Below, piece by piece: positions 1 through 64,000 of a DNA stretch of 64,000 bases (position 1 is its first letter; the number at the start of each line of letters is the position of its first letter). The DNA lies in NCBI RefSeq assembly GCF_000328665.1, contig NC_019977.1, forward strand, positions 1,054,001 to 1,118,000, in the 5' to 3' direction. The notes beneath the pieces were generated by a model. The model made no database searches and was not told the DNA's origin. It was given only the letters and a program-made list of their open reading frames with translations. The stretch is from Methanomethylovorans hollandica DSM 15978. GTDB lineage: Archaea; Halobacteriota; Methanosarcinia; Methanosarcinales; Methanosarcinaceae. The position numbers and the translations under genes were made by a program.

Positions 1-317
1 GGGAACTGCCTCAGCGCATATTTGAAGTAGGGGAGGTAGTTGTGAATGGGAAAAATTGTCTGCATCTTGCTGCGGTATCCATCCATGCAGGTGCAAATTT
101 CACTGAAGTAAGGGAATTACTTGAGGCACTTATGCGGGAAAAGCAGATGCTTTATGAGGTTGTAGAGTCAGAAGATCCTGCTTTCCTGAATGGCCGACGT
201 GCTGATATCCTTGTCAACGGAAGCAAAGTAGGTGTCATAGGCGAAATCTATCCACAGGTACTGGTTAACTTTGGTCTGGGACAGCCTGTGGTAGGCTTTG
301 AGATCAAGCTTCTTTGA
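1..317 (+). CDS. pheT: Phenylalanyl-tRNA synthetase beta subunit, C-terminal fragment (runs off left edge)
   Basis: This is the 3' end of a gene that begins outside the window. The open frame continues in phase from base 3 ([13 protein letters not shown]...), so the GTG at 42 is an internal Val codon and not a start. The visible part carries the PheT core signature near the C terminus: P-Q-R-I-F-E-V-G-E followed by a GEIYPQVL...FGL stretch and a final FEI, typical of archaeal/eukaryotic-type PheT. The enzyme charges tRNA-Phe with phenylalanine as an alpha2-beta2 tetramer in the cytoplasm. The beta subunit contributes tRNA binding and editing. A T-rich tract at about 385-410 could terminate transcription. 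Confidence 0.9.
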
Positions 318-500
318 ACATTTTGTGAAAGATAATATGGCATATACTCTATCATCTGATGAGTAATGTCATGTTTAATTATATTTTATTTTTCTTTTTA
401 ATTTTAGTTATTGACAGTCTGATTTAATTCGCTTCCCATATATTATTTTCCTTTCAGTGCATCTTTCTTATTGAAGTCCCTTCCTAAACGTTGCCATAAT

Positions 501-758
501 TTATTTCTTCAGTTCTCCGAACACAAGCTGTCCATACCTTTTTTGCCGTTTGATCTTGTCCATTACCTCATCTTTAGATGAGTTCTTCACATTCATGTGG
601 ATGCGCCCTTCAGTGGATACTTCTTCATTAGCACATGTCTCACAGGGGAGTATGCTCTCACGCAGGGACAGATGATCCGGACATTGTTTTTTTCGAGAAT
701 GGCTGCGATCTTTTCCCGGAGATAGCAGGCTCTGGCTGAAATAAAAAAGATCATGCAC
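501..758 (-). pseudogene. Probable decayed reading frame, family not recognised
   Basis: An 85-residue frame on the minus strand ends in a protein-like, charged tail (KDEVMDKIKRQKRYGQL). It contains an isolated C-x2-C (CETC). Its first half looks like out-of-frame sequence: another minus-strand frame over the same bases reads more naturally (LREKIAAILEKNNVRI) and then stops. I infer an old frameshift that split a small gene. No RBS precedes the first ATG. The 318-1064 gap otherwise holds only AT-rich DNA and the palindromic repeat at 798-907. It could also be a chance ORF. Confidence 0.3.
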
Positions 759-797
759 TATTTCTCTCTGTTGTTTTTTATCCTTATTTATTTCTTA

Positions 798-907
798 ATA
801 CAATTCATTTGAAACGCAAAGACGCAATGTCGCAAGGAAGCAAAGCTTCTAATTCTCTTCTTTGCTCCTTAGCGTCTTAGCGCCTTTGCATTGATAAAAA
901 ATTGTAT
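798..907. repeat. 110-bp imperfect palindromic intergenic repeat
   Basis: The outer 8 bases are perfect inverted copies (ATACAATT at 798-805, AATTGTAT at 900-907). Inside, a left arm at 811-845 built of GCAAAGACGC / GTCGCAAGGAAGCAAAG units is mirrored by a right arm at 860-890 (CTTTGCTCCTTAGCGTC...GCGCCTTTGC). The two arms can fold into one long interrupted hairpin. The layout resembles small non-coding palindromic elements (MITE- or REP-like), and the GCAAAGACGC-type motif is of a sort scattered between genes in many genomes. It has no coding capacity. Confidence 0.6.
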
Positions 908-1085
908 CGATCGATCAAAAAAAGTTTATCTAAATTCTCTACAGAACCTATCTGGCAATGGTATAGTGGCAAAAGGGCAACTGAACCAAAGTCATGGAAA
1001 TGGTCAGCAATCTTTAATATGAACGTAGTTAGTTTAGATTATAGAGAGATCGTTCACGGATAAGATGGAGGGAAGGCACATAATA

Positions 1086-1370
1086 ATGCATGATATGAAA
1101 GTCCTGATCAAGCAGCATAGGAATGAGATCAGACAAATGTTCAAAGCTGAGATCATAGGCATCTTTGGTTCTTATGCCAGAGGTGAACAGAAAGCTGACA
1201 GTGACGTGGACGTACTTGTTAATTTCGATGATGGTGCAACTCTATTTGATCTGGTGGGACTTGGAGACTACCTTGAAGAGATACTTGGCATTCCTGTTGA
1301 TGTGGTTTCCATGCGAGCCTTGCATCCAATGATGCGTGATGATGTGTTAAGAGAGCTGGTGGCTTTATGA
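1086..1370 (+). CDS. mntA: MntA-type minimal nucleotidyltransferase, antitoxin of a HEPN/MNT pair
   Basis: A small nucleotidyltransferase of about 94 residues with the family signature GSYARGE...SDVDVLV: the glycine-serine pair and two of the three metal-binding aspartates are visible. In type VII toxin-antitoxin systems MntA adds AMP groups to the HEPN toxin and so silences it. The start at 1086 is preferred because a GGAGGGAAGG purine run lies just upstream; an in-frame ATG at 1065 precedes that run and has no RBS. The gene overlaps the downstream HEPN gene by 4 bases (ATGA), so the two are translationally coupled. Solitary MNT proteins of other function exist, but the pairing makes this call strong. 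Confidence 0.88.
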   Translation: MHDMKVLIKQHRNEIRQMFKAEIIGIFGSYARGEQKADSDVDVLVNFDDGATLFDLVGLGDYLEEILGIPVDVVSMRALHPMMRDDVLRELVAL

Positions 1371-1720
1371 GGTCACCTTTGCTATACTTGTCTGAAATGA
1401 TCGATGCAGTAGAGGCAATAGAGGATTTTACTCATGGTATGGATAAAGAAGATTTCATGTGTGATGCAAAAACCAAGAGTGCAGTTGTAAGGCAGTTTGA
1501 GATACTGGGTGAGGCTGCCAAGGCAATACCTGAAAATATAAAACTTCTTGTTCCAGATCTACCCTGGAGCAGGATTGCCGGGATGAGAAACAGGCTTATT
1601 CATGCATATTTTATTGTTGATTACAATCTAGTGTGGGATACTGTGGAAAATGAACTGCCTGCACTAAAAACAAGGCTAGAGACATTACAAGGTGAATTAA
1701 ATAAAATTGATTCACCTTAA
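1367..1720 (+). CDS. hepT: HepT-like HEPN-domain ribonuclease toxin
   Basis: A 117-residue alpha-helical protein of the HepT/DUF86 family. The diagnostic active-site motif R-x4-H-x-Y is seen as MRNRLIHAYF at about residues 73-82, after the usual PWSRIAG segment. HEPN proteins of this class are metal-independent RNases that cleave or trim RNA until AMPylated by the partner MNT protein. The start codon overlaps the stop of mntA (ATGA), as in most such operons. Such pairs are often linked to phage defence or stabilisation of mobile DNA. Here the pair stands next to housekeeping pheT and beside a palindromic repeat, which suggests a small insertion. Confidence 0.88.
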   Translation: MRSPLLYLSEMIDAVEAIEDFTHGMDKEDFMCDAKTKSAVVRQFEILGEAAKAIPENIKLLVPDLPWSRIAGMRNRLIHAYFIVDYNLVWDTVENELPALKTRLETLQGELNKIDSP

Positions 1721-1859
1721 ATGCTTTTTCCTTATTCATCTCCGGCTGAAAGCTATCCATCCAACGTCAGCAGAAAAAAATTTTCAGCTAGCTCATGCAT
1801 CCTTTCCGCGAAACCGGACCTGCTGATAAGCAAAATGCAACATTCTCTCCGGGGCCGTT

Positions 1860-2663
1860 CTACGCGGCCATCCTTTTCCTTGCTGACCTCAGGATATATG
1901 CTTCTGCAAGAAGCAACAAAAAGATGCTGACCATCGTTGTGGTGATAACTGCAGGATACTGGCCGGCGAATCCTTCGGATGAAGTGTGTTTAAGTAATAT
2001 TCCCGCATAGGCCCAGACAATAACAAGTCCGTAAGCTATATCCCTGTTCTTTAGCATCGTTGCGACTGCTATGATAAGTCCTGCAATGATCATTATGACG
2101 GCCCAGGTCGCTTCAGCCAGTCCAAAACCTTTCCATCCAATGCTTACTAGAAGGATAGTAGCGTTAGCAATGGTTGCTACTGTGATCCAGCCGAAGTACA
2201 CGCTGAACGGGAGCCTGATGAAAAAATATTCCCTCTGAGAAAAACCTTGGTTCTTCATCGTCTGGTTTATCAGGATCAGGCAAACAAGGATCACTATCAT
2301 CAGTAACATGGACAATGGGATTATGTGGTAGTGCCAGGCGAATACCCAGGCTGTATTGGCAATGGAAGAAACAGAGAACAGTACTCCGATCCTGCTCAAT
2401 AGCTCAGTCCTCGTGGCACTTGTATCGTCTCGGAAAATGCCAAGCTGGTACAGTGTATATCCTGCAAGCAGCAGGTATATGAGTCCCCAGATAGCAAAGG
2501 TCAGTCCTGCCGGGGCAAAGAGATTGGGATAGGAATCTGAGATCTGGCCAGTGTTCACTCCATTGATCGGGAGGGTGTTGGCCAGACCATTGACAGCAAC
2601 CATAACCAGAAAAGTTATTGCCGTGATGATTTTGAGGATCGTTTCCCTTTCTTTTCTTTCCAT
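1860..2663 (-). CDS. TspO/MBR-related tryptophan-rich integral membrane protein
   Basis: A 267-residue hydrophobic protein with about eight membrane spans. The N-terminal segment FAPAGLTFAIWGLIYLLL is characteristic of the tryptophan-rich sensory protein branch related to TspO/MBR, and further Trp residues recur in the helices. Such proteins are thought to bind tetrapyrroles or other small ligands, but the role of this subfamily is unknown. The start at 2663 is chosen because GGAAGGGAAC stands just upstream. A longer frame from 2774 has no RBS and a non-homologous leader. It is a single gene, convergent with the HEPN/MNT operon. The 139 bases between the two stops hold nothing I can support. 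Confidence 0.75.
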   Translation of the reverse strand: MERKERETILKIITAITFLVMVAVNGLANTLPINGVNTGQISDSYPNLFAPAGLTFAIWGLIYLLLAGYTLYQLGIFRDDTSATRTELLSRIGVLFSVSSIANTAWVFAWHYHIIPLSMLLMIVILVCLILINQTMKNQGFSQREYFFIRLPFSVYFGWITVATIANATILLVSIGWKGFGLAEATWAVIMIIAGLIIAVATMLKNRDIAYGLVIVWAYAGILLKHTSSEGFAGQYPAVITTTMVSIFLLLLAEAYILRSARKRMAA

Positions 2664-2934
2664 TGTTGTTCCCTTCCTATTGTAACGTATAACCCTTCTC
2701 TGACAGTGAAGCAATAGAAGTGTTTTTAGTTTTCTGTATTTAAAGCTATGTAATAAAAGACACACAACTTCCATCGGTGGTCATGGATGTCCGAAACTCT
2801 TGCTCTGTTATTTAGCAGATAAACGGCAAAACAGTGATGAAAGTGTCCAATCCTGTGATGGTATTCAGGGAGTCAGAGACGTTCTTCGCAAGATCGGGTA
2901 AAAGATATATACCTCTCAGCAACAATCTCTCTTT

Positions 2935-3666
2935 ATGCATCAGCTTCTCTCCCTTATGCATAGCTCCAGTCACTGCGTGTTCCTCAGTGGTGCCGGTATC
3001 TCTACACTGTCAGGTATACCTGACTTTCGGGGCAGCAAGGGCATATACAAGCAATTCGATGCGGATAAGATCTTCGACATTCATTACTTCCGCAAGGATC
3101 CAGCATATTTCTATACTCATGGCAGGGAGTTCATCTACAACCTGGAAGAGAAGGAACCCAACATAATCCATAGAATGCTGGCGAAACTGGAAGATGAGGG
3201 CATGGTGAAGTCGATAATCACCCAGAACATTGACATGCTGCACCAGAAGGCAGGCTCCAGGAGGGTCATAGAGATCCATGGTTCTCCTGCACAGCACACC
3301 TGCCTGCACTGCGGCAAAAAATTCCCTTATGAGCTTATTTCCCCTATTGTGCACAGTCATCAGGTCGTCCCAAAATGTGACCGCTGTGGAGGTCTTGTTA
3401 AGCCTGATATTGTCTTTTTTGGAGAAATGCTGGACCAAAACTCCTTCTCTCAGGCAATTTCCGAAAGCTCGCAAGCCGATCTTATGGTGGTGATCGGTTC
3501 ATCCCTGGTGGTCCATCCGGCAGCTTCCTTGCCTCTTAACGCTATAAAGCATGGCTGCAGACTGGTCATAGTCAATAACATGCCCACACCGCTTGATGAG
3601 TATGCTTATCTCAGATATACGGACCTTGAAGAAGTGTTCAGGTACCTGGAAAAAGAGATCCACTAA
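2935..3666 (+). CDS. Sir2-family NAD-dependent protein deacylase
   Basis: A 243-residue sirtuin. Motifs in order: GAGIS (about 19-23) and GIPDFR (27-32) for NAD binding, TQNIDMLH (about 96-103), the catalytic His in EIHGS, a Zn ribbon with two C-x2-C pairs (CLHC, CDRC), GSSLVVHPA and a late VNN. It removes acetyl or other acyl groups from lysines with NAD+; in archaea the DNA-binding protein Alba is a known type of substrate (family knowledge). A TATA-like AAGATATATACC lies about 30 bases upstream, so a short-leader or leaderless transcript is likely. An ATG at 2959 is an alternative start that would trim 8 residues. Confidence 0.9.
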   Translation: MHQLLSLMHSSSHCVFLSGAGISTLSGIPDFRGSKGIYKQFDADKIFDIHYFRKDPAYFYTHGREFIYNLEEKEPNIIHRMLAKLEDEGMVKSIITQNIDMLHQKAGSRRVIEIHGSPAQHTCLHCGKKFPYELISPIVHSHQVVPKCDRCGGLVKPDIVFFGEMLDQNSFSQAISESSQADLMVVIGSSLVVHPAASLPLNAIKHGCRLVIVNNMPTPLDEYAYLRYTDLEEVFRYLEKEIH

Positions 3667-3977
3667 GCATTTCATTGCTTATCATTCTTATCATTGAGGT
3701 AAATGTAATACTCTGAGTTCATCTTCCCTGAGATATCATGGGTCTTAAGGATTACATCATCACTATTCTTACTGCAAGGTATGAGAAAAACCAGATCAAT
3801 GCACTCGTCACAATAATTTTACATTTTTATGGCTTTTGAAAAAACAAAATTTAAACTTATAATTATATTATTTTTTGCATAATTTTTTCATAAAGTATAT
3901 TTGGGCCTTCTTCCTATATTATACATGGGGGTATCCACTAAGGTAACTGGAAGTTTGCTATAACTGGTGGAGAGGGT

Positions 3978-4240
3978 ATGTATTTGAATAAGATCAGGTA
4001 GATCGATCTAATCTGGGATTTACTGTTGTTTCTGTTATTGGCCGTAGGAATAAGCTTTGTTGTTATACATAAATTGGCCAGAGGCAGGATCTTGTTGTAC
4101 TAGATCTCACTGATGTGTCCGATCCATCAGAATTAGAGAGAACAATTAGTCTATCAGCAGTATCTGATGTTACCATAGAAGGCGATTATGCTACGTATAC
4201 ATTGATGGTCTTTTGATTGTGGATATCAGTGATCCCACAT
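3978..4240 (+). pseudogene. Decayed exported LVIVD-repeat protein
   Basis: An ATG at 3978 after GGAGAGGGT opens a frame with an early TAG, then a hydrophobic signal-like segment (LLLFLLLAVGISFVV), then frame changes. At 4091-4130 one frame reads VVLDLTDVSDPS; after another shift, about 4209-4238 reads LLIVDISDPT. These are two copies of the LVIVD beta-propeller repeat seen in large exported archaeal proteins. At least two frame breaks and in-frame stops separate the pieces, so this is the wreck of a secreted repeat gene. It lies directly upstream of an intact surface repeat protein. The rest of the 3667-4300 gap is AT-rich with no gene seen. Confidence 0.6.
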
Positions 4241-4300
4241 TTCATTTTACTTTTATATGTAAGTGAATAGTGGGATATAGGGATAGGGGCGTGTAGTAAA

Positions 4301-6103
4301 ATGAACAGTAAAATAACAGTATTATTGGCGGCCTTAATTCTATTTGCGATCATACCCACAGTAGTGCAGGCAGTTGCTCCTGCAGAACAGTGGAACAAGA
4401 CATTTGGTGGAACCTCGGATGACGTTGTAAAGTCAGTTCAGAATACTTCGGATGGGGGATACATACTATCAGGAACTACTTCTTCATATGGAGCTGGTGG
4501 ATCTGATGCCTGGCTGATCAAAGTTGATAGTAGTGGCAACCAGACATGGTATAAGACCTTTGGCGGAACCTTGGATGATGGTGCAAATTCAGTCCAGCAG
4601 ATTTCTGACGGGGGATATATACTAGCAGGAGCTACTGCTTCGTATGGAGCTGGGGGTACTGATGAATATGGAAGAGCTTATAGTGATGTTTGGCTGATCA
4701 AAGTTGATAGTAGTGGTAACCAGACATGGAATAAGACATATGGCGGATCAAATTATGATCATGCTTTTTCAGTTCAGCAGACCTCGGATGGAGGATACAT
4801 TATAGCAGCAGATACAAACTCTTCTTCTCCAGATAGTAGCTATAGTCCAGGTTGGTTGATCAAAGTTGATAGTGATGGTAACCAGCAGTGGAATACGACT
4901 TTTGCCAAAACAGATGATGGTTTTGATTATCACGCATCTTCCGTTGATCAGACTTCGGATGGGGGATACATAATAGCAGGCTGGGTTGAGAGGCCAACTT
5001 CAGTTCTGGATTTCTGGTTAAGCAAAGTTGATAGCGAAGGCAATCAGATATGGAGTACGGGTTTCTCAGGTGGAGCTGGTTATGATTTCGCAAATTCAGT
5101 TCAGCAGACTTCTGACGGAGGCTATATACTCGCAGGAGAAGCTGGGGGTGATCTGGGAGACCCGGGTGCTGCCTGGCTCTTCAAAACTGACAGCAATGGT
5201 AACATGACGTGGGATAAGAGATTTGGTGGAGGATATGAGACCGATGTTGCTGGTTGTGCATACTCGGTTTATCAGACTTCGGATGGAGGATACATACTAG
5301 CAGGCACTGTCCGCTCGTATGGCGTTCCCGACACTGATGTCTGGTTGATCAAAGTTGATAGTAATGGTAACCAGCAGTGGACCACGAAGTTTGGTGGAAC
5401 TGAAGGTGATTCTGTATATTCGGTCCAGCAGGCTTCGGATGGGGGATACATTGTTGCAGGAGAGACCATGTCGTACGGAGCTGGTTCTGCAGATGCCTGG
5501 TTGATCAAAGTTGCACCCGAAACACCTTCTGTGTCTATGACTCTGACTCCAACCTACGACAATAACTTGCGTGAGTCTTCAGCGTGCTCAGTTCTTTCCA
5601 CTGCAACCTATCTGGATGTTGGAAAGAGCAAATCCCGTGCCAGGGATGTGATGTTGTTCGACCTTAGCATGTATGATAAAGATGATACAATATCCCAGGC
5701 AACACTCTCACTATATTGGTATTATCCGGCAGGCAAGACACGCACTTCTGATACTGTTGTTGAAGTTTACAGACCAGGGGCGTGGAACCCGAAGTATGTG
5801 ACGTGGTACTACTACGATTATCGCAAGGCATGGACACCAGTGGGTGGGGCGTGGTTCGATGTTAATGGCGTTGCCCAGGGCAGTGCTCCTTATGCATCTG
5901 TGACCTTCCCGGCTGGTACAGTCCCTGATAACCAGTACCATGAATTCGATGTGACACAGCTTGTACAGGAATATGTAAGCGGTACTACAAATACCGGTTT
6001 CTTCCTCAAGGCAAGAACTGAGGGTGATAATTACATTGCCTTCTACAGCTCGGATTGGTCAAATGCCGACCAGAGACCGAAGTTGACCGTGACAAAAGCC
6101 TGA
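4301..6103 (+). CDS. Exported seven-repeat protein with C-terminal DNRLRE/disaggregatase-related domain
   Basis: A 600-residue secreted protein. Residues 1-24 are a signal peptide (hydrophobic core VLLAALILFAII, then VVQA). About 27-398 hold seven tandem repeats of about 50 residues with the pattern W.KTFGG...D...SVQQTSDGGYI.AG..SYGAG..DAWLIKVDS.GN, probably a seven-bladed propeller. The last 200 residues (about 405-600) match the disaggregatase-repeat/DNRLRE type: N-x-LRES, YLDVG, RDVMLFDLS, EFDVTQLVQEYVSG, and a final QRPKLTVT. In Methanosarcina this domain occurs in cell-surface proteins linked to sheath matrix and disaggregation. No membrane anchor is seen, so it is released or bound non-covalently to the envelope. 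Repeat DNA copies are partly near-identical, implying recent duplication or gene conversion. Confidence 0.82.
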   Translation: MNSKITVLLAALILFAIIPTVVQAVAPAEQWNKTFGGTSDDVVKSVQNTSDGGYILSGTTSSYGAGGSDAWLIKVDSSGNQTWYKTFGGTLDDGANSVQQISDGGYILAGATASYGAGGTDEYGRAYSDVWLIKVDSSGNQTWNKTYGGSNYDHAFSVQQTSDGGYIIAADTNSSSPDSSYSPGWLIKVDSDGNQQWNTTFAKTDDGFDYHASSVDQTSDGGYIIAGWVERPTSVLDFWLSKVDSEGNQIWSTGFSGGAGYDFANSVQQTSDGGYILAGEAGGDLGDPGAAWLFKTDSNGNMTWDKRFGGGYETDVAGCAYSVYQTSDGGYILAGTVRSYGVPDTDVWLIKVDSNGNQQWTTKFGGTEGDSVYSVQQASDGGYIVAGETMSYGAGSADAWLIKVAPETPSVSMTLTPTYDNNLRESSACSVLSTATYLDVGKSKSRARDVMLFDLSMYDKDDTISQATLSLYWYYPAGKTRTSDTVVEVYRPGAWNPKYVTWYYYDYRKAWTPVGGAWFDVNGVAQGSAPYASVTFPAGTVPDNQYHEFDVTQLVQEYVSGTTNTGFFLKARTEGDNYIAFYSSDWSNADQRPKLTVTKA

Positions 6104-6210
6104 ATGGTTTGAATGTGAGCGACTGTTATTTCGCTCCATTCAGTTTATTTTTAACTAAAAATATAGAATAAAGATAGTTGCCGGAGTTATCCGGCCATTT
6201 ATTTTTATAG

Positions 6211-6543
6211 TTATTCTGTGGTTTCATCATCTGTTCTGATGGCTGCGGCCAATTCCACCGGGGAGACAAAGATCCTTCCATCACCGAATTTGCCCGTACG
6301 GGCTGATTTACGTATGATATCAATGATTGGACGGACATCTGTATCCTTCACCACCATATCTATCTCTATCTTTGGGATCATATCCACTTCTATCTTCTTA
6401 CCCCTGTATTGGAGGCATATCCCTTTCTGAGAACCTCTGCCCTTTACCTCGTATACTGTCATGGCGAAATATCCCTTCTCTGCCAGGGCAGCCTTAACGT
6501 CGTTAAGCATCTCCGGACGTATGATTGCATTGATCTTCTTCAT
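6211..6543 (-). CDS. glnK: PII nitrogen-regulatory protein GlnK
   Basis: A PII signal protein of about 110 residues, starting MKKINAIIRP. It has a T-loop with KGRGSQKG...QYRGKK and the B-loop TGKFGDGRIFV that binds ATP/ADP. As a trimer it senses 2-oxoglutarate and adenylate charge and plugs the ammonium channel encoded just upstream. The start at 6543 is fixed by a strong GGAGGTGAT 5 bases before the ATG; a longer frame to 6561 overlaps the amt stop and is rejected. It is the second gene of an amt-glnK operon with a 14-base gap. Confidence 0.93.
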   Translation of the reverse strand: MKKINAIIRPEMLNDVKAALAEKGYFAMTVYEVKGRGSQKGICLQYRGKKIEVDMIPKIEIDMVVKDTDVRPIIDIIRKSARTGKFGDGRIFVSPVELAAAIRTDDETTE

Positions 6544-6557
6544 CGTTATCACCTCCC

Positions 6558-7754
6558 TCATCCCTTCGTGGATTCACCATGCTGCGAGATGTCCAGTCCT
6601 ACATATTCCTCGGTCTCTGTCACCCGCAGTCCCATGGTCTTGTCTACCACCTGGGCGAGGATGTATGTTACCACGAAGGCATATGTAATGGCAACACCGG
6701 CATCCAGAGCCTGGATCAGGAATCGGTCTACATTGCCGTATATGAGGCCGTCCACACCTCCGATGGAAGCACTTGCAAATATCCCTGTTGCGAGAGCTCC
6801 CCACAGACCCCCCATACCGTGGATGGCCCAGGCGTCCAGGCTTTCATCCAGACCCTTCTTCACACGCAAGAGCAGCATCCTGTAGCACAGCACACCTGCA
6901 ATACCTCCTATTGCTATCGCTGCCATGGGTCCGACGAATCCGCATGCAGGAGTTATTGCCACCAGACCTGCCACTGCACCGCTTACCATTCCCAGGGAAC
7001 TGGGCTTACCCTTTGCCCATGAAGCAAGCATCCAGGTAAGAGCACCGGAGGCCGCTGAAATGTTAGTGACTACAAAGGCATTTGCTGCCAAGCCATTAGC
7101 TGCAAGTGCACTTCCGGAATTGAAGGCGAACCATCCGAACCATAGGAGAGCGCCACCTATCAAAGTAAGTGAGATATTCTCGGCTTCCATGCTGAACTTG
7201 CCGAACCCCGATCGCTTCCCGATTACCAGGGCCAGAGCAAGGGCGCCGAATCCGGAACTTATGTGTACTACAGTACCTCCTGCAAAATCCAGTGCCCCAA
7301 GCTGCGATGCCCAGCCACCGCCCCATGCCCAGTGGGCCAGGGGATCATATACAAGTGTGGTCCACAGCACGCCCAGTACTATAAAAGAGCTCAACTTTAT
7401 CCTCTCTGCAACACCGGATGTGAGAATTGCAAGTGTGACGCCTGCAAATACCAGCTGGAATACCATGAACAGTATATCAGGTATCCCTTCTCCGCCCATT
7501 CCTACGCCATTAAGGCCAAAGTGCTCAAGGCTTCCTATAAAGCCTGAGATATCACTTCCAAACGCCAGGGAATAACCGGCTGTTACCCACTGGATGGTCA
7601 CTATTGCGAATGCTATGAACGACATTGCGATCATTGAAATGACGTTCTTGTTCCTTACCATACCGCCATAGAACAAACCCACACCGGGGGTCATAAGCAT
7701 AACCATGGCAGTACAGATTAGAATAAAGGCCGTATCGCCCGTATCAAGCGCCAT
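6558..7754 (-). CDS. amt: Ammonium transporter Amt
   Basis: A 398-residue Amt/Mep/Rh channel with about eleven transmembrane helices. Family marks include [15 protein letters not shown] near the N terminus, [15 protein letters not shown] in the middle, [18 protein letters not shown] and a late [17 protein letters not shown] that supplies the pore histidine region. It moves ammonium across the cytoplasmic membrane and is blocked by GlnK when nitrogen is plentiful. Cotranscription with glnK is clear from order and spacing. Expression is probably nitrogen-controlled through the operator-like elements in the upstream region. Confidence 0.95.
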
Positions 7755-7801
7755 TCAATAACACCTCTGTATCTGGCAAGAGCCTGTAAATAACATCCTG
7801 T

Positions 7802-7897
7802 CGGATGACCATATTATCCGCAACATTATTTTGCTTATATATGTCGGTTCCATTTCCATACACCATTATAATTATTATTCTACTGTATTGTACAGTA
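7802..7897 (-). promoter_or_regulatory. amt-glnK promoter with two inverted-repeat operator candidates
   Basis: Read on the minus strand, a good archaeal TATA box (CATATATAAGC, 7833-7844) lies about 80-90 bases before amt. Where transcription should start, an inverted repeat CGGAT-N9-ATCCG occupies 7802-7820, well placed for a repressor. Upstream of the TATA box is a perfect palindrome TACTGTA-TTG-TACAGTA at 7881-7897. Methanogens control amt-glnK with the repressor NrpR, but I cannot say that either site is an NrpR site. Confidence 0.5.
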
Positions 7898-7991
7898 TCT
7901 ATCCGTATTCCGACTTTATACTATAAAAAGTTTTGGTAAAAACAAATATGGCATTAGAACTAGGTATAACTGATAAAAATACTGGGGTGTG

Positions 7992-8011
7992 TTAAAGTTG
8001 ATCGACTTTAA
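7992..8011. other. Inverted repeat TTAAAGT-N6-ACTTTAA in the amt/hsp20 intergenic gap
   Basis: Perfect 7-base arms around TGATCG lie about 85 bases after the stop of the minus-strand Hsp20-like gene and 240 bases before amt. It could be a transcription terminator or an operator. Apart from this and the amt promoter, the 7755-8096 gap is AT-rich and non-coding. Confidence 0.35.
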
Positions 8012-8096
8012 TCAAAAGTAACTTAACTAAAAAATAATGAACTACGTTAAAACAAATAAGTACACATCAAAAATGTAATGAGAATGCTCTCATATC

Positions 8097-8594
8097 TTAT
8101 TCAGAACAAGTCCTTTTGAGAGATATCTCAAAAACACCGTTCCTGCAAGTGTATACCGCAGTCTCGGGATCTACCGGTACAGGCAGTTCCATAACTCTTG
8201 AATATCCAACGTTAGGTGCTATGACCACCAGTTCCACTGCTTCTTCAGAAGGGGAGAACTCCACATATTCCTCATCCACTCCAAGTTCTGCTGTCAAGTA
8301 CACAGTATCTTCAGTTTCAAAGATCTCGATAACCGGTTCCACATTATTTATGTATATATCGCCTTCTTCATCGTCTTCATCCTCGGAAAAAGAGGAGTGG
8401 GCTATTTTGAAACCCTGTATGTCGGGCTTTTCGCCGACCTTCTGGAAGATGGTATACCCATAGATAAAGGACTCACCGATGTCATCAGCATCTCTGGAGA
8501 ACATGGACAGCAAGTGCTGAATAAGCTGTTCGATGTCCATAATCGGGCTTTTATCAAAATCCTCATCGAAAGAATGCTTTTTCTTGTCGTCCAT
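8097..8594 (-). CDS. Hsp20/GvpH-like small protein
   Basis: A 165-residue acidic protein. The C-terminal half (about 85-162) has an alpha-crystallin/Hsp20-like fold signature: EIFETEDTVYLTAELG, then MELPVPVDPETAVYTCRNGVFEISLKR, matching the conserved LP..VDP......NGVLEI..K core. The N-terminal part is charged (KKKHSFDEDFDKS), with an acidic loop SEDEDDEEGD, as in archaeal GvpH-type relatives. No other gas-vesicle gene is in the window, so a general chaperone or envelope-stress role is more likely. The start has AAAGGAGC 7 bases upstream. Confidence 0.72.
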   Translation of the reverse strand: MDDKKKHSFDEDFDKSPIMDIEQLIQHLLSMFSRDADDIGESFIYGYTIFQKVGEKPDIQGFKIAHSSFSEDEDDEEGDIYINNVEPVIEIFETEDTVYLTAELGVDEEYVEFSPSEEAVELVVIAPNVGYSRVMELPVPVDPETAVYTCRNGVFEISLKRTCSE

Positions 8595-8637
8595 ATAATA
8601 GCTCCTTTGTAGGCTCTCAGCAAATCAAGTTGCTTGC

Positions 8638-8713
8638 CCACTTGTCCCCATTTGTTCTAATTTATACGAACAAGTGGTATATAAAGGTATACTTCCGCAC
8701 AGTTGTACAAGTG
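8638..8713. promoter_or_regulatory. Divergent intergenic promoter with repeated ACAAGTG motifs
   Basis: The region between the Hsp20-like gene (minus) and yjbQ (plus) has an inverted pair CCACTTGT (8638-8645) and ACAAGTGG (8670-8677), and a third ACAAGTG at 8707-8713. On the minus strand a TATA box CTTTATATACC (about 8678-8688) directly abuts one copy, so the repeats may bind a regulator of the Hsp20-like gene. Confidence 0.4.
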
Positions 8714-8846
8714 TAAATGCTCTATACCCCTATGTAAATAGATATCACAATACAATAAACATGTTTCGCCCTTAAGATCGGAATTAATGGTATATTCCCA
8801 TAGACCTATATCGAAGCATGAAGAATACTGATGGTGGAGTGGTTTT

Positions 8847-9239
8847 ATGAAGATCGATACGAATCTCGCAGTCGAACTGATAGACATCACAGACGATGTT
8901 CTATCAGAAGTGAACAAAAGCTCAATACGCAGTGGCATATGTGTGATAAGTACGCCTCACACGACTACTGCTATCATCATTAACGAGAATGAACCTGGGC
9001 TGCTTTCCGATATGTTCAACCTGCTTAACAAGCTGGTGCCTCCCGGAGCAGGTTATAATCACGATCGCATAGACAACAATGCCGATTCTCACCTGCGGGC
9101 TATGCTCCTGGGGTCAAGTGAAACTCTACCCATTATAGATGGCAAGCTTGTACTTGGCACATGGCAGAGGATATTCTTTGTGGAACTTGACGGGCCACGT
9201 CAGAGAAAAGCCAATATCACACTGATCAGGCAAACATAA
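8847..9239 (+). CDS. YjbQ/UPF0047 family protein
   Basis: A 130-residue single-domain protein of the YjbQ family. Diagnostic parts: STPHTTTAIIINENEPGL (about 33-50), the NADSHLRAMLLG segment with a conserved His, and LGTWQRIFFVELDGPR near the end. Members show weak thiamine-phosphate synthase activity in vitro and complement some thiamine mutants, but the physiological role is unsettled. A GGTGGAGTGG stretch precedes the ATG. It is a single cytoplasmic gene, convergent with the next. Confidence 0.88.
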   Translation: MKIDTNLAVELIDITDDVLSEVNKSSIRSGICVISTPHTTTAIIINENEPGLLSDMFNLLNKLVPPGAGYNHDRIDNNADSHLRAMLLGSSETLPIIDGKLVLGTWQRIFFVELDGPRQRKANITLIRQT

Positions 9240-9260
9240 AAGAAAAAGAGAGCAAACTGC

Positions 9261-9440
9261 TTATTCAGCAGAATAATAGCAGCGTTTGGGAGAAATTACC
9301 TTACCTTCCTCTTTCAGGGAACTGATGATCTTGCTCACTTCTTTGCTGTCGATCCCGGTAATCTTGGCGACATCTCCCGGCCTCACTGGCTTTCCTGCGT
9401 TTTTCATTGCTTCAAGTACTTTCTGTGTATTATCGGTCAT
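9261..9440 (-). CDS. Mini winged-helix transcription regulator
   Basis: A 59-residue protein that is almost only a winged helix-turn-helix: KVLEAMKNAGKPVRPGDVAKITGI, then a recognition helix SKEVSKIISSLKEEG and a wing GKVISPKRCYYS. This is the MarR/ArsR-like minimal wHTH seen in many Methanosarcinales. The start at 9440 (MTDNTQ) is preferred; a longer frame from 9476 adds 12 residues without an RBS. The target is unknown; its neighbours give no clear clue. Confidence 0.72.
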   Translation of the reverse strand: MTDNTQKVLEAMKNAGKPVRPGDVAKITGIDSKEVSKIISSLKEEGKVISPKRCYYSAE

Positions 9441-9587
9441 AGAACATCTCCGTGATGTATTAGGTGAAGCATACATAAAAATATTAGGTTCGTTGTGATA
9501 CGAGTGAACTGAGGGATATGATCAATACTAATAAAAAGATCTATACTAATAGATAACAGGGTTATGTATCACTTGTATCTGCAGTTT

Positions 9588-10115
9588 CTATCTTCTCATG
9601 GCGATATGTATGTAGCGTTCCAGTTCTTCAGGTTCCTGTGATCCAATCAGCAGGCTTTTCCCGTCATTGAACTCCAGTTCCACCCCACAGTTACCTCTCA
9701 CATTGTAGGCCATACCCTTGCGCCCATAACGAATACCCCATCCACCGTATTCTCTGATGGGACTATATTTCCGCACTCTATAAATGTTTATATTTGTATA
9801 TGGGTAGTGCCTGAAAGATAGATGAAACGGATAAAAGCGGACGTAAAGTCCATCCTGTCTTACTTCAGTTCTAAGTTTAAGAGAATACATAAAAAGGGGT
9901 AAAAGTATTCCAAAGAGGATCAGCAGGATCGACATTCCGATGTCTGATGTGGGGTTATCACCAAAGGCCTTACCAAGGATCAGCTGCTGTATGGCGCCAT
10001 ACCACACCATAGAGGTGGGTACAAGGACCAGTAACCTGAGCCACCATTGATCGAAGCGTTGCACTTCCCTGAAAAGGACAGTACTTTCTGAGCCCATAAT
10101 GTCATGGGAGTGCAT
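9588..10115 (-). CDS. DUF6141 family membrane protein
   Basis: A 175-residue protein with two membrane helices (about 26-48 and 60-82) followed by a PH-like soluble domain. The pattern FREVQRFDQWW...MVWYGAIQQ and the later SPIREYGGWGIRYG...AYNVRGNCGVELE...LLIGSQ.PEEL fits DUF6141. Function is unknown; the C-terminal half resembles bacterial PH-like membrane domains. An internal ATG at 10097 is an alternative start. It follows the NicO gene on the same strand after 62 bases and could be cotranscribed. Confidence 0.7.
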   Translation of the reverse strand: MHSHDIMGSESTVLFREVQRFDQWWLRLLVLVPTSMVWYGAIQQLILGKAFGDNPTSDIGMSILLILFGILLPLFMYSLKLRTEVRQDGLYVRFYPFHLSFRHYPYTNINIYRVRKYSPIREYGGWGIRYGRKGMAYNVRGNCGVELEFNDGKSLLIGSQEPEELERYIHIAMRR

Positions 10116-10177
10116 CCGGGATATGAATCTTGTGGTATTCTATTATAAGAGTGTCTAAGATTGAGATCATAGAGATA

Positions 10178-10861
10178 TCACATTCCGAAATGTTCCATAA
10201 GAGGATGCAGCAGAGTGAACAAGCCGATCACAATAATAACAGAACCACTGGCAAGGGGCAATTTTTCCAGTTTACTGCTGCCCACATAGCTCTGCAGGAA
10301 CCCACGACCTTTTACAAACAGCACAGACAGGCAAACTATGGAAAGAGCAAGTCCAATGCTGAATACAAGTATGTATATCAAACCATTGTACACATGGTCG
10401 GTGGCAATGCCCAGCAGCAGTACAGCCAGAGCCGCCGGACAGGGAACCAGGCCCGTGGAAAGCCCAATTGCGATCACGCCTTTGCGGGTATCGATCTGGT
10501 GGCTGTGATCATTTTCATGATGGTGATAGAACCTGCGCAGTATCCATGCACCTACTCCTATGAGTATAAGACCTCCAAGCACGCTCATAATATCATGAGT
10601 AATATCGGCATTCAGGATATTTACAAGATAGATAGATGCCACTCCTAACGTGATCACTACTATCACATGGGAGAAAATTACAGTTAATCCCAGTATGAGT
10701 GCATCTTTCAGGTCTGCACGCGTACTCATAACGAACACAGCCATTACGGATTTGCCATGACCTGGCTCAAGCGCATGTAATGCACCCAGGAGGAATGCGG
10801 ATATGATCAGCACGAAATTCATGTCGGAGAGCAAAACCTCCGGCTCTGGCAATATATTCAT
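10178..10861 (-). CDS. NicO-family nickel/cobalt exporter
   Basis: A 227-residue protein with about six transmembrane helices of the NicO/RcnA type. The metal motif HALEPGHGK is at about 29-37, a His-rich cytoplasmic loop (YHHHENDHSH) at about 111-121, and GLVPCPAAL on a later helix. Members export, or in some lineages import, Ni2+ or Co2+. Methanogens need both for F430, hydrogenase and corrinoids, so homeostasis is important. The start is supported by GAGGCGAT upstream. No metal regulator is adjacent. Confidence 0.85.
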   Translation of the reverse strand: MNILPEPEVLLSDMNFVLIISAFLLGALHALEPGHGKSVMAVFVMSTRADLKDALILGLTVIFSHVIVVITLGVASIYLVNILNADITHDIMSVLGGLILIGVGAWILRRFYHHHENDHSHQIDTRKGVIAIGLSTGLVPCPAALAVLLLGIATDHVYNGLIYILVFSIGLALSIVCLSVLFVKGRGFLQSYVGSSKLEKLPLASGSVIIVIGLFTLLHPLMEHFGM

Positions 10862-11092
10862 TCGATCGCCTCTGTCTTAATAATTAGTTCAAATCACTGA
10901 AAGTGATACTTTATGTTACTGTATACCAGATTCAATATAAATATGTTATGATTAAGTATGCAAAAAATGTATGTAAAAGTAACACTGGGGATATTGCATA
11001 AAATATTGTTCTGAAAAAGACATCAAAAATAAAGAAAAGCAAAAATATAAAAAAGAAAAACAGAATTAAAATTGAATTGCTGTTGTAAGCTG

Positions 11093-11431
11093 TTACATCA
11101 TCTTCGTGGATTCTGTCTGCCGCGGAGCCTTGATCACAAGGAAACGGAAATTCTCTGTTCCTTCGTTCATCAGTCTGTGAGGTATCTTTGCAGGGCTTTC
11201 GATAAGCATATCCCTTGAAACCTCTTCCTTTTCCTCGCCGATCTCCACAATGCCTTTTCCTTCAAGGATGTAAAAACATACATCCGTAGGTGTGGAGTGC
11301 TTCTTCAGGCTTTCTCCGGGCTTAAGCTCCATGTGCATTATCTGTGCATGCTCCGTATCATATAACTTGTTCACAGAAACACCATGAGGATTCTCCTGTT
11401 TAGTGGCTTTATTTACATCAATTATTTTCAT
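11093..11431 (-). CDS. Cupin-domain protein cotranscribed with hcp
   Basis: A single-domain cupin of about 112 residues. The first cupin motif is modified (GESLKKHSTPTDVCFYILEGKG), with one conserved His and an E, and the second motif reads SPAKIPHRLMNEG. That is enough to bind a metal, but no substrate can be named. The start at 11431 is preferred because GGTGAT lies 4 bases upstream; 11443 would place the RBS inside the gene. It begins 20 bases after the hcp stop on the same strand, so a role in nitrosative or oxidative stress is inferred. Confidence 0.78.
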   Translation of the reverse strand: MKIIDVNKATKQENPHGVSVNKLYDTEHAQIMHMELKPGESLKKHSTPTDVCFYILEGKGIVEIGEEKEEVSRDMLIESPAKIPHRLMNEGTENFRFLVIKAPRQTESTKMM

Positions 11432-11451
11432 ACGTATCACCATAAAAAAAT

Positions 11452-13137
11452 TTAGACGAGGACGTTCATGTCCTCTTCTACAGTTGAGTTTGGCCTGATG
11501 TTAAAGTTATCCACAAGTACATTGAGTACATTGGGTGAAACGAATGCCGGCAAGGTAGGTCCGAGCATGATGTTCTTTACACCCAGGCTCAGCAATGCCA
11601 GCAGCACAAGCACAGCCTTCTGCTCGTACCATGCAATATTGTAGGATACCGGCAGATCATTTATGTCCTTCAGTCCGAATGCCTCTGCGAGCTTCTGGGC
11701 TATGACGACCAGTGAATAACAATCGTTGCATTGTCCTGCATCGATAACTCTCGGGATACCGCCTATGTCCCCCAGGTCCAGCTTATTGTAGCGGTACTTT
11801 GCACAACCTGCTGTCAGGATCACAGTATCTTTTGGCAGAGCCTTTGCGAACTCAGTATAGTAATCCCTTTCCTTGTGCCTGCCATCACATCCGGCCATCA
11901 CCAGGAACTTTTTGATCTGTCCGGCTTTGACCGCTGCGACGATCTTATCAGCTACGGAGAGAGCTGATACGTGTGCAAATCCTCCCATGATGGTGCCTTC
12001 TTCAAGCTGTACGGGTGGTTTACACTGCTTTGCCTGCGAAATGATCGCAGAGAAATCCTTTGTTCCATCCTTGTTTGCTGTTATATGTTTGACACCGTCG
12101 AAACCCACGACACCTGTGGTGTAGATGCGGTCAAGATAAGAATCCTTGGGAGGTACGATACAGTTAGTGGTCATAAGTATAGGACCATTGAATTTCTCGA
12201 ACTCTTCTTTCTGCTTCCACCAGGAACCTCCATAGTTGCCTACAAAGTTGTCATATTTCTTGAAGGCAGGGTATGAGTTTGCGGGGAGCATCTCGCCATG
12301 TGTGTACACATCCACGCCTGTTCCCTGGGTTTGCTGAAGTAGCTGTTCCAGATCGCGCAGGTCATGACCACTGATAAGTATTCCCGGATTATTGCGCACT
12401 CCGATGTTCACAGCTGTAGGCTCAGGGTTACCGTATGTGGAAGTGTTTGCCTTATCAAGCAAAGCCATCGTGGTAACACCCATTGAACCACATTCCAGCA
12501 CCAGGGGAACGAGCTCGGCTACACCCAGGTCATCATCCATTGTTGCCAGCAGAGCCTTCTCTGTGAAAGTGGAGATCGCGTCATCTGTGTATCCGAGAAC
12601 TCTTGCATGGTGGGCATATGCTGCCATGCCTTTAAGACCATAGGTCAGCAGTTCCCTGAGGGAGCGTATGTCCTCGTTCTCTGTGGCAAAGATACCTGTG
12701 TTTATGCTGGTCAGGCTTTCAGCAGTAACCTTTGCTACAAGGGGCAATGGCTCTCCGGCTTTCGGGCCGGCACCTAGCAGTTTTTCTTTTATCCATCTTG
12801 GGAAAGATGAGCTGGATCCCTCATCAATGACCTTTGCACTGAGAAGTTTCTTTTTGATTCCATCCTTAATATCAAAGCCTTCATCGATCATGGACTGAAT
12901 ATCTGCTTTGCAGAAATTGGTATTTGTGACGGTTGCAAAAAGACCATCAAGAATGAACTCATCGGTTTTTGCCTCATTGAGCTTGTTAGCCCTTGCCTTT
13001 GAGTTGTAGAAGGCAATACTCTTCAGAACGTACAGAAGATCATCCTGCAGATCAGCGACATCTTCTTTCTTTCCGCAGACTCCGTTCTTTGTGCAGCCTG
13101 TTCCATTAAGGGTTTCTTCACACTGGTAACAAAACAT
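11452..13137 (-). CDS. hcp: Hybrid cluster protein (hydroxylamine reductase)
   Basis: A 561-residue Hcp. The N-terminal cubane ligands are C3, C6, C15 and C21 ([14 protein letters not shown]...GVC). Hybrid-cluster ligands are visible further on in ECGSMGV, the MTTNCIVPP region, [13 protein letters not shown] and [10 protein letters not shown]. The family reduces NO or hydroxylamine and acts as a protein S-nitrosylase in enterics; in anaerobes it is mainly an NO detoxifier. It has an AAGGTGA RBS. It heads a two-gene operon with the cupin. The promoter has regulator-like repeats around its TATA box. Confidence 0.95.
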
Positions 13138-13180
13138 ATTTTCACCTTATAATTTGATATCTTTTTGATACCGGTATATT

Positions 13181-13223
13181 GTGGATACTACTTTATAAGG
13201 GAGGTAGTTTCCAAGTGGATACT
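13181..13223 (-). promoter_or_regulatory. hcp promoter: TATA box flanked by direct repeats
   Basis: On the minus strand the 9-base word AGTATCCAC occurs twice, at 13215-13223 and 13181-13189. Between them stands a TATA box (CTTATAAAG, about 13191-13200), roughly 60 bases before the hcp start. Exact repeats on either side of the TATA box are a typical layout for repressor or dual regulator sites. Confidence 0.5.
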
Positions 13224-13397
13224 CTGACACTATTTATGAGAATTTATTATACAAAACCAGAAGAAATGTATGAAGGATAGACTGTATTTATATTTTCTGT
13301 TATGCTATACTTTAAAACAAACTGCAGACCCTCTCTCAAACACTAATTACAGCCTATCCTGTACTTGTTCAGTTTACTTTAAATGTATGTGGGGATG

Positions 13398-14063
13398 TTA
13401 TACTGCATCAAAGAACTTGATTGCAAAGTCACAGAACCTGATGATAACATCTTTGTCCAGCTCGAATTCCTTCCTGTTACCAAGATAGTTACGTGAAGAT
13501 GGAGTTATCTCCTTGCCCTCTTTCAGTTCAGTATACGTTATGCATTTTATATGCTTCTTTGACACAACGATAAAGTAGCAGTTCTCATATGGATAATCCG
13601 GTCCAATGTCATCAAAAGTAAATGTTTCGTTCTTCCTGAACTTGACATCAGCAAAGTAGACTTCACCACTATGTGGATGCTGTATCACGAGATCAGGCAT
13701 TCGTTTGATATTTGTAGCAGCATCGGCACGTACCTCTTTTAGCAGTTGCATCACTCCAGGAAGACTGTTCGCTATATTGTACCTGAAGACGCCGTACCCT
13801 AAATATGTGAACAATTCCCCGACAAGAGTTTCAGCTATCTTGCCCTTTATAATATTTTCAATGAACATACTGTCCTTTTCTGAAATATTGTTAGAATCAA
13901 TGCCTTTCTCATGGTCAGCATACGTTTGAACATTCACGACTTCACTATCGATGTATTGTGATCTCTGATGCTCCCTGCAGAGAGGACGGTCAAATCTATG
14001 CAAGGAAAAATTGTATTCTGCTTCTGTAATGTCGGTATTACATTCTGAACAAATGTTATCCAT
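13398..14063 (-). CDS. Zinc-finger protein with PD-(D/E)XK nuclease-like domain
   Basis: A 221-residue protein I do not recognise by name. The N terminus has a likely zinc site C5-x2-C8-x20-C29-x2-H32. The middle and C-terminal parts show a restriction-endonuclease-like order: helix with E78/E83 (KIAETLVGELF), then RMPDLVIQ (D124) and after 14 residues FADVKFRK (D139, K141), i.e. PD-x14-D-x-K. This suggests a metal-dependent nuclease or a Holliday-resolvase-like fold. The start at 14063 has GAGGTG 8 bases upstream. It is divergent from an AlkZ-like gene. A role in repair or defence is inference. Confidence 0.6.
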   Translation of the reverse strand: MDNICSECNTDITEAEYNFSLHRFDRPLCREHQRSQYIDSEVVNVQTYADHEKGIDSNNISEKDSMFIENIIKGKIAETLVGELFTYLGYGVFRYNIANSLPGVMQLLKEVRADAATNIKRMPDLVIQHPHSGEVYFADVKFRKNETFTFDDIGPDYPYENCYFIVVSKKHIKCITYTELKEGKEITPSSRNYLGNRKEFELDKDVIIRFCDFAIKFFDAV

Positions 14064-14289
14064 TTTTGTACACCTCAAATAGTCGGTAGCTGTATAAATA
14101 TATTAATAGTATTTTAACTTTACTATATATAAAAAAATAGGCATTTAATATCATGAAAGTGTATAAAAACGATGGCAAGATGGTAAGATAATGGATAGCA
14201 GCTGTATGGGTTATGCCATAAGGTGCTATGTATGCTCTGAACATGCTTTCAGAGAAACACATAAATCCGGGTTCAGCAGAATTTAACAA

Positions 14290-15387
14290 GTGACAGGTCC
14301 AAAAAGAGATACGATCTTATTAAACATTCCCAGCCTTCGATTGCACAACCAGCAGATAGCAGGTACAGGGTGTGACTCTCCAGGTGGATTGATCAAGTAC
14401 CTTGTGGCAATGCAGGCACAGGATTATACAGGTGCCAAGTGGTCTATTGGCTTAAGACTGCCAGACGCTACAGATGCAGATGTGGAGAAAGCAATTGCAG
14501 ACAGGGCCATTGTACGTACATGGCTGATGCGGGGTACGTTACATTTTGTGGCTGCTGAAGACGTTCACTGGATTCTGGAATTGGTGGCGCCGCGTATTAT
14601 TGCAGGCAGTGTTACAAGGCATCAGCAGCTGGATCTTGACAATGGGACCTTTGCGCACTGCAAAGACATTTTTTTAAATGCATTGCAGGGTGGTAAGCAG
14701 CTGACAAGATCTGATATATATGCACTGCTTGAGAAAGCACATATCTCCACAACCGGACAACGTGGCTATCATATTCTGTGGTGGGCTGCCCTGGAAGGGT
14801 TGATCTGTTTTGGTCCGCAGGATGGCAAGCAGCAAACGTTCGTACTACTTGATGAGTGGGTGCCGAAAAAGAAGATATTAGGGCGTGATCAGGCTCTGGC
14901 TGAACTTGCGAGGCGATATTTTGCCAGCAGAGGACCCGCTACATTGCAGGACTTCGTATGGTGGTCGGGACTTAAGATCACTGAGGCACGAGCCGGTCTT
15001 TTAGCAGTTGCATCAGAGCTGGTACAATTCACAGTGGATGGTCAGACCTATTGGATGCCATCAGATACAGCAAATGTGTGTGAAAAGATGCAGAGAATAT
15101 ATCTACTGCCAGGTTTTGACGAGTATATGCTGGGATATAAAGATAGAACTGCCATACTTCATCCACAATATGCCCATCAGATAGTTCCCTGGAACAATGG
15201 CATGTTCAGCTCGACCATCGTTATGGATGGCCGGATAGCAGGGACATGGCGACGTACTTTCAAAAGAGGTTCTGTTATTATCAGGCCTCAGCCATTTGTT
15301 GAATTCACTGATAAACAACTTGAGCAATTCTCCGCAGCAGCAGATCACTATGGAAGATTTCTTGGGATGCCTGTGATAATAGAGTGA
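14290..15387 (+). CDS. AlkZ-like winged-helix DNA-binding protein (HTH_42 family)
   Basis: A 365-residue protein of the winged-helix superfamily that includes the DNA glycosylase AlkZ, which unhooks interstrand crosslinks. The catalytic-type QxQ motif is present as MQAQD at about residue 40, followed by TWLMRGTLHFV at about 77-87 and a late LPGFDEYMLGYKDR with the RIYLLPGFD lead-in. The start is a GTG with no clear RBS; no better in-frame start is seen. It lies alone, divergent from the nuclease-like gene, 227 bases away. Glycosylase activity is inferred from the QxQ motif, while many relatives remain untested. Confidence 0.75.
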   Translation: MTGPKRDTILLNIPSLRLHNQQIAGTGCDSPGGLIKYLVAMQAQDYTGAKWSIGLRLPDATDADVEKAIADRAIVRTWLMRGTLHFVAAEDVHWILELVAPRIIAGSVTRHQQLDLDNGTFAHCKDIFLNALQGGKQLTRSDIYALLEKAHISTTGQRGYHILWWAALEGLICFGPQDGKQQTFVLLDEWVPKKKILGRDQALAELARRYFASRGPATLQDFVWWSGLKITEARAGLLAVASELVQFTVDGQTYWMPSDTANVCEKMQRIYLLPGFDEYMLGYKDRTAILHPQYAHQIVPWNNGMFSSTIVMDGRIAGTWRRTFKRGSVIIRPQPFVEFTDKQLEQFSAAADHYGRFLGMPVIIE

Positions 15388-15426
15388 AATATCAATATGA
15401 TATGGCTTTTGCAGTTCCGATCAATA

Positions 15427-16230
15427 TTATGCCTTGATCTCTGCTTTTAACTGCTGGTAGCAGTCTTCAAAGATCTTCTGGTTACCACTATTGAATTCCA
15501 GTATCTCGAAATCGAATATTTCTGCGAATTCCTTTATTGCATCATCAAAATTCTCAGTATAGGAAAGGCCTGTATTGATCTTTGCTACCCTCTTGTATCC
15601 GATCATCTCATGGGTCTTTTTCATCATTTGTAATGCCTTTTCCGGATCACCGTGCAGTCTGCTGTTTATATCAAGCAGTTCCCGCCAGCCTTTGCTATAC
15701 ATGGGTGTAAAGAGATAAGTCCCTGCATCACTCACGCTTTTAAGTATCTTCAGGTAGTTATCCACTCCCCCTACGGTCGCCCCTATACAGTCATCTACGA
15801 TCCTGTCCTTATTGTCTTTCAGGATATGCACAGGGCATGAGAGTGCATTGGCAGCAAAGTCCTTTTCGATATTACCAAGTACATTGCCGCATAAGCCGTA
15901 AAAAAGTAAGATGCCCGAAGAATAAGGAGCAAGAACTTCGACTGTCTCATATACTTTCTTTTTCAGCTCTTTAGGACTCCTGTGCAGTCCCAGTTCCATA
16001 AGATAGATCAGGACAGTGTATTTGGACTCATTTTCTGCTTCGCAGACAGGAGAGATATTCCCAAGGGGAAGTGTTGTGTAGACAATGTTCGTTCTATCGA
16101 GCTTTTCCACAAACTCCCCTATGTTCTCATTGTCAACAACAATGATCTCATTGATCGCAGGGTCGTTTTCAAGGATCCATATGATCTCATCCTGCATGAT
16201 CTTGCATGAAATGATAGTCATAGTAGGCAT
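15427..16230 (-). CDS. DUF1638 protein
   Basis: A 267-residue soluble protein of the DUF1638 family, common in methanogens and often found near corrinoid methyltransferase genes; its function is unknown. Visible family features are TIISCKIMQDE at the start, LLFYGLCGN at about 109-117, CIGATVGG and YKRVAKINTGL. Its cysteines (C9, C114, C132) could bind a metal or cofactor, but this is inference. A strong GGAGGAATTTA RBS fixes the start. It follows the TetR gene by 65 bases on the same strand and is probably under its control. Confidence 0.75.
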   Translation of the reverse strand: MPTMTIISCKIMQDEIIWILENDPAINEIIVVDNENIGEFVEKLDRTNIVYTTLPLGNISPVCEAENESKYTVLIYLMELGLHRSPKELKKKVYETVEVLAPYSSGILLFYGLCGNVLGNIEKDFAANALSCPVHILKDNKDRIVDDCIGATVGGVDNYLKILKSVSDAGTYLFTPMYSKGWRELLDINSRLHGDPEKALQMMKKTHEMIGYKRVAKINTGLSYTENFDDAIKEFAEIFDFEILEFNSGNQKIFEDCYQQLKAEIKA

Positions 16231-16295
16231 TAAATTCCTCCAGATCTGATTGGTTTGTCAGGCTGTATTTTTCAGTAAGTTATTTTTCCGGAAGG

Positions 16296-16874
16296 TCAAT
16301 CCTTCCATCCCAGGTCGGACCTTATCAGGGAGATCGATCTTTCGAGCGTTCCTCTTCCCCTTATGCTGGCAAATTGCCTGGCACCCAGCAAGGTTTCAAG
16401 TATAGCTTCTGCACGCAGATCGACAGGTTCGGAAAAGTTAAATTCACCTTTTTCCAGGCCGGTTTTCAGAACCTCTGAAAACCATGCCAGCACATCTTCC
16501 AGTAACAATAAATGCTGTTCCTTTACCTTATCAGGAAGTTCTTCAAAGTCAACGATAACGGAACCTATAGGACAGATGCTACGGCCTTCGTCGAATTCAC
16601 TCAACATGAAATCAAAGAAGTATTGCAGCTGTTCACGGGCCGAGCAGCCAGAACCGCTCATTCTGGCAGTATCCTCAGTAAATTGCTGCCTTATGCCTTC
16701 AAATATGGTTGCAACGAGGTCTTCCTTCTGAGGATAATAGTGATGAATGGCTGCATTCTTTATACCAAGCTTCCGGGCAATATCCCGGTAGCTGAACCCA
16801 TTGTAGCCTCTGCATTGCAAAAAGTTTCGTCCGTAATGGAGTATCTGTTGCTTGGTAGTGTTCATCTCTTCCAT
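16296..16874 (-). CDS. TetR/AcrR-family transcriptional repressor
   Basis: A repressor of about 192 residues with an N-terminal HTH (KQQILHYGRNFLQCRGYNGFSYRDIARKLGIKNAAIHHYYPQKEDL) of classical TetR form and a C-terminal ligand domain of the TetR_C/YcdC-like kind. The longer frame from 16916 is rejected because it would run through a perfect operator palindrome at 16884-16903. Starts at 16874 or 16865 (MNTTKQQ) are both possible; neither has a clean RBS, so translation may be from a very short leader. It lies upstream of DUF1638, which is likely its regulon partner. Confidence 0.85.
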   Translation of the reverse strand: MEEMNTTKQQILHYGRNFLQCRGYNGFSYRDIARKLGIKNAAIHHYYPQKEDLVATIFEGIRQQFTEDTARMSGSGCSAREQLQYFFDFMLSEFDEGRSICPIGSVIVDFEELPDKVKEQHLLLLEDVLAWFSEVLKTGLEKGEFNFSEPVDLRAEAILETLLGARQFASIRGRGTLERSISLIRSDLGWKD

Positions 16875-16883
16875 GATCGTGCA

Positions 16884-16903
16884 CTTACTTACTAGTAAGT
16901 AAG
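16884..16903. promoter_or_regulatory. TetR-type operator, perfect 20-bp palindrome
   Basis: A fully symmetrical site made of CTTACTTACT and its exact reverse complement lies 10 bases upstream of the TetR start codon. TACTAGTA-centred TTAC/GTAA repeats are the usual autoregulatory operator shape of TetR/AcrR repressors. Confidence 0.75.
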
Positions 16904-17068
16904 GAATATGTTTCACCTGTATAAGAACTATTTGCTTTATGCATGAAGGGTTAGATCACACTTCATATTGAGTAAGGGATTTTGATGTCAGTTAATTTCT
17001 GAAACCCTTGTATTTGTACATGAAGCTCTTTCTCCTTTGTGTTTTTCACAATGGTTCAGTTTTAGAAA

Positions 17069-17093
17069 CTACCAATTTGGCAGAAATTGGTAG
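17069..17093. other. Perfect hairpin-forming inverted repeat in the 16.9-17.3 kb gap
   Basis: Ten-base arms CTACCAATTT and AAATTGGTAG surround GGCAG, followed on the plus strand by GTTTTTG. It could be a terminator or a protein-binding site at the edge of the AT-rich island. Between 16904 and 17303 I see no gene, only this and the promoter of the RloC-like gene. Confidence 0.4.
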
Positions 17094-17202
17094 GTTTTTG
17101 CAGATTTATTTATGCTTGATTCTTTCTATCTTTTTCCCTTTAGCTAAAAAACGCTTAGGTTGAATATTCAGAAAAATTCAGATCTGTCAATTTTAGGAAA
17201 TA

Positions 17203-17250
17203 AAACTAGTAGAATTCATTGAACTAGTTTGACAAAATTTTATATACCAT
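17203..17250 (+). promoter_or_regulatory. Promoter and operator candidate of the RloC-like gene
   Basis: An inverted pair AAACTAGT (17203-17210) and ACTAGTTT (17223-17230) with a 12-base spacer sits just before a TATA-like TTTTATATACC at about 17238-17248. A start of transcription near 17270 would leave a short leader before the ATG at 17304. Confidence 0.45.
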
Positions 17251-17303
17251 TGATTAACTTATTTAAAATAATAAGTACCATCTAACGCTTAAAAATGTGA
17301 GGG

Positions 17304-19562
17304 ATGATTGTGATAAAGAAAATACAAAAAATAGATGATTTTCGCATTTTTAAGCATTTTTTATGGTCGGATGATTTAGAAGAATTCAGTAAATACAATT
17401 TAATCTATGGTTGGAATGGCTCAGGAAAAACCACACTTTCAAATGTTTTCCGTCAGCTTGAAGAACGAAAACTGTTTCCTGACTGTTCTGGGTTACAGTT
17501 ACAAATAAATGATGAAATAATTACCGAGAAGAATTTTAATCGATTGTCATTAATGATTAAAGTTTTCAATCAGGATTTTGTTAGCGAAAATGTTTTCAAT
17601 CCTAAACAGGATGTTAGTCCGATATTTTTTCTTGGTAAAGAAGACATACGAAAACAAAATGAAATTACTAGGCTTACTACAGAACGAAATCAAATTGAAA
17701 TTGAAAAAAATGATCTTGCAAATACGTTAAATAAAATAACTACCGAAAAAGACAAGCTGTGCACATCTATTGCAAAGAATATAAAAGATTGTAACCGTAC
17801 GAGTGAAAAAGATAGGTATACTAACTATACAAAAAAAGAATTTATAGCAAAATGTGAGTTTTTAAAAAAACAAGATTACAAAAACAAAATCTTAACTGAA
17901 AATGAGTTTTATGAATTAAAGAGAAAAAAGGAATCCACTCCAAAAGATAAAATAAATGAAGTCAAACTAAATCTTCTTTCTCAAAGTGAAATAAAGTCTT
18001 TTGTAGAACCTATGTTGAACAAAACAGTTGTTTCAGAAACCATTGAAAGGCTCCAAATTAACAATGAATTAAACGAGTGGGTGAGTAGTGGTCTCAAGAT
18101 ATACAATGAAGAAAAGTCAGGCCGCTGTCCTTTTTGTGAACAAGAATTGAAAAAAGAGGTAATAGAAAGTTTAGAAAAATATTTTAATGACCAGTATGAT
18201 GAATTTATAAATGATCTTGAGTCGCTCAAAAAGGACATTTATTCTTATAAAAATGCTACTAATACACATTTTCCACATGAAACTGAATTTTACATTGAAT
18301 ATAGAGACCAATATATTTTAAGTTTAAATGAATTTGAGAACAAACTAAGAGAATACTCTAATTATCTAGATTTGCTATTAACCCAAATTGAAGAAAAAAA
18401 GAAAAATCCTTTTCAAAAAATTGAGATGAATGATGATATCTCAAAAATAGATCTAACTGGAATAGGGATTCTTAATAGCATCATTCGATTAAATAATGCT
18501 AAAACTAATAATTTTATTGAAGATCTAGCTAAGTCAAAAACTAAATTAGAAGAACATTATGTTGCAGAAAATTTAGATAATTATTTAATACTAGAGGCTA
18601 AACAAAATCAAATTAGCCAACAACTCCGTGAAATAAATACTACTATTCACATTCTTGATACTAAAATTAAGGAATTAGAGAATCAAATCATCGAACACCT
18701 ACGTCCGGCTGAAGAAATTAATGAAGAATTGCATAGTTATCTTGGACGAGATGAGATTAAATTTGAGATTAGAGAAAATGGTTATCAGATTAAGAGATCT
18801 GGTGAGGTTGCTAAATCTTTAAGTGAGGGAGAAAAAACAGCTATATCTTTTATATACTTCTTGAAGACACTTCAAGATAAAAATTTTGATATTAAAAAAG
18901 GTATTATTGTAATAGATGATCCTATCTCAAGTTTGGATTCAAATGCTCTTTACAATGCTTTTGGATTCATGAAAAATCGCACAAAAGATGCTTTGCAGTT
19001 ATTTATATTAACTCATAATCATTCTTTTTTTAAAGAAGTGAAAAATTGGTGGAAAGCCGGAAGAAGTCAAGCTAGTAGAAATCGTTCTATTAACTCCAGT
19101 TATTATATGTTGAAAAATATGGTTGTTGATGGTCAGAGAGTCGCAAAGTTGCGACCTCTTGATAATATGTTAAAAGAATATAATTCAGAATATCATTACC
19201 TTTTTAGCCTAGTCTACAAAAACTCCACAGATTGTGACGGGAATTTTGAGAATTATTATTTGTTACCAAATATTTGCAGGAGATTACTCGAAGCATTTCT
19301 TGCATTTAGAGTTCCTAGCGAGATTGGAAATTTTGGGAATCAAATTAATAAATTGGATATTACGGAAGAAAAAAAGATACGGATTCAAAGATATACTGAT
19401 GCAAATTCCCATAGTGATTATATTAGAGATGATCCTGAAAAAGATTTATCTTTTTTAGATGAAACACCTTCTATTTTAACAGATATTTTAGATTTAATTA
19501 AAGTAGAAGACCCCAAACATTTCAAAGAAATGAAAGGATTAATTGACAAAAAATCTAAATAA
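17304..19562 (+). CDS. RloC/PrrC-like AAA_13 ATPase, candidate anticodon nuclease
   Basis: A 752-residue ABC/SMC-type ATPase. In order: Walker A GWNGSGKTT (about 36-44), the VFNQDFV motif typical of AAA_13, long coiled coils (about 105-480) broken by a zinc hook CPFC (C275, C278), ABC signature LSEGEKTA (about 506-513), Walker B IIVIDDPISSLD (534-545), and THNHSFF switch His. The C-terminal domain has R659-x3-E663 (CRRLLEAF) and H703 (ANSHSDY), matching the R-x3-E...H triad of PrrC/RloC anticodon nucleases. Such proteins cleave tRNA on phage attack or DNA damage. The gene is clearly more AT-rich than its neighbours and stands alone, suggesting transfer. GTG at 17310 is an alternative start with better RBS spacing. 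A generic AAA_13 ATPase remains possible. Confidence 0.78.
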   Translation: MIVIKKIQKIDDFRIFKHFLWSDDLEEFSKYNLIYGWNGSGKTTLSNVFRQLEERKLFPDCSGLQLQINDEIITEKNFNRLSLMIKVFNQDFVSENVFNPKQDVSPIFFLGKEDIRKQNEITRLTTERNQIEIEKNDLANTLNKITTEKDKLCTSIAKNIKDCNRTSEKDRYTNYTKKEFIAKCEFLKKQDYKNKILTENEFYELKRKKESTPKDKINEVKLNLLSQSEIKSFVEPMLNKTVVSETIERLQINNELNEWVSSGLKIYNEEKSGRCPFCEQELKKEVIESLEKYFNDQYDEFINDLESLKKDIYSYKNATNTHFPHETEFYIEYRDQYILSLNEFENKLREYSNYLDLLLTQIEEKKKNPFQKIEMNDDISKIDLTGIGILNSIIRLNNAKTNNFIEDLAKSKTKLEEHYVAENLDNYLILEAKQNQISQQLREINTTIHILDTKIKELENQIIEHLRPAEEINEELHSYLGRDEIKFEIRENGYQIKRSGEVAKSLSEGEKTAISFIYFLKTLQDKNFDIKKGIIVIDDPISSLDSNALYNAFGFMKNRTKDALQLFILTHNHSFFKEVKNWWKAGRSQASRNRSINSSYYMLKNMVVDGQRVAKLRPLDNMLKEYNSEYHYLFSLVYKNSTDCDGNFENYYLLPNICRRLLEAFLAFRVPSEIGNFGNQINKLDITEEKKIRIQRYTDANSHSDYIRDDPEKDLSFLDETPSILTDILDLIKVEDPKHFKEMKGLIDKKSK

Positions 19563-19770
19563 TTAGTATTATTTACTAACATGGAGTAGGCAATAGTGAC
19601 TACATATAAAATTCTCTCTACAATCTAAGTTTGTTTGTCATGTAAGCTAATGTTTCTCGCTAATTTTGGTTCAACTAAGATGAGTACCAGTCAATTCATA
19701 GCTTTTTTCGCTACTCACATCCAAAACTATATCTTTACTCAGATCATCAAGTCTTAGCGGAGCCGTCAAG

Positions 19771-22131
19771 ATGCGCATAGGGGTCTATATTTGTCATTGC
19801 GGGCTGAACATTGCACACGTCATTAACGTGCATAGCCTGCAGGAGAAGGTCAGCAAGCTAAAGGATGTGGTGCTTGTGAAAGATCTGCAGTTCATGTGCT
19901 CGGATTCAGGCCAGGATTCCATAGCTGAGGACATAAAGGCACATGATCTTGATCATATCCTTGTGGCAGCCTGCTCTCCTAAGCTGCATGAACCTACTTT
20001 CAGGCGAGTGCTGCAGAAGGCAGGACTTAACAAGTACATGCTGGAAATGGTGAATATCCGGGAACAATGCTCCTGGGTGCACATGGCAGAACCCCAGCTT
20101 GCAACACAGAAAGCTTTTGACCTCATACGTATGGGTCTCGCACGCCTGAAGCTGCTGGACCCTTTGCAGATAAAAACAGTAACTGCCAACAAGAGTGTAC
20201 TTATCATAGGCGGGGGGGTCGCTGGCATAGAGGCCGCCCTAACTCTTGCTGACAGCGGCTATCATGTACACATGGTGGAAAAGGAACCCACGATCGGTGG
20301 AAAAATGGCATTGCTCAACGAGGTGTTTCCTACGAACGATTGCTCCATCTGCGTGCTTGCACCCAAGATGACCGATGTGCAGCAACATCCGTCCGTCGAT
20401 CTTATGACCATGGCCGAGGTTTCCGAGGTAAGAGGCTTTGCAGGTAATTTCCAGGTAACGGTTACAAAGAAACCCAGATATGTCATAGAGGACAGATGCA
20501 AGGGATGCGTGGACGAATGCTCAAGGGTCTGTCCTGTGGAAATGGCCAACCGTTTTGATATGGGTATGGGCAGGACCAAGGCGATAAACATGCCCATTCC
20601 CCAGGCTGTGCCCCAGGTGGCTTACATTGATAGTGATTACTGTGTAGGCTGTGGACTGTGCATGCAGGCCTGTCCTGCAGATGCCATTGACTACAACATG
20701 AAAGAGGAAACAATATCTATCAAAGTGGGTGCTATCATCCTTGCCAGTGGCTATAAGATATTTGATGCAGCCCGCAAGGAGGAATACGGATATGGTGTTT
20801 ACCCGGATGTCATAACCAACATGGAGCTGGAACGCCTGCTCAATGCGTCCGGACCCACTAGGGGAAAAGTGCTTGTGCCTTCCACCAGGCAAATACCAAA
20901 GAAAGTAGCATTCATACAGTGTGTGGGTTCAAGGGATGAGACTGTGGGCAATCCTTACTGTTCACGTGTATGCTGCATGTCTGCCATGAAAAATGCCCAG
21001 TTGCTCAAGGAACGTTATCACGATATTGAGATCGTTATCCACTACATAGATATACGGGCTGCGGGGGAGATGTATGAAGAGTATTACATCCGTTCCCAGT
21101 CTATGGGTATTGATTTCATAAGGGGGAAAGTGGCTGAGGTACAGCAGGATCTCAATAACAAACTGTTCATGAGGTTCGAGGATACATTAAGTTCCGAGGT
21201 AACAGAAGAATACTATGACCTTGTAGTACTTTCCACTGGAATGGAAGCTCCGGATGATGCTGATAAAATCTCCAGGGTCCTTAATCTTTCCCGCCGTACG
21301 GACCGTTTCTTCGCGATTGCCCATCCCAAGATGAGGCCAGTGGATTCTCATGTGAAGGGAATTTACATAGCGGGTTGTGCTTCCGGTCCCAAAGAGATAC
21401 AGGCGGCTATTGCCCAGGGGCTGGCAGCCTCAGCCAAAACCATGCAATTACTTACCTGGGGAGAGCTGGAAACTGACCCACTAAGTGCTCATGTGGACGA
21501 AGAGAAATGTATAGGGTGCAAAATTTGTGAAGATGTGTGCCAGTTCGGGAAGATCAAGGTGATCAACGGCAAAGCCACGGTAGATGAGGTCTCATGCTAT
21601 GGGTGTGGTGCATGCAGTGCCTCCTGTCCCACGGATGCCATCATGATGCGTAACAGTACTGATGAGCAGATCCTGGCTCAGGTGCGGGCAGCCACTGAAG
21701 TAAAATCCGAGTTCCCTCTTATTGTAGCATTTCTCTGTAACTGGTGCAGCTATACCTGTGCTGATCTTGCAGGCGTTTCAAGGATACAGTATCCTACCAA
21801 TATCAGAGCTATCAGGGTAATGTGTGCTGGTCGCGTGGACCCGGATTTCGTGCTGGAGGCCTTTAAGGGCGGGGCGGACGGTGTACTTGTCGCGGGCTGC
21901 CGGCTTGGTGAATGTCATTACATCTTTGCTAATTACAGTGCCAAAAAGAGGATGGAAGTGCTGCAGGGAGTGCTGGAGGACATAGGTATCGATCCCCATC
22001 GCCTGAAAGTGGAATGGATCTCGGCAGCTGAAGGTGAAAGATTTGCCAGGTCCATAGAGAGTTTCGTGGATGAGCTTAAGGAGATAGGGCCCATAGGTTC
22101 TGAGCTGCTGGAGGGGCACAATGACGGATGA
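19771..22131 (+). CDS. hdrA2: HdrA2-type heterodisulfide reductase subunit A fused to MvhD
   Basis: A 786-residue flavo-iron-sulfur protein. FAD-binding GGGVAGIEAALT is at about 147-158 and the HdrA cysteine region NDCSICVLAPK at about 189-199. Two ferredoxin motifs lie near 243-255 (CKGCVDECSRVCP) and 290-301, and two more near 580-591 and 609-620. From about 645 to 770 follows an MvhD-like domain (FLCNWCSYTCADLAG...CAGRVD...GCRLGECHY), fused as in the cytoplasmic HdrA2 of Methanosarcina acetivorans. HdrA2B2C2 is a flavin-bifurcating enzyme linking F420H2, ferredoxin and CoM-S-S-CoB. It overlaps the polyferredoxin gene by 11 bases. No hdrB or hdrC lies nearby. Confidence 0.92.
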   Translation: MRIGVYICHCGLNIAHVINVHSLQEKVSKLKDVVLVKDLQFMCSDSGQDSIAEDIKAHDLDHILVAACSPKLHEPTFRRVLQKAGLNKYMLEMVNIREQCSWVHMAEPQLATQKAFDLIRMGLARLKLLDPLQIKTVTANKSVLIIGGGVAGIEAALTLADSGYHVHMVEKEPTIGGKMALLNEVFPTNDCSICVLAPKMTDVQQHPSVDLMTMAEVSEVRGFAGNFQVTVTKKPRYVIEDRCKGCVDECSRVCPVEMANRFDMGMGRTKAINMPIPQAVPQVAYIDSDYCVGCGLCMQACPADAIDYNMKEETISIKVGAIILASGYKIFDAARKEEYGYGVYPDVITNMELERLLNASGPTRGKVLVPSTRQIPKKVAFIQCVGSRDETVGNPYCSRVCCMSAMKNAQLLKERYHDIEIVIHYIDIRAAGEMYEEYYIRSQSMGIDFIRGKVAEVQQDLNNKLFMRFEDTLSSEVTEEYYDLVVLSTGMEAPDDADKISRVLNLSRRTDRFFAIAHPKMRPVDSHVKGIYIAGCASGPKEIQAAIAQGLAASAKTMQLLTWGELETDPLSAHVDEEKCIGCKICEDVCQFGKIKVINGKATVDEVSCYGCGACSASCPTDAIMMRNSTDEQILAQVRAATEVKSEFPLIVAFLCNWCSYTCADLAGVSRIQYPTNIRAIRVMCAGRVDPDFVLEAFKGGADGVLVAGCRLGECHYIFANYSAKKRMEVLQGVLEDIGIDPHRLKVEWISAAEGERFARSIESFVDELKEIGPIGSELLEGHNDG

Positions 22132-23437
22132 CCGTGATGAAACATCCATGTCCCTGGAAAAGGAAATGGATGTGGATGGTACACACTTCATCTATAGGCA
22201 GATCAGCGACAGGTCCGGGAAAGTACTGGATTATGATTACAAACGGTGCATAGGTTGTGGCATCTGCGTAGGTCTCTGCCCCACAAAAGCTCTGGAACTT
22301 GGGCCCATGACGGAGATCTCCATGGGGCTGGATGCACCTCCGGTGACCATGGATCTGGATAAGTGTACTTTCTGTTCCATGTGTGTACAGTTCTGTCCCA
22401 TGCATGCATACTCTATGACCGAAAAAGGGGATTTTCCTTTAAAGGAAAAGTTCCCGCAGTACGACGACTTTGTCCGGGCCAATGAAAAGTGTCTTCCCTG
22501 TGCCTTGTGCGAGGCAGCATGTCCTGAAGATGCTATCCGGCTTGAACTGGATATGCCGACCAAAGCTGAAGTCTCGCCTTTTAAGGAAGGCATAGAAGGG
22601 CAGATAGAGATAGACACGGAGAAGTGCAACCTGTGTGGGCTGTGTGCACGGTTCTGTGATGCATTCCTGCTCATTGAAAGAGAAAAGACACCTACGGATG
22701 TCAGACCTTTCGAACAGCTGCTGGTGGATGAGGATAAATGCGATTACTGTACCCTTTGCCAGGATCTTTGCCCAGAGGAAGCCATTCGTGTGGTCGGTGA
22801 GAAAAGAGGTGTAGCTCCTCCTGTAGCCGGAAGGATAATCATCGATGACAATAAATGCACTCGCTGTACCTGGTGCCAGATAGTATGCCCTTATGATGCA
22901 ATGGATATCAGGAAACCTATTGAAGGTAGGATCACGCTCATTGCTCCTAACGTGAGCAAATGCGATCCTCAGGGCTGTCATGGATGTTTCAATGTCTGTC
23001 CATCACATTTATGGTATGTGTCAAAAGATGGCAAGATCTCCATTCAGCAGGATATGTGTACTTATTGTGGTGCCTGTGTGAATGCCTGCCCGAAGGATGT
23101 GATGCATGTGGAAAGGCACTTAGTGCACCATACAGAAATACCGGACAGCCCCTGGGCCAGCCAGTGGAAAGATGCCATTAATTCTATGGTTACAGGAAAA
23201 CGTAATCTTCCCGATGTATCCCGTACCCTGGAAGTGGAACCGGAACTTCCCAGAGAACATGTGGAAGTTGAACTTCCCAGCATAGACGGTAATCTTCTGG
23301 CGCTTGCAAGAGCACGGCTTGAACAGGTCACGCCCGTATTCAACAGCACTTCTATCCGCAGGATGCTGGAGAAGACTGAAGAGGTTGAGCCTCTGAGGGC
23401 TCGCATAAGGGAACAGATACTTAAAAAAGAACAATAA
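22121..23437 (+). CDS. Eight-cluster polyferredoxin partner of HdrA2
   Basis: A 438-residue protein with eight successive 4Fe-4S binding motifs: CIGCGICVGLCP, CTFCSMCVQFCP, CLPCALCEAACP, CNLCGLCARFCD, CDYCTLCQDLCP, CTRCTWCQIVCP, an irregular CDPQGCHGCFNVCP and CTYCGACVNACP. The last 110 residues lack cysteines and are acidic/helical. It overlaps the end of hdrA2, with an internal GGAGGGGC RBS. The same gene pair is known in Methanosarcina acetivorans, so it is expected to carry electrons to or from the HdrA2 complex. The fourth motif ends in Asp instead of Pro after the last Cys, and the seventh has wider spacing. Confidence 0.92.
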   Translation: MTDDRDETSMSLEKEMDVDGTHFIYRQISDRSGKVLDYDYKRCIGCGICVGLCPTKALELGPMTEISMGLDAPPVTMDLDKCTFCSMCVQFCPMHAYSMTEKGDFPLKEKFPQYDDFVRANEKCLPCALCEAACPEDAIRLELDMPTKAEVSPFKEGIEGQIEIDTEKCNLCGLCARFCDAFLLIEREKTPTDVRPFEQLLVDEDKCDYCTLCQDLCPEEAIRVVGEKRGVAPPVAGRIIIDDNKCTRCTWCQIVCPYDAMDIRKPIEGRITLIAPNVSKCDPQGCHGCFNVCPSHLWYVSKDGKISIQQDMCTYCGACVNACPKDVMHVERHLVHHTEIPDSPWASQWKDAINSMVTGKRNLPDVSRTLEVEPELPREHVEVELPSIDGNLLALARARLEQVTPVFNSTSIRRMLEKTEEVEPLRARIREQILKKEQ

Positions 23438-23517
23438 GGAACAATGCTTAATACTTGCCTTACTATACGGTCACCAAGTTGTAGACAAGATCACATTCCT
23501 CAAGGGGATCAATTCTT

Positions 23518-25431
23518 ATGGCTGATAACATGGCTGATAAATTAGATTACAGAGCTCTTGGTTTGAAATGCGGGCTTGAGATCCACCAGCAGCTGGACTC
23601 AAAGCAGAAACTGTTCTGCAGGTGCCCCACGATAATAAGGGATATAAAAGAATCAACTTCTGAGTTTTTCAGGTTCCTGCGCCCCACAGCCAGTGAGATG
23701 GGGGAGACAGACAGGGCGGCTCTGGAACAGTCCAAGCTCAACCGTAAATACTGCTATAAGGCCTATGATTCCACGTGCCTTGTGGAAAATGATGACGAAC
23801 CACCCACCGAGGTCAATCCGGAAGCTCTGGACATTGCTCTTGTGATCACAAAACTGCTGCATATGCAGCCCGTTGACCAGATGCATGTAATGCGTAAGAT
23901 AGTGGTGGACGGTTCCAACACCAGCGGTTTCCAGCGTACTGCTTTCCTTGCAAAGGGCGGTTATCTAGAGACTTCCCAAGGACATGTGGGTGTGGATGTG
24001 CTGTGTCTTGAAGAGGAAGCGTGTCAGAAGATAGAGGATCAGGGGGATGTGGTGATATATTCCCTGGACAGGCTGGGCATACCTCTTGTGGAAATAGGCA
24101 CTGCGCCGGATATCATATCACCTGCACATGCAAAAGAAACGGCACAGCAGATAGGAATGCTGCTGCGTTCCACTGGCAAGGTAAAACGCGGTCTTGGTAC
24201 TATCCGCCAGGATGTCAATATTTCAATCGCAAAAGGTGCCAGGGTGGAGCTTAAAGGAGTCCAGGCTCTGGATATCCTGGAAATGCTCGTGGAGAGGGAA
24301 GTGGAACGTCAGGCAAACCTGCTTGAGATAAGGGATGCATTGCTGGCAAAAGGTGCATCTGTGTGTAATAAGATATTTGATGTTAATGGTGTCTTTGAAA
24401 AGACCACTTCCAAGGTCATACAGAAATCTCTGAAGAAAGGCAAGGTGTTTGCTGTATTGCTTCCGGGATTTGCCGGGTTCGTAGGCAGAGAAGTCCAGCC
24501 TGGCAGAAGGCTTGGTACAGAGTTCTCTGACCGTGCCAAGACATCGGGAGTTGGTGGGATATTCCACACCGATGAACTTCCAAATTATGGTATTACTGAG
24601 GCAGAGGTGCTTGCACTGCGCCAGGCAGTGGGTGCAAAGGATGGGGATGCGGTCATAATGGTGGCAGATGTTGAGAAGCGTGCCAGGGGTGCTATGGAAA
24701 GTGTGATAAAAAGAGCAAATGAAGCTCTTTTGGGTGTGCCTGAAGAGACACGTAAAGCACTTCCTGATGGTAACAGCTCCTACCTGCGGCCTCTGCCGGG
24801 GGCTGCAAGGATGTACCCTGAGACCGATGTGCCCCAGGCGGATATTTCAATGGAGCATTTTGCAAGCCTCCCTGTTCCAGAACTGCTCACGGACAAGTCA
24901 AAGCGTTTCACTGCTGAGCTGGACTTAAGTGGCGAACTTGCTGATATGATCGTGTATTCGTCGTATCTCCCTCTGTTCGAGGAACTGGTCGCACGTTTCC
25001 AGGATGGGAAGATCGTGACACCCACCCTTATCTCCCGTACTCTTACGGGTATGCTGCCGGAGCTGAAACGTGATGGTGCGGACATCGACAGACTCTGTGA
25101 TGAGCATTTCAGACAGGTGTTCTCTCTCGTGGAACAGGCTGCATTTTCCAGAGAAGGCATTGATCCTGTGCTTAGAATACTTGCACAGAGGCCAGATATT
25201 TCTGCACAGAAGGCTGCTGCCGAAGCAGGGCTTTCGGGCAGTGATACTGCCGATGTCGAACAGTTCATTGATACTATGATCCATGAAAGGCAGGACTTTG
25301 TGAAAGAAAAAGGCATGGCTGCCGTGGGTCCGCTTATGGGTGTGGTGATGGCTGAGTTCAGAGGCAAAGTAGACGGTAAAATATTGAGTGATATCCTCAA
25401 ACAAAAAATTAATAAGTCGTTAAGTATATAA
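23518..25431 (+). CDS. gatE: Glutamyl-tRNA(Gln) amidotransferase subunit E
   Basis: A 637-residue GatE, the archaeal-specific partner of GatD. It starts [25 protein letters not shown] and keeps the GatB-like cradle motifs ([35 protein letters not shown]), a GAD-like insertion in the middle and a YqeY-type tail ([19 protein letters not shown]...). With GatD it turns Glu-tRNA(Gln) into Gln-tRNA(Gln). The ATG at 23518 has AGGGGATC upstream; 23530 is a second in-frame ATG. gatD is not adjacent, so the complex is encoded at separate loci. Confidence 0.95.
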
Positions 25432-25439
25432 TTTAATTA

Positions 25440-25757
25440 ATGTTATATGTTAAACATATTAATCTTGTTTATAAATCACTCTGCTCTGATTTTCTTTTTT
25501 TTTTATCGTTGTTCATTCTATTATGCGGTACTGCTACATGTTCACCAGTAATTGAAGATGTACAGGTCACAAGAGGTGTGAACGAGGACAGTCCTACATG
25601 GGGTGTGGATGGGAAAAAACTGGTCTATGCATCGGATCAGGTATTGACAGAAAGGCCTGCTACTGTCATAGGTGCTGTCTTTATGGTGGTGCTTGTATTT
25701 GTGATATTTATGATACGCAGATTCCTAAAAAAAGTCGGTTTTTTTGATTCAATTTAA
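25440..25757 (+). pseudogene. Shortened PD40/TolB-like exported protein, probably an internal deletion
   Basis: A 105-residue frame just after gatE. It has a signal-like hydrophobic N terminus (FLFFLSLFILLCGTATC), then one PD40 propeller strand (SPTWGVDGKKLVYASDQ), and then at once a C-terminal membrane helix (ATVIGAVFMVVLVFVIFMIRR) with a basic end. A normal protein of this kind would have several PD40 repeats between these ends, so I infer that the middle was lost in frame. There is no clear RBS; the DNA is AT-rich. It may still be expressed as a small two-helix membrane protein. Confidence 0.45.
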
Positions 25758-25778
25758 CTTTTTGAGGACTTTGAGAAA

Positions 25779-25790
25779 GGTATATATATT
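25779..25790 (+). promoter_or_regulatory. carAB TATA box
   Basis: GGTATATATATT stands about 75-85 bases before the carA ATG at 25865. It is the best archaeal box A in the region and implies a leader of about 50 bases. Confidence 0.55.
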
Positions 25791-25864
25791 AGTATTATGC
25801 GGAAGTTACTTTACCATCGCAATACTTATAGCCTATTCATTTCATGTATACCCAGGTTCTTACA

Positions 25865-26959
25865 ATGAAGGCAGTATTAGGATTAGAAGATGGAACGATT
25901 ATTCAAGGCACCGGGTTCGGTGCTGAAGGCATAGTTTCTGGAGAACTGGTTTTTACTACTCAATATACAGGTTATGAGGAGGCGCTTTCTGACCCTTCGT
26001 ATAAAGGGCAGATTCTGATGTTCACTTATCCATTAATCGGCAACTACGGTGTTAGCAACAATTGTTTTGAATCTGACGGGGTCAAGGCCGAAGGCCTTGT
26101 GGTCAGGGAATCCTGTCCTGAGCCCTCTCATTACAGATCAAAGCGTACTATTTTCCAGCTTATGGAGGACGAGGGCAAACCCGGTATAGCCGGTGTGGAT
26201 ACGCGCATGCTTACAATAAAGACGCGTGAGCATGGTACTCTGCGTGCAGCTCTCATCAATGGCAGCGACGATGGGGAGGAAGCTGTGAAGCTTGCTAGGA
26301 AACAGCCCCACATCTCAGAACTGGACTACATATCAATGGTAACCTGTCCGGAACCTTACAGGCTGGAAAGTCCCTTGCGGGACCCTTACAATCCAAAACA
26401 TGTTGTGCTTATGGATATGGGTATGAAGCGCAGCATCACCACAAGCCTCCTCAAGAGGGGTATTGACATCACAGTGGTGCCTGCGAATGCAAGTATTTCA
26501 ATGATAGAATCATACGAACCTGATATGCTTTTCCTTTCCAACGGGCCAGGAGATCCGAAGCAGGCAAAGAACGCGGTTGAGGCTGTAAAGAAGTTTTCAG
26601 GAACACTGCCCATTGTGGGCATATGTCTGGGACATCAGATATTGTCCCGGGCGCTAGGTGCCGAAACCTACAAGCTGAAATTCGGACACAGGGGAGCTAA
26701 CCAGCCTGTCAAGGATTTAGAAACGGGTATAGTACACATCACTTCTCAAAACCACGGTTTTGCAGTGGACGGCGATTCATTTGGATCTGAAGATGTGATT
26801 GTCACACAGGTCAATACCAACGATAAGACGGTGGAAGGTATAGCCCACAAATATCTTGATATGTTCAGTGTGCAGTATCACCCCGATGCACATCCGGGTC
26901 CTATGGATACGGAGAAGATATTCTTTGGTAAAGTTCTCAAGCTCCTGGAAGGTGAGTAA
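25865..26959 (+). CDS. carA: Carbamoyl-phosphate synthase small subunit
   Basis: A 364-residue glutaminase subunit. The N-terminal domain begins MKAVLGLEDGTIIQGTGFGAEG with TGYEEALSDPSY; the class I amidotransferase domain has LSNGPGDP, the nucleophile elbow GICLGHQIL (Cys near 253) and the His of VQYHPDAHPGP. It frees ammonia from glutamine and passes it to CarB to make carbamoyl phosphate for arginine and pyrimidines. The ATG at 25865 has AGGT about 10 bases upstream; the frame extending to 25844 adds only seven unlike residues. carB starts 2 bases after its stop. Confidence 0.96.
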   Translation: MKAVLGLEDGTIIQGTGFGAEGIVSGELVFTTQYTGYEEALSDPSYKGQILMFTYPLIGNYGVSNNCFESDGVKAEGLVVRESCPEPSHYRSKRTIFQLMEDEGKPGIAGVDTRMLTIKTREHGTLRAALINGSDDGEEAVKLARKQPHISELDYISMVTCPEPYRLESPLRDPYNPKHVVLMDMGMKRSITTSLLKRGIDITVVPANASISMIESYEPDMLFLSNGPGDPKQAKNAVEAVKKFSGTLPIVGICLGHQILSRALGAETYKLKFGHRGANQPVKDLETGIVHITSQNHGFAVDGDSFGSEDVIVTQVNTNDKTVEGIAHKYLDMFSVQYHPDAHPGPMDTEKIFFGKVLKLLEGE

Positions 26960-26961
26960 TA

Positions 26962-29900
26962 ATGCCCAAAAGGACAGATATTAAGAAAGTATTGCTCATA
27001 GGCTCAGGTCCTATCACCATCGGCCAGGCTGCAGAATTCGACTTTTCAGGCAGCCAGGCATGCAGGTCCCTTAAGGAAGAGGGACTGCAAGTGGTGCTGG
27101 TCAACTCCAACCCGGCTACTATTATGACAGATCCCGAAATGGCAGATGCTGTCTATATAGAGCCACTTGAGCCAAAAACAGTAGCCAAGATCATTGAAAA
27201 GGAGAGGCCCGATGGCATTATTGCAGGTATAGGTGGCCAGACGGGTCTTAACATAACCAGTGAGCTTGCTGAGATGGGCGTCTTCGAGAAGTTCGGCGTA
27301 AAACTGCTGGGCACACCGCTCCAGGCTATTAAGAACACTGAGGACCGTGAACTGTTCAAGGAAACAATGGAGAGCATCGGTGAAAAGGTGCCACGCAGTA
27401 AGGCAGTGTCCACACTTGCAGAAGCAGAAGGGCTCATTGATGAGCTGGGATTGCCTCTTATCATCAGGCCGGCCTATACGCTGGGAGGTGCCGGAGGCGG
27501 TATAGCCCGTTCCCGCGAGGAGCTTCTGGAAATAACTGAAAGAGGACTTCGACGCAGTCGCATCAGCCAGGTGCTTATAGAAGAAAGTGTACTGGGCTGG
27601 AAGGAGTTCGAGTACGAGGTCATGAGGGACTCTAATGATACATGTATCGTAATATGTAACATGGAGAATATCGATCCCATGGGTATCCACACAGGTGAGT
27701 CCATCGTGGTCACACCTTCCCAGACACTTAATGATGAAGAACATCAGATGCTCAGAACTGCAGCCATTAAGATCATCCGTGCATTGGGGATCGAAGGTGG
27801 CTGTAATATCCAGTTCGCTGTGAAGGATGGGGAATACAGGATAGTGGAAGTCAATCCCCGTGTATCGCGCTCATCTGCCCTGGCATCCAAGGCCACAGGC
27901 TATCCAATAGCAAGGGTCACTGCAAAGATCGCAATAGGTATGGCTCTGGACGAGATACTCAACGATGTCACAAAGAAAACCCCTGCATCCTTCGAACCTA
28001 CCATAGACTACGTTGTTACCAAGATCCCGCGCTGGCCATTTGATAAGTTCGTGACGGCAGATAAGACCTTGACCACAGCCATGAAGAGCACAGGAGAGGT
28101 AATGGCCATCGGCAGGACCATTGAGGAATCAATGCTTAAGGCCATAAGGTCCCTGGACATTGACATGTGCTTTGGCAAAGGGGAATGGAATGAAAATGAG
28201 GTCCCTGCTCTTCTGAAAACTCCGACCAGCGAAAGGCTGTTTGTTATCTACAAAGCTCTGGCCACAGGCTTTTCAGTGGAGGAGATCGTAGAGCTCACAT
28301 CTATCGACCCTTTCTTCCTCAGGAAGATCAGGAATATCGTCGATATGGAAAATATGCTTGAGCATGCTGGTTCTAAGGGTGATATACCGACGGATCTGCT
28401 AAGAAAAAGCAAGCGCATGGGATTCACTGATGAACGCATTGCAGAACTTACAGGCAGGAAAAGGGCAGATATCAATGACCTTAGACGTAATGAAGGGATC
28501 ATTGCCACTTACAAGATGGTGGACACATGTTCCGCCGAGTTCGCAGCTGAGACTCCTTATTATTACTCATGCTACGAGCAGATGTGTGAAACAAATCCTT
28601 CCGACAGGAAGAAGGTCCTGATTCTGGGTGCAGGTCCCATCAGGATCGGTCAGGGCATTGAGTTCGATTACTGTACCGTGCACGCTGTTACAGCTATCAG
28701 GGAAGAGGGTATAGAAGCCCATATCATCAACAATAACCCGGAAACCGTATCTACTGACTATGACACTTCTGATAAGCTCTTCTTTGAGCCTCTTACTCTT
28801 GAGGATGTAATGAACGTCATTGACAGGGAAAGGCCGGATGGAGTACTGGTACAGTTCGGCGGCCAGACCTCTGTGAACCTGGCAATACCTCTGGAAAAGG
28901 AACTCAAGAGGCGCACAGATCTTCCGACGGTGATAATGGGTACTTCTCCGGCTGACATGGATGTTGCAGAGGATAGGGAGAAGTTCAACGTTATGATGAA
29001 GCAGCTTGGTATCAATCAGCCTGAAGCGGGTTATGCCACTTCTCAGGAAGATGCTTTTGAAGTTGCTGCCCGTATTGGATATCCTGTACTCGTAAGGCCT
29101 TCATATGTGCTGGGAGGCAGGGCTATGGAAATAGTATACGACCAGAACGATCTGGAAAGGTACATGCGTGAGGCAGTAAGGGTTTCTCCACAGCACCCAA
29201 TTCTGATAGATGATTTCCTGGAAAGCGCTTTGGAGATCGATGTAGATGCTGTGTGCGACGGCAAGAATGTGCTCATCGGAGCTATCATGGAGCATATTGA
29301 GGAAGCAGGTGTGCATTCCGGTGACTCTGCCTGTGTGATACCTCCTCAGTCCTTTGATGAAGAGACACTGGAAACTGTGAGGGACTACACACGCAAGATC
29401 GCATTGGCATTGAACGTGAAGGGATTGCTGAACATCCAGATGGCAAAACAGAACGGTACTGTGTATGTGCTGGAAGCAAATCCACGTTCAAGCAGGACAG
29501 TACCTTTTGTTTCCAAGGCTGTAGGTCTTCCGCTTGCGAAGATCGCCGCAAAGGTCATCATAGGTCATTCTCTGAAAGATATGGGTTACAACCTTGATAA
29601 GGAACCCCAGGTGAACCATGTATCTGTCAAGGAAGTACTGTTACCTTTCGACAAGCTACCGGGAGCAGATCCGGTGCTGGGCCCTGAAATGAAGAGTACA
29701 GGTGAGGTCATGGGCATAGACTATGACTATGGACGTGCTTTCTTCAAGGCGCAGCTCAGTGCGGATAACCTATTGCCTCTTACCGGAAAGGTCTTCATGT
29801 CCATCCGGGGAGCAGACAGGGAGCAGCTTGTGGAGGTTGCCCGCATACTAAAGAATGCCGGTATAGAGCTCATAGGCACTGACGGAACTGCTCAATACCT

Positions 29901-30189
29901 TGCAGAACACGGAATTAAAATGGACATCATTAAAAAGGTACGTGAGGGCAGTCCCAATGTTATCGATATGATGCGCAGGAACGAAGTTTCCCTGGTCATC
30001 AACACGCCTATCAACAAGCAGGCCCGTAAGGACGGTTACATGATACGCAGGGCTGCTGTGGACTTCAAGATACCGTACATCACCACCATCCAGGCTGCTA
30101 TCGCTGCAGCCAAGGCCATTAAGTCTATGAAGGCCGGTGAAATGATCACCAAGTCCATCAACGAATACCACAGGGAGATCCTTAATTAA
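26962..30189 (+). CDS. carB: Carbamoyl-phosphate synthase large subunit
   Basis: A full-length 1075-residue CarB with two homologous ATP-grasp halves. The first starts KVLLIGSGPITIGQAAEFDFSG; the second restarts near residue 550 with KKVLILGAGPIRIGQGIEFDYC. Both keep the glycine-rich ATP loops (TLGGAGGGIA and VLGGRAMEIV) and the NPR motif (EVNPRVSRSSALASK, EANPRSSRTVPFVSK). The C-terminal MGS-like domain (about 935-1070) is the usual allosteric site. It makes carbamoyl phosphate from bicarbonate, ammonia and 2 ATP. It is in an operon with carA, and argG follows with its own promoter. Confidence 0.97.
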   Translation: MPKRTDIKKVLLIGSGPITIGQAAEFDFSGSQACRSLKEEGLQVVLVNSNPATIMTDPEMADAVYIEPLEPKTVAKIIEKERPDGIIAGIGGQTGLNITSELAEMGVFEKFGVKLLGTPLQAIKNTEDRELFKETMESIGEKVPRSKAVSTLAEAEGLIDELGLPLIIRPAYTLGGAGGGIARSREELLEITERGLRRSRISQVLIEESVLGWKEFEYEVMRDSNDTCIVICNMENIDPMGIHTGESIVVTPSQTLNDEEHQMLRTAAIKIIRALGIEGGCNIQFAVKDGEYRIVEVNPRVSRSSALASKATGYPIARVTAKIAIGMALDEILNDVTKKTPASFEPTIDYVVTKIPRWPFDKFVTADKTLTTAMKSTGEVMAIGRTIEESMLKAIRSLDIDMCFGKGEWNENEVPALLKTPTSERLFVIYKALATGFSVEEIVELTSIDPFFLRKIRNIVDMENMLEHAGSKGDIPTDLLRKSKRMGFTDERIAELTGRKRADINDLRRNEGIIATYKMVDTCSAEFAAETPYYYSCYEQMCETNPSDRKKVLILGAGPIRIGQGIEFDYCTVHAVTAIREEGIEAHIINNNPETVSTDYDTSDKLFFEPLTLEDVMNVIDRERPDGVLVQFGGQTSVNLAIPLEKELKRRTDLPTVIMGTSPADMDVAEDREKFNVMMKQLGINQPEAGYATSQEDAFEVAARIGYPVLVRPSYVLGGRAMEIVYDQNDLERYMREAVRVSPQHPILIDDFLESALEIDVDAVCDGKNVLIGAIMEHIEEAGVHSGDSACVIPPQSFDEETLETVRDYTRKIALALNVKGLLNIQMAKQNGTVYVLEANPRSSRTVPFVSKAVGLPLAKIAAKVIIGHSLKDMGYNLDKEPQVNHVSVKEVLLPFDKLPGADPVLGPEMKSTGEVMGIDYDYGRAFFKAQLSADNLLPLTGKVFMSIRGADREQLVEVARILKNAGIELIGTDGTAQYLAEHGIKMDIIKKVREGSPNVIDMMRRNEVSLVINTPINKQARKDGYMIRRAAVDFKIPYITTIQAAIAAAKAIKSMKAGEMITKSINEYHREILN

Positions 30190-30198
30190 GGATACCCT

Positions 30199-30211
30199 TT
30201 TTATATATATA
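30199..30211 (+). promoter_or_regulatory. argG TATA box
   Basis: TTTTATATATATA lies 36-48 bases before the argG ATG, in the 57-base gap after carB. This gives argG a separate promoter with a very short leader. Confidence 0.55.
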
Positions 30212-30246
30212 GTCTTAATTCCAGGTATATTCTGAGGAAGGATATC

Positions 30247-31428
30247 ATGTCAAAGAAAGTAGTGCTCGCTTATTCAGGGGGACTGGATACTTCCGTATGC
30301 ATCCCCATACTCAAGGAAGAATACGGTTACGATAAGGTCATTACAGTGTCCGTGGATGTCGGGCAGCCCAGGCAGGAAGTACTGGAAGCTGAACAAAAGG
30401 CAAAGAAGATCAGTGACGGACACTATACCATCGATGCCAGGGAAGAGTTTGTGAAGGATTACATCTTCCCTCTGATCAAGGCTAATGGTGACTATGAGGG
30501 TTATGTGATGGGCACTTCCGTGGCCCGTCCGCTCATTGCCAGGAAGGTCGTGGAAGTTGCAGAGAAAGAGGGTGCAGTGGCACTTGCTCATGGCTGTACA
30601 GGTAAGGGTAACGACCAGTTAAGGTTCGAGGCTGTTTTCAGGCTCACCAGTCTGGATGTTGTGGCACCCATGAGGGATATGAACCTCACCCGTGAGTGGG
30701 AGATCGACTATGCAAAGCAGCACGGTATCCCCGTAGCAGTCACCAGTGCCAAGCCTTGGAGCATTGATGAGAACATCTGGAGTCGCAGCATCGAGGGTGG
30801 TAAGCTGGAAGATCCGGCTTTCATCCCTCCTGAGGAAATATATCAGTGGACAGTATCCCCAGAGAAGGCACCTGAAGCTCAGACCGTTGTGATCGGCTTT
30901 GAGAAGGGTGTACCAGTGTCCCTGGACGGCAGGAACCTTGGTGGTGTGGAGCTTATAGAGCAGCTTAACAAAATCGCTGGTTCCCATGGCGTGGGCCGTA
31001 CTGATATGATCGAGGACCGTGTGCTGGGACTTAAGGCCAGGGAAAATTATGAACACCCTGCTGCTACTGTATTGCTCACAGCCCACAGGGATCTGGAGAA
31101 ACTGGTGCTTACAAGGCTTGAGCTGAAGTTCAAGAAGAGCGTGGATGAGCAGTGGTCCGAGCTTGCCTATTCCGGTCTTGTGGACGAACCCTTGTACCAA
31201 GACCTGAACGCTTTCATCGACAAGACCCAGGAACGTGTTACAGGTACTGTCACCCTGAAGCTCTATAAGGGCAGTGTCACACCCCTGGCACGTACATCGC
31301 CATATGCTCTGTACTCCGAGGATCTCGTATCCTTCGACACGTCTTCCATCGATCAGAAGGATGCCGAAGGCTTCGCCAAGTATCACGGTTTCCAGGCACG
31401 ATTGTATAAACGGGTTGTTGAGAAGTAA
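30247..31428 (+). CDS. argG: Argininosuccinate synthase
   Basis: A 393-residue ArgG. The PP-loop motif [13 protein letters not shown] is at residues 8-20, followed by [10 protein letters not shown] and the [13 protein letters not shown] substrate loop. It joins citrulline and aspartate with ATP in the arginine pathway. The RBS is GGAAGGAT. Its position after carAB puts two arginine steps together. A T-rich stretch at about 31454-31467 downstream is a likely terminator. Confidence 0.97.
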
Positions 31429-31453
31429 GATCGTATGCCAGGAAGGCGTATGA

Positions 31454-31467
31454 TTTATTTTTTTTCT
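31454..31467 (+). terminator. T-tract terminator after argG
   Basis: A nearly pure T run (TTTATTTTTTTTCTT) 25 bases after the argG stop, the common form of archaeal intrinsic terminator. The rest of 31429-31708 holds no gene, only an AT-rich region with a possible TATA (ATATTTAAA) near 31650 for the next gene. Confidence 0.45.
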
Positions 31468-31708
31468 TAATTACTTTTCAATACCTATGATTTTCTGTTT
31501 TTTATAAAAAGCTCTTTTACTTTTACAGGAATGTCATATGCAACGCATTCTTCAGCAAAATATCTGCCTTATTATTGCTTGTTTATATGGTCTGGGGGTT
31601 TTGCTCCACAAGATGCTTCAGATAAGTGTTCCTTAAAAAAGATATGGACAATATTTAAATTCATTGAAAGCAAATAATAGCATTCTTTAACGTTAAAGGA
31701 GGATTTTT

Positions 31709-31936
31709 TTGAAACAAGAAGTAATTGATCAATTAGCTGCTCTTATAACTGCAGCGTTTGGGCTGATAGCTGCTCTGGCATGGAACGATGCTATAAAGTC
31801 ATTGTTCGCAGAGGGAGGAGCACTTTATTTCCTTGCTGCATCGGGTATATGGGCATATGCAGTTTTTGTAACTATCCTTGCAGTCTTAATGACCTTGTGG
31901 ATAGGAGGACTTACAGAAAAGTCAAAAAAAGAATGA
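31709..31936 (+). CDS. DUF5654 small membrane protein
   Basis: A 75-residue protein with two transmembrane helices: VIDQLAALITAAFGLIAALAWNDAI at about 5-29 and ALYFLAASGIWAYAVFVTILAVLMTLW at about 38-64, ending in a charged tail. This matches DUF5654, common in archaea and of unknown function. The start is a TTG; it is fixed by an ideal AAAGGAGG five bases upstream and the absence of any other nearby start. It is a single gene. Confidence 0.78.
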   Translation: MKQEVIDQLAALITAAFGLIAALAWNDAIKSLFAEGGALYFLAASGIWAYAVFVTILAVLMTLWIGGLTEKSKKE

Positions 31937-32033
31937 GAAATATATTTTTCATTACACTATAATTATTATTATAACTATTTGCTTCTTTTTTTAATTTTTT
32001 CTCCAAAACTCCAATATATGTTCTCTTAATTAA

Positions 32034-32570
32034 TTATGACCAATCTTTTCTCTTCAGACCTTTAATGATAGAGAAACCAAGAACTGCAAGTATAGCTTCA
32101 AATCCCGGAGACTTCGGTACTTCTGTGGTGGCATTTACAGGAAATTCGGGGCTTGGATCCTCACGACTATCATCTGTAATTTCAGTGGTCTGTTGTTGCT
32201 TAGTTTCGTTGGCTATTGTTCCGGATGATGTCTGAGGACCATCCTGTGGACCACCCTGCGGATAGTCTTTAGGATCTCCCGGAAAGGCCAGAGCATTGAT
32301 CTCTTCAAGATTTGTGAAACCATCGTTGTCCGAATCAAAGTTCTCTATCGATGCAAAGTTCCTTCCACTTTCAGAAAATGCAATACCATATGGATTTCTG
32401 GGGGACCCTCCGCCTGAAGTATGGCAGGTGTTACACGAATCAAGCTTTGTGCTATCTGTGTTGTATTTTTGTTTGAAGGCTACAAAATAAGTGGGTCTTG
32501 CTGCTGCCACAGACATACCGATCAAAAGGACCAAAGTTACCAACAACACTATTGTCAGTCTATAGTTCAT
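32034..32570 (-). CDS. Exported monohaem cytochrome c with EF-hand and PGF-CTERM-like tail
   Basis: A 178-residue protein. Residues 1-24 form a signal peptide. CNTCH at 46-50 is a c-type haem site. D79-E90 (DSDNDGFTNLEE) is a thrombospondin-3/EF-hand calcium loop. A Gln/Thr/Pro-rich linker follows (about 95-150), and the tail has SPGF near 154 followed by a hydrophobic stretch and basic KGLKRK, the layout of archaeosortase-processed PGF-CTERM proteins. It should be anchored outside the cell membrane and carry one haem. The partner is unknown; cytochrome-containing methanogens use extracellular c-type cytochromes in electron exchange. Confidence 0.75.
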   Translation of the reverse strand: MNYRLTIVLLVTLVLLIGMSVAAARPTYFVAFKQKYNTDSTKLDSCNTCHTSGGGSPRNPYGIAFSESGRNFASIENFDSDNDGFTNLEEINALAFPGDPKDYPQGGPQDGPQTSSGTIANETKQQQTTEITDDSREDPSPEFPVNATTEVPKSPGFEAILAVLGFSIIKGLKRKDWS

Positions 32571-32736
32571 TTTATTACCTCGGATACGAGCATTCTGATT
32601 ATAAGTAAGGATCTGGAAGATATTTAGTTGCTCTTATGAATTTCAAAGCTCGGAACTTCAAAGAATATATCACTATTAATCATTGAAGATGCGTAAACTA
32701 TAAGTATAGTTGGTGTGGTATGCATCATGATAAATC

Positions 32737-32853
32737 ATGATAGAAATAAACGGACACGAAACAGAAATGACACAAATTGTCACCACACTGATAACAATGG
32801 CCACAGCAGTACTTGCGTACTACTCCTTTTTCCGTTATCATGGAGTGATCTGA
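32737..32853 (+). CDS. Putative 38-residue single-span membrane peptide
   Basis: A short frame reads MIEINGHETEMTQ, then a membrane-length helix (IVTTLITMATAVLAYYSFF) and RYHGVI. Codon choice is ordinary and the composition looks like a real one-span protein with an outside or inside charged head. A TATA-like CTATAAGTATAG at about 32698-32709 would start a nearly leaderless transcript. There is no RBS. The family is unknown and the call is tentative. Confidence 0.42.
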   Translation: MIEINGHETEMTQIVTTLITMATAVLAYYSFFRYHGVI

Positions 32854-33163
32854 TGACAGAGCATTACCGTTCACATGATATTCTTTTGTCAATTAATTCT
32901 ATTCTTTTTTTCGACATCGGAACTTGAAGTTGATCAATTGATCCGTATTTTTTTGCATAGATATCATTCATGACTTTGCGTTCCTTAACCCCGGAGTTAT
33001 CTCTGAAATATGGTAAGTAGCTTCCATAGATGCAGTTATGTTTCATTGTGAAAGAGAAAACGCTAAATAACGAGTAGAATATGAAGTAAATAATGAATAG
33101 AATATGAAGATATTTATGCCAGTTATAAGAAGAACATTGCCATTTCAGGTTTGTTGTAACCAT

Positions 33164-33180
33164 CCCGGTTAGAATCCGGG
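33164..33180 (+). other. tRNA T-arm-like hairpin (possible tRNA remnant) upstream of metY
   Basis: CCCGG-TTAGAAT-CCGGG has exactly the geometry of a tRNA T-arm, a 5-bp stem and 7-base loop close to TTCGAAT. Seven more bases (TCTCAGC) follow as an acceptor strand would. No matching 5' acceptor or D-arm was found upstream, so it is at most a tRNA fragment, or just a leader hairpin of metY. Nothing else is seen in 32854-33237. Confidence 0.35.
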
Positions 33181-33237
33181 TCTCAGCTTTTGTTCGGTCG
33201 ATCAATCCCATTTAATCAGATGAAAATTGCGAATATT

Positions 33238-34533
33238 ATGACAACACAAAATTACAGATTAGGAACACTTGCACTGCATGCCGGACAGAAACCGGACCCG
33301 ACAACAGGAGCACGTGCTGTACCCATATATCAGACAACATCTTATGTTTTCCGTGACAGCGATCACGCTGCTGATCTTTTCGCTCTCAAGGAACTTGGAA
33401 ACATATATACCAGGATCATGAACCCGACAACGGATGTGCTGGAGAAGCGCATAGCTGCCATCGAAGGTGGCACAGGTGCACTTGCCGTTGCATCCGGCTC
33501 AGCGGCTATAACCTATGCCCTGTTAGCTATTACACAGCCAGGTGATGAGATCGTATCCGGTAACAATCTTTACGGGGGGACATACGAACTGCTCAACTAC
33601 ACTTTCCCAAAGCTGGGCAGGAAAGCTGTTTTTGTGGATTCCGCTGACCCCGATGCTTTCAGGAAGGCCGTCAACGCAAGGACACGAGCCATCTACATTG
33701 AATCTGTAGGTAATCCCAAACTGGATATTCCCGATTTCCAGGTAATTGCAGATATTGCTCATGCGGCCGGAGTGCCACTTGTTGTGGATAATACGACTGC
33801 TGTAGGACTTGTGCGGCCCATTGAGCATGGAGCAGACATTGTTGTACACTCTGCTACAAAGTTCATAGGAGGACACGGGACTTCCATCGGTGGTTCGATC
33901 GTGGATTCCGGCAAGTTTGCCTGGAACAACGGCAAATTCCCGGAACTAACGGAACCTGATCCCAGTTATCATGGTCTTAAGTACTGGGACACCTTCTCCG
34001 ACTTCCCGGGACTTGGTAACGTAGCGTTCATATTCAAAGTAAGGCTGCAGCTGCTCAGGGATACAGGTGCTGCCATCTCTCCATTCAATTCTTTCCTGTT
34101 AATACAGGGGCTTGAGACATTGCATCTGAGGATACCAAGGCACTCAGAGAATGCCTCTAGGGTGGCGGAGTATCTATCCGTGCATCCCAAGGTATCATGG
34201 GTGAACTATCCGGGTTTACCGAACCATCCAAGCCATGAGCTTGCATCCAGGTATCTCAAAGGAGGCTATGGTGCACTCATGGGATTTGGTGTAAAGGGTG
34301 GTGCAGAAGCTGGAAAACGTTTCATCGACCAGCTTAAGCTGTTCTCACATCTTGCTAACATTGGTGATTCTAAGAGCCTTGTCATCCACCCGGCTACCAC
34401 CACGCACCAGCAGCTGACACCGGAAGAACAGATGGCTACAGGCGTTACGCCGGATTATATACGTCTCTCCATAGGTATCGAGGACATTGCAGATATCATC
34501 GCAGACCTTGAGCAGGCCCTTGAAAAGGTGTGA
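33238..34533 (+). CDS. metY: O-acetylhomoserine sulfhydrylase (MetY-type)
   Basis: A PLP-dependent Cys/Met metabolism enzyme of about 431 residues. The start [17 protein letters not shown] is the usual family N terminus; 33190 and 33220 are longer alternatives without support. [13 protein letters not shown] binds the cofactor phosphate, and the PLP lysine is in [11 protein letters not shown] near residue 208. C-terminal [14 protein letters not shown] is typical. It replaces the acetyl group of O-acetylhomoserine with sulfide, giving homocysteine. metX, which makes the substrate, starts 2 bases after its stop, so the pair is one operon. Confidence 0.93.
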
Positions 34534-34535
34534 AC

Positions 34536-36017
34536 ATGCACAGATCGGTCGGTATAACAAGAATAGAACACCTGACATTTGATGAGCCACTGTCCCTTGA
34601 AAGTGGTGCACGCCTTAGTCCTGTTACGATAGCCTATGAAACCTACGGCAGGCTAAACAGAGAGAAGAACAATGCGATCCTTGTCTGCCACGCTTTTTCC
34701 GGGAATGCTCATGCTGCGGGTTATCATGTGGGGGAGGACCGACCGGGGTGGTGGGATGCGATCATCGGTCCGGGTAAATCACTGGACACAGATGATTATT
34801 TTGTTATCTGTTCCAACATACTCGGAGGATGCAACGGCACAACAGGACCGGCATCCATTGACCCGAAAACCGGAGAAAGATACGATCTTTCTTTTCCCAT
34901 AATCACTGTTGGGGACATAGTTAACCTGCAGAAACGTCTTATTGATCACTTTGGTATACAACAGCTTCTGGCTGTGGTGGGAGGATCAATGGGTGGCATG
35001 CAGGCTTTACAGTGGTCGGTCTCCTATCCGGAAATGGTACGCAAGGTTGTTGCAATAGCGACAACAGCCAGATCCACTCCCCAGCAGATAGCTTTCAATG
35101 AAGTAGGCAGGCAGGCCATTATGTCCGATCCCAAATGGAACAAAGGAGAATACTCCAGTGGTACTATCCCGGAAAACGGTCTGGCACTTGCGCGGATGAT
35201 AGGGCATATTACCTACCTGTCGGATGCCTCAATGCACAACAAATTTGGCCGGAATCTGCAGAACAAAGAGGCAATAGGATATGATTTCTCCACTGAGTTC
35301 CAGGTTCAAAGTTATTTGCACCATCAGGGGGAATCATTTACCAGAAGGTTCGATGCGAATTCCTACCTGTATATCACAAAAGCCATAGATTATTTTGATC
35401 TTAGTGTTAATGGTTCTCTGGCTGAGGGATTTTCAAAAGCTGGATCTGCCTTTCTGGTGATCTCGGTGACTTCTGACTGGCTTTATCCGCCATATCAGTC
35501 AGAGGAAATCGTAAGTGCATTGACTGCTAACGATATTGAGGTGCAGTACTGTGAGATACGCTCTAACTATGGTCATGATGCTTTCCTGCTGGAGTCTGGA
35601 CAGCTGAACTATATGATTCTCCAGTTCCTTGACAGGTTACTGGTCCACGATGTGATGGCGGCCAGTCCGACCATCAATGGGCAGTCTTCTATTAACGATG
35701 CCGCCAGGATAATGATAGAGAATGGAGTGAACCATCTGCCTGTTATAGGAAACGACGGCCAGCTTGCAGGCATTGTCACCTCCTGGGACATAGCCAAGGC
35801 TGTGGCCTGCGGATATCAGGACCTTGATCAGATCATCTCCCGTCATGTATTTACTGCAACTCCTGAAGAATCCATTGCCAAAGTTGCCAAGCTGATGGAA
35901 GAAAAAGCCATTTCAGCTCTTCCTGTAGTTGATGAACACAATCAGCTGGTAGGAATTGTTTCAAGTGATAGCCTAAGCACATTGCTGGGACGATGCACAC
36001 AGCCAAAGAGAGCATAA
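34536..36017 (+). CDS. metX: Homoserine O-acetyltransferase with C-terminal CBS pair
   Basis: A fusion of about 493 residues. Residues 1-370 are an alpha/beta-hydrolase MetX: the nucleophile Ser is in [12 protein letters not shown] (about 149-151) and the catalytic His in YGHDAFLLE. Residues about 375-485 form two CBS domains ([20 protein letters not shown]..., then [25 protein letters not shown]). The CBS module probably senses an adenosyl ligand such as AMP or SAM and tunes methionine synthesis; this is known in form for methanogen MetX proteins but not tested here. It sits directly after metY. Confidence 0.94.
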
Positions 36018-36036
36018 ATGAAAAAGAACGTGCCAT

Positions 36037-36058
36037 CTGAAAGTCAGATTGCTTTCAG
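36037..36058 (+). terminator. Hairpin after metX
   Basis: CTGAAAG and CTTTCAG enclose an 8-base loop, 20 bases past the metX stop; a T-rich run follows at 36161-36175. One or both end the metYX transcript. The remaining gap up to 36383 has no gene. Confidence 0.4.
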
Positions 36059-36383
36059 GTGCAACAGAAGAGCAGACAGTTCCAGACGATACACTGCTAT
36101 GTAATGATGACGAATTGCAGATAATTCAGTTTGTTCACGACGGGTGAAAAAAAGCATCATCTTTCTTTTTTTTCCTGTACTAGTTCCTGCTATCCGTATA
36201 TTCTATTTACAGTAAAATATTAATTACTTATTTATAGTATTGTTTGTATTAAATACTTAAACAATGAAATTTACTATTCTGTGGCCAAAGCCTCTCTCAA
36301 ATAGATCCTTTCATAGTTTTTTGGATCTAAGCGGGTGTCTCACAGCATACGGCTGGAAATAAATTGATATATTGGATGAAAAT

Positions 36384-38231
36384 ATGGACAATCTCAAACC
36401 CCGGTTCACTGTACTTGTTGTAGATGATGAACCCGTAAACGTAGAACTTCTGGAAGCTTATTTACATTCAGAACATGACGTGATCACTGCTTTCAACGGG
36501 TTTGAAGCAATCGACAATGCGCATAATAAAAAACCTGATCTGATACTTCTTGATATAATGATGCCTGATATCAATGGATTTGAAGTATGCAAGATACTCA
36601 AAAGTTCTAAAGATACTGCTCACATTCCAATCATAATGGTCACTGCACTCTCCAACCGTGACGAGCGTGCACGTGCAATAGAAGTCGGTACAGATGACTT
36701 CTTGTCAAAGCCAGTTGATAGGCTGACCCTAAAGACCCGGGTCAACTCACTATTGCGACTTAAATCACTTCAGGACGAGATCCTCAGAGAAAGAGACCAG
36801 GCACAGAACTATCTGGATGTTGCAGGTGTGATGTTCCTTGTGCTGGACAATGAAAAGCATGTAAAGCTTATTAATAAGAAAGGGTGCCAAATAATCGGGT
36901 ATACTGAAGAAGAGGTCATTGGAAAGAACTGGGTAAATCATTTCATACCGGCATACTTAAGGGATGAGGTCGATAAACTCCATTCTGATCTCATTACATC
37001 TTCTGTTTCCGGTAATAATCTTGTAGAGAACTCATGTCTCACGAGTATGGGAACAGAGAGGATCATCAGATGGAACAATGTGGCTCTCAGGGATACTGAT
37101 GGTAATGTTATCGGTACGCTCAGTTCCGGTGAGGACATCACTGAAGCAAAGAAAGCAGAGTTACTTATAAACATCCAGAAGATAGCAATGGATGCAGCCA
37201 CAGATGGTCTGTCTATCCTCAATGAAAGGTCAGAGATGGTCTATATCAATGAAGCACATGCAAGAATGTACGGATATGATTCTCCTTCTGAACTTCTGGG
37301 TAAAACATGGGATATACTGTACGATCCTGTTGACCTTGAGATATTTAAAACACGATACATGCCGGAATTGTTGCAAAAGGGCAAGTGGACAGGAGAGAAC
37401 AGAGGAAGGAAAAAGGATGGTACATTCTTCTTCCAGGAAGTATCCCTTACAGGCCTTGACAATGGGAGAAATGTGTGCATAGTACGGGACATAACATCCC
37501 GTAAGGAAGCAGAGAACAGATTGCAGGAATATGCACGCAATCTTAAGCGTTCTAATGAACTGAAGGACCTTTTTATTGATATCATGAGCCATGATATCCT
37601 CAATCCGGCAGGTGTGGCCAGGGGTTTTACAGAGATACTTCAATGTATAGAAACAGATAAAGCTAAACTTCACAAACTTAGTATCGTTGAGAAGAGCATT
37701 TCCAAGATACTGGATACTATAACCAGCGCTGCAAACCTCGCAAGGCTTGAAAGTGTTGAAGAGGTCGAATTCATAGAACTTGACCTCAATTCAATGATCC
37801 TTGAAGCTATTGATGCTTATAAATATGAAATACTCGCATCTGGATTACAAATAGAATATCAGGAAAGTGGCCCTTATTACGCACGGGCCAATCCCATGAT
37901 AAGTGGTGTGATAACAAATCTCCTTTCTAATGCCTTGAAATACGGTTCCAAAGGCGGCAAGATCCTAATAAGGGTCGAAGATTTCAATAAAGAATGGAAA
38001 GTGATACTCACTGACTTTGGAGATGGGATATCAGACACTGATAAAAATTCTGTGTTCCAGCGATTCAAGAGGCTAAACGTAGGTGACATTCAGGGACATG
38101 GGCTTGGGCTTGCTATTGTGAAGAGAACTGTAGATCTGCATGGAGGCAGGGTTGGTGTAGAGGACAACCCTGATGCTACAGGTACTCAGTTCTGGTTCAC
38201 AGTTAAGAAAAGTCTGGCAGACCCTGTTTAA
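36384..38231 (+). CDS. Receiver-PAS-PAS histidine kinase
   Basis: A soluble signal protein of about 615 residues. An N-terminal response-regulator receiver (about 9-125; acceptor Asp in LLDIMMPD, Lys in LSKPVD) is followed by two PAS domains (about 140-260 and 265-385), a HisKA-like dimerisation helix with the phospho-His in MSHDILNP (about 402), and an HATPase_c domain (NLLSNALKYG, DFGDGISD, GHGLGLAIVK). No transmembrane segment is seen. The ATG at 36384 has GGATGA upstream; the TTG at 36372 is less likely. It lies beside the glycogen locus, convergent with its leftward operon, so regulation of carbohydrate storage is possible but unproven. Confidence 0.9.
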   Translation: MDNLKPRFTVLVVDDEPVNVELLEAYLHSEHDVITAFNGFEAIDNAHNKKPDLILLDIMMPDINGFEVCKILKSSKDTAHIPIIMVTALSNRDERARAIEVGTDDFLSKPVDRLTLKTRVNSLLRLKSLQDEILRERDQAQNYLDVAGVMFLVLDNEKHVKLINKKGCQIIGYTEEEVIGKNWVNHFIPAYLRDEVDKLHSDLITSSVSGNNLVENSCLTSMGTERIIRWNNVALRDTDGNVIGTLSSGEDITEAKKAELLINIQKIAMDAATDGLSILNERSEMVYINEAHARMYGYDSPSELLGKTWDILYDPVDLEIFKTRYMPELLQKGKWTGENRGRKKDGTFFFQEVSLTGLDNGRNVCIVRDITSRKEAENRLQEYARNLKRSNELKDLFIDIMSHDILNPAGVARGFTEILQCIETDKAKLHKLSIVEKSISKILDTITSAANLARLESVEEVEFIELDLNSMILEAIDAYKYEILASGLQIEYQESGPYYARANPMISGVITNLLSNALKYGSKGGKILIRVEDFNKEWKVILTDFGDGISDTDKNSVFQRFKRLNVGDIQGHGLGLAIVKRTVDLHGGRVGVEDNPDATGTQFWFTVKKSLADPV

Positions 38232-38233
38232 GA

Positions 38234-40246
38234 TCATCTCCTCATTTTTTTAAGTAGCACATCCTCAGAATATGCACGCAGGATCTCGGCCACGCTCCAG
38301 GCCTGAGCCACACATCCACCGGGCAGATGGGGCTCATCACCATCGCATATCTCTGAGATACTACCAATGCCCGCTTCTGCCAGATGGGGTATGAAACCGT
38401 CCAGCAGTTCTTTAGCATACATCCTGCTCCTTAAGGAGTGTCCTCTTGTTCTGCAGTAGGCTGACACAAAAGGTCCCATGAGCCAGGGCCATACGGTCCC
38501 ATTATGATAGGCCATATCTCTCTGAAGCAGGCCACCTTCATATTTCCCAACATAGGCAGTTTCATAGGGAGCCAGTGTCCTTAAGCCTCTGGAAGTCAGC
38601 AAATGCTGCTGCACTTTTCTTACAATGCTCTTTTCCTTTCCAGCATCGAGCATGCAATGGGGCAGTGATACTGCTAATATCTGATTAGGTCTTAATGCAC
38701 TATCTTTATATTCAATTCCTTGTGGATCGTAACCAATATAATCATAAAGACATCCCTGTTCTTCATTCCAGAAGGCTGGTTCAAAATTCTCACTTACTTT
38801 TTCCGCCATTTCTGCAAGATCAGTATCATCTTTGCCAAGCCGTGCAGCCACCTTTGAGGCAATGACCAGTGCATTGTACCACAATGCATTGATCTCGCAT
38901 GCTTTGCCTTTACGCGGCGTGATCTCAACATCATCGACTTTTGCATCCATCCATGTCAGTTGACCATCATGGCAAAGCAGATGATCGGTATCAGTTTTTA
39001 TACCGAACTTCGTTCCTCTGGAATAGTAGCGAATGAGGTCTTCCACCGTATTCCACATCTTTGCCACGGTTTGTATGTCATTGGTATACTCCAGATATTT
39101 CCATAATGCATTGATGAACCACAGAGAAGCATCCACAGTGTTATATGCATAGCTATCGGTACTGCGGTCAGGGAATTTGTTAGGTATAAGCCCTTCCCTG
39201 CAATTCTTTGCAAAAGTGGAGAGTATACTTGCAGCTATATCATATCTGCCTGTTACAAGTGTAAGGCCGGGCAATGAGATCATAGTATCTCTTCCCCAGT
39301 CTGCAAACCATGGATAGCCTGCTATTATCGAATGCTTTCCAGTTGAATGGCGCATGACAACGAACTTGTCGGCAGCTAATGTAAGTTTAAGAGGGAGCAC
39401 TTCTGTGAAACCCGGTTTCTGGCAGATCATTGCAATGCGTTTCTTTTCAGTTTCATACGCCTTGCGTACGGAAGATAAAGAGATGTCATTAATCTTTTCA
39501 GCAGATGCGACTATAAAGATCTCATTGTTTCCCTGAGCCAGTTCCACTTCAAAGTAGCCTGGATGGAAACAGTCCTCACGGAAATCATAACCTCTTTTCA
39601 TTTCAAGAGGATATTCAAAGTTGTAGTACCAGTCAACATAAGGAATGTAAGCAGCATTCGAGGTAAGATGCAGTTCTATCTTGCTGCCTTCTGGAGTATA
39701 GGTCTTCAGCGATGTGCCATGTCGTAATGTGCTCTGCGATATTCCGTCATGCCTTTGTGTCAATCCATGAAAATCCCTCATGTTCACAAGGGGATGAATG
39801 CGCATTGTACAGCTTGCTTTTTCGGGAGGCACATGAATGTTATACCCGAAGAATGCCTTGTTCTTTCCATGTTCCATGAACAATGTCTTATTTATCTGTA
39901 TACCATCCACATCGTATTCCCATGATGGTACAGGTTTCTCAGTGAATATCTTGATATATTTGAAGCCCTGCGGATGGACAGCATCAGAGTATCTATGGCA
40001 GGCAAGTTCTTGTGCAACGTTATTGATAAGTATCTCTTCATCAAGGGCTGACAAAAGCACCATCCTGTCGACCGGAGGCTCCATAGATGCTACTAATAAT
40101 CCGTGATATTTTCTGGTGTTCATAAAAGACAGAGTAGAAGAGGCATATCCTCCCAACCCGTTAGTCACCAGCCATTCTTTCTGGCATAATTCACTTCTAT
40201 TGTCCCTCCCGGCAGAGAATATGTTCTCTTCAGATCTTTGCATCAC
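38234..40246 (-). CDS. Archaeal glycogen debranching enzyme (amylo-alpha-1,6-glucosidase)
   Basis: A 670-residue debranching enzyme. The N-terminal domain (about 20-230) has the NGLGGYASSTLSF...KYHGLLV signature. The C-terminal (alpha/alpha)6 barrel (about 290-660) has PWFADWGRDTMISLPGL, SLWFINALWKY and the late YHNGTVWPWLMGP. It cuts alpha-1,6 branch points of glycogen. The GTG at 40246 and ATG at 40243 share one RBS (GGAGG). It overlaps the GH15 stop by 17 bases and is the last gene of the leftward glucan operon. Confidence 0.92.
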   Translation of the reverse strand: MMQRSEENIFSAGRDNRSELCQKEWLVTNGLGGYASSTLSFMNTRKYHGLLVASMEPPVDRMVLLSALDEEILINNVAQELACHRYSDAVHPQGFKYIKIFTEKPVPSWEYDVDGIQINKTLFMEHGKNKAFFGYNIHVPPEKASCTMRIHPLVNMRDFHGLTQRHDGISQSTLRHGTSLKTYTPEGSKIELHLTSNAAYIPYVDWYYNFEYPLEMKRGYDFREDCFHPGYFEVELAQGNNEIFIVASAEKINDISLSSVRKAYETEKKRIAMICQKPGFTEVLPLKLTLAADKFVVMRHSTGKHSIIAGYPWFADWGRDTMISLPGLTLVTGRYDIAASILSTFAKNCREGLIPNKFPDRSTDSYAYNTVDASLWFINALWKYLEYTNDIQTVAKMWNTVEDLIRYYSRGTKFGIKTDTDHLLCHDGQLTWMDAKVDDVEITPRKGKACEINALWYNALVIASKVAARLGKDDTDLAEMAEKVSENFEPAFWNEEQGCLYDYIGYDPQGIEYKDSALRPNQILAVSLPHCMLDAGKEKSIVRKVQQHLLTSRGLRTLAPYETAYVGKYEGGLLQRDMAYHNGTVWPWLMGPFVSAYCRTRGHSLRSRMYAKELLDGFIPHLAEAGIGSISEICDGDEPHLPGGCVAQAWSVAEILRAYSEDVLLKKMRR

Positions 40247-42200
40247 TTATTTCCTCCGAGAATCTTTCAAGAAGAAGTATGTTGTCTATCATCAGAGCAC
40301 AGCTCCAGCCCAGGGGTATGGCCCAGGCAGGATGGCCCTTATTTTTGTCCACCTGCTCAGGGAGCATACCTGTGCTGGTAGATCCTTTGAGTGCCCATTT
40401 GATATAGTTCACGGAATCATGTATAAGTTTTGAGATCTCGTTCTCAGTACCAGGTTCGCTGCGCAGTGAGTTTGCAAGGCTGAGCATTGCCTTGGATAAC
40501 CACAATGTGGTAACTATCCATGGATTGCCTTCAATGTACCTGTCGTTCTCATATCTTTTTATGCCATGATGCCCGTTAACATGCACACTAAGCCTGCTTT
40601 CTATGATCCTGATCATTGAGAGGATCATTTCCCTTTCTTGTGGATCAGCAGGTGAAAGCATATTGAATGGTATAAAAGTACCGATCATACTCGCATCCGC
40701 CGTAGGATCCAATTTTCCATCTGCAAGGCATTTTGCGAAATGGCCTTCTTTAAGCCACATTTCTTCAATGGTCTTGTTCTTTACAAGCTCGGCTCTTTCA
40801 AGCCACCGAGATGCAAGACCTGGTTCACTGTAAGCTCGTGCTATGTGAGCAGCGTCTTTTAGGCCAGCATATGCCGCAGCGCATGTATAAGCGAATACCC
40901 CTTCATAAGTTTCCCATATATCCAAACAGGGTTCATGCAGCCCATTCAGTGTGCGCTTCATCAGGTACTCAGCACCTGTGAGGACAGTGGTCCAGATACT
41001 TTCCAGAAACTCGGCTCTTTGGATACCCTTTAAGGTAAGATAGTATGTGTACATGGCATGCAGTGTAGCCCCAGTCTCATCTATCTGGGTGGAATGGGAG
41101 AAGTTTCCCCATGAAGGACCCGTGTTACCATCAAGCCAGTATCTCTGGAACCAGGAGCCATCGGAAAGCTGTGTGCGTTTACACCAACGGAAGAACATGT
41201 CACAGTATTCGGGATACCCTGCATTGAGCAGGGCTATTGCTACTTCCGAAACATCCCTGTTCCAGCAGTACCCATAACCTCCGCACATCTCAAAATCATG
41301 GTCGAACTCAGGTGCAGCCACAAAAGAACCGTGTATAGGATCATTGAGCAGGTCAAGGGTGAGCAGAGAGCGGTTGAAAGCCTCCCTGATCTGTTGTTTT
41401 GTTTCGGGTATATCGTCCAGCACGGATAGTTTTACTATATTCTTTTTTGAAAGCCACCGTATCCGGTCCTCCTTGGAATCCTCAAGCATGTTATCCACGG
41501 GCTCCTGCATTAATTCCAACATCATCTTGTATAACATTGTCCTTTTCTGAGAAGCTCCTATGAACACGGTTATCTCCTTGTGTTGGCCAGCTTTAAGATT
41601 AAGGTCCCATCCGACGACCGTGTTCAGATAACCAATATCTTCCTTGTTGTTCTGCAGTCTGCCGTCTTCCATGTCATAACGTGCATTGGTCCACCATATG
41701 GTGTCCATTGCCTTGCCTACCTGCCATTCCTGGAAAGGCGGGTATGCCATTATACCGATATAGTTATTCTGCCAGTACTGCACAAGCAGCCGTGCATCAG
41801 TATCACAGAAAGCAGAGTTCTTCTTGTGCATCTCGCCTACACAGAGGTTGGAATAATAAAAGAATGTGCCATTGATATCCCTCTCAGTGCTGATGGTATA
41901 TTTACGCACCATCACAGATGCTTTTTGATGTGTGAAATCCCGGATAGTTACCTTTATACCAGTTCCGTGCACAAGCTCAGTAATGACTATATTAGTATCA
42001 TCAAGATAATGTTGTGTGGAGTACCATTCAATATTATTGGTCCACATCAGCTTGTTGTCCACCTGCAGGCAGGCAAGCGACTCTTCCACATGTTGGGCAT
42101 AGTCCCTGCGGGGGTAAAAAAACCCCAACAGTTCGCCTTTTTTGCCCATGGTGATAAGCACCTTGTCATTACCCAGTATCACATTAGGTTGCCTGATCAC
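40230..42200 (-). CDS. GH15 glucoamylase-like protein
   Basis: A 656-residue GH15 family enzyme. An N-terminal beta-sandwich (about 1-260) includes KGELLGFFYPRRDY, and an (alpha/alpha)6 barrel carries CGGYGYCWNRDVSE, the general acid Glu in QIDETG (about 370) and the general base Glu in LPEQVD (about 620). It releases glucose from the ends of alpha-glucans. No signal peptide is seen, so it acts inside the cell on stored glycogen. Its start overlaps the stop of the V4R gene by 4 bases (ATGA), and its end overlaps the debranching gene. Confidence 0.92.
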   Translation of the reverse strand: MIRQPNVILGNDKVLITMGKKGELLGFFYPRRDYAQHVEESLACLQVDNKLMWTNNIEWYSTQHYLDDTNIVITELVHGTGIKVTIRDFTHQKASVMVRKYTISTERDINGTFFYYSNLCVGEMHKKNSAFCDTDARLLVQYWQNNYIGIMAYPPFQEWQVGKAMDTIWWTNARYDMEDGRLQNNKEDIGYLNTVVGWDLNLKAGQHKEITVFIGASQKRTMLYKMMLELMQEPVDNMLEDSKEDRIRWLSKKNIVKLSVLDDIPETKQQIREAFNRSLLTLDLLNDPIHGSFVAAPEFDHDFEMCGGYGYCWNRDVSEVAIALLNAGYPEYCDMFFRWCKRTQLSDGSWFQRYWLDGNTGPSWGNFSHSTQIDETGATLHAMYTYYLTLKGIQRAEFLESIWTTVLTGAEYLMKRTLNGLHEPCLDIWETYEGVFAYTCAAAYAGLKDAAHIARAYSEPGLASRWLERAELVKNKTIEEMWLKEGHFAKCLADGKLDPTADASMIGTFIPFNMLSPADPQEREMILSMIRIIESRLSVHVNGHHGIKRYENDRYIEGNPWIVTTLWLSKAMLSLANSLRSEPGTENEISKLIHDSVNYIKWALKGSTSTGMLPEQVDKNKGHPAWAIPLGWSCALMIDNILLLERFSEEISDAKI

Positions 42201-43006
42201 TGGATCTCCTCTTTCATAATGTGTTCCAAGTTAACTCCTTCGGGTGCCGGTGATACCAGATGTTCGCATACTGCATGTCCCATGCTCTTGCAGCTAACTT
42301 CACGCACCTGGAAATTGTACCCCATCATTTCGGTCATGTAACCTGCAATGAACCCGCTCATGTACCCACATACGGGAAGGTCACTGTGACCATATGCATC
42401 TGCAATGAACGAATCCCTTACTCTGAACTTACCGCTGCAGGTATCTCTATCAAAATCCATTTCCAGTTTTCCCCAGCCGGATGCAAGGAATAGTTCTCTC
42501 AGTATGGCCATACAATTGTTCCTGTCTACCGGCATTATACCCTTTACATACTTTGCAGCACCTATGCCTCCTTTAAGGCCGCTTAGCAGAAGCAAACCGT
42601 CAGGCTGGATCACATTCTCTCTTATTATCCTTAGTATATCCAGAAAAGTCCTTGATCTTGTGATCACAGCTCTTTCCCCAAGGAAATTCAGGGGAAAATC
42701 CACTGTATGTATCATACGATTTCTGGATATACCGGATTCAATATCATTTACCCCTTCAATGCCCCGGAGCCTTTCATTGATGGTATCTATTTGTGGCTCT
42801 TCCTGAGTTTCGGTGAAGAGCACATACTTTCCCTGACCGTTCGGTTCTGTATTGTCGAGGTATGAAAACCTGATTTTCACTCCCATTTCAGTAAGCACTG
42901 AATTAATATTTGTTTCAGTCCCCATGTTGCTTTGATAAGTGATCCTGAGCCATACCACATGAGCCTTCTCGTCGCTCTTGGAAAACATGTATAGATCCCG
43001 TACCAT
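42197..43006 (-). CDS. V4R-domain protein with ACT-like N terminus
   Basis: A 269-residue protein. Residues about 15-95 look like an ACT-type regulatory fold (VVWLRITYQSNMGTETNINSVLTEMG). From about 110 to 262 there is a V4R (4-vinyl reductase) small-molecule domain, with ILRELFLASGWGKLE, FIADAYG, CGYMSGFIAGYM and three late Cys/His residues (CKSMGHAVCEH). V4R modules bind hydrocarbons or metals/ligands and often act as sensors. No DNA-binding domain is present. Embedding between GH57 and GH15, with an ATGA overlap to GH15, suggests it senses a metabolite and modulates glucan breakdown; this is inference. Confidence 0.78.
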   Translation of the reverse strand: MVRDLYMFSKSDEKAHVVWLRITYQSNMGTETNINSVLTEMGVKIRFSYLDNTEPNGQGKYVLFTETQEEPQIDTINERLRGIEGVNDIESGISRNRMIHTVDFPLNFLGERAVITRSRTFLDILRIIRENVIQPDGLLLLSGLKGGIGAAKYVKGIMPVDRNNCMAILRELFLASGWGKLEMDFDRDTCSGKFRVRDSFIADAYGHSDLPVCGYMSGFIAGYMTEMMGYNFQVREVSCKSMGHAVCEHLVSPAPEGVNLEHIMKEEIQ

Positions 43007-43027
43007 AAGTAAACCCCGTTTCTCCCA

Positions 43028-44239
43028 TTATTTATGGGCTTCAGCATCCATAGCGTTTAATTTCCTGAAGACCATGGATTTAAAGTCCATGAGAATTGCC
43101 ATATAATTAATAGCAGCATCAAATGGCGATGAGTGAATGCTAAAATATGAATGCACATCACCGTCACTAAGATTTTTGGTGCACATGTAATAGAAATGGT
43201 CTGAAGTGAGCAGATGCTTCCAGATATTGATGATCTCCGGGTCTTTGGTTCTGCGTACATATGGCCCCAGCATCTTGACATCTTCAAAACATCTTCTTTG
43301 CATATCGTTACCCAGCCATGCGCTGGTATCACGCTCACTATCAGCCCAAGAGATCGTGGAAAAATCTCCGACGTCTATATCTGCTACAGGGTCGTACCTG
43401 CTGATCACTTCAGAAGGAGTATGGAAAGCCAACTTCCTGTCTAAAACCTCTCCGGGCAATGCTTTCAGGAAATTGAAAATGCCCGTTTCTTCCCATTGAT
43501 GCTCTCCAAAAGTTTCATAATCCATAAAAATGTTTAAAGTATCTCCCGGTGTAAGGGAAGCCCAACTGGCCCATTTGTCCGCTGTAAGCGGATATTCCGG
43601 CCACCATCTCGCGGTGAACCTGTAGCCTATGTCATCGCTCAGTTTATAATTACGCAGCAATACCTTGATATTCGAGTCCTTTGCCTGATATACATAGTTA
43701 GGTGACCTGTTGCCTAGCAGATGTTCGGTACCTTCGGAAAGTATTGCTTTATATCCCATATCTTTGACAGTGGCTGCAAGACTATTATTATAAATCAGCT
43801 CCGTATTACGGAACACCTGAGGTTCCACTCCTATGAGAGCCTTCATATTTTCCCGGTGCTCACGTATCTGTTCCCTAAACTCTTCTCTGTCATCGAACAA
43901 ACCTGCCAGAGAGTGATAGTTTGTCTCTTCCAGGAATTCCACACATCCTGTCTCTGCCATCTGTCTGAAGGTTTCCAGCACTTCTTTACCCCATTTTTCA
44001 CACTGGCTGAGCAATGTACCCGTGACCGAGAAACTTATCTTGAACTTTCCATCATATTCATCTACAAGATCAAGCATTGTCCTGTTGGCTGGAAGGTAGC
44101 ATTTGCTTGAGATCTTCTCAAATATCTCCCTGTTAGTCTTGTTATCGAAATATCTCTCAAAACCCGTGTGTTCATCCGGCCAGAACCATTTTAGCCTATA
44201 TGGTTGATGGACTTCAAAATAAAAGCAGATCGATTTCAT
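43028..44239 (-). CDS. GH57 alpha-amylase-family enzyme, full motif set
   Basis: A GH57 protein of about 403 residues. Motif I is HQPYRL (11-16). The catalytic nucleophile is E147 in FRNTELIYN and the acid/base D240 in FMDYETFGEHQW. The family includes alpha-amylases, 4-alpha-glucanotransferases and branching enzymes; length and the DYETFGEH motif fit the short methanogen alpha-amylase group. The start at 44239 has GGAGGGAAGTGT upstream and overlaps the stop of the neighbouring GH57 gene (ATGA). It is cytoplasmic, in the leftward glucan operon. Confidence 0.9.
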   Translation of the reverse strand: MKSICFYFEVHQPYRLKWFWPDEHTGFERYFDNKTNREIFEKISSKCYLPANRTMLDLVDEYDGKFKISFSVTGTLLSQCEKWGKEVLETFRQMAETGCVEFLEETNYHSLAGLFDDREEFREQIREHRENMKALIGVEPQVFRNTELIYNNSLAATVKDMGYKAILSEGTEHLLGNRSPNYVYQAKDSNIKVLLRNYKLSDDIGYRFTARWWPEYPLTADKWASWASLTPGDTLNIFMDYETFGEHQWEETGIFNFLKALPGEVLDRKLAFHTPSEVISRYDPVADIDVGDFSTISWADSERDTSAWLGNDMQRRCFEDVKMLGPYVRRTKDPEIINIWKHLLTSDHFYYMCTKNLSDGDVHSYFSIHSSPFDAAINYMAILMDFKSMVFRKLNAMDAEAHK

Positions 44240-45366
44240 ACACTTCCCTCCCATACAGCCCTTCTGAAATCAGATAATATAGATAGATTGTTCACAGATC
44301 TCTCATATCCGGTAATATTGGCTGTGTTCATATCCAGAAAAATATCACTTTGCTGGAGATATCCAAAAATATGTTTCAAATGTGCATTATCTAAAGCTTT
44401 GGCACGTTCTTTTAGTTCTTGCGCTATGATCTCAAGTTCCTTCAGGTAGAAATGTTGTGCATGATTCCCAAGCATGCCATCCATTCCGTAACGAGCTGCA
44501 GACTCGGTTTTCAGCGTGTTCAGCTTTACTTTGTCAAACCTTTTTACGGCATCTTCGGGTTTGATCATACTGATACCTTTTTCTTCCAGGCTTAGCGGCA
44601 GATCTGTCAGGAATTGGAACATTCCTCCTGCTTTGCTTTCGTTCCAGGGAATGGTACCATAGTCCAGGTAGAGGGTAACAACATCACCTTCAATGTGCTC
44701 TACCCATGAAGCGAACTTATCGGCTATCAGTGGAGATCCATCCCATGACCTGTCAGAGAAGCGCCTGCTGACATCTTCGCTAAGGTCTATATGCCTCAGA
44801 AGCGTGGGAATGTCATCAGAATATACGTTATTAGGCACATCTTCGCGGAGCAGATTTTTGGCTCCTTCTGCGATCATGCATTTCAAACCCAGCTTTTTGA
44901 GCAACCCTCCAATGTTTCCTGATATCAGCAACTCCGGGTTTACAAAAGTTGAGGGCACGATGCCAAACAGCTCCGATATCTTTTCCATGTGCATCCATAC
45001 CTGCTCCTTAAAATCTGTGAGGTCAGGATAAAGAGCACTCAATGAATGATAATATGTGGATGCCGCAAATGCTACATTTCCGGTGTCGGCCAAATCTCTG
45101 AACGAATCCAGTACTCCCGGATCCCAGGAACACTGGTCCAAAAATGTCCCTGAAAGGTTCAGGGTGTAGGCAGCTCCATTGTCAATAGATCTTTCCAGTA
45201 CCCTGTTAGTTCTGCCAATGTCGGCTGCCATACGCTGAAAATCAGTGAAGACCCGTTCCTGGTCAAAATAAGTAGTTATCTCAGGCCTACGATAACCTTC
45301 AGCAGACCAGTACCATTTCAAATGATAAGGCAGATGCAAGTCCACGCACACACAAACCGATTCCAT
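44236..45366 (-). CDS. GH57 paralogue with altered conserved motifs
   Basis: A 376-residue GH57 protein, first gene of the leftward operon. It aligns in order with the next gene but motif I is HLPYHL instead of HQPYRL, the nucleophile E145 is kept (FVNPELLISG), D235 is kept (LYLDY), and the following ETFGEHQW is replaced by GTIPWNES. It may therefore have changed specificity (branching or transferase) or be a regulatory, weakly active subunit of the neighbouring enzyme. The upstream RBS is GAGGGGG at a somewhat long distance. The short divergent region 45367-45517 serves both glucan operons. Confidence 0.85.
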   Translation of the reverse strand: MESVCVCVDLHLPYHLKWYWSAEGYRRPEITTYFDQERVFTDFQRMAADIGRTNRVLERSIDNGAAYTLNLSGTFLDQCSWDPGVLDSFRDLADTGNVAFAASTYYHSLSALYPDLTDFKEQVWMHMEKISELFGIVPSTFVNPELLISGNIGGLLKKLGLKCMIAEGAKNLLREDVPNNVYSDDIPTLLRHIDLSEDVSRRFSDRSWDGSPLIADKFASWVEHIEGDVVTLYLDYGTIPWNESKAGGMFQFLTDLPLSLEEKGISMIKPEDAVKRFDKVKLNTLKTESAARYGMDGMLGNHAQHFYLKELEIIAQELKERAKALDNAHLKHIFGYLQQSDIFLDMNTANITGYERSVNNLSILSDFRRAVWEGSV

Positions 45367-45517
45367 GGTTAGATATACCCCCTCTCTTTACTTTAATCTA
45401 TTGTAATTTTATAGCTTAAAACAACACTTTATATTTGAATCAGGCAAATATGTAACGATATTGTTTTATTGTTGTATACCAATAAAACTTTTGTATAATT
45501 TTCCAGTGGGGTCAATC

Positions 45518-47335
45518 ATGTTTGAAAGAAAATGGTTAGTAATAGCAGGAGAAGAGGCGGGTCCGAAGTCAAATAAGATGGGTGGTATCTGGAACGTGAT
45601 CGATGCCGAGGCGACTACTCTTGCCGCTCTTATGAGTTCAGGAGCCATCAAGGAGGATTTATTGCCCGGGATCATAGTTGCAGGTCCTTATTATGGTCAC
45701 TCGGGTGTTGATTGGCATAAGAGTCTTAATCGTATAACGGACATGAGTGGCTTTGAGCCTTACGATGGGGATGATGAGTTAGCAGAAGCCCTGTCAGCCA
45801 TGAAACAAAAAGGTATGGAAGTCGTCAGCGGTATTCGTCATTATAAAGGCATACCTATCATCTACCTGATGTTCAAGACAAATGATTTTTGCCGCATAAT
45901 GTCCGAATATATGGGCACTAGCATGTGTCTTTCAGATAAGGTGAAGGGTGAAGCTTTTTCTTTCATAGGGCTTGATTCAATGAAATATGAGAACATGGGC
46001 AATGGACAGGAATATACTCATTATCTCAATCTATCCTATGCTATTTCCGAGTTCATACGGGAGCTGCTGACCATAAAGGCTAAGCGTGCAAAGGATTTCA
46101 GTGATCAGAAGATCTCAGAATTCGCCGCCTCTCTTATGCCCAGCATGCATGTATATCTGCACTGCCATGAATTTGGTGTGTTCTATGCTCTTGCAAGGCT
46201 GCATAAATTAGGTCTGTCTGTAAATTCCGTGGCCACTTATCATGCAACATTGCCGGGAAGGACTTCCGGACATCACTCGTTACAGAAGATACGGGATAAC
46301 GATAGCAGCTGGGATCCACGAGTTCCTGAGAACATGGCAAAACTTGAATCCCTGTCTTCTTATGCTGATGTGGTAACTGCTGTAGGCGACTCTACACGCA
46401 AGGAAGTCAAACTCTTCTATGGGATAGACTCGATAGTTGTGCGCAACGGTATAGATGATAATGTAATGGGCGTTTCACTGGAAAAGAAGAAAAAATGTCG
46501 TGAAAAGATACAGAACTTCCTCTCTGAGAACATTCATAAGGTGTACGGAGGAATATCTATTCCTTCCAAGAGGATATTGCCTATATTTTCCATATCACGT
46601 ATCGAGATAGAGAACAAGGGATATCCGGACCTGCTGGATTCTCTCATGCTTCTTGATCGAATGGTGAAGATGGAGATAACAGCCGGCCAGCAGGATGAGG
46701 ATACACGCATCGTCTGTTTCATTATCGCTGCTCATGGGCCGAAGTCAAATGTACCTGACGGGTTCCCTATCAAACTTCCTGATGAGTTGCTGCAGGGTGA
46801 GGAGATGAGACTGCAGAGAATGATCAAGGAAAGAGAACTTGAACCCGGGCAGCTGATCACAGGAAGAAGGCATGTGGCAGCTGTATTGTATCCCCAGTGG
46901 ATATCAGACCATGACGGTGGTCTTAACATGAACTCGGATGAACTGATGGCAGGATGCATTGCAGGTATTTTCCCATCCAGGTATGAACCTTTCCTGCTGA
47001 CAGGACTTGAGGCAGGAAAAGAGGCCACTCCGAGCATAGTCAGCAAGGTATGTGGTTTCAGTGATGCTCTCGCCAGTATCAAACGCCTTGTTATGGGTAT
47101 GGGTGGCGTTATAGTCGTGGATAATATCGATCTTCCATACAATGAGACTGTATGCGATTACGCCCTTTCTATGGATTATTTCCTGGATACTTATATTGAT
47201 GACAAGGTAAAGTACAGTCTTCTCTGTCAGGAGGCTAGCCTGCTTGCAAAGGAGATGAACTGGCTGGACCCTGCCAGAAAATACTATGAACTATTGACCG
47301 GTGTGTGCATAGTTCCGGAAGAAGAGGAAAACTAA
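45518..47335 (+). CDS. GT3-like glycogen synthase
   Basis: A glycosyltransferase of about 605 residues resembling eukaryotic-type glycogen synthase (GT3). The N-terminal GGIWNVIDAEATTLA corresponds to the GGIYTV sugar-nucleotide loop; HCHEFGVFYAL and TYHATLPGR follow; the C-terminal half holds FPSRYEPFLLTGLEAGKEATP with the E-x7-E motif. It extends alpha-1,4-glucan from a nucleotide sugar. The start at 45518 (MFERKWLV) follows GTGGGGTC; the longer frame to 45461 is not conserved-looking. It leads the rightward operon with galT-like and GT4 genes. Confidence 0.88.
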   Translation: MFERKWLVIAGEEAGPKSNKMGGIWNVIDAEATTLAALMSSGAIKEDLLPGIIVAGPYYGHSGVDWHKSLNRITDMSGFEPYDGDDELAEALSAMKQKGMEVVSGIRHYKGIPIIYLMFKTNDFCRIMSEYMGTSMCLSDKVKGEAFSFIGLDSMKYENMGNGQEYTHYLNLSYAISEFIRELLTIKAKRAKDFSDQKISEFAASLMPSMHVYLHCHEFGVFYALARLHKLGLSVNSVATYHATLPGRTSGHHSLQKIRDNDSSWDPRVPENMAKLESLSSYADVVTAVGDSTRKEVKLFYGIDSIVVRNGIDDNVMGVSLEKKKKCREKIQNFLSENIHKVYGGISIPSKRILPIFSISRIEIENKGYPDLLDSLMLLDRMVKMEITAGQQDEDTRIVCFIIAAHGPKSNVPDGFPIKLPDELLQGEEMRLQRMIKERELEPGQLITGRRHVAAVLYPQWISDHDGGLNMNSDELMAGCIAGIFPSRYEPFLLTGLEAGKEATPSIVSKVCGFSDALASIKRLVMGMGGVIVVDNIDLPYNETVCDYALSMDYFLDTYIDDKVKYSLLCQEASLLAKEMNWLDPARKYYELLTGVCIVPEEEEN

Positions 47336-47370
47336 CAGGGTATATATCCCTTTGTTCAGGAGAAGTACCA

Positions 47371-48351
47371 GTGTCTGAGATACGTAAACACTATTTCCTT
47401 GATGAGTATTGCATAGTAGCTGCCGGAAGAGGCAAACGCCCTTCTGATTTTTCTTCTTCCCCGGAGGTTCAGAACGCTACAAACTGCGTTTTCTGTGCGG
47501 GGAATGAGGACAAAACACCACCTGCCCTGGCTGTATATAAGGATGGGCAGGTACTGCAGGACACTAAGGATAAGCTTATTAAAGATTGGCAGATACGCTG
47601 CATACCTAATATGTACCCGGCGCTTAATCCGGAAGGTGTTGATACTCCATATAGTTCAGGCTATGGGTTTCATGAGGTGATCATAGAAACACCGCAGCAC
47701 GACAGAAGGCTGACCGATTTCACGGATGAAGAAATGGCCCTTCTTATGCAAGCCTACAAAGACCGTGTCATGCATAATTGGAAACAGCCTCAGATAAAGT
47801 TCGTCTCGCTTTTCAAGAATTGGGGGAAGCAGGCTGGTGCATCGCTGGAACACACACATTCCCAGCTCATCGCACTGCCCCTGATACCAATGTCAATTAA
47901 AAAGGAATCTGATGTGATCCATGCCACAGGCAAATGTGCCTACTGCGAGATAGTGCATATGGAATCTTCCAATGAACGCTCCATTTATGAAAATGAACAT
48001 TTCATAGCTTTTGCTCCATATTGCTCGAAGGTCCCATTTGAGATATGGTTACTTCCGAAGATGCATGTCAGTCATCTTGGCGAATTGTCTGAGCATATGT
48101 TGCATTCCCTAGGCGCTGCTATACGTTATATACTATCCAGGCTGGAAACGGTACTTGGGTCTCCGGCTTATAATTTCATGTTCTTCCAGTTAGTGGATGA
48201 TCATCAATATCATCTTAACCTCAGGTTGCAACCTGTGACAAGCAAAATGGCAGGTTTCGAGAAGAACACAGATATATTTATAAATACCATGCCTCCGGAA
48301 AAGGCCGCAGAGTATTTGAACAATGAATTTTCCAGACAGACAGTACATTAA
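47371..48351 (+). CDS. GalT-like nucleotidyltransferase (HIT superfamily)
   Basis: A 326-residue protein of the galactose-1-phosphate uridylyltransferase family. Two Zn-type pairs are seen, CVFCAGNE (about 47-54) and CAYCEIV (about 190-196), and the active-site motif is HTHSQLIALP (about 168-177), where classical GalT has HPHSQ, so the central Pro is Thr. It would transfer a nucleotide between sugar phosphates or phosphorolyse a nucleotide sugar, supplying or recycling the glycogen synthase substrate. The start is GTG at 47371 with AGGAG 8 bases upstream; the earlier ATG at 47305 lies inside the synthase gene. Confidence 0.85.
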   Translation: MSEIRKHYFLDEYCIVAAGRGKRPSDFSSSPEVQNATNCVFCAGNEDKTPPALAVYKDGQVLQDTKDKLIKDWQIRCIPNMYPALNPEGVDTPYSSGYGFHEVIIETPQHDRRLTDFTDEEMALLMQAYKDRVMHNWKQPQIKFVSLFKNWGKQAGASLEHTHSQLIALPLIPMSIKKESDVIHATGKCAYCEIVHMESSNERSIYENEHFIAFAPYCSKVPFEIWLLPKMHVSHLGELSEHMLHSLGAAIRYILSRLETVLGSPAYNFMFFQLVDDHQYHLNLRLQPVTSKMAGFEKNTDIFINTMPPEKAAEYLNNEFSRQTVH

Positions 48352-48372
48352 TCAAATAGTGGGGTAAAGAAA

Positions 48373-49545
48373 ATGAAAAAATTAAGGATAGGTATGTTCT
48401 CTTGGGAAAGCTTGCATTCGGTTAAGGTAGGTGGCGTAGCTCCCCATGTATCCGAGCTATCTGAAGTTCTTGCTTCCAAAGGTCATGAGGTCCATATATT
48501 TACACGTAATCGCGGTCTAAAGCCGCATGATCTCATAAACGGCGTACATTATCATCGAGTGGACCATGATCAGTCAGGGGGAGTGGTGAAGCAGATGGAC
48601 AGGATGTGCGATTCCATGTACTGGATGTTCTTGGAGATGGTGGATCGTTTTGGCCAGTTCGATATTCTCCATGGGCATGACTGGCATCCGGTGAACGTGC
48701 TATGCAAACTTAAAGCAGAAAAAGGCCTCAATTTCCTGCTTACATATCACAGTACCGAATGGGGTCGCAATGGTAATGCTCATGGTGATTGGTGGGAAGC
48801 TAAGACCATATCACACAGGGAATGGCTGGCTGGTTATGAGTCGGCTAAGGTCATAATAACTTCTGAGGTGCTGAAGAAGGAGGTACAGTTCCTGTATCAT
48901 ATCCCTGATTATAAGATCTCTCTTGTACCCAACGGCATTTTTCTGGACAAGATACGTAAGGAAGTTGATCCGGGTGAAGTGAAGAAGCGGTTCGGTATCC
49001 ATCCGCTGGCACCGGTTGTTTTGTTCATAGGGCGCATGAGCTACCAGAAAGGGCCTGATGTGCTTGTTAAGGCTATAGGAAAAGTATTGTCTCACCGCTG
49101 GGACACACAGTTTGTGCTTATCGGGGAGGGAGAGATGCGGGATTACTGCGAACACCTTGCAAATTCAATAGGTGTCAAGCATGCATCCCATTTCCTTGGG
49201 TATGCATCGGATGAGGTTTCCAGGGATTGGTACAATGCTGCAGATATTGTGTGTCTCCCAAGCCGCAACGAGCCCTTTGGGATTGTCGTACTTGAAGCGT
49301 GGGATGCTGGAAAGACCGTAGTGGCTACTGATGCTGTAAAACTCATAGATAACTTTAAGAACGGGGTTACTGTGCACCAAAATCCGGATTCCATAGCATG
49401 GGGCATAAACTATGCGCTGGATGGCCTGGGTAAGGCAGGTTTTGGTAAGGAAGGCCGCAGGCTCATTGAAGAGATATATAATTGGGATGAGGTCGCGGAT
49501 TCTACAATGAAGGTCTATGACAGTGTATTGAAGGACAATGAATAG
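48373..49545 (+). CDS. GT4 glycosyltransferase of the glycogen locus
   Basis: A 390-residue GT-B enzyme. The N-terminal half starts LRIGMFSWESLHSVKVGGVAPHVSELSEVLASKGHEVHIFTR, the GlgA-like glycine loop; the C-terminal half has VLFIGRMSYQKGPDVLVKAI, and the E-x7-E motif in RNEPFGIVVLEAWDAG. It probably uses ADP- or UDP-glucose to add glucose to a glucan, or to prime it. It follows the GalT-like gene by 21 bases with a GGGGT RBS. Specificity cannot be read from sequence alone. Confidence 0.87.
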   Translation: MKKLRIGMFSWESLHSVKVGGVAPHVSELSEVLASKGHEVHIFTRNRGLKPHDLINGVHYHRVDHDQSGGVVKQMDRMCDSMYWMFLEMVDRFGQFDILHGHDWHPVNVLCKLKAEKGLNFLLTYHSTEWGRNGNAHGDWWEAKTISHREWLAGYESAKVIITSEVLKKEVQFLYHIPDYKISLVPNGIFLDKIRKEVDPGEVKKRFGIHPLAPVVLFIGRMSYQKGPDVLVKAIGKVLSHRWDTQFVLIGEGEMRDYCEHLANSIGVKHASHFLGYASDEVSRDWYNAADIVCLPSRNEPFGIVVLEAWDAGKTVVATDAVKLIDNFKNGVTVHQNPDSIAWGINYALDGLGKAGFGKEGRRLIEEIYNWDEVADSTMKVYDSVLKDNE

Positions 49546-49561
49546 AGTAGTTGAGAACCAT

Positions 49562-49720
49562 CTACTCACATTCTCTTTTCACAGAAGGACCTCTGTAAAC
49601 TCTTTTTTCATAATCACCATATCCTCTGTGTTTGGGTCTGACCTTCTTCTGTAGTTCTTGTTCAAGCAGTTCTTCCACATGTTCCCATTCTGTTTGTTCC
49701 GATGTCAACTTATCCCTCAT
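49562..49720 (-). CDS. 52-residue protein translationally coupled to Nif3
   Basis: A small frame: MRDKLTSEQTEWEHVEELLEQ, then a basic stretch with VRPKHRGYGDYEKRVYRG and a stop at 49562. Its ATG overlaps the Nif3 stop as ATGA, the classic mark of coupled translation. The first half is an acidic amphipathic helix, the second half basic and Gly/Tyr-rich, unlike random DNA. No family is recognised. It is likely a partner or accessory of Nif3, or a small RNA-binding protein. A convergent GT4 gene ends 17 bases away. Confidence 0.6.
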   Translation of the reverse strand: MRDKLTSEQTEWEHVEELLEQELQKKVRPKHRGYGDYEKRVYRGPSVKRECE

Positions 49721-50457
49721 ATCACCCTTATGAATGGGTTATGATGTATGAATTCCACGTCCAGTCCCAGCATGTCAGCCAGACGCGGGCACAGCTCTTC
49801 CATACCCGGGTTCTCTGTAGCGTAATGGGTGGCATCAATAAGTGTAAGCTCTCCCCGGGAACGTATCACGTCATGTTTCAGTTCCGAAGAAATGAAAGCT
49901 TCAACATCATGCTTTTTTGCTATTTCAAGGTACTCATTGCGAAAACCACTTCCCCCAAAGACCATAACGCGTTTAATATCATCCCTCTCTCCCACATATT
50001 GCACGTGCGTGTTCAGGCTTTTTGAAACATGGTTTGCCAGAGTCTCTGTTGAACACAAAGGCACTTCGCCTATCCTTCCAGTTTCCAGCTCCTGTATATT
50101 GCTAAGCCCCAGCTTCTTTGCAAGTACATCGTTTATCCCTCCTTTAGCTCTGTCAAAATTTGTATGCATGGAATACAGGGAGATCCCGTTGTCCAGGGCT
50201 ATTTTCAGACTGGTGGCAAGAGTCCTGGAAATGGAATTTACCGGGTTGAAAATAAGGGTATGATGCGTGATCAAGAGATCTGTATCGATTTCGGATGCTC
50301 TGTTTAGTACATAGTCTGTAGGGTCTAAAGCAACTGCTATTTTTTTAATGTCATTGTCAAGGTCAAGATTAAGACCAATTCTGCCAATATCAAAATCTGC
50401 GGCAAGCTCAGGAGGAGCTATCTTTTCCAGAACTGGAACTATCTTAGATAGATGCAT
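49717..50457 (-). CDS. Nif3-like dinuclear metal-centre protein
   Basis: A 246-residue Nif3/YbgI protein. Metal ligands are in ITHHTLIF (about 63-70), MHTNFDRAKGGIND (about 96-109) and the late TLIDATHYATE (about 205-215). It forms a ring-shaped hexamer with a dimetal site; it was once called GTP cyclohydrolase I type 2, but its real role is open. It has AAGG before the ATG. The stop overlaps the next small gene. Confidence 0.9.
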   Translation of the reverse strand: MHLSKIVPVLEKIAPPELAADFDIGRIGLNLDLDNDIKKIAVALDPTDYVLNRASEIDTDLLITHHTLIFNPVNSISRTLATSLKIALDNGISLYSMHTNFDRAKGGINDVLAKKLGLSNIQELETGRIGEVPLCSTETLANHVSKSLNTHVQYVGERDDIKRVMVFGGSGFRNEYLEIAKKHDVEAFISSELKHDVIRSRGELTLIDATHYATENPGMEELCPRLADMLGLDVEFIHHNPFIRVI

Positions 50458-50599
50458 GAAAAACCTTCGTCTTCAATTAATAAGAATCTATCGCAATCAT
50501 ATCGATTTGCTCTACTGCAGGCTTTAAGAGATGTTTTCGGCATAATTTCATAGAAGGATTAAAATATAATTAAATATATTATTGTTTTGAGGTTTACTC

Positions 50600-51343
50600 A
50601 TGAGAATAGAAAGTGGGATAGATGGTCTGGATGAAATCATACAGGGAGGCCTTCTCTCTGAACGCGTTTATCTGTTAAGTGGGCCACCAGGAGGTGGCAA
50701 AACCACCTTTGGTGTGCAGTTCCTTGCAAAAGGCGCACTTCAGGGTGATGTGGGGTTGTATGTCACTCTGCTTGAATGTCCCCAGAACATCATAAGCGAC
50801 ATGTCCAATTACTCCCTTGATATCATACCATTAATAAAAGTGAAAAAACTATTGTTTGCAGATCTGGGACCCCGTATGGAATATGGGTACATTGATGAGC
50901 TGAAGGATATAATTCATCCTCATGAAGGGGTGGAAGGTTTTTCCAATGAGCACGAAGCTCCTTCACCTGCTACTGTATTTAAGGAACTGGCGGCATACGT
51001 TGCTGAATACAATATCAAAAGGTTGGTGATCGATTCCATGACAGCCATACGTTTTGCGACACAGGATCCGGCGCTGCAGGAAAAAGAGATGACCCGCTTT
51101 ATCAGGAATCTTAAAAAGCTGGGTTGTACCACTATACTCATAGGAGAGCTCACCGATCCGAATGCATATACTACCGAACAGTTCGCCTCTCATGGCGTGA
51201 TCTTTCTGCATAATTTCCTATATGCGAAGCAGATGACACGTGCCATTCAGATCATCAAGATGCGTGGTACAAAACATGACTGTAATATGCACAAGGTCCA
51301 ATTCACTGAACGCGGGCTTCAGGTAGAAGGACTGGTCCAATAA
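50600..51343 (+). CDS. KaiC/RadA-superfamily ATPase
   Basis: A single-domain KaiC-like ATPase of 247 residues. Walker A is GPPGGGKTTF (about 28-37), a conserved YVTLLECPQ follows, and Walker B is LVIDSMTAI (about 140-148). It ends in an archaeal-type MRGTKHD...FTERGLQV segment. Such proteins bind ATP as hexamers and serve signalling, often next to PAS kinases. The RBS is GAGGT; TATA-like AATATAATTAAATATA is upstream. The next gene follows after 15 bases. Confidence 0.88.
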   Translation: MRIESGIDGLDEIIQGGLLSERVYLLSGPPGGGKTTFGVQFLAKGALQGDVGLYVTLLECPQNIISDMSNYSLDIIPLIKVKKLLFADLGPRMEYGYIDELKDIIHPHEGVEGFSNEHEAPSPATVFKELAAYVAEYNIKRLVIDSMTAIRFATQDPALQEKEMTRFIRNLKKLGCTTILIGELTDPNAYTTEQFASHGVIFLHNFLYAKQMTRAIQIIKMRGTKHDCNMHKVQFTERGLQVEGLVQ

Positions 51344-51358
51344 GGATGTGGTCTTAAG

Positions 51359-51859
51359 GTGCGGTTCTTTAAGAAAGCGGAAACAAAAAGAAATCTCAGC
51401 GACTCGGAAAAAGCTGAACTTGAGCAAAGAGCTTATGACCTCGGATTAGAGGTCGGTTATCATAAGCACTCAGAGCTCGGTTGGGTGAGTGAGCGCTACA
51501 CTGCACTGGAATCAGTGGCAAAGGAAGCAGATCTCATGGAACTTGTCAGTGAAAATTATAAAAAAGGGAAGGAAACAGGGGCCAAGAGACGAGAGAGGGA
51601 CATGAAACTTGGTCTCAGCAAGAAAGAAAAGAATAAGGGAAAACATGCTTCTGACACGCTATATGGTTGTTACTCTCAAGAAAGGGATCGCATTCATTTA
51701 AGATCTGGTTTCACATCTTTTCAGGACAGCAATGCGCACCCCTACAGCATGCTACAGCATGCCGAGATAACTGAAATGCCTTCAATTACCGAGATCCCCA
51801 GAGCAGTGGAAAGACCTCAAATGATCAATGGTTTCAAACAGCTTGTTCCAAAGGAATGA
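51359..51859 (+). CDS. Uncharacterised charged protein downstream of the KaiC-like ATPase
   Basis: A 166-residue soluble protein, no family recognised. Its first half is helical and charged (SDSEKAELEQRAYDLGLEVG, then a second helix around LESVAKEADLMELVSENY), followed by a Lys-rich linker (KKEKNKGKH) and a disordered-looking tail with Ser, Pro and Thr. It starts at a GTG with AAGGA 11 bases upstream. The close spacing suggests cotranscription with the KaiC-like gene and a role as its adaptor; this is inference. Confidence 0.65.
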   Translation: MRFFKKAETKRNLSDSEKAELEQRAYDLGLEVGYHKHSELGWVSERYTALESVAKEADLMELVSENYKKGKETGAKRRERDMKLGLSKKEKNKGKHASDTLYGCYSQERDRIHLRSGFTSFQDSNAHPYSMLQHAEITEMPSITEIPRAVERPQMINGFKQLVPKE

Positions 51860-52043
51860 AACCGTGCGATATGATATCACTTTGAGGAGTTGTACTATTA
51901 TATAATCTATCATTATATAAAAGTACGTGATTTATGTGAATAATAGCAACAGTAGGCATGAAAAGCATTCAATTTTATCTCTTACAAGATACTGCAAGCA
52001 TAATGAACGATATTACTCTTAGATCGAATGTACAGGAATATCC

Positions 52044-54377
52044 ATGATCTCGAAGAATACAGGTTCTGATGTAGTTCACAGTACCTCCGAAGACAATGAG
52101 ATCGATTTCTCTCTTGTTCCTTTTTCCATGGACTTTCATGATCCTGATCCGGGGATCTGGCATGCATACATGGATGCTGTTCCTTCCATGTTGCTTGTTC
52201 TTGACACTAACCAGGTCGTCTCTTTTGTGAGCGAACATTTTTGTAAGGGCCTGCACTACACAAAACAGGAGATCATTGGTCATATATGGTATGAAATACT
52301 GATAGCTCCCGGAAAGAGATATGAAGCCAGAAAAACATATGCCAAACCGGCTGAATATGTAATAGATGATCATGGTGTTGAATTACCAATAATGGATAAG
52401 CATGGACAGGAACTTCCTGCGATCCTTAGGGTCGGATACATTCAGGACAGGAACGGAAATATTACCGGGATCATAGCACAAATAGAAATGGTCAATTCTG
52501 CATACGATAAATATTCTGTATGCTCTGCTGCTGATAAGTATCGTGTGCTTGTGGAAAATTCGGCGGATATGATCGTGGCAACGGATACGGCGGGTGTGGT
52601 CATTTATATAAGTCCTTCCATTGTTACATATGGCTTCATTCCTGAAGAGGTGATCCTCAAGGAGCTGTCAGATCTATTTTTTTTTGAGGACCAGAGCAAG
52701 ATCATTCACTCTCTGTCGATCACCCTTAATAAATCCGGGCAGACCCGGGTACAAGGCCGCCTTAAAGACCCGAATGGAAAAATATATTGGGTGGAATTGT
52801 ATGCACAAGCATTATTAGATAACGATTATCATGTTAAAGGGATAACTGGTACCATAAGGGACATTGCCGACAGGAAAGCTGATCTTAATGCTCTGGAGAT
52901 GACCACTGACATGTTCATCTCTCAGGCACGCTCAGCTTCTGAAGTGATCATTTTTTCAGATTCTAAAGGCACTATTTTATTCTGGAACAGGGGTGCTGAG
53001 AACCTCTTCTTCTATACGGCTGAAGAAGCATTGGGCAAACATATTTCCATGATCATGCCTCAAAGATATTGGCATATACATCAGGGATGGGATATTGTTG
53101 TTTCAACAGGCCGTTCCTGGGCAATGGGAAACATCATCGAACTTTACGGTCTGAAAAGAGACGGAACAGAATTTCCTATCGAGATCTCGCACTCCTCATG
53201 GAAGAAAGATGGAGCTTCCTTTTTTAGTGTAACTATCAGGGATATCACACAGCGAGTTCTTAATGAGAAAGAAATGCGGGAAGCTAAGGACAAATATCGT
53301 ATGATATTTGAGAAATCACCTCTGGGTATAATCCATTTAGATAACTCTGGGGTGATCACTCAATGCAATAAGAGCTTTGTGGATATAGTAGGTGTGGAAG
53401 AAGCAAATGTAATTGGTAATATAATTGGTCTTAACCTGATCAATTCTGATGCAAGTGAGGAGATCAAAAGATGCATCACAACAGTGCTCTCAGGAAAAAC
53501 CGATGATTTCTCAGGTACTTCCTTTTCATTTATGGGTGTAAGAGATACTCCTATAAGGGCCAGCTTTGTTCCTGTGGTCACTGAAGATAAAGCTGTTGCT
53601 GGCGGCATTTGTATAGTGGAGGACATAACTGAAAGCGAGAAGGCAAGGGAGGCACTGATACACGCAAAGAACGTAGCTGAAGAAGCTAGCAGAACAAAGA
53701 GTGAATTCCTTTCTAATGCTACACATGAACTAAGAACGCCTCTGAATGCTATCATGGGATTCTCTGACCTGTTGCAGGAAAGCATCGAGGATAAGCTGAA
53801 CGAGGACCAGCGTAAATACCTCACTAATATAATATCAGGGGGTAAAGACCTGCTTGATGTTGTAAACAACATTCTTGATATATCTAACATAGAAACCGGA
53901 AAAACAAGTCTTGAGCTTGAGAAAATCGATATGCCAGTTCTCATACAGGATGTTGTCACTGAAATGTCTTTTTTTGCTTCTAAAAGGAACATTGCACTGC
54001 AAACGGAACTTGATCCTCAGATAGGGCTGATCCGGGCTGACAGAAACAAATTACATCAGATACTTACCAATCTGGTAAGCAATGCCATCAAGTTCGGTAA
54101 AGAAGGAGGGTTCGTACAGCTAAGGGTCAGGCAAATATATGGCATGCTGCATGTCGAGGTCATAGATAATGGTATAGGTATCATTATCGATGATCAGCAG
54201 ATGTTGTTCAAGCCATTTACGCAGTTGGACTCATCCTCAACACGTAAATATAAAGGAAATGGTATTGGACTTTATATTGTTAAGCAGTTTGTAAATCTGC
54301 ATGGCGGAAGCGTATGGGTGGAAAGTGAAATCAGAAAGGGCAGTACTTTTACGTTTACCATTTCCCTGGATCTTTAG
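52044..54377 (+). CDS. Multi-PAS sensor histidine kinase
   Basis: A 777-residue soluble kinase. Four PAS-type domains (about 40-150, 165-285, 290-410, 415-530; e.g. EVIGKN-like loops, SAD-MIV, GTEFPIEIS) are followed by a HisKA helix with phospho-His in NATHELRTPLN (about 561) and HATPase_c (NLVSNAIKFG, VIDNGIGI, GNGIGLYIVKQFV). No membrane span is seen. Its signal could be redox, light or a small ligand through PAS. No response regulator is adjacent, as is common in methanogens. It stands 184 bases after the KaiC-associated gene. Confidence 0.92.
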   Translation: MISKNTGSDVVHSTSEDNEIDFSLVPFSMDFHDPDPGIWHAYMDAVPSMLLVLDTNQVVSFVSEHFCKGLHYTKQEIIGHIWYEILIAPGKRYEARKTYAKPAEYVIDDHGVELPIMDKHGQELPAILRVGYIQDRNGNITGIIAQIEMVNSAYDKYSVCSAADKYRVLVENSADMIVATDTAGVVIYISPSIVTYGFIPEEVILKELSDLFFFEDQSKIIHSLSITLNKSGQTRVQGRLKDPNGKIYWVELYAQALLDNDYHVKGITGTIRDIADRKADLNALEMTTDMFISQARSASEVIIFSDSKGTILFWNRGAENLFFYTAEEALGKHISMIMPQRYWHIHQGWDIVVSTGRSWAMGNIIELYGLKRDGTEFPIEISHSSWKKDGASFFSVTIRDITQRVLNEKEMREAKDKYRMIFEKSPLGIIHLDNSGVITQCNKSFVDIVGVEEANVIGNIIGLNLINSDASEEIKRCITTVLSGKTDDFSGTSFSFMGVRDTPIRASFVPVVTEDKAVAGGICIVEDITESEKAREALIHAKNVAEEASRTKSEFLSNATHELRTPLNAIMGFSDLLQESIEDKLNEDQRKYLTNIISGGKDLLDVVNNILDISNIETGKTSLELEKIDMPVLIQDVVTEMSFFASKRNIALQTELDPQIGLIRADRNKLHQILTNLVSNAIKFGKEGGFVQLRVRQIYGMLHVEVIDNGIGIIIDDQQMLFKPFTQLDSSSTRKYKGNGIGLYIVKQFVNLHGGSVWVESEIRKGSTFTFTISLDL

Positions 54378-54434
54378 TTGCTGTATGATTTTTAATAGCT
54401 ATGTTCAGATTTTCACGAAAGGGTCAGAACTGAT

Positions 54435-55691
54435 ATGGATCACAGATCTATGTTGTTTGCTGTAGTAATGGTGATATGCCTTATACTGCTGCAGCAGCCT
54501 GTAAGTGCAAAAGGTGCTGGGGATACGGAATGGCTTACTCCCTCAAACGTCACTCTCTATTGGGGTGAGCAGGTCCTGATAGGCGGATACACTATTACTG
54601 CACAGGATTTTTCACCTTCAAAGCCTGTAGACCTTCCGGACGATTATGTGATGCTCAATGTCAAAAGTAATACTTCGCGTTCATGGGGTGCCATTCTTGC
54701 TCTTAATAATTCTATCATTCCTAACGAAACGATACTCGACGGATCTATCAGATTAACTGCTAATAAAATTATAACAGGCCGTGATATACCTACTCCCTAT
54801 GCCACTATAGAAGTTGCCCTTGCAAATATTCCATCCGTCAGTAAGCAAATACCCTGGATTAACAGTGTAGTTAGGGTAAAAAGGCTCCCTGTAAATGAAG
54901 CATACATCGATGAACGTGTAAATATATTGATCGAGGTGATAAGTCAAAAGGATATGTCCCTGGAGAATATCCGCATTAATGAGACAGTACCTGCCGGGTT
55001 CATAACCGATCCGGATATTGAGGGTACCTGCTGGACCATCAGTCTGAGCCCAGGAGAAAAACGATCTCTATCTTACTCCATACGTGCTTTAAGGCCAGGG
55101 ACTTTCCTGATACCTGGTATGCAAATGTTCTTTGACCATAATGGTGTAACCCACCACTTGCAAACCAATGCAAGCGAAATTGTGATACATGGTCCCTATA
55201 TAGATGTGAACAAGTCTTTTATTTATCAGGATATGAGGACAGATGGTCTTTTAAATGTCACTCTCAGGGTCAGTAACACTGGAGACCGGGCTGCTTATGT
55301 ACAGCTTACTGACCAGATACCTCAAAACTGCCAGCTGATAAGCGGCAACCTGAGCAAAAGCCAGGTCATGCAGCCATCGGATATATGGGTGCTTGAATAT
55401 TCAGTACTTGTAGGCTCCGGAGAAAATATTGTGATACCAGGTGCAAAAGTGAGGTTTGTAGACTCCAGGGAATATGGAGATGCATTTGAGTCTGCAAGCT
55501 TTTTATTCAGAATTCAGGAAAATATAGTGGAAAAGACTGAAACCGAAGAAGATATGTCCCTGGCGGAAACACCTGTTAAAACAGAGGCTGAAACCCAGGA
55601 GAATATGGTCACTGAAAAAATAAATTCTGTAAGCAGTCTTAAGCGCTGTCTGATTAACCTGATCGAAAGGGCTATAGGCTGGAGATCATAG
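54435..55691 (+). CDS. Secreted DUF11-like repeat protein
   Basis: A 418-residue exported protein. Residues 1-25 form a signal peptide (LFAVVMVICLILLQQ, cut after SAKG or near it). The body is beta-rich with two similar domains around residues 160-240 and 255-360 containing INETVPAGF and LTDQIPQNC, resembling DUF11/BatD-type immunoglobulin-like repeats of archaeal surface proteins, with several N-x-S/T sites. The tail is Glu/Thr-rich and ends in a short amphipathic RCLINLIERAIGWRS rather than a sorting signal or a span. Function is unknown; likely envelope. Confidence 0.7.
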   Translation: MDHRSMLFAVVMVICLILLQQPVSAKGAGDTEWLTPSNVTLYWGEQVLIGGYTITAQDFSPSKPVDLPDDYVMLNVKSNTSRSWGAILALNNSIIPNETILDGSIRLTANKIITGRDIPTPYATIEVALANIPSVSKQIPWINSVVRVKRLPVNEAYIDERVNILIEVISQKDMSLENIRINETVPAGFITDPDIEGTCWTISLSPGEKRSLSYSIRALRPGTFLIPGMQMFFDHNGVTHHLQTNASEIVIHGPYIDVNKSFIYQDMRTDGLLNVTLRVSNTGDRAAYVQLTDQIPQNCQLISGNLSKSQVMQPSDIWVLEYSVLVGSGENIVIPGAKVRFVDSREYGDAFESASFLFRIQENIVEKTETEEDMSLAETPVKTEAETQENMVTEKINSVSSLKRCLINLIERAIGWRS

Positions 55692-55737
55692 TGGAGGACA
55701 GGAAACATTTTAAATACATGCCAGACCAACTTTTATT

Positions 55738-56751
55738 ATGAGAGCTTTTGGAAAGGACCGTCTAACTGAAACTTTTATTTTCACTCATGGGGATTCTGAC
55801 GGCATCTGTTCCGGTGCCATCGCAAAGAGTGCCTATCCGGACTCACATATATATTTCACAAGCCCTGTAAGCCTGTTACAAAAACTGGAGCTGGGGAAAG
55901 GGTACAAGCGTGTGATCATTTGTGATATTGCTATTGATGAACGTACCAGCGCACAGCTTCTTCAAAAGCTTAAAGATTTATCCCGGGAAAGTGAACTGAT
56001 CTATATCGATCACCATCCTGTACCAAAGAACGGCTGGGATGAACCCTGGCTGCATAATGATCCATGTGTATGTTCCTCAGAGCTGACCTATAAAGTGCTT
56101 GCCCATCGTCTGAACAGGGATATGCGCAGAGTCGCTATTTATGGAGCTATAGGTGATTATGCAGATGATACCGATTCTGTAAAGGAGTGGTGTGAAGACT
56201 GGGATAAAAGGACCCTTTTCTTTGAGGCCGGTGCACTTGTCCAGGCGGTTATATATGCAGGTCGTGAATTCGATTTCAAGAGAGTGCTTATCGAATATCT
56301 TTCAAAGGATCGCCTTCCTTCAACTATTCCTGATGTACTTGATTTTGCAAAACAATGCTCTGATCTGGAAGAGCAGTTGAGGCTAAGGATCAAAGAGCAG
56401 GTTAAGAGCTTACAGAACATAGCCTATGTTATTGACCCCAAAGGTTACAAGTCCAAATCAGCTATATACGCTGCAGCTTACGGTCAGCGAAAAATTGGAA
56501 TCTCTGCCGAATACAGGCAGACAAAGCATTCCTATGATATGAGCTTCCGTTCACGTAGTCCTGTTGATCTTAATCTTATCTTGCGGGATGTAGCTCCCCG
56601 ATATGAGGGGACTGGCGGTGGTCTTGCGGAAGCAGCTGGTGCAAGGATACCAGTGGCTAATTTTCCAGCCTTCCTGAAAGACCTTGATATGCGCATAGGC
56701 GAAGAAGAGAAGAAGCTGAAAGAAGAACATATTATAGATAAGTGCCATTAA
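55738..56751 (+). CDS. DHH-family phosphoesterase
   Basis: A 337-residue RecJ-like protein. Motif I is FTHGDSDGICSGAI (about 15-28), the aspartate at ICDIA matches motif II, the DHH motif is IDHHP (about 97-101), and a later GDYADD completes the metal site. A C-terminal DHHA1-like domain ends GTGGGLAEAAGARIP. It is probably a Mn-dependent nuclease or oligo/cyclic-nucleotide phosphodiesterase. No RBS is obvious; the gene is 46 bases after the secreted protein and 15 bases before an EngB-like GTPase. Confidence 0.88.
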   Translation: MRAFGKDRLTETFIFTHGDSDGICSGAIAKSAYPDSHIYFTSPVSLLQKLELGKGYKRVIICDIAIDERTSAQLLQKLKDLSRESELIYIDHHPVPKNGWDEPWLHNDPCVCSSELTYKVLAHRLNRDMRRVAIYGAIGDYADDTDSVKEWCEDWDKRTLFFEAGALVQAVIYAGREFDFKRVLIEYLSKDRLPSTIPDVLDFAKQCSDLEEQLRLRIKEQVKSLQNIAYVIDPKGYKSKSAIYAAAYGQRKIGISAEYRQTKHSYDMSFRSRSPVDLNLILRDVAPRYEGTGGGLAEAAGARIPVANFPAFLKDLDMRIGEEEKKLKEEHIIDKCH

Positions 56752-56766
56752 GCAACCGGAGATAAT

Positions 56767-57396
56767 ATGAAAAATAAACCGGACCTTGCTTATGGTGCTG
56801 AATTTGAGATATTATTTGTGGGCAGGTCTAATGTTGGAAAATCCTCTGTCATTCGCAAACTGACAGGCAGTAAAGTAAGAGTGGGCAAAAGGCCCGGTGT
56901 GACCCTGAAACCTACGCATGTAAGATTAGGTGATCTGCTGGTTACGGATATGCCTGGTTTTGGTTTCATGCACGGTGTCAAGGAACGTAAGCAGGACATC
57001 GTCAAAGATCAGATAGTACATTATATAGAGGATAATGCAGAAAGGATCGATCTTGCTGTATTGGTGGTTGATGGCTCTTCTTTTCTGGACATAGTTACCA
57101 GGTGGGAAGAAAGGAATGAAATTCCTGTAGATATTGAATTGTTCAAGTTCCTGAATGAGATGGAGATCCCTGTCATTTTGGCTATCAATAAAGTGGACAA
57201 GATCGAAGAAGCTATGGTTGACCATGTGCTTGATGCTATTGTGGAGAAACTTGGCCTGCCCTCACCTTGGAATATGTGGCAGGAAGTTGTGGTACCTGTA
57301 AGTGCCAAAGAGAACGACCTTAAGAAACTTGTGTCGTGTATCCGGCAACGCATGCATCTTGCAAAAAGGGATGATCTTTTCAGATATGTGCACTGA
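56767..57396 (+). CDS. engB: EngB-like GTP-binding protein
   Basis: A 209-residue TrmE-Era-EngA-EngB-class GTPase. G1 GRSNVGKSS (about 19-27), G2 Thr after GVTLKPT, G3 DMPGFGF (about 61-67), G4 NKVDK (about 141-145) and G5 SAKEN (about 178-182) are intact. EngB assists assembly of the large ribosomal subunit. RBS is GGAGATAAT. It is coupled to the DHH phosphoesterase by a 15-base gap. Confidence 0.9.
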   Translation: MKNKPDLAYGAEFEILFVGRSNVGKSSVIRKLTGSKVRVGKRPGVTLKPTHVRLGDLLVTDMPGFGFMHGVKERKQDIVKDQIVHYIEDNAERIDLAVLVVDGSSFLDIVTRWEERNEIPVDIELFKFLNEMEIPVILAINKVDKIEEAMVDHVLDAIVEKLGLPSPWNMWQEVVVPVSAKENDLKKLVSCIRQRMHLAKRDDLFRYVH

Positions 57397-57951
57397 TATT
57401 AGAAAATTTCAATAAATCTGTATTATATATGTAACCGGTAAATTATAGATGTTGATTGTCCGACCAAATACATATATAATTTAAATAATATAATCTAATG
57501 TAATCTTATACTTATGGCAGAGTGCTGAAGTGTGCATTTTGAAATAATGTCTTAAATATCTATGAATGGGATGAAGCTCAATATCAGCGTGTTTCTATCT
57601 TGAGTCTGAGAAAGATCTTTATATCCGTTTCAATATAATTTACGTACAATATTTAAGGAAAAAGATAAAGAAGCAAAAGTTATTATTGCTATCTCCGATA
57701 ATATGTCTCGAGGAACTACGCAAGAAAATAAGGCCAGTGTCATGAATTATGGGAAACTGACACAAAGCAGTGTATATATATATATACATATTTATATATG
57801 TGTGTGTATACAACAGTCGTCACATGTCCTGAACTTCTAAGAGCCATAAAGATGTAGGAATTTCTGATGAAGCATCTGATCTCACAATTTGTAATAATTA
57901 TCAGTAAGGTGAGAACAGGTGATAGCACAGTAACTGGTATCATGATCTATA
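57397..57951. other. Long AT-rich intergenic stretch, no firm gene
   Basis: The 728-base gap before glgP is one of the largest gene-free stretches in the window. A plus-strand frame at 57646-57840 (ATG at 57703) reads KEAKVIIAISDNMSRGTT before running into a TA-rich microsatellite and a stop; it may be a fragment of an old gene. I see no RBS for it and do not call it. The 3' part of the gap holds the structured leader at 57952-58076. Confidence 0.35.
57772..57811. repeat. TA/TG microsatellite with dyad symmetry
   Basis: About 40 bases of alternating TA then TG around TATTTATATATG. It can form a weak hairpin with G-T pairs. It is the only simple repeat of this length noticed in the window. 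Confidence 0.6.
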
Positions 57952-58076
57952 TGGTCCCCGACGGGACCAGGCAACTTTAATATTCTGGCAGATGCAGGAT
58001 CGATGCAATTCCTGCTCTAAGACGCTCTTGTCATCTGTACGGAAAAAGAGACCGGGGTTTTGCTTTCAAAACCGGT
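57952..58076 (+). ncRNA. Candidate structured leader or small RNA before glgP
   Basis: Three hairpins stand in a row: TGGTCCC-CGAC-GGGACCA (57952-57969, perfect 7-bp stem, tetraloop), GCAGGA...TCCTGC (57994-58015), and ACCGG-GG-TTTTG...CAAAACCGGT (58051-58076, ten pairs with a 2-base bulge). The last ends 49 bases before the glgP ATG and could cover or release the RBS region or act as a terminator. The GC-rich stems stand out in AT-rich DNA. No known riboswitch class is recognised. Confidence 0.4.
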
Positions 58077-58124
58077 TTACCCAATTTACTTAATAATCAA
58101 AATTGATACAATAACGAGGGAAAT

Positions 58125-59834
58125 ATGCAGCAATTAATGAGCGACCAAAGATCAATAGCCTATTTTTCAATGGAGATAGGGATTGATGAACAAATCCACA
58201 CTTATAGCGGTGGCCTGGGGATACTGGCCGGTGACACTATACGCTCATCGGCTGATCTGAAGGTGCCACTGGTTGCGGTAACTCTTCTTTATCGCAAAGG
58301 GTACTTCCGTCAGAAGATCGAAGCAGATGGATGGCAGCGGGAAGAAACGGCAGCTTGGGACGTTGAAGGCATTCTGGAGGAAATGCCTCAGAGAACTATT
58401 CTCATGCTGGAAGGAAGAACTATCCATTTAAGGGCCTGGAAATATGAGGTCAAAGGAGTTACCGGCTTTACAGTACCTATCTATTTCCTTGATACTGATA
58501 TGCCTGAGAACCATGAATGGGATAGGACCCTGACACATCATCTATATGGTGGGGATGAACACTACAGGCTTTGTCAGGAAGCTATCCTTGGTATAGGGGG
58601 TATCAGAATGCTCCGAGCTCTCGGCCATCAAAATATTCAGAGTTTCCATATGAACGAGGGACATGCAGCACTCCTGACACTTGAGCTGCTGGATGAACAT
58701 ACAAAAAAGGATGGCAGAGCATATTTGATCGAAGATGACAGAAAAGCTGTGAGAAGTAGATGTGTATTCACGACTCACACTCTTGTTCCTGCCGGTCATG
58801 ATAAATTCCCTCTAGATGTGGTACGCAGGGTGCTTGGGCAAAGGGAGGATTTCTTTGCCTTGGAAGGTGTCATTCACGATGATTTTCTTAACATGACCCG
58901 TCTGGCCCTTAACCTTAGCCGTTATGTTAATGGAGTTGCAAGAAAACACGGGGAAGCCACAAGGCTTATGTTCACAGGATATTCCATCAATTCCATTACT
59001 AATGGAGTCCATGCTGCTACTTGGGTTTCAGAACCTTTTCAAAAACTTTTTGATAAATACATTCATATCTGGAAACAGGATAATTTCAGCCTGCGCTATG
59101 CATTAAGCATTCCAAAGCAGGAGATATGGGATGCCCATATGGAGGCAAAAAAGAAATTGCTCGATCTTGTCAACAAGCAATCAGGTGTGCAGATGGATGA
59201 GAATATACTTACCATAGGCTTTGCAAGACGGGCTGCGACATATAAACGAGCTGATCTCCTGTTCCACGATGTAGAAAGATTAAAAAGAATATCTTCACAG
59301 GTTGGAAAGATACAGGTCATATATGCCGGCAAGGCGCATCCCAGGGACTATGAGGCCAAGAAGCTCATCCAGCGTATATTCCAGGCTAAACAAAATCTTA
59401 ATGGAGACATTAAACTTGTGTATCTTGAAGATTACAACATGACCCTCGGTGCAATGATGACTGCCGGAGTTGATATCTGGCTGAATACTCCTGAACCGCC
59501 TATGGAAGCTTCTGGAACCAGTGGAATGAAAGCTGCTCTTAATGGTGTTCCCAATCTGAGCGTGCTGGACGGGTGGTGGATAGAAGGAAACATAGAAGGT
59601 GTGACAGGCTGGTCAATTGGGGAAGCGGTTATAGGGAATGGTGAAAACCGTGATCATTCCTTGGATGCAGCCTCCATGTACGATAAGCTGGAACATACGA
59701 TCGTTCCTATGTTCTATAACAATAGGGACCAATTCATCAGTATGATGTCACATTCCATTGCTATCAATGGTTCATTCTTCAATACCCATAGAATGATGCA
59801 GGAATATGTGCTTAACGCCTATTTCTTATGCTAA
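58125..59834 (+). CDS. glgP: Alpha-glucan (glycogen) phosphorylase
   Basis: A 569-residue GT35 phosphorylase of the short archaeal/bacterial type. It begins [11 protein letters not shown]...[11 protein letters not shown]; the middle has [10 protein letters not shown] and [16 protein letters not shown]; the PLP lysine is in [15 protein letters not shown] (about 469). It releases glucose-1-phosphate from glycogen with phosphate. RBS is GAGGG. A perfect 12-bp terminator hairpin lies downstream. It complements the glucan operons at 38-49 kb. Confidence 0.94.
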
Positions 59835-59867
59835 GAAGCACGGAACGTTCAGCAGATACAAAACCAG

Positions 59868-59895
59868 AAAGACAAATGACCTTTCATTTGTCTTT
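59868..59895 (+). terminator. Strong hairpin terminator after glgP
   Basis: Perfect 12-base arms (AAAGACAAATGA and its complement) with a CCTT loop run into TTTT, 34 bases after the glgP stop. Confidence 0.65.
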
Positions 59896-59912
59896 TATCC
59901 ATCTGATATTCC

Positions 59913-60494
59913 ATGACTATATCCATTCTAACTAAAGAACTCTGGCGCAAAAGCATTCATCTTACATCTCTTTTTATAGTAGCAGTCTATGTTTACCTGG
60001 GAAAGCCGATAGTACTGGATATGCTCATCGTATATCTGGTCTTAATTTTGCTGATCGAACATTTCCGCCTCAGTCGTGGCATTAAAATTCCGTTTTTCGA
60101 TATATTGTATAGAGAAAAAGAAAGGTCATGTGTGGGAGGACATGTTTTTTTTGTCCTGGGTTCTATTGCTGCTATCGCAGCGTATAGCAAAGAAGTGGCT
60201 ATCACTTCAATACTTATGATAACTTTTGGGGATATGGTTGCTTCTCTTGTAGGCATCAAGGCGGGTAAAACCCCTCTTAAAGGGACAAACAAGTCTCTGG
60301 AAGGCAGCGTTGCTGAATTCTTTACAGATCTTATAATTGCTGGTGTATTGCTGCAAAGTTTTTCTGTGGCTTTTGTCATGGCTGCAGTTGCCACTTCAGC
60401 TGAAACATGGCTAACAGGGATAGATGATAATTTATCCATACCTGTATTATCTGGTTTTAGTGCAGAGCTCATGATGTTAATTATTTCAGTATAA
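59913..60494 (+). CDS. Diacylglycerol/polyprenol kinase-family membrane protein
   Basis: A 193-residue protein with about six helices, of the SEC59/DGK1/VTE5 group. It opens ELWRKSIHLTSLFIVA (conserved R-K-x-x-H), then REKERSCVGGHVFFVLG and TFGDMVASLVGIKAGKTPLKGTNKSLEGS, the CTP-kinase-type motif, and ends with AETWLTG-DDNLSIP. It likely phosphorylates a polyprenol such as dolichol, or a phytol-like lipid alcohol, with CTP. No RBS is visible. It lies 17 bases after the glgP terminator. Confidence 0.82.
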   Translation: MTISILTKELWRKSIHLTSLFIVAVYVYLGKPIVLDMLIVYLVLILLIEHFRLSRGIKIPFFDILYREKERSCVGGHVFFVLGSIAAIAAYSKEVAITSILMITFGDMVASLVGIKAGKTPLKGTNKSLEGSVAEFFTDLIIAGVLLQSFSVAFVMAAVATSAETWLTGIDDNLSIPVLSGFSAELMMLIISV

Positions 60495-60584
60495 ATCTGT
60501 TCTGACAAAACCCGGTTTTTTAATAAAATGTCTACGCTCTAAATCAAATTAACTTTAGTTACACACAAGTTGTTTTTTTGAAAA

Positions 60585-60595
60585 GTTATAAATAG
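60585..60595 (+). promoter_or_regulatory. TATA box of the DUF4177 gene
   Basis: GTTATAAATAG stands 64-74 bases before the small gene at 60659, giving a leader of about 40 bases. Confidence 0.5.
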
Positions 60596-60658
60596 TGCCG
60601 TTGCATACTCTAATTATACACCATGATCTAATTAACTGAAAAAAAAAGAGGCTGGAAA

Positions 60659-60835
60659 ATGACACCATGGGAATATGAGATCAGATCGGTAAGGTTTGGA
60701 AACTGGGATCAGACAAAAGAAGATCTCAACAGAATGGGCATTGATGGCTGGGAACTGGTCAAGTTCTCTGATCAAATCGATGCAAATGTGAGAATGGCAT
60801 ATTTCAAAAGATCGATCGATGGTCTTGATATATGA
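60659..60835 (+). CDS. DUF4177-like 58-residue protein
   Basis: A short frame beginning MTPWEYEIRSVRF, with LNRMGIDGWELVKFSD in the middle and AYFKRS near the end. This is the DUF4177 pattern (Y-E-Y-x..., LN-x-xGxxGWELV, xxFKR). The role is unknown; such proteins are small beta-alpha-beta-beta folds. AGAGG is 9 bases upstream and a good TATA box precedes it. A T-rich tract follows directly. Confidence 0.75.
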   Translation: MTPWEYEIRSVRFGNWDQTKEDLNRMGIDGWELVKFSDQIDANVRMAYFKRSIDGLDI

Positions 60836-60837
60836 TT

Positions 60838-60875
60838 TTTTTGTTTACTATCTCCTCTTTTTTATTTTTTCTTTC
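60838..60875 (+). terminator. T-rich terminator after the DUF4177 gene
   Basis: A long T/C tract (TTTTTTGTTTAC..., TTTTTTATTTTTTC) begins right after the stop, the usual archaeal terminator form. The rest of the gap to 61074 has no gene. Confidence 0.5.
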
Positions 60876-61074
60876 AGGCATTTGATATTTCATTGATTCC
60901 CAGCAAGGGTAGTCTACAAATACCTTGAGAGACCTTGTCATCTGATAACGTTAATGTTCAGTGCTGATATGAATCGGATCAGACAACAATTGTCATTAAT
61001 GATATCACAATGACAGACTTATGAGGCAACAAGCCAAAATTATCATTACACATTTTACTCTGACAGGTGACAAT

Positions 61075-63852
61075 ATGACCGGAAAAGGAAACCCGTTCGG
61101 TGCAAGAGAGACCGTTGATATTTGTGATGAGAACGTGACGATCTACCGTCTGAGCAAGCTTGAGGAAATGGGTATGGTAAACATATCCCGTTTACCGTAT
61201 TCTATCAGGATATTGCTTGAATCCCTTCTGAGGAATGCAGGAAGCGAGGTTGTAAGTGAGGAGGACGTCCGTAACCTTGCTGCATGGAATCCTGAAAATA
61301 TACAGCAATCGGAGATACCGTTTATTCCTTCAAGGGTCATACTTCAGGATTTCACAGGTGTGCCAGCGGTTGTAGACCTGGCTGCAATAAGATCGGCGAT
61401 GCAACGCCTTGGGGGAAACCCGGCTGAAATCAATCCTGTGGTACCAGTGGATCTTGTAATAGACCATTCGATACAGGTGGATTACTTTGGAACTTCTTAT
61501 GCCATGCATTGTAATGAAAAGTTCGAATTCCACCGTAACCAGGAACGATATGAACTGCTTCACTGGGCACAAAGAGCTTTTGACAATCTCAGGGTTGTAC
61601 CCCCCGGAACAGGCATAATTCATCAGGTAAACCTTGAATATCTGGCGCCTCTGGTACATTTCAGGGAAACGGAACACGGTAAGATAGCATATCCTGATTC
61701 CCTTGTAGGTACCGACTCTCATACGACCATGATCAATGGTCTGGGTGTGCTAGGCTGGGGTGTGGGTGGTATAGAAGCAGAGGCTGTGATGCTTAACCAG
61801 CCCTATTATATGGCTATTCCTGAAGTCTTAGGTTTCAGGCTATATGGTGATCTGAAGGATGGGGTGACAGCAACAGATCTGGTTCTCACTGTAACGCAAA
61901 TGCTAAGGAAATATGGTGTTGTTGACAAGTTCGTGGAGTTCTACGGACCGGGTATGAGAGCTCTTGATCTGACGATAAGGGCAACCCTGGCGAACATGGG
62001 CCCGGAATATGGGGCTACAATGGGATTCTTCCCTGCTGATGAGAAGACCCTGGAATATATGCTTATGACAGGCAGGGACAGGAAGCATGTGGACATGGTC
62101 CGCGAGTACCTCAAGATACAGGGACTGTTCGTAACTGATGATTCTCCGGAACCTGTATTCACACATACGCTGGAACTTGACATGAGCACCGTGGAACCAT
62201 GCCTGGCAGGACCCAAAAGACCTCAGGATCGCATAATGCTTTCCGAAATGCCCCACGTATTCCACAAGGCAATGGAAACGTCATTCAAAGAAAAGAGAGG
62301 AGGAGAGTTACTCGCAGCAGATCCGGAATACAATCGCTGGCTGGAAGAGGGGGGGTACAGTGTTGCAAAGGACAAATATCCTGGTCATTCTGGTCTTCTG
62401 AAGATCAAATGTTCTGAAGATAATGTTTCTGTCTCGCATGGTGCTGTGGTTATTGCATCCATTACTTCATGCACCAATACTTCCAATCCCGCCGTGCTCA
62501 TAGGTGCAGGGCTGCTTGCAAAGAAAGCGGTGGAGAGGGGACTGCGGGTGAAACCCTTTGTGAAGACAAGCTTGTCTCCGGGTTCTAGGGTAGTAACCGA
62601 CTATCTGAAAGCTTCGGAATTAACACCTTATCTCGAGGCTCTGGGATTCCATGAGGTAGGATATGGATGTACCACATGTATCGGTAACAGTGGTCCTCTG
62701 AAGGATTCAGTGTCTCAGGCAATAAAGAACAAAGACCTTACAGTTGCTGCAGTACTTAGCGGTAACAGGAATTTCGAGGGCAGAATCAATGCCCAGATAA
62801 AGGCGAACTATCTTGCTTCTCCCATACTGGTGGTCGCATTTGCTCTTGCAGGTACAGTGGACATCGATCTTACCCGGGAACCTGTAGCATGTGATCCTAA
62901 TGGGCAGCCAGTGTATCTGAAAGATATATGGCCCGGACGGGAAGAGATCAATGATTATGTTTCCAGGTATGTTCTTCCTGAAATGTTTGAAAACCAATAC
63001 TCCAATGTGTTTGAAGGCACACAGCTGTGGAAGCAAATGAATGCTCCCAGCGGAACCCAATATAGCTGGAATCCTGAATCCACTTATATCCAGGAGCCAC
63101 CTTTCTTCAAGGATTTCCCACTTGATATAAGGGCAAAACAGGATATAAAGGGTGCAAGGGTTCTGGCAATGCTGGGTGACAGTATAACCACTGACCATAT
63201 ATCACCTGCAGGGTCCATACCTGCACACTATCCTGCCGGAGAATATCTCCTTAACCGCGGTGTAGATGAAAAGCATTTTAATTCATATGGAGCCCGCAGA
63301 GGAAATCATGAGGTCATGATGCGTGGGACCTTTGGTAATGTCAGGCTCAAAAATCAGCTTGTTCCAGGAAAAGTGGGCTCCTGGACCTTGCATCTGCCTG
63401 ACAGACAGGAGATGTACATCTATGATGCTGCCATGCAGTATATGAAAGATAAAGTCCCATTGATAGTGATCGCAGGCAAAGAGTATGGTACTGGAAGTTC
63501 TCGCGACTGGGCTGCCAAGGGTACTCAGCTTTTGGGAGTCCAAGCAGTGATAGCTGAATCATTCGAGCGTATTCACCGCAGCAATCTTATAGGCATGGGA
63601 GTACTTCCCCTGCAATTCAAGGAAGGAGAGAATTTCAGAACCTTTGGATTAGATGGGACTGAAGTATATGATCTGTTGGATATTGCCATGTTGCAGCCCG
63701 CCGGTGAACTGAGGGTTGTGGCCCACAAGGCAGATGGCACCGCAAAAACCTTCAATGTCATTGTAAGGCTTAATTCTTCCATTGAGGTGGAATATTTCCG
63801 AAATGGAGGAATATTGCATAGGTTCCTCAGGGAGAATATCAAAGGGAACTGA
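61075..63852 (+). CDS. acnA: Aconitate hydratase A
   Basis: A 925-residue AcnA/IRP1-type aconitase. The 4Fe-4S ligands are in ITSCTNTSNP (Cys about 466) and GCTTCIGNSGPL (two Cys about 532 and 535). HQVNLEYLAP, GTDSHTTMINGLGVLGWGVGG and C-terminal GKEYGTGSSRDWAAKG are all present. It interconverts citrate and isocitrate for 2-oxoglutarate synthesis. The start at 61075 has AGGTGA 5 bases upstream; the frame from 61021 adds 18 unrelated residues. Confidence 0.95.
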   Translation: MTGKGNPFGARETVDICDENVTIYRLSKLEEMGMVNISRLPYSIRILLESLLRNAGSEVVSEEDVRNLAAWNPENIQQSEIPFIPSRVILQDFTGVPAVVDLAAIRSAMQRLGGNPAEINPVVPVDLVIDHSIQVDYFGTSYAMHCNEKFEFHRNQERYELLHWAQRAFDNLRVVPPGTGIIHQVNLEYLAPLVHFRETEHGKIAYPDSLVGTDSHTTMINGLGVLGWGVGGIEAEAVMLNQPYYMAIPEVLGFRLYGDLKDGVTATDLVLTVTQMLRKYGVVDKFVEFYGPGMRALDLTIRATLANMGPEYGATMGFFPADEKTLEYMLMTGRDRKHVDMVREYLKIQGLFVTDDSPEPVFTHTLELDMSTVEPCLAGPKRPQDRIMLSEMPHVFHKAMETSFKEKRGGELLAADPEYNRWLEEGGYSVAKDKYPGHSGLLKIKCSEDNVSVSHGAVVIASITSCTNTSNPAVLIGAGLLAKKAVERGLRVKPFVKTSLSPGSRVVTDYLKASELTPYLEALGFHEVGYGCTTCIGNSGPLKDSVSQAIKNKDLTVAAVLSGNRNFEGRINAQIKANYLASPILVVAFALAGTVDIDLTREPVACDPNGQPVYLKDIWPGREEINDYVSRYVLPEMFENQYSNVFEGTQLWKQMNAPSGTQYSWNPESTYIQEPPFFKDFPLDIRAKQDIKGARVLAMLGDSITTDHISPAGSIPAHYPAGEYLLNRGVDEKHFNSYGARRGNHEVMMRGTFGNVRLKNQLVPGKVGSWTLHLPDRQEMYIYDAAMQYMKDKVPLIVIAGKEYGTGSSRDWAAKGTQLLGVQAVIAESFERIHRSNLIGMGVLPLQFKEGENFRTFGLDGTEVYDLLDIAMLQPAGELRVVAHKADGTAKTFNVIVRLNSSIEVEYFRNGGILHRFLRENIKGN

Positions 63853-63944
63853 GTTTCCCTTTAGATCATTTTTTAATAAATTTTAAAAATATTATGCTAC
63901 CCGGTGGTCCTGGCATGAAAAACAGTAAAATATAAAAAGAGCTT

Positions 63945-63971
63945 TGTCGGCATATATAAGTAATACCGACA
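63945..63971 (+). promoter_or_regulatory. Promoter with inverted repeat for a gene beyond the right edge
   Basis: A TATA box (CATATATAAG, 63951-63960) is embraced by TGTCGG (63945-63950) and CCGACA (63966-63971). The dyad around the TATA box suggests repressor control. The rest of 63853-64000 is AT-rich and non-coding. Confidence 0.5.
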
Positions 63972-64000
63972 GCAGATCAATAATTATAATTTAGTATATT

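Follow-up and report, generated by a model that had tools for sequence, protein, structure and literature searches.

The locus and its gene

The DNA analysed here, called the window below, is a stretch of 64,000 nucleotides from Methanomethylovorans hollandica DSM 15978, whose genome consists of two replicons of 2.43 Mb and 0.285 Mb. At 17304-19562 of the forward strand lies a gene for a protein of 752 residues, referred to as rloC. The reading frame, the motifs and the numbered residues are exactly as an earlier note on this DNA had given them. The A+T-richness which that note ascribed to the gene was also found: its GC content of 28.5% is the lowest among the 41 open reading frames of the window, against which the contrast was measured, and far below the other 40 (next 39.0%, median 45%). 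The features are listed below. Residue counts refer to 156 full-length proteins, namely the window protein and 155 relatives from genomes, viral contigs, plasmids and phages; the relatives were picked by ATPase-motif patterns, so that conservation of the ATPase is partly built in, whereas neither hook nor triad played any part in the search.

17118-19716 (about), no strand: foreign AT-rich insert of ~2.6 kb with rloC, flanked by a TetR-family and an hdrA-like gene
17284-17358, + strand: possible mRNA hairpin spanning both the ribosome-binding site and the start codon of rloC (17-nt arms, 88% complementary)
17304-19562, + strand: RloC-type ABC-ATPase/HEPN protein, 752 aa, as judged from AAA_13, PDC-S06 and AlphaFold2
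17409-17435, + strand: Walker A, GWNGSGKTT, residues 36-44 (N38, G41 and K42 in 154 of 156 proteins)
18126-18137, + strand: CPFC zinc hook, residues 275-278 (Cys pair in 156 of 156)
18819-18842, + strand: ABC signature LSEGEKTA, residues 506-513 (S507 in 156, G509 in 155 of 156)
18903-18923, + strand: Walker B, IIVIDDP, residues 534-540 (D538, D539 and P540 in 156 of 156)
19182-19514, + strand: HEPN-fold domain, residues about 627-737, putative anticodon nuclease (domain model and structural matches)
19278-19292, + strand: R659-x3-E663 of the putative catalytic triad (R in 152, E in 141 and D in 12 of 156)
19407-19412, + strand: S702-H703, the His completing the putative triad and the Ser before it (H in 153, S in 146 of 156)

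The protein matches Pfam AAA_13 (PF13166) nearly end to end (residues 13-729, E 4.6e-153). It also matches PADLOC PDC-S06 (model PDLC04894) over its full length, with 820 bits over residues 3-746. PDC-S06 is a candidate label of PADLOC with no mechanism attached, and the reading of it as RloC comes from the present analysis. Relatives are annotated as AAA family ATPase or, in the case of a phage protein, as RloC.

ATPase, coiled coil and zinc hook

The D-loop and the linchpin His571, the latter found in all 156 proteins, come after the Walker B motif. The AlphaFold2 model of the whole protein had a mean pLDDT of 89.0 (86-sequence alignment). In this model the ATPase is split by a coiled coil, with long helices at residues 112-164 and 404-462. 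The structural matches of residues 1-629 are Rad50, SMC and other ABC heads, with Z scores of about 15-18 (best 17.7). In a profile search, the hook region weakly matched 1l8d and 6zff, two structures of the Rad50 zinc hook (E 0.01-0.02). The Rad50 zinc-hook family PF04423 had no match in the genome of this organism, even though the alignment clearly shows the CxxC hook. Judged from the motifs and the model, this part of the protein is an ABC ATPase of the Rad50/SMC kind, split by a coiled coil that bears the zinc hook.

C-terminal domain

The C-terminal 168 residues, modelled alone, gave a pLDDT of 89.3 and a pTM of 0.80. A Foldseek search with this lone domain returned no match with E below 0.001. 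On structural re-alignment, the twelve best chains all belonged to the HEPN superfamily (HEPN-MNT toxins, small proteins and Csm6) with Z scores of 9.2-7.7; for a helical bundle, a Z of 8-9 does not by itself settle the fold. Two entries, 1wwp and 1ylm, are presumably small proteins of this superfamily. Nucleotidyltransferases followed at Z 7.1, and then, further HEPN chains aside, unrelated bundles at Z 6 or less. A sequence search found no solved structure of RloC or PrrC. The HEPN match of the model agrees with published work that classes the nuclease domains of PrrC and RloC as HEPN (PMC3710099).

The triad has the spacing R659-x3-E663-x39-H703 with a Ser before the His, and the RloC signature is R-x3-E-x36-52-H. 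Among residues 585-752, H703 ranks first and R659 second in conservation over the 156 proteins. The triad and the hook are near-invariant, though many of these proteins are only 20-30% identical to the window protein. The earlier note had named two findings that would speak against its proposal, namely a C-terminal domain unlike that of PrrC/RloC and an ortholog family with variable R/E/H residues. The modelled domain has the fold assigned to these nucleases, and the triad residues are conserved in the 156 proteins, as the counts listed above indicate. R659, E663 and H703 thus have the conservation and the predicted setting of an active site, and they would catalyse the cleavage of RNA.

It should be mentioned that two phage proteins (L042, 2923-5181; L044, 2914-5193) keep the zinc hook and R-x3-D/E, with no His at the H703 column. 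One of the two is annotated as "translation-disabling ACNase RloC".

The likeness of residues 1-629 to Rad50/SMC heads might suggest a DNA repair protein of that type without nuclease activity of its own. Rad50/SbcC shares the ATPase head, the coiled coil and the zinc hook with the window protein, and its partner is the Mre11/SbcD nuclease. However, no Mre11-like gene lies next to rloC, and Rad50/SbcC has no C-terminal HEPN domain such as that modelled here; the absence of the C-terminal domain of RloC from Rad50 has been described (PMC2610378). Moreover, the two most conserved columns of this domain are those of the putative active site, and a search of five genus mates did not find the gene there. 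A repair protein of this kind seems scarcely probable.

Comparison with RloC and PrrC

In the definition given by Davidov and Kaufmann, an RloC protein has the motifs of an ABC ATPase, carries a CxxC zinc hook on its coiled coil, is 658-897 aa long and bears a C-terminal Arg-x3-Glu-x36-52-His, often with a Ser before the His (PMC2610378). All of these sequence features are present in the window protein, and its 752 residues fall inside the published range. Together with the HEPN fold of the model, they bear out the RloC-type reading. By these published criteria, with the tested RloC proteins compared by description, the protein is a member of the known RloC family.

The RloC proteins of Geobacillus kaustophilus and Acinetobacter baylyi share with it the split ABC ATPase, the CxxC hook, the size range, the R-x3-E-x36-52-(S)H signature, the HEPN domain and a rare linkage to restriction systems; the window protein differs in its archaeal host and in its location on a foreign AT-rich insert. 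Purified G. kaustophilus RloC was turned on by its ATPase with linear DNA; its zinc-hook mutant was far more active, and every mutation of the triad abolished activity. A. baylyi RloC cut tRNA-Glu and tRNA-Gln after DNA breaks (PMC2610378, PMC3874168).

PrrC proteins have 341-416 aa, lack a zinc hook and are genetically linked to a type I restriction enzyme (PMC2610378, PMC3710099). The PrrC of EcoprrI has an ABC ATPase and an Arg-x3-Glu...His nuclease domain in common with the window protein, but is about half the size, has an uninterrupted ATPase without a zinc hook and lies inside a type Ic restriction locus. The PADLOC PrrC model matched residues 455-730 when the whole protein was searched (5e-12) and gave no match once the C-terminal domain was searched alone. 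With the CPFC hook, 752 residues and no type I locus around the gene, the protein is of the RloC rather than the PrrC type, as the earlier note had held.

TetR, DUF1638, AlkZ-like and hdr-like genes surround rloC and, in agreement with the earlier claim, none of the adjacent genes belongs to a restriction-modification system. Several type I systems are present elsewhere in the genome, and the nearest strong N6_Mtase/HsdR genes are about 237 kb from rloC. Among the 116 nearest neighbours of the relatives, type I genes were few: Methylase_S 7, HSDR_N 3 and N6_Mtase 3. These occasional occurrences are comparable with the 8 of 73 RloC orthologues linked to restriction systems in a 2008 survey (PMC2610378). 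A PrrC-like nuclease silenced in trans by one of the type I enzymes of the genome could draw on both observations. The size and the hook of the protein stand against it, however, as does the solitary position of the gene, which the closest relative, in genome G032, likewise shows. A PrrC-like nuclease silenced in this way is very unlikely, although the protein might still interact in trans with the type I systems of the genome.

A further protein in the window, of 226 aa (13398-14078, - strand), is conserved in the sister genome G003; its PD...DVKFR pattern is similar to that of PD-(D/E)XK nucleases, and no Pfam match was found for it.

Insertion site

The comparison with sister genomes that the earlier note had proposed revealed an insertion, with two empty sites and a kdp operon at a third. 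In G005, the window segments 15407-17003, 17062-17117 and 19718-20999 align at 84-88%, and 152 bp replaces the insert. G004 has 54 bp at this position. In G002, a kdpABCD operon (genes named by eye from the open reading frames) occupies the space between TetR and hdrA. G003 lacks the TetR gene, and a DUF1638 gene directly precedes hdrA. The TetR/hdrA intergenic site is thus variable within the genus (window 17118-19716; L025 6223-13639). The island bounds of 16904-19770 given before are too wide, since only about 17118-19716 is foreign to the sisters.

The four sisters have in common a block of ~55 bp just upstream of the hdrA leader, for which each pair beats 300 of 300 shuffles. In the comparison of the window with this block, 75-214 of 300 shuffles were as good, which means that the sequences are unrelated. 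Since the window lacks the block, the insert is considered to end at about 19716/19717 and to have replaced the DNA upstream of hdrA. At 19650-19716 of the window, the shared block is swapped for unrelated sequence; hdrA may be transcribed from a new promoter here.

The protein is encoded in none of the five genus mates searched. No transposase or integrase was found among the neighbours of the insert, and no tRNA at the site. The terminal repeats of the insert are weak and none is significant, and no DNA-level relatives were found on plasmids. The empty sister sites, the GC content of the gene and the scatter of the family on the tree (see below) support horizontal acquisition of rloC.

Distribution of the family

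A search of genome contigs with the single protein gave no relatives, and an alignment query found 320. The family is carried by 7 of 393 genomes of the archaeal phylum, and some members are on plasmids, in phages and on viral contigs. The 11 archaeal copies on the tree require 11 changes, against a mean of 10.5 for shuffled labels; they are scattered as random labels would be. This scatter through a bacterial tree is consistent with repeated acquisition from bacteria, where archaeal copies from metagenome bins are to be read with the proviso that bins may hold foreign contigs. The tree has open forks at the grouping of the window protein with L004, whose identity of 43% is the highest to any relative. 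L004 belongs to G032, a genome of the same family, which has two divergent RloC-like genes. The other, L007, is 36-38% identical to the window protein and sits in a different part of the tree.

The view that an archaeal RloC would be little explored was overstated. Already in 2008, 1 of 45 archaeal genomes was known to carry RloC (PMC2610378), and in 2024 it was listed as commoner in Asgard archaea than in other prokaryotes (PMC11291487). The window protein is a good, if essentially expected, addition to the known RloC family.

Proposed function

The main reading, with a probability of roughly 0.78, is that of a horizontally acquired, stand-alone RloC-type protein in which a DNA-sensing ATPase unlocks a HEPN ribonuclease directed against tRNA. 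By analogy with the G. kaustophilus and A. baylyi proteins, the Rad50-like ABC ATPase with its zinc-hook coiled coil would sense linear or broken DNA, so that broken or viral DNA ends would be the trigger. ATP hydrolysis would then unlock the C-terminal ribonuclease with its putative active site R659/E663/H703. The nuclease would cleave one or a few tRNAs at the wobble nucleotide, which it may also excise, and translation would be stopped during virus infection or DNA damage. An RloC-type protein would need no linked restriction-modification partner for this.

The pointer to tRNA anticodons as the target is family membership, since HEPN domains such as that of RNase LS cut other RNAs (PMC3710099). 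A HEPN ribonuclease of RloC architecture might serve the same abortive defence through another target, e.g. mRNA, rRNA or another tRNA site. The nearest structures of the domain include Csm6 and HEPN-MNT toxins, and no relative exceeds 43% identity, which would leave room for such a difference. However, the arrangement of Ser-His and R-x3-E fits the RloC definition exactly (PMC2610378), and both tested RloC proteins cut tRNA anticodons. A target other than the anticodon seems unlikely, and cleavage of tRNA by an RloC-type protein is the preferred reading.

A more specific proposal has about an even chance of being right: an active archaeal anticodon nuclease with a tRNA target of its own, acquired alone from bacteria at a chromosomal site that is variable, and restrained only by its ATPase and hook. 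This would show that RloC functions in both bacteria and archaea and that it travels as a defence made of one gene. The tested RloC proteins found in the literature surveyed are two, both bacterial. An intact, lone archaeal rloC in a clean insertion, with the site unoccupied in sisters, is a good candidate for testing tRNA-cutting defence in archaea, and it also bears on the question whether one gene suffices. In addition, the PADLOC label PDC-S06 can now be linked with the RloC architecture, in which the catalytic and zinc-hook residues hardly vary.

Sequences upstream of the gene

An inverted repeat at 17203, AAACTAGT-N12-ACTAGTTT, precedes a TATA-like box. The earlier note had counted it as a feature of the promoter. 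As an operator it was rejected: 23% of shuffled sequences reach its length, and it is not significant. A second inverted repeat at about 17066-17093, read by eye, is also present in sister genomes without rloC and therefore lies outside the island. The folded 100-nt segment containing the possible hairpin over the start codon has an energy of -18.6 kcal/mol, with a weak z of about -2. This hairpin could lower the expression of rloC.
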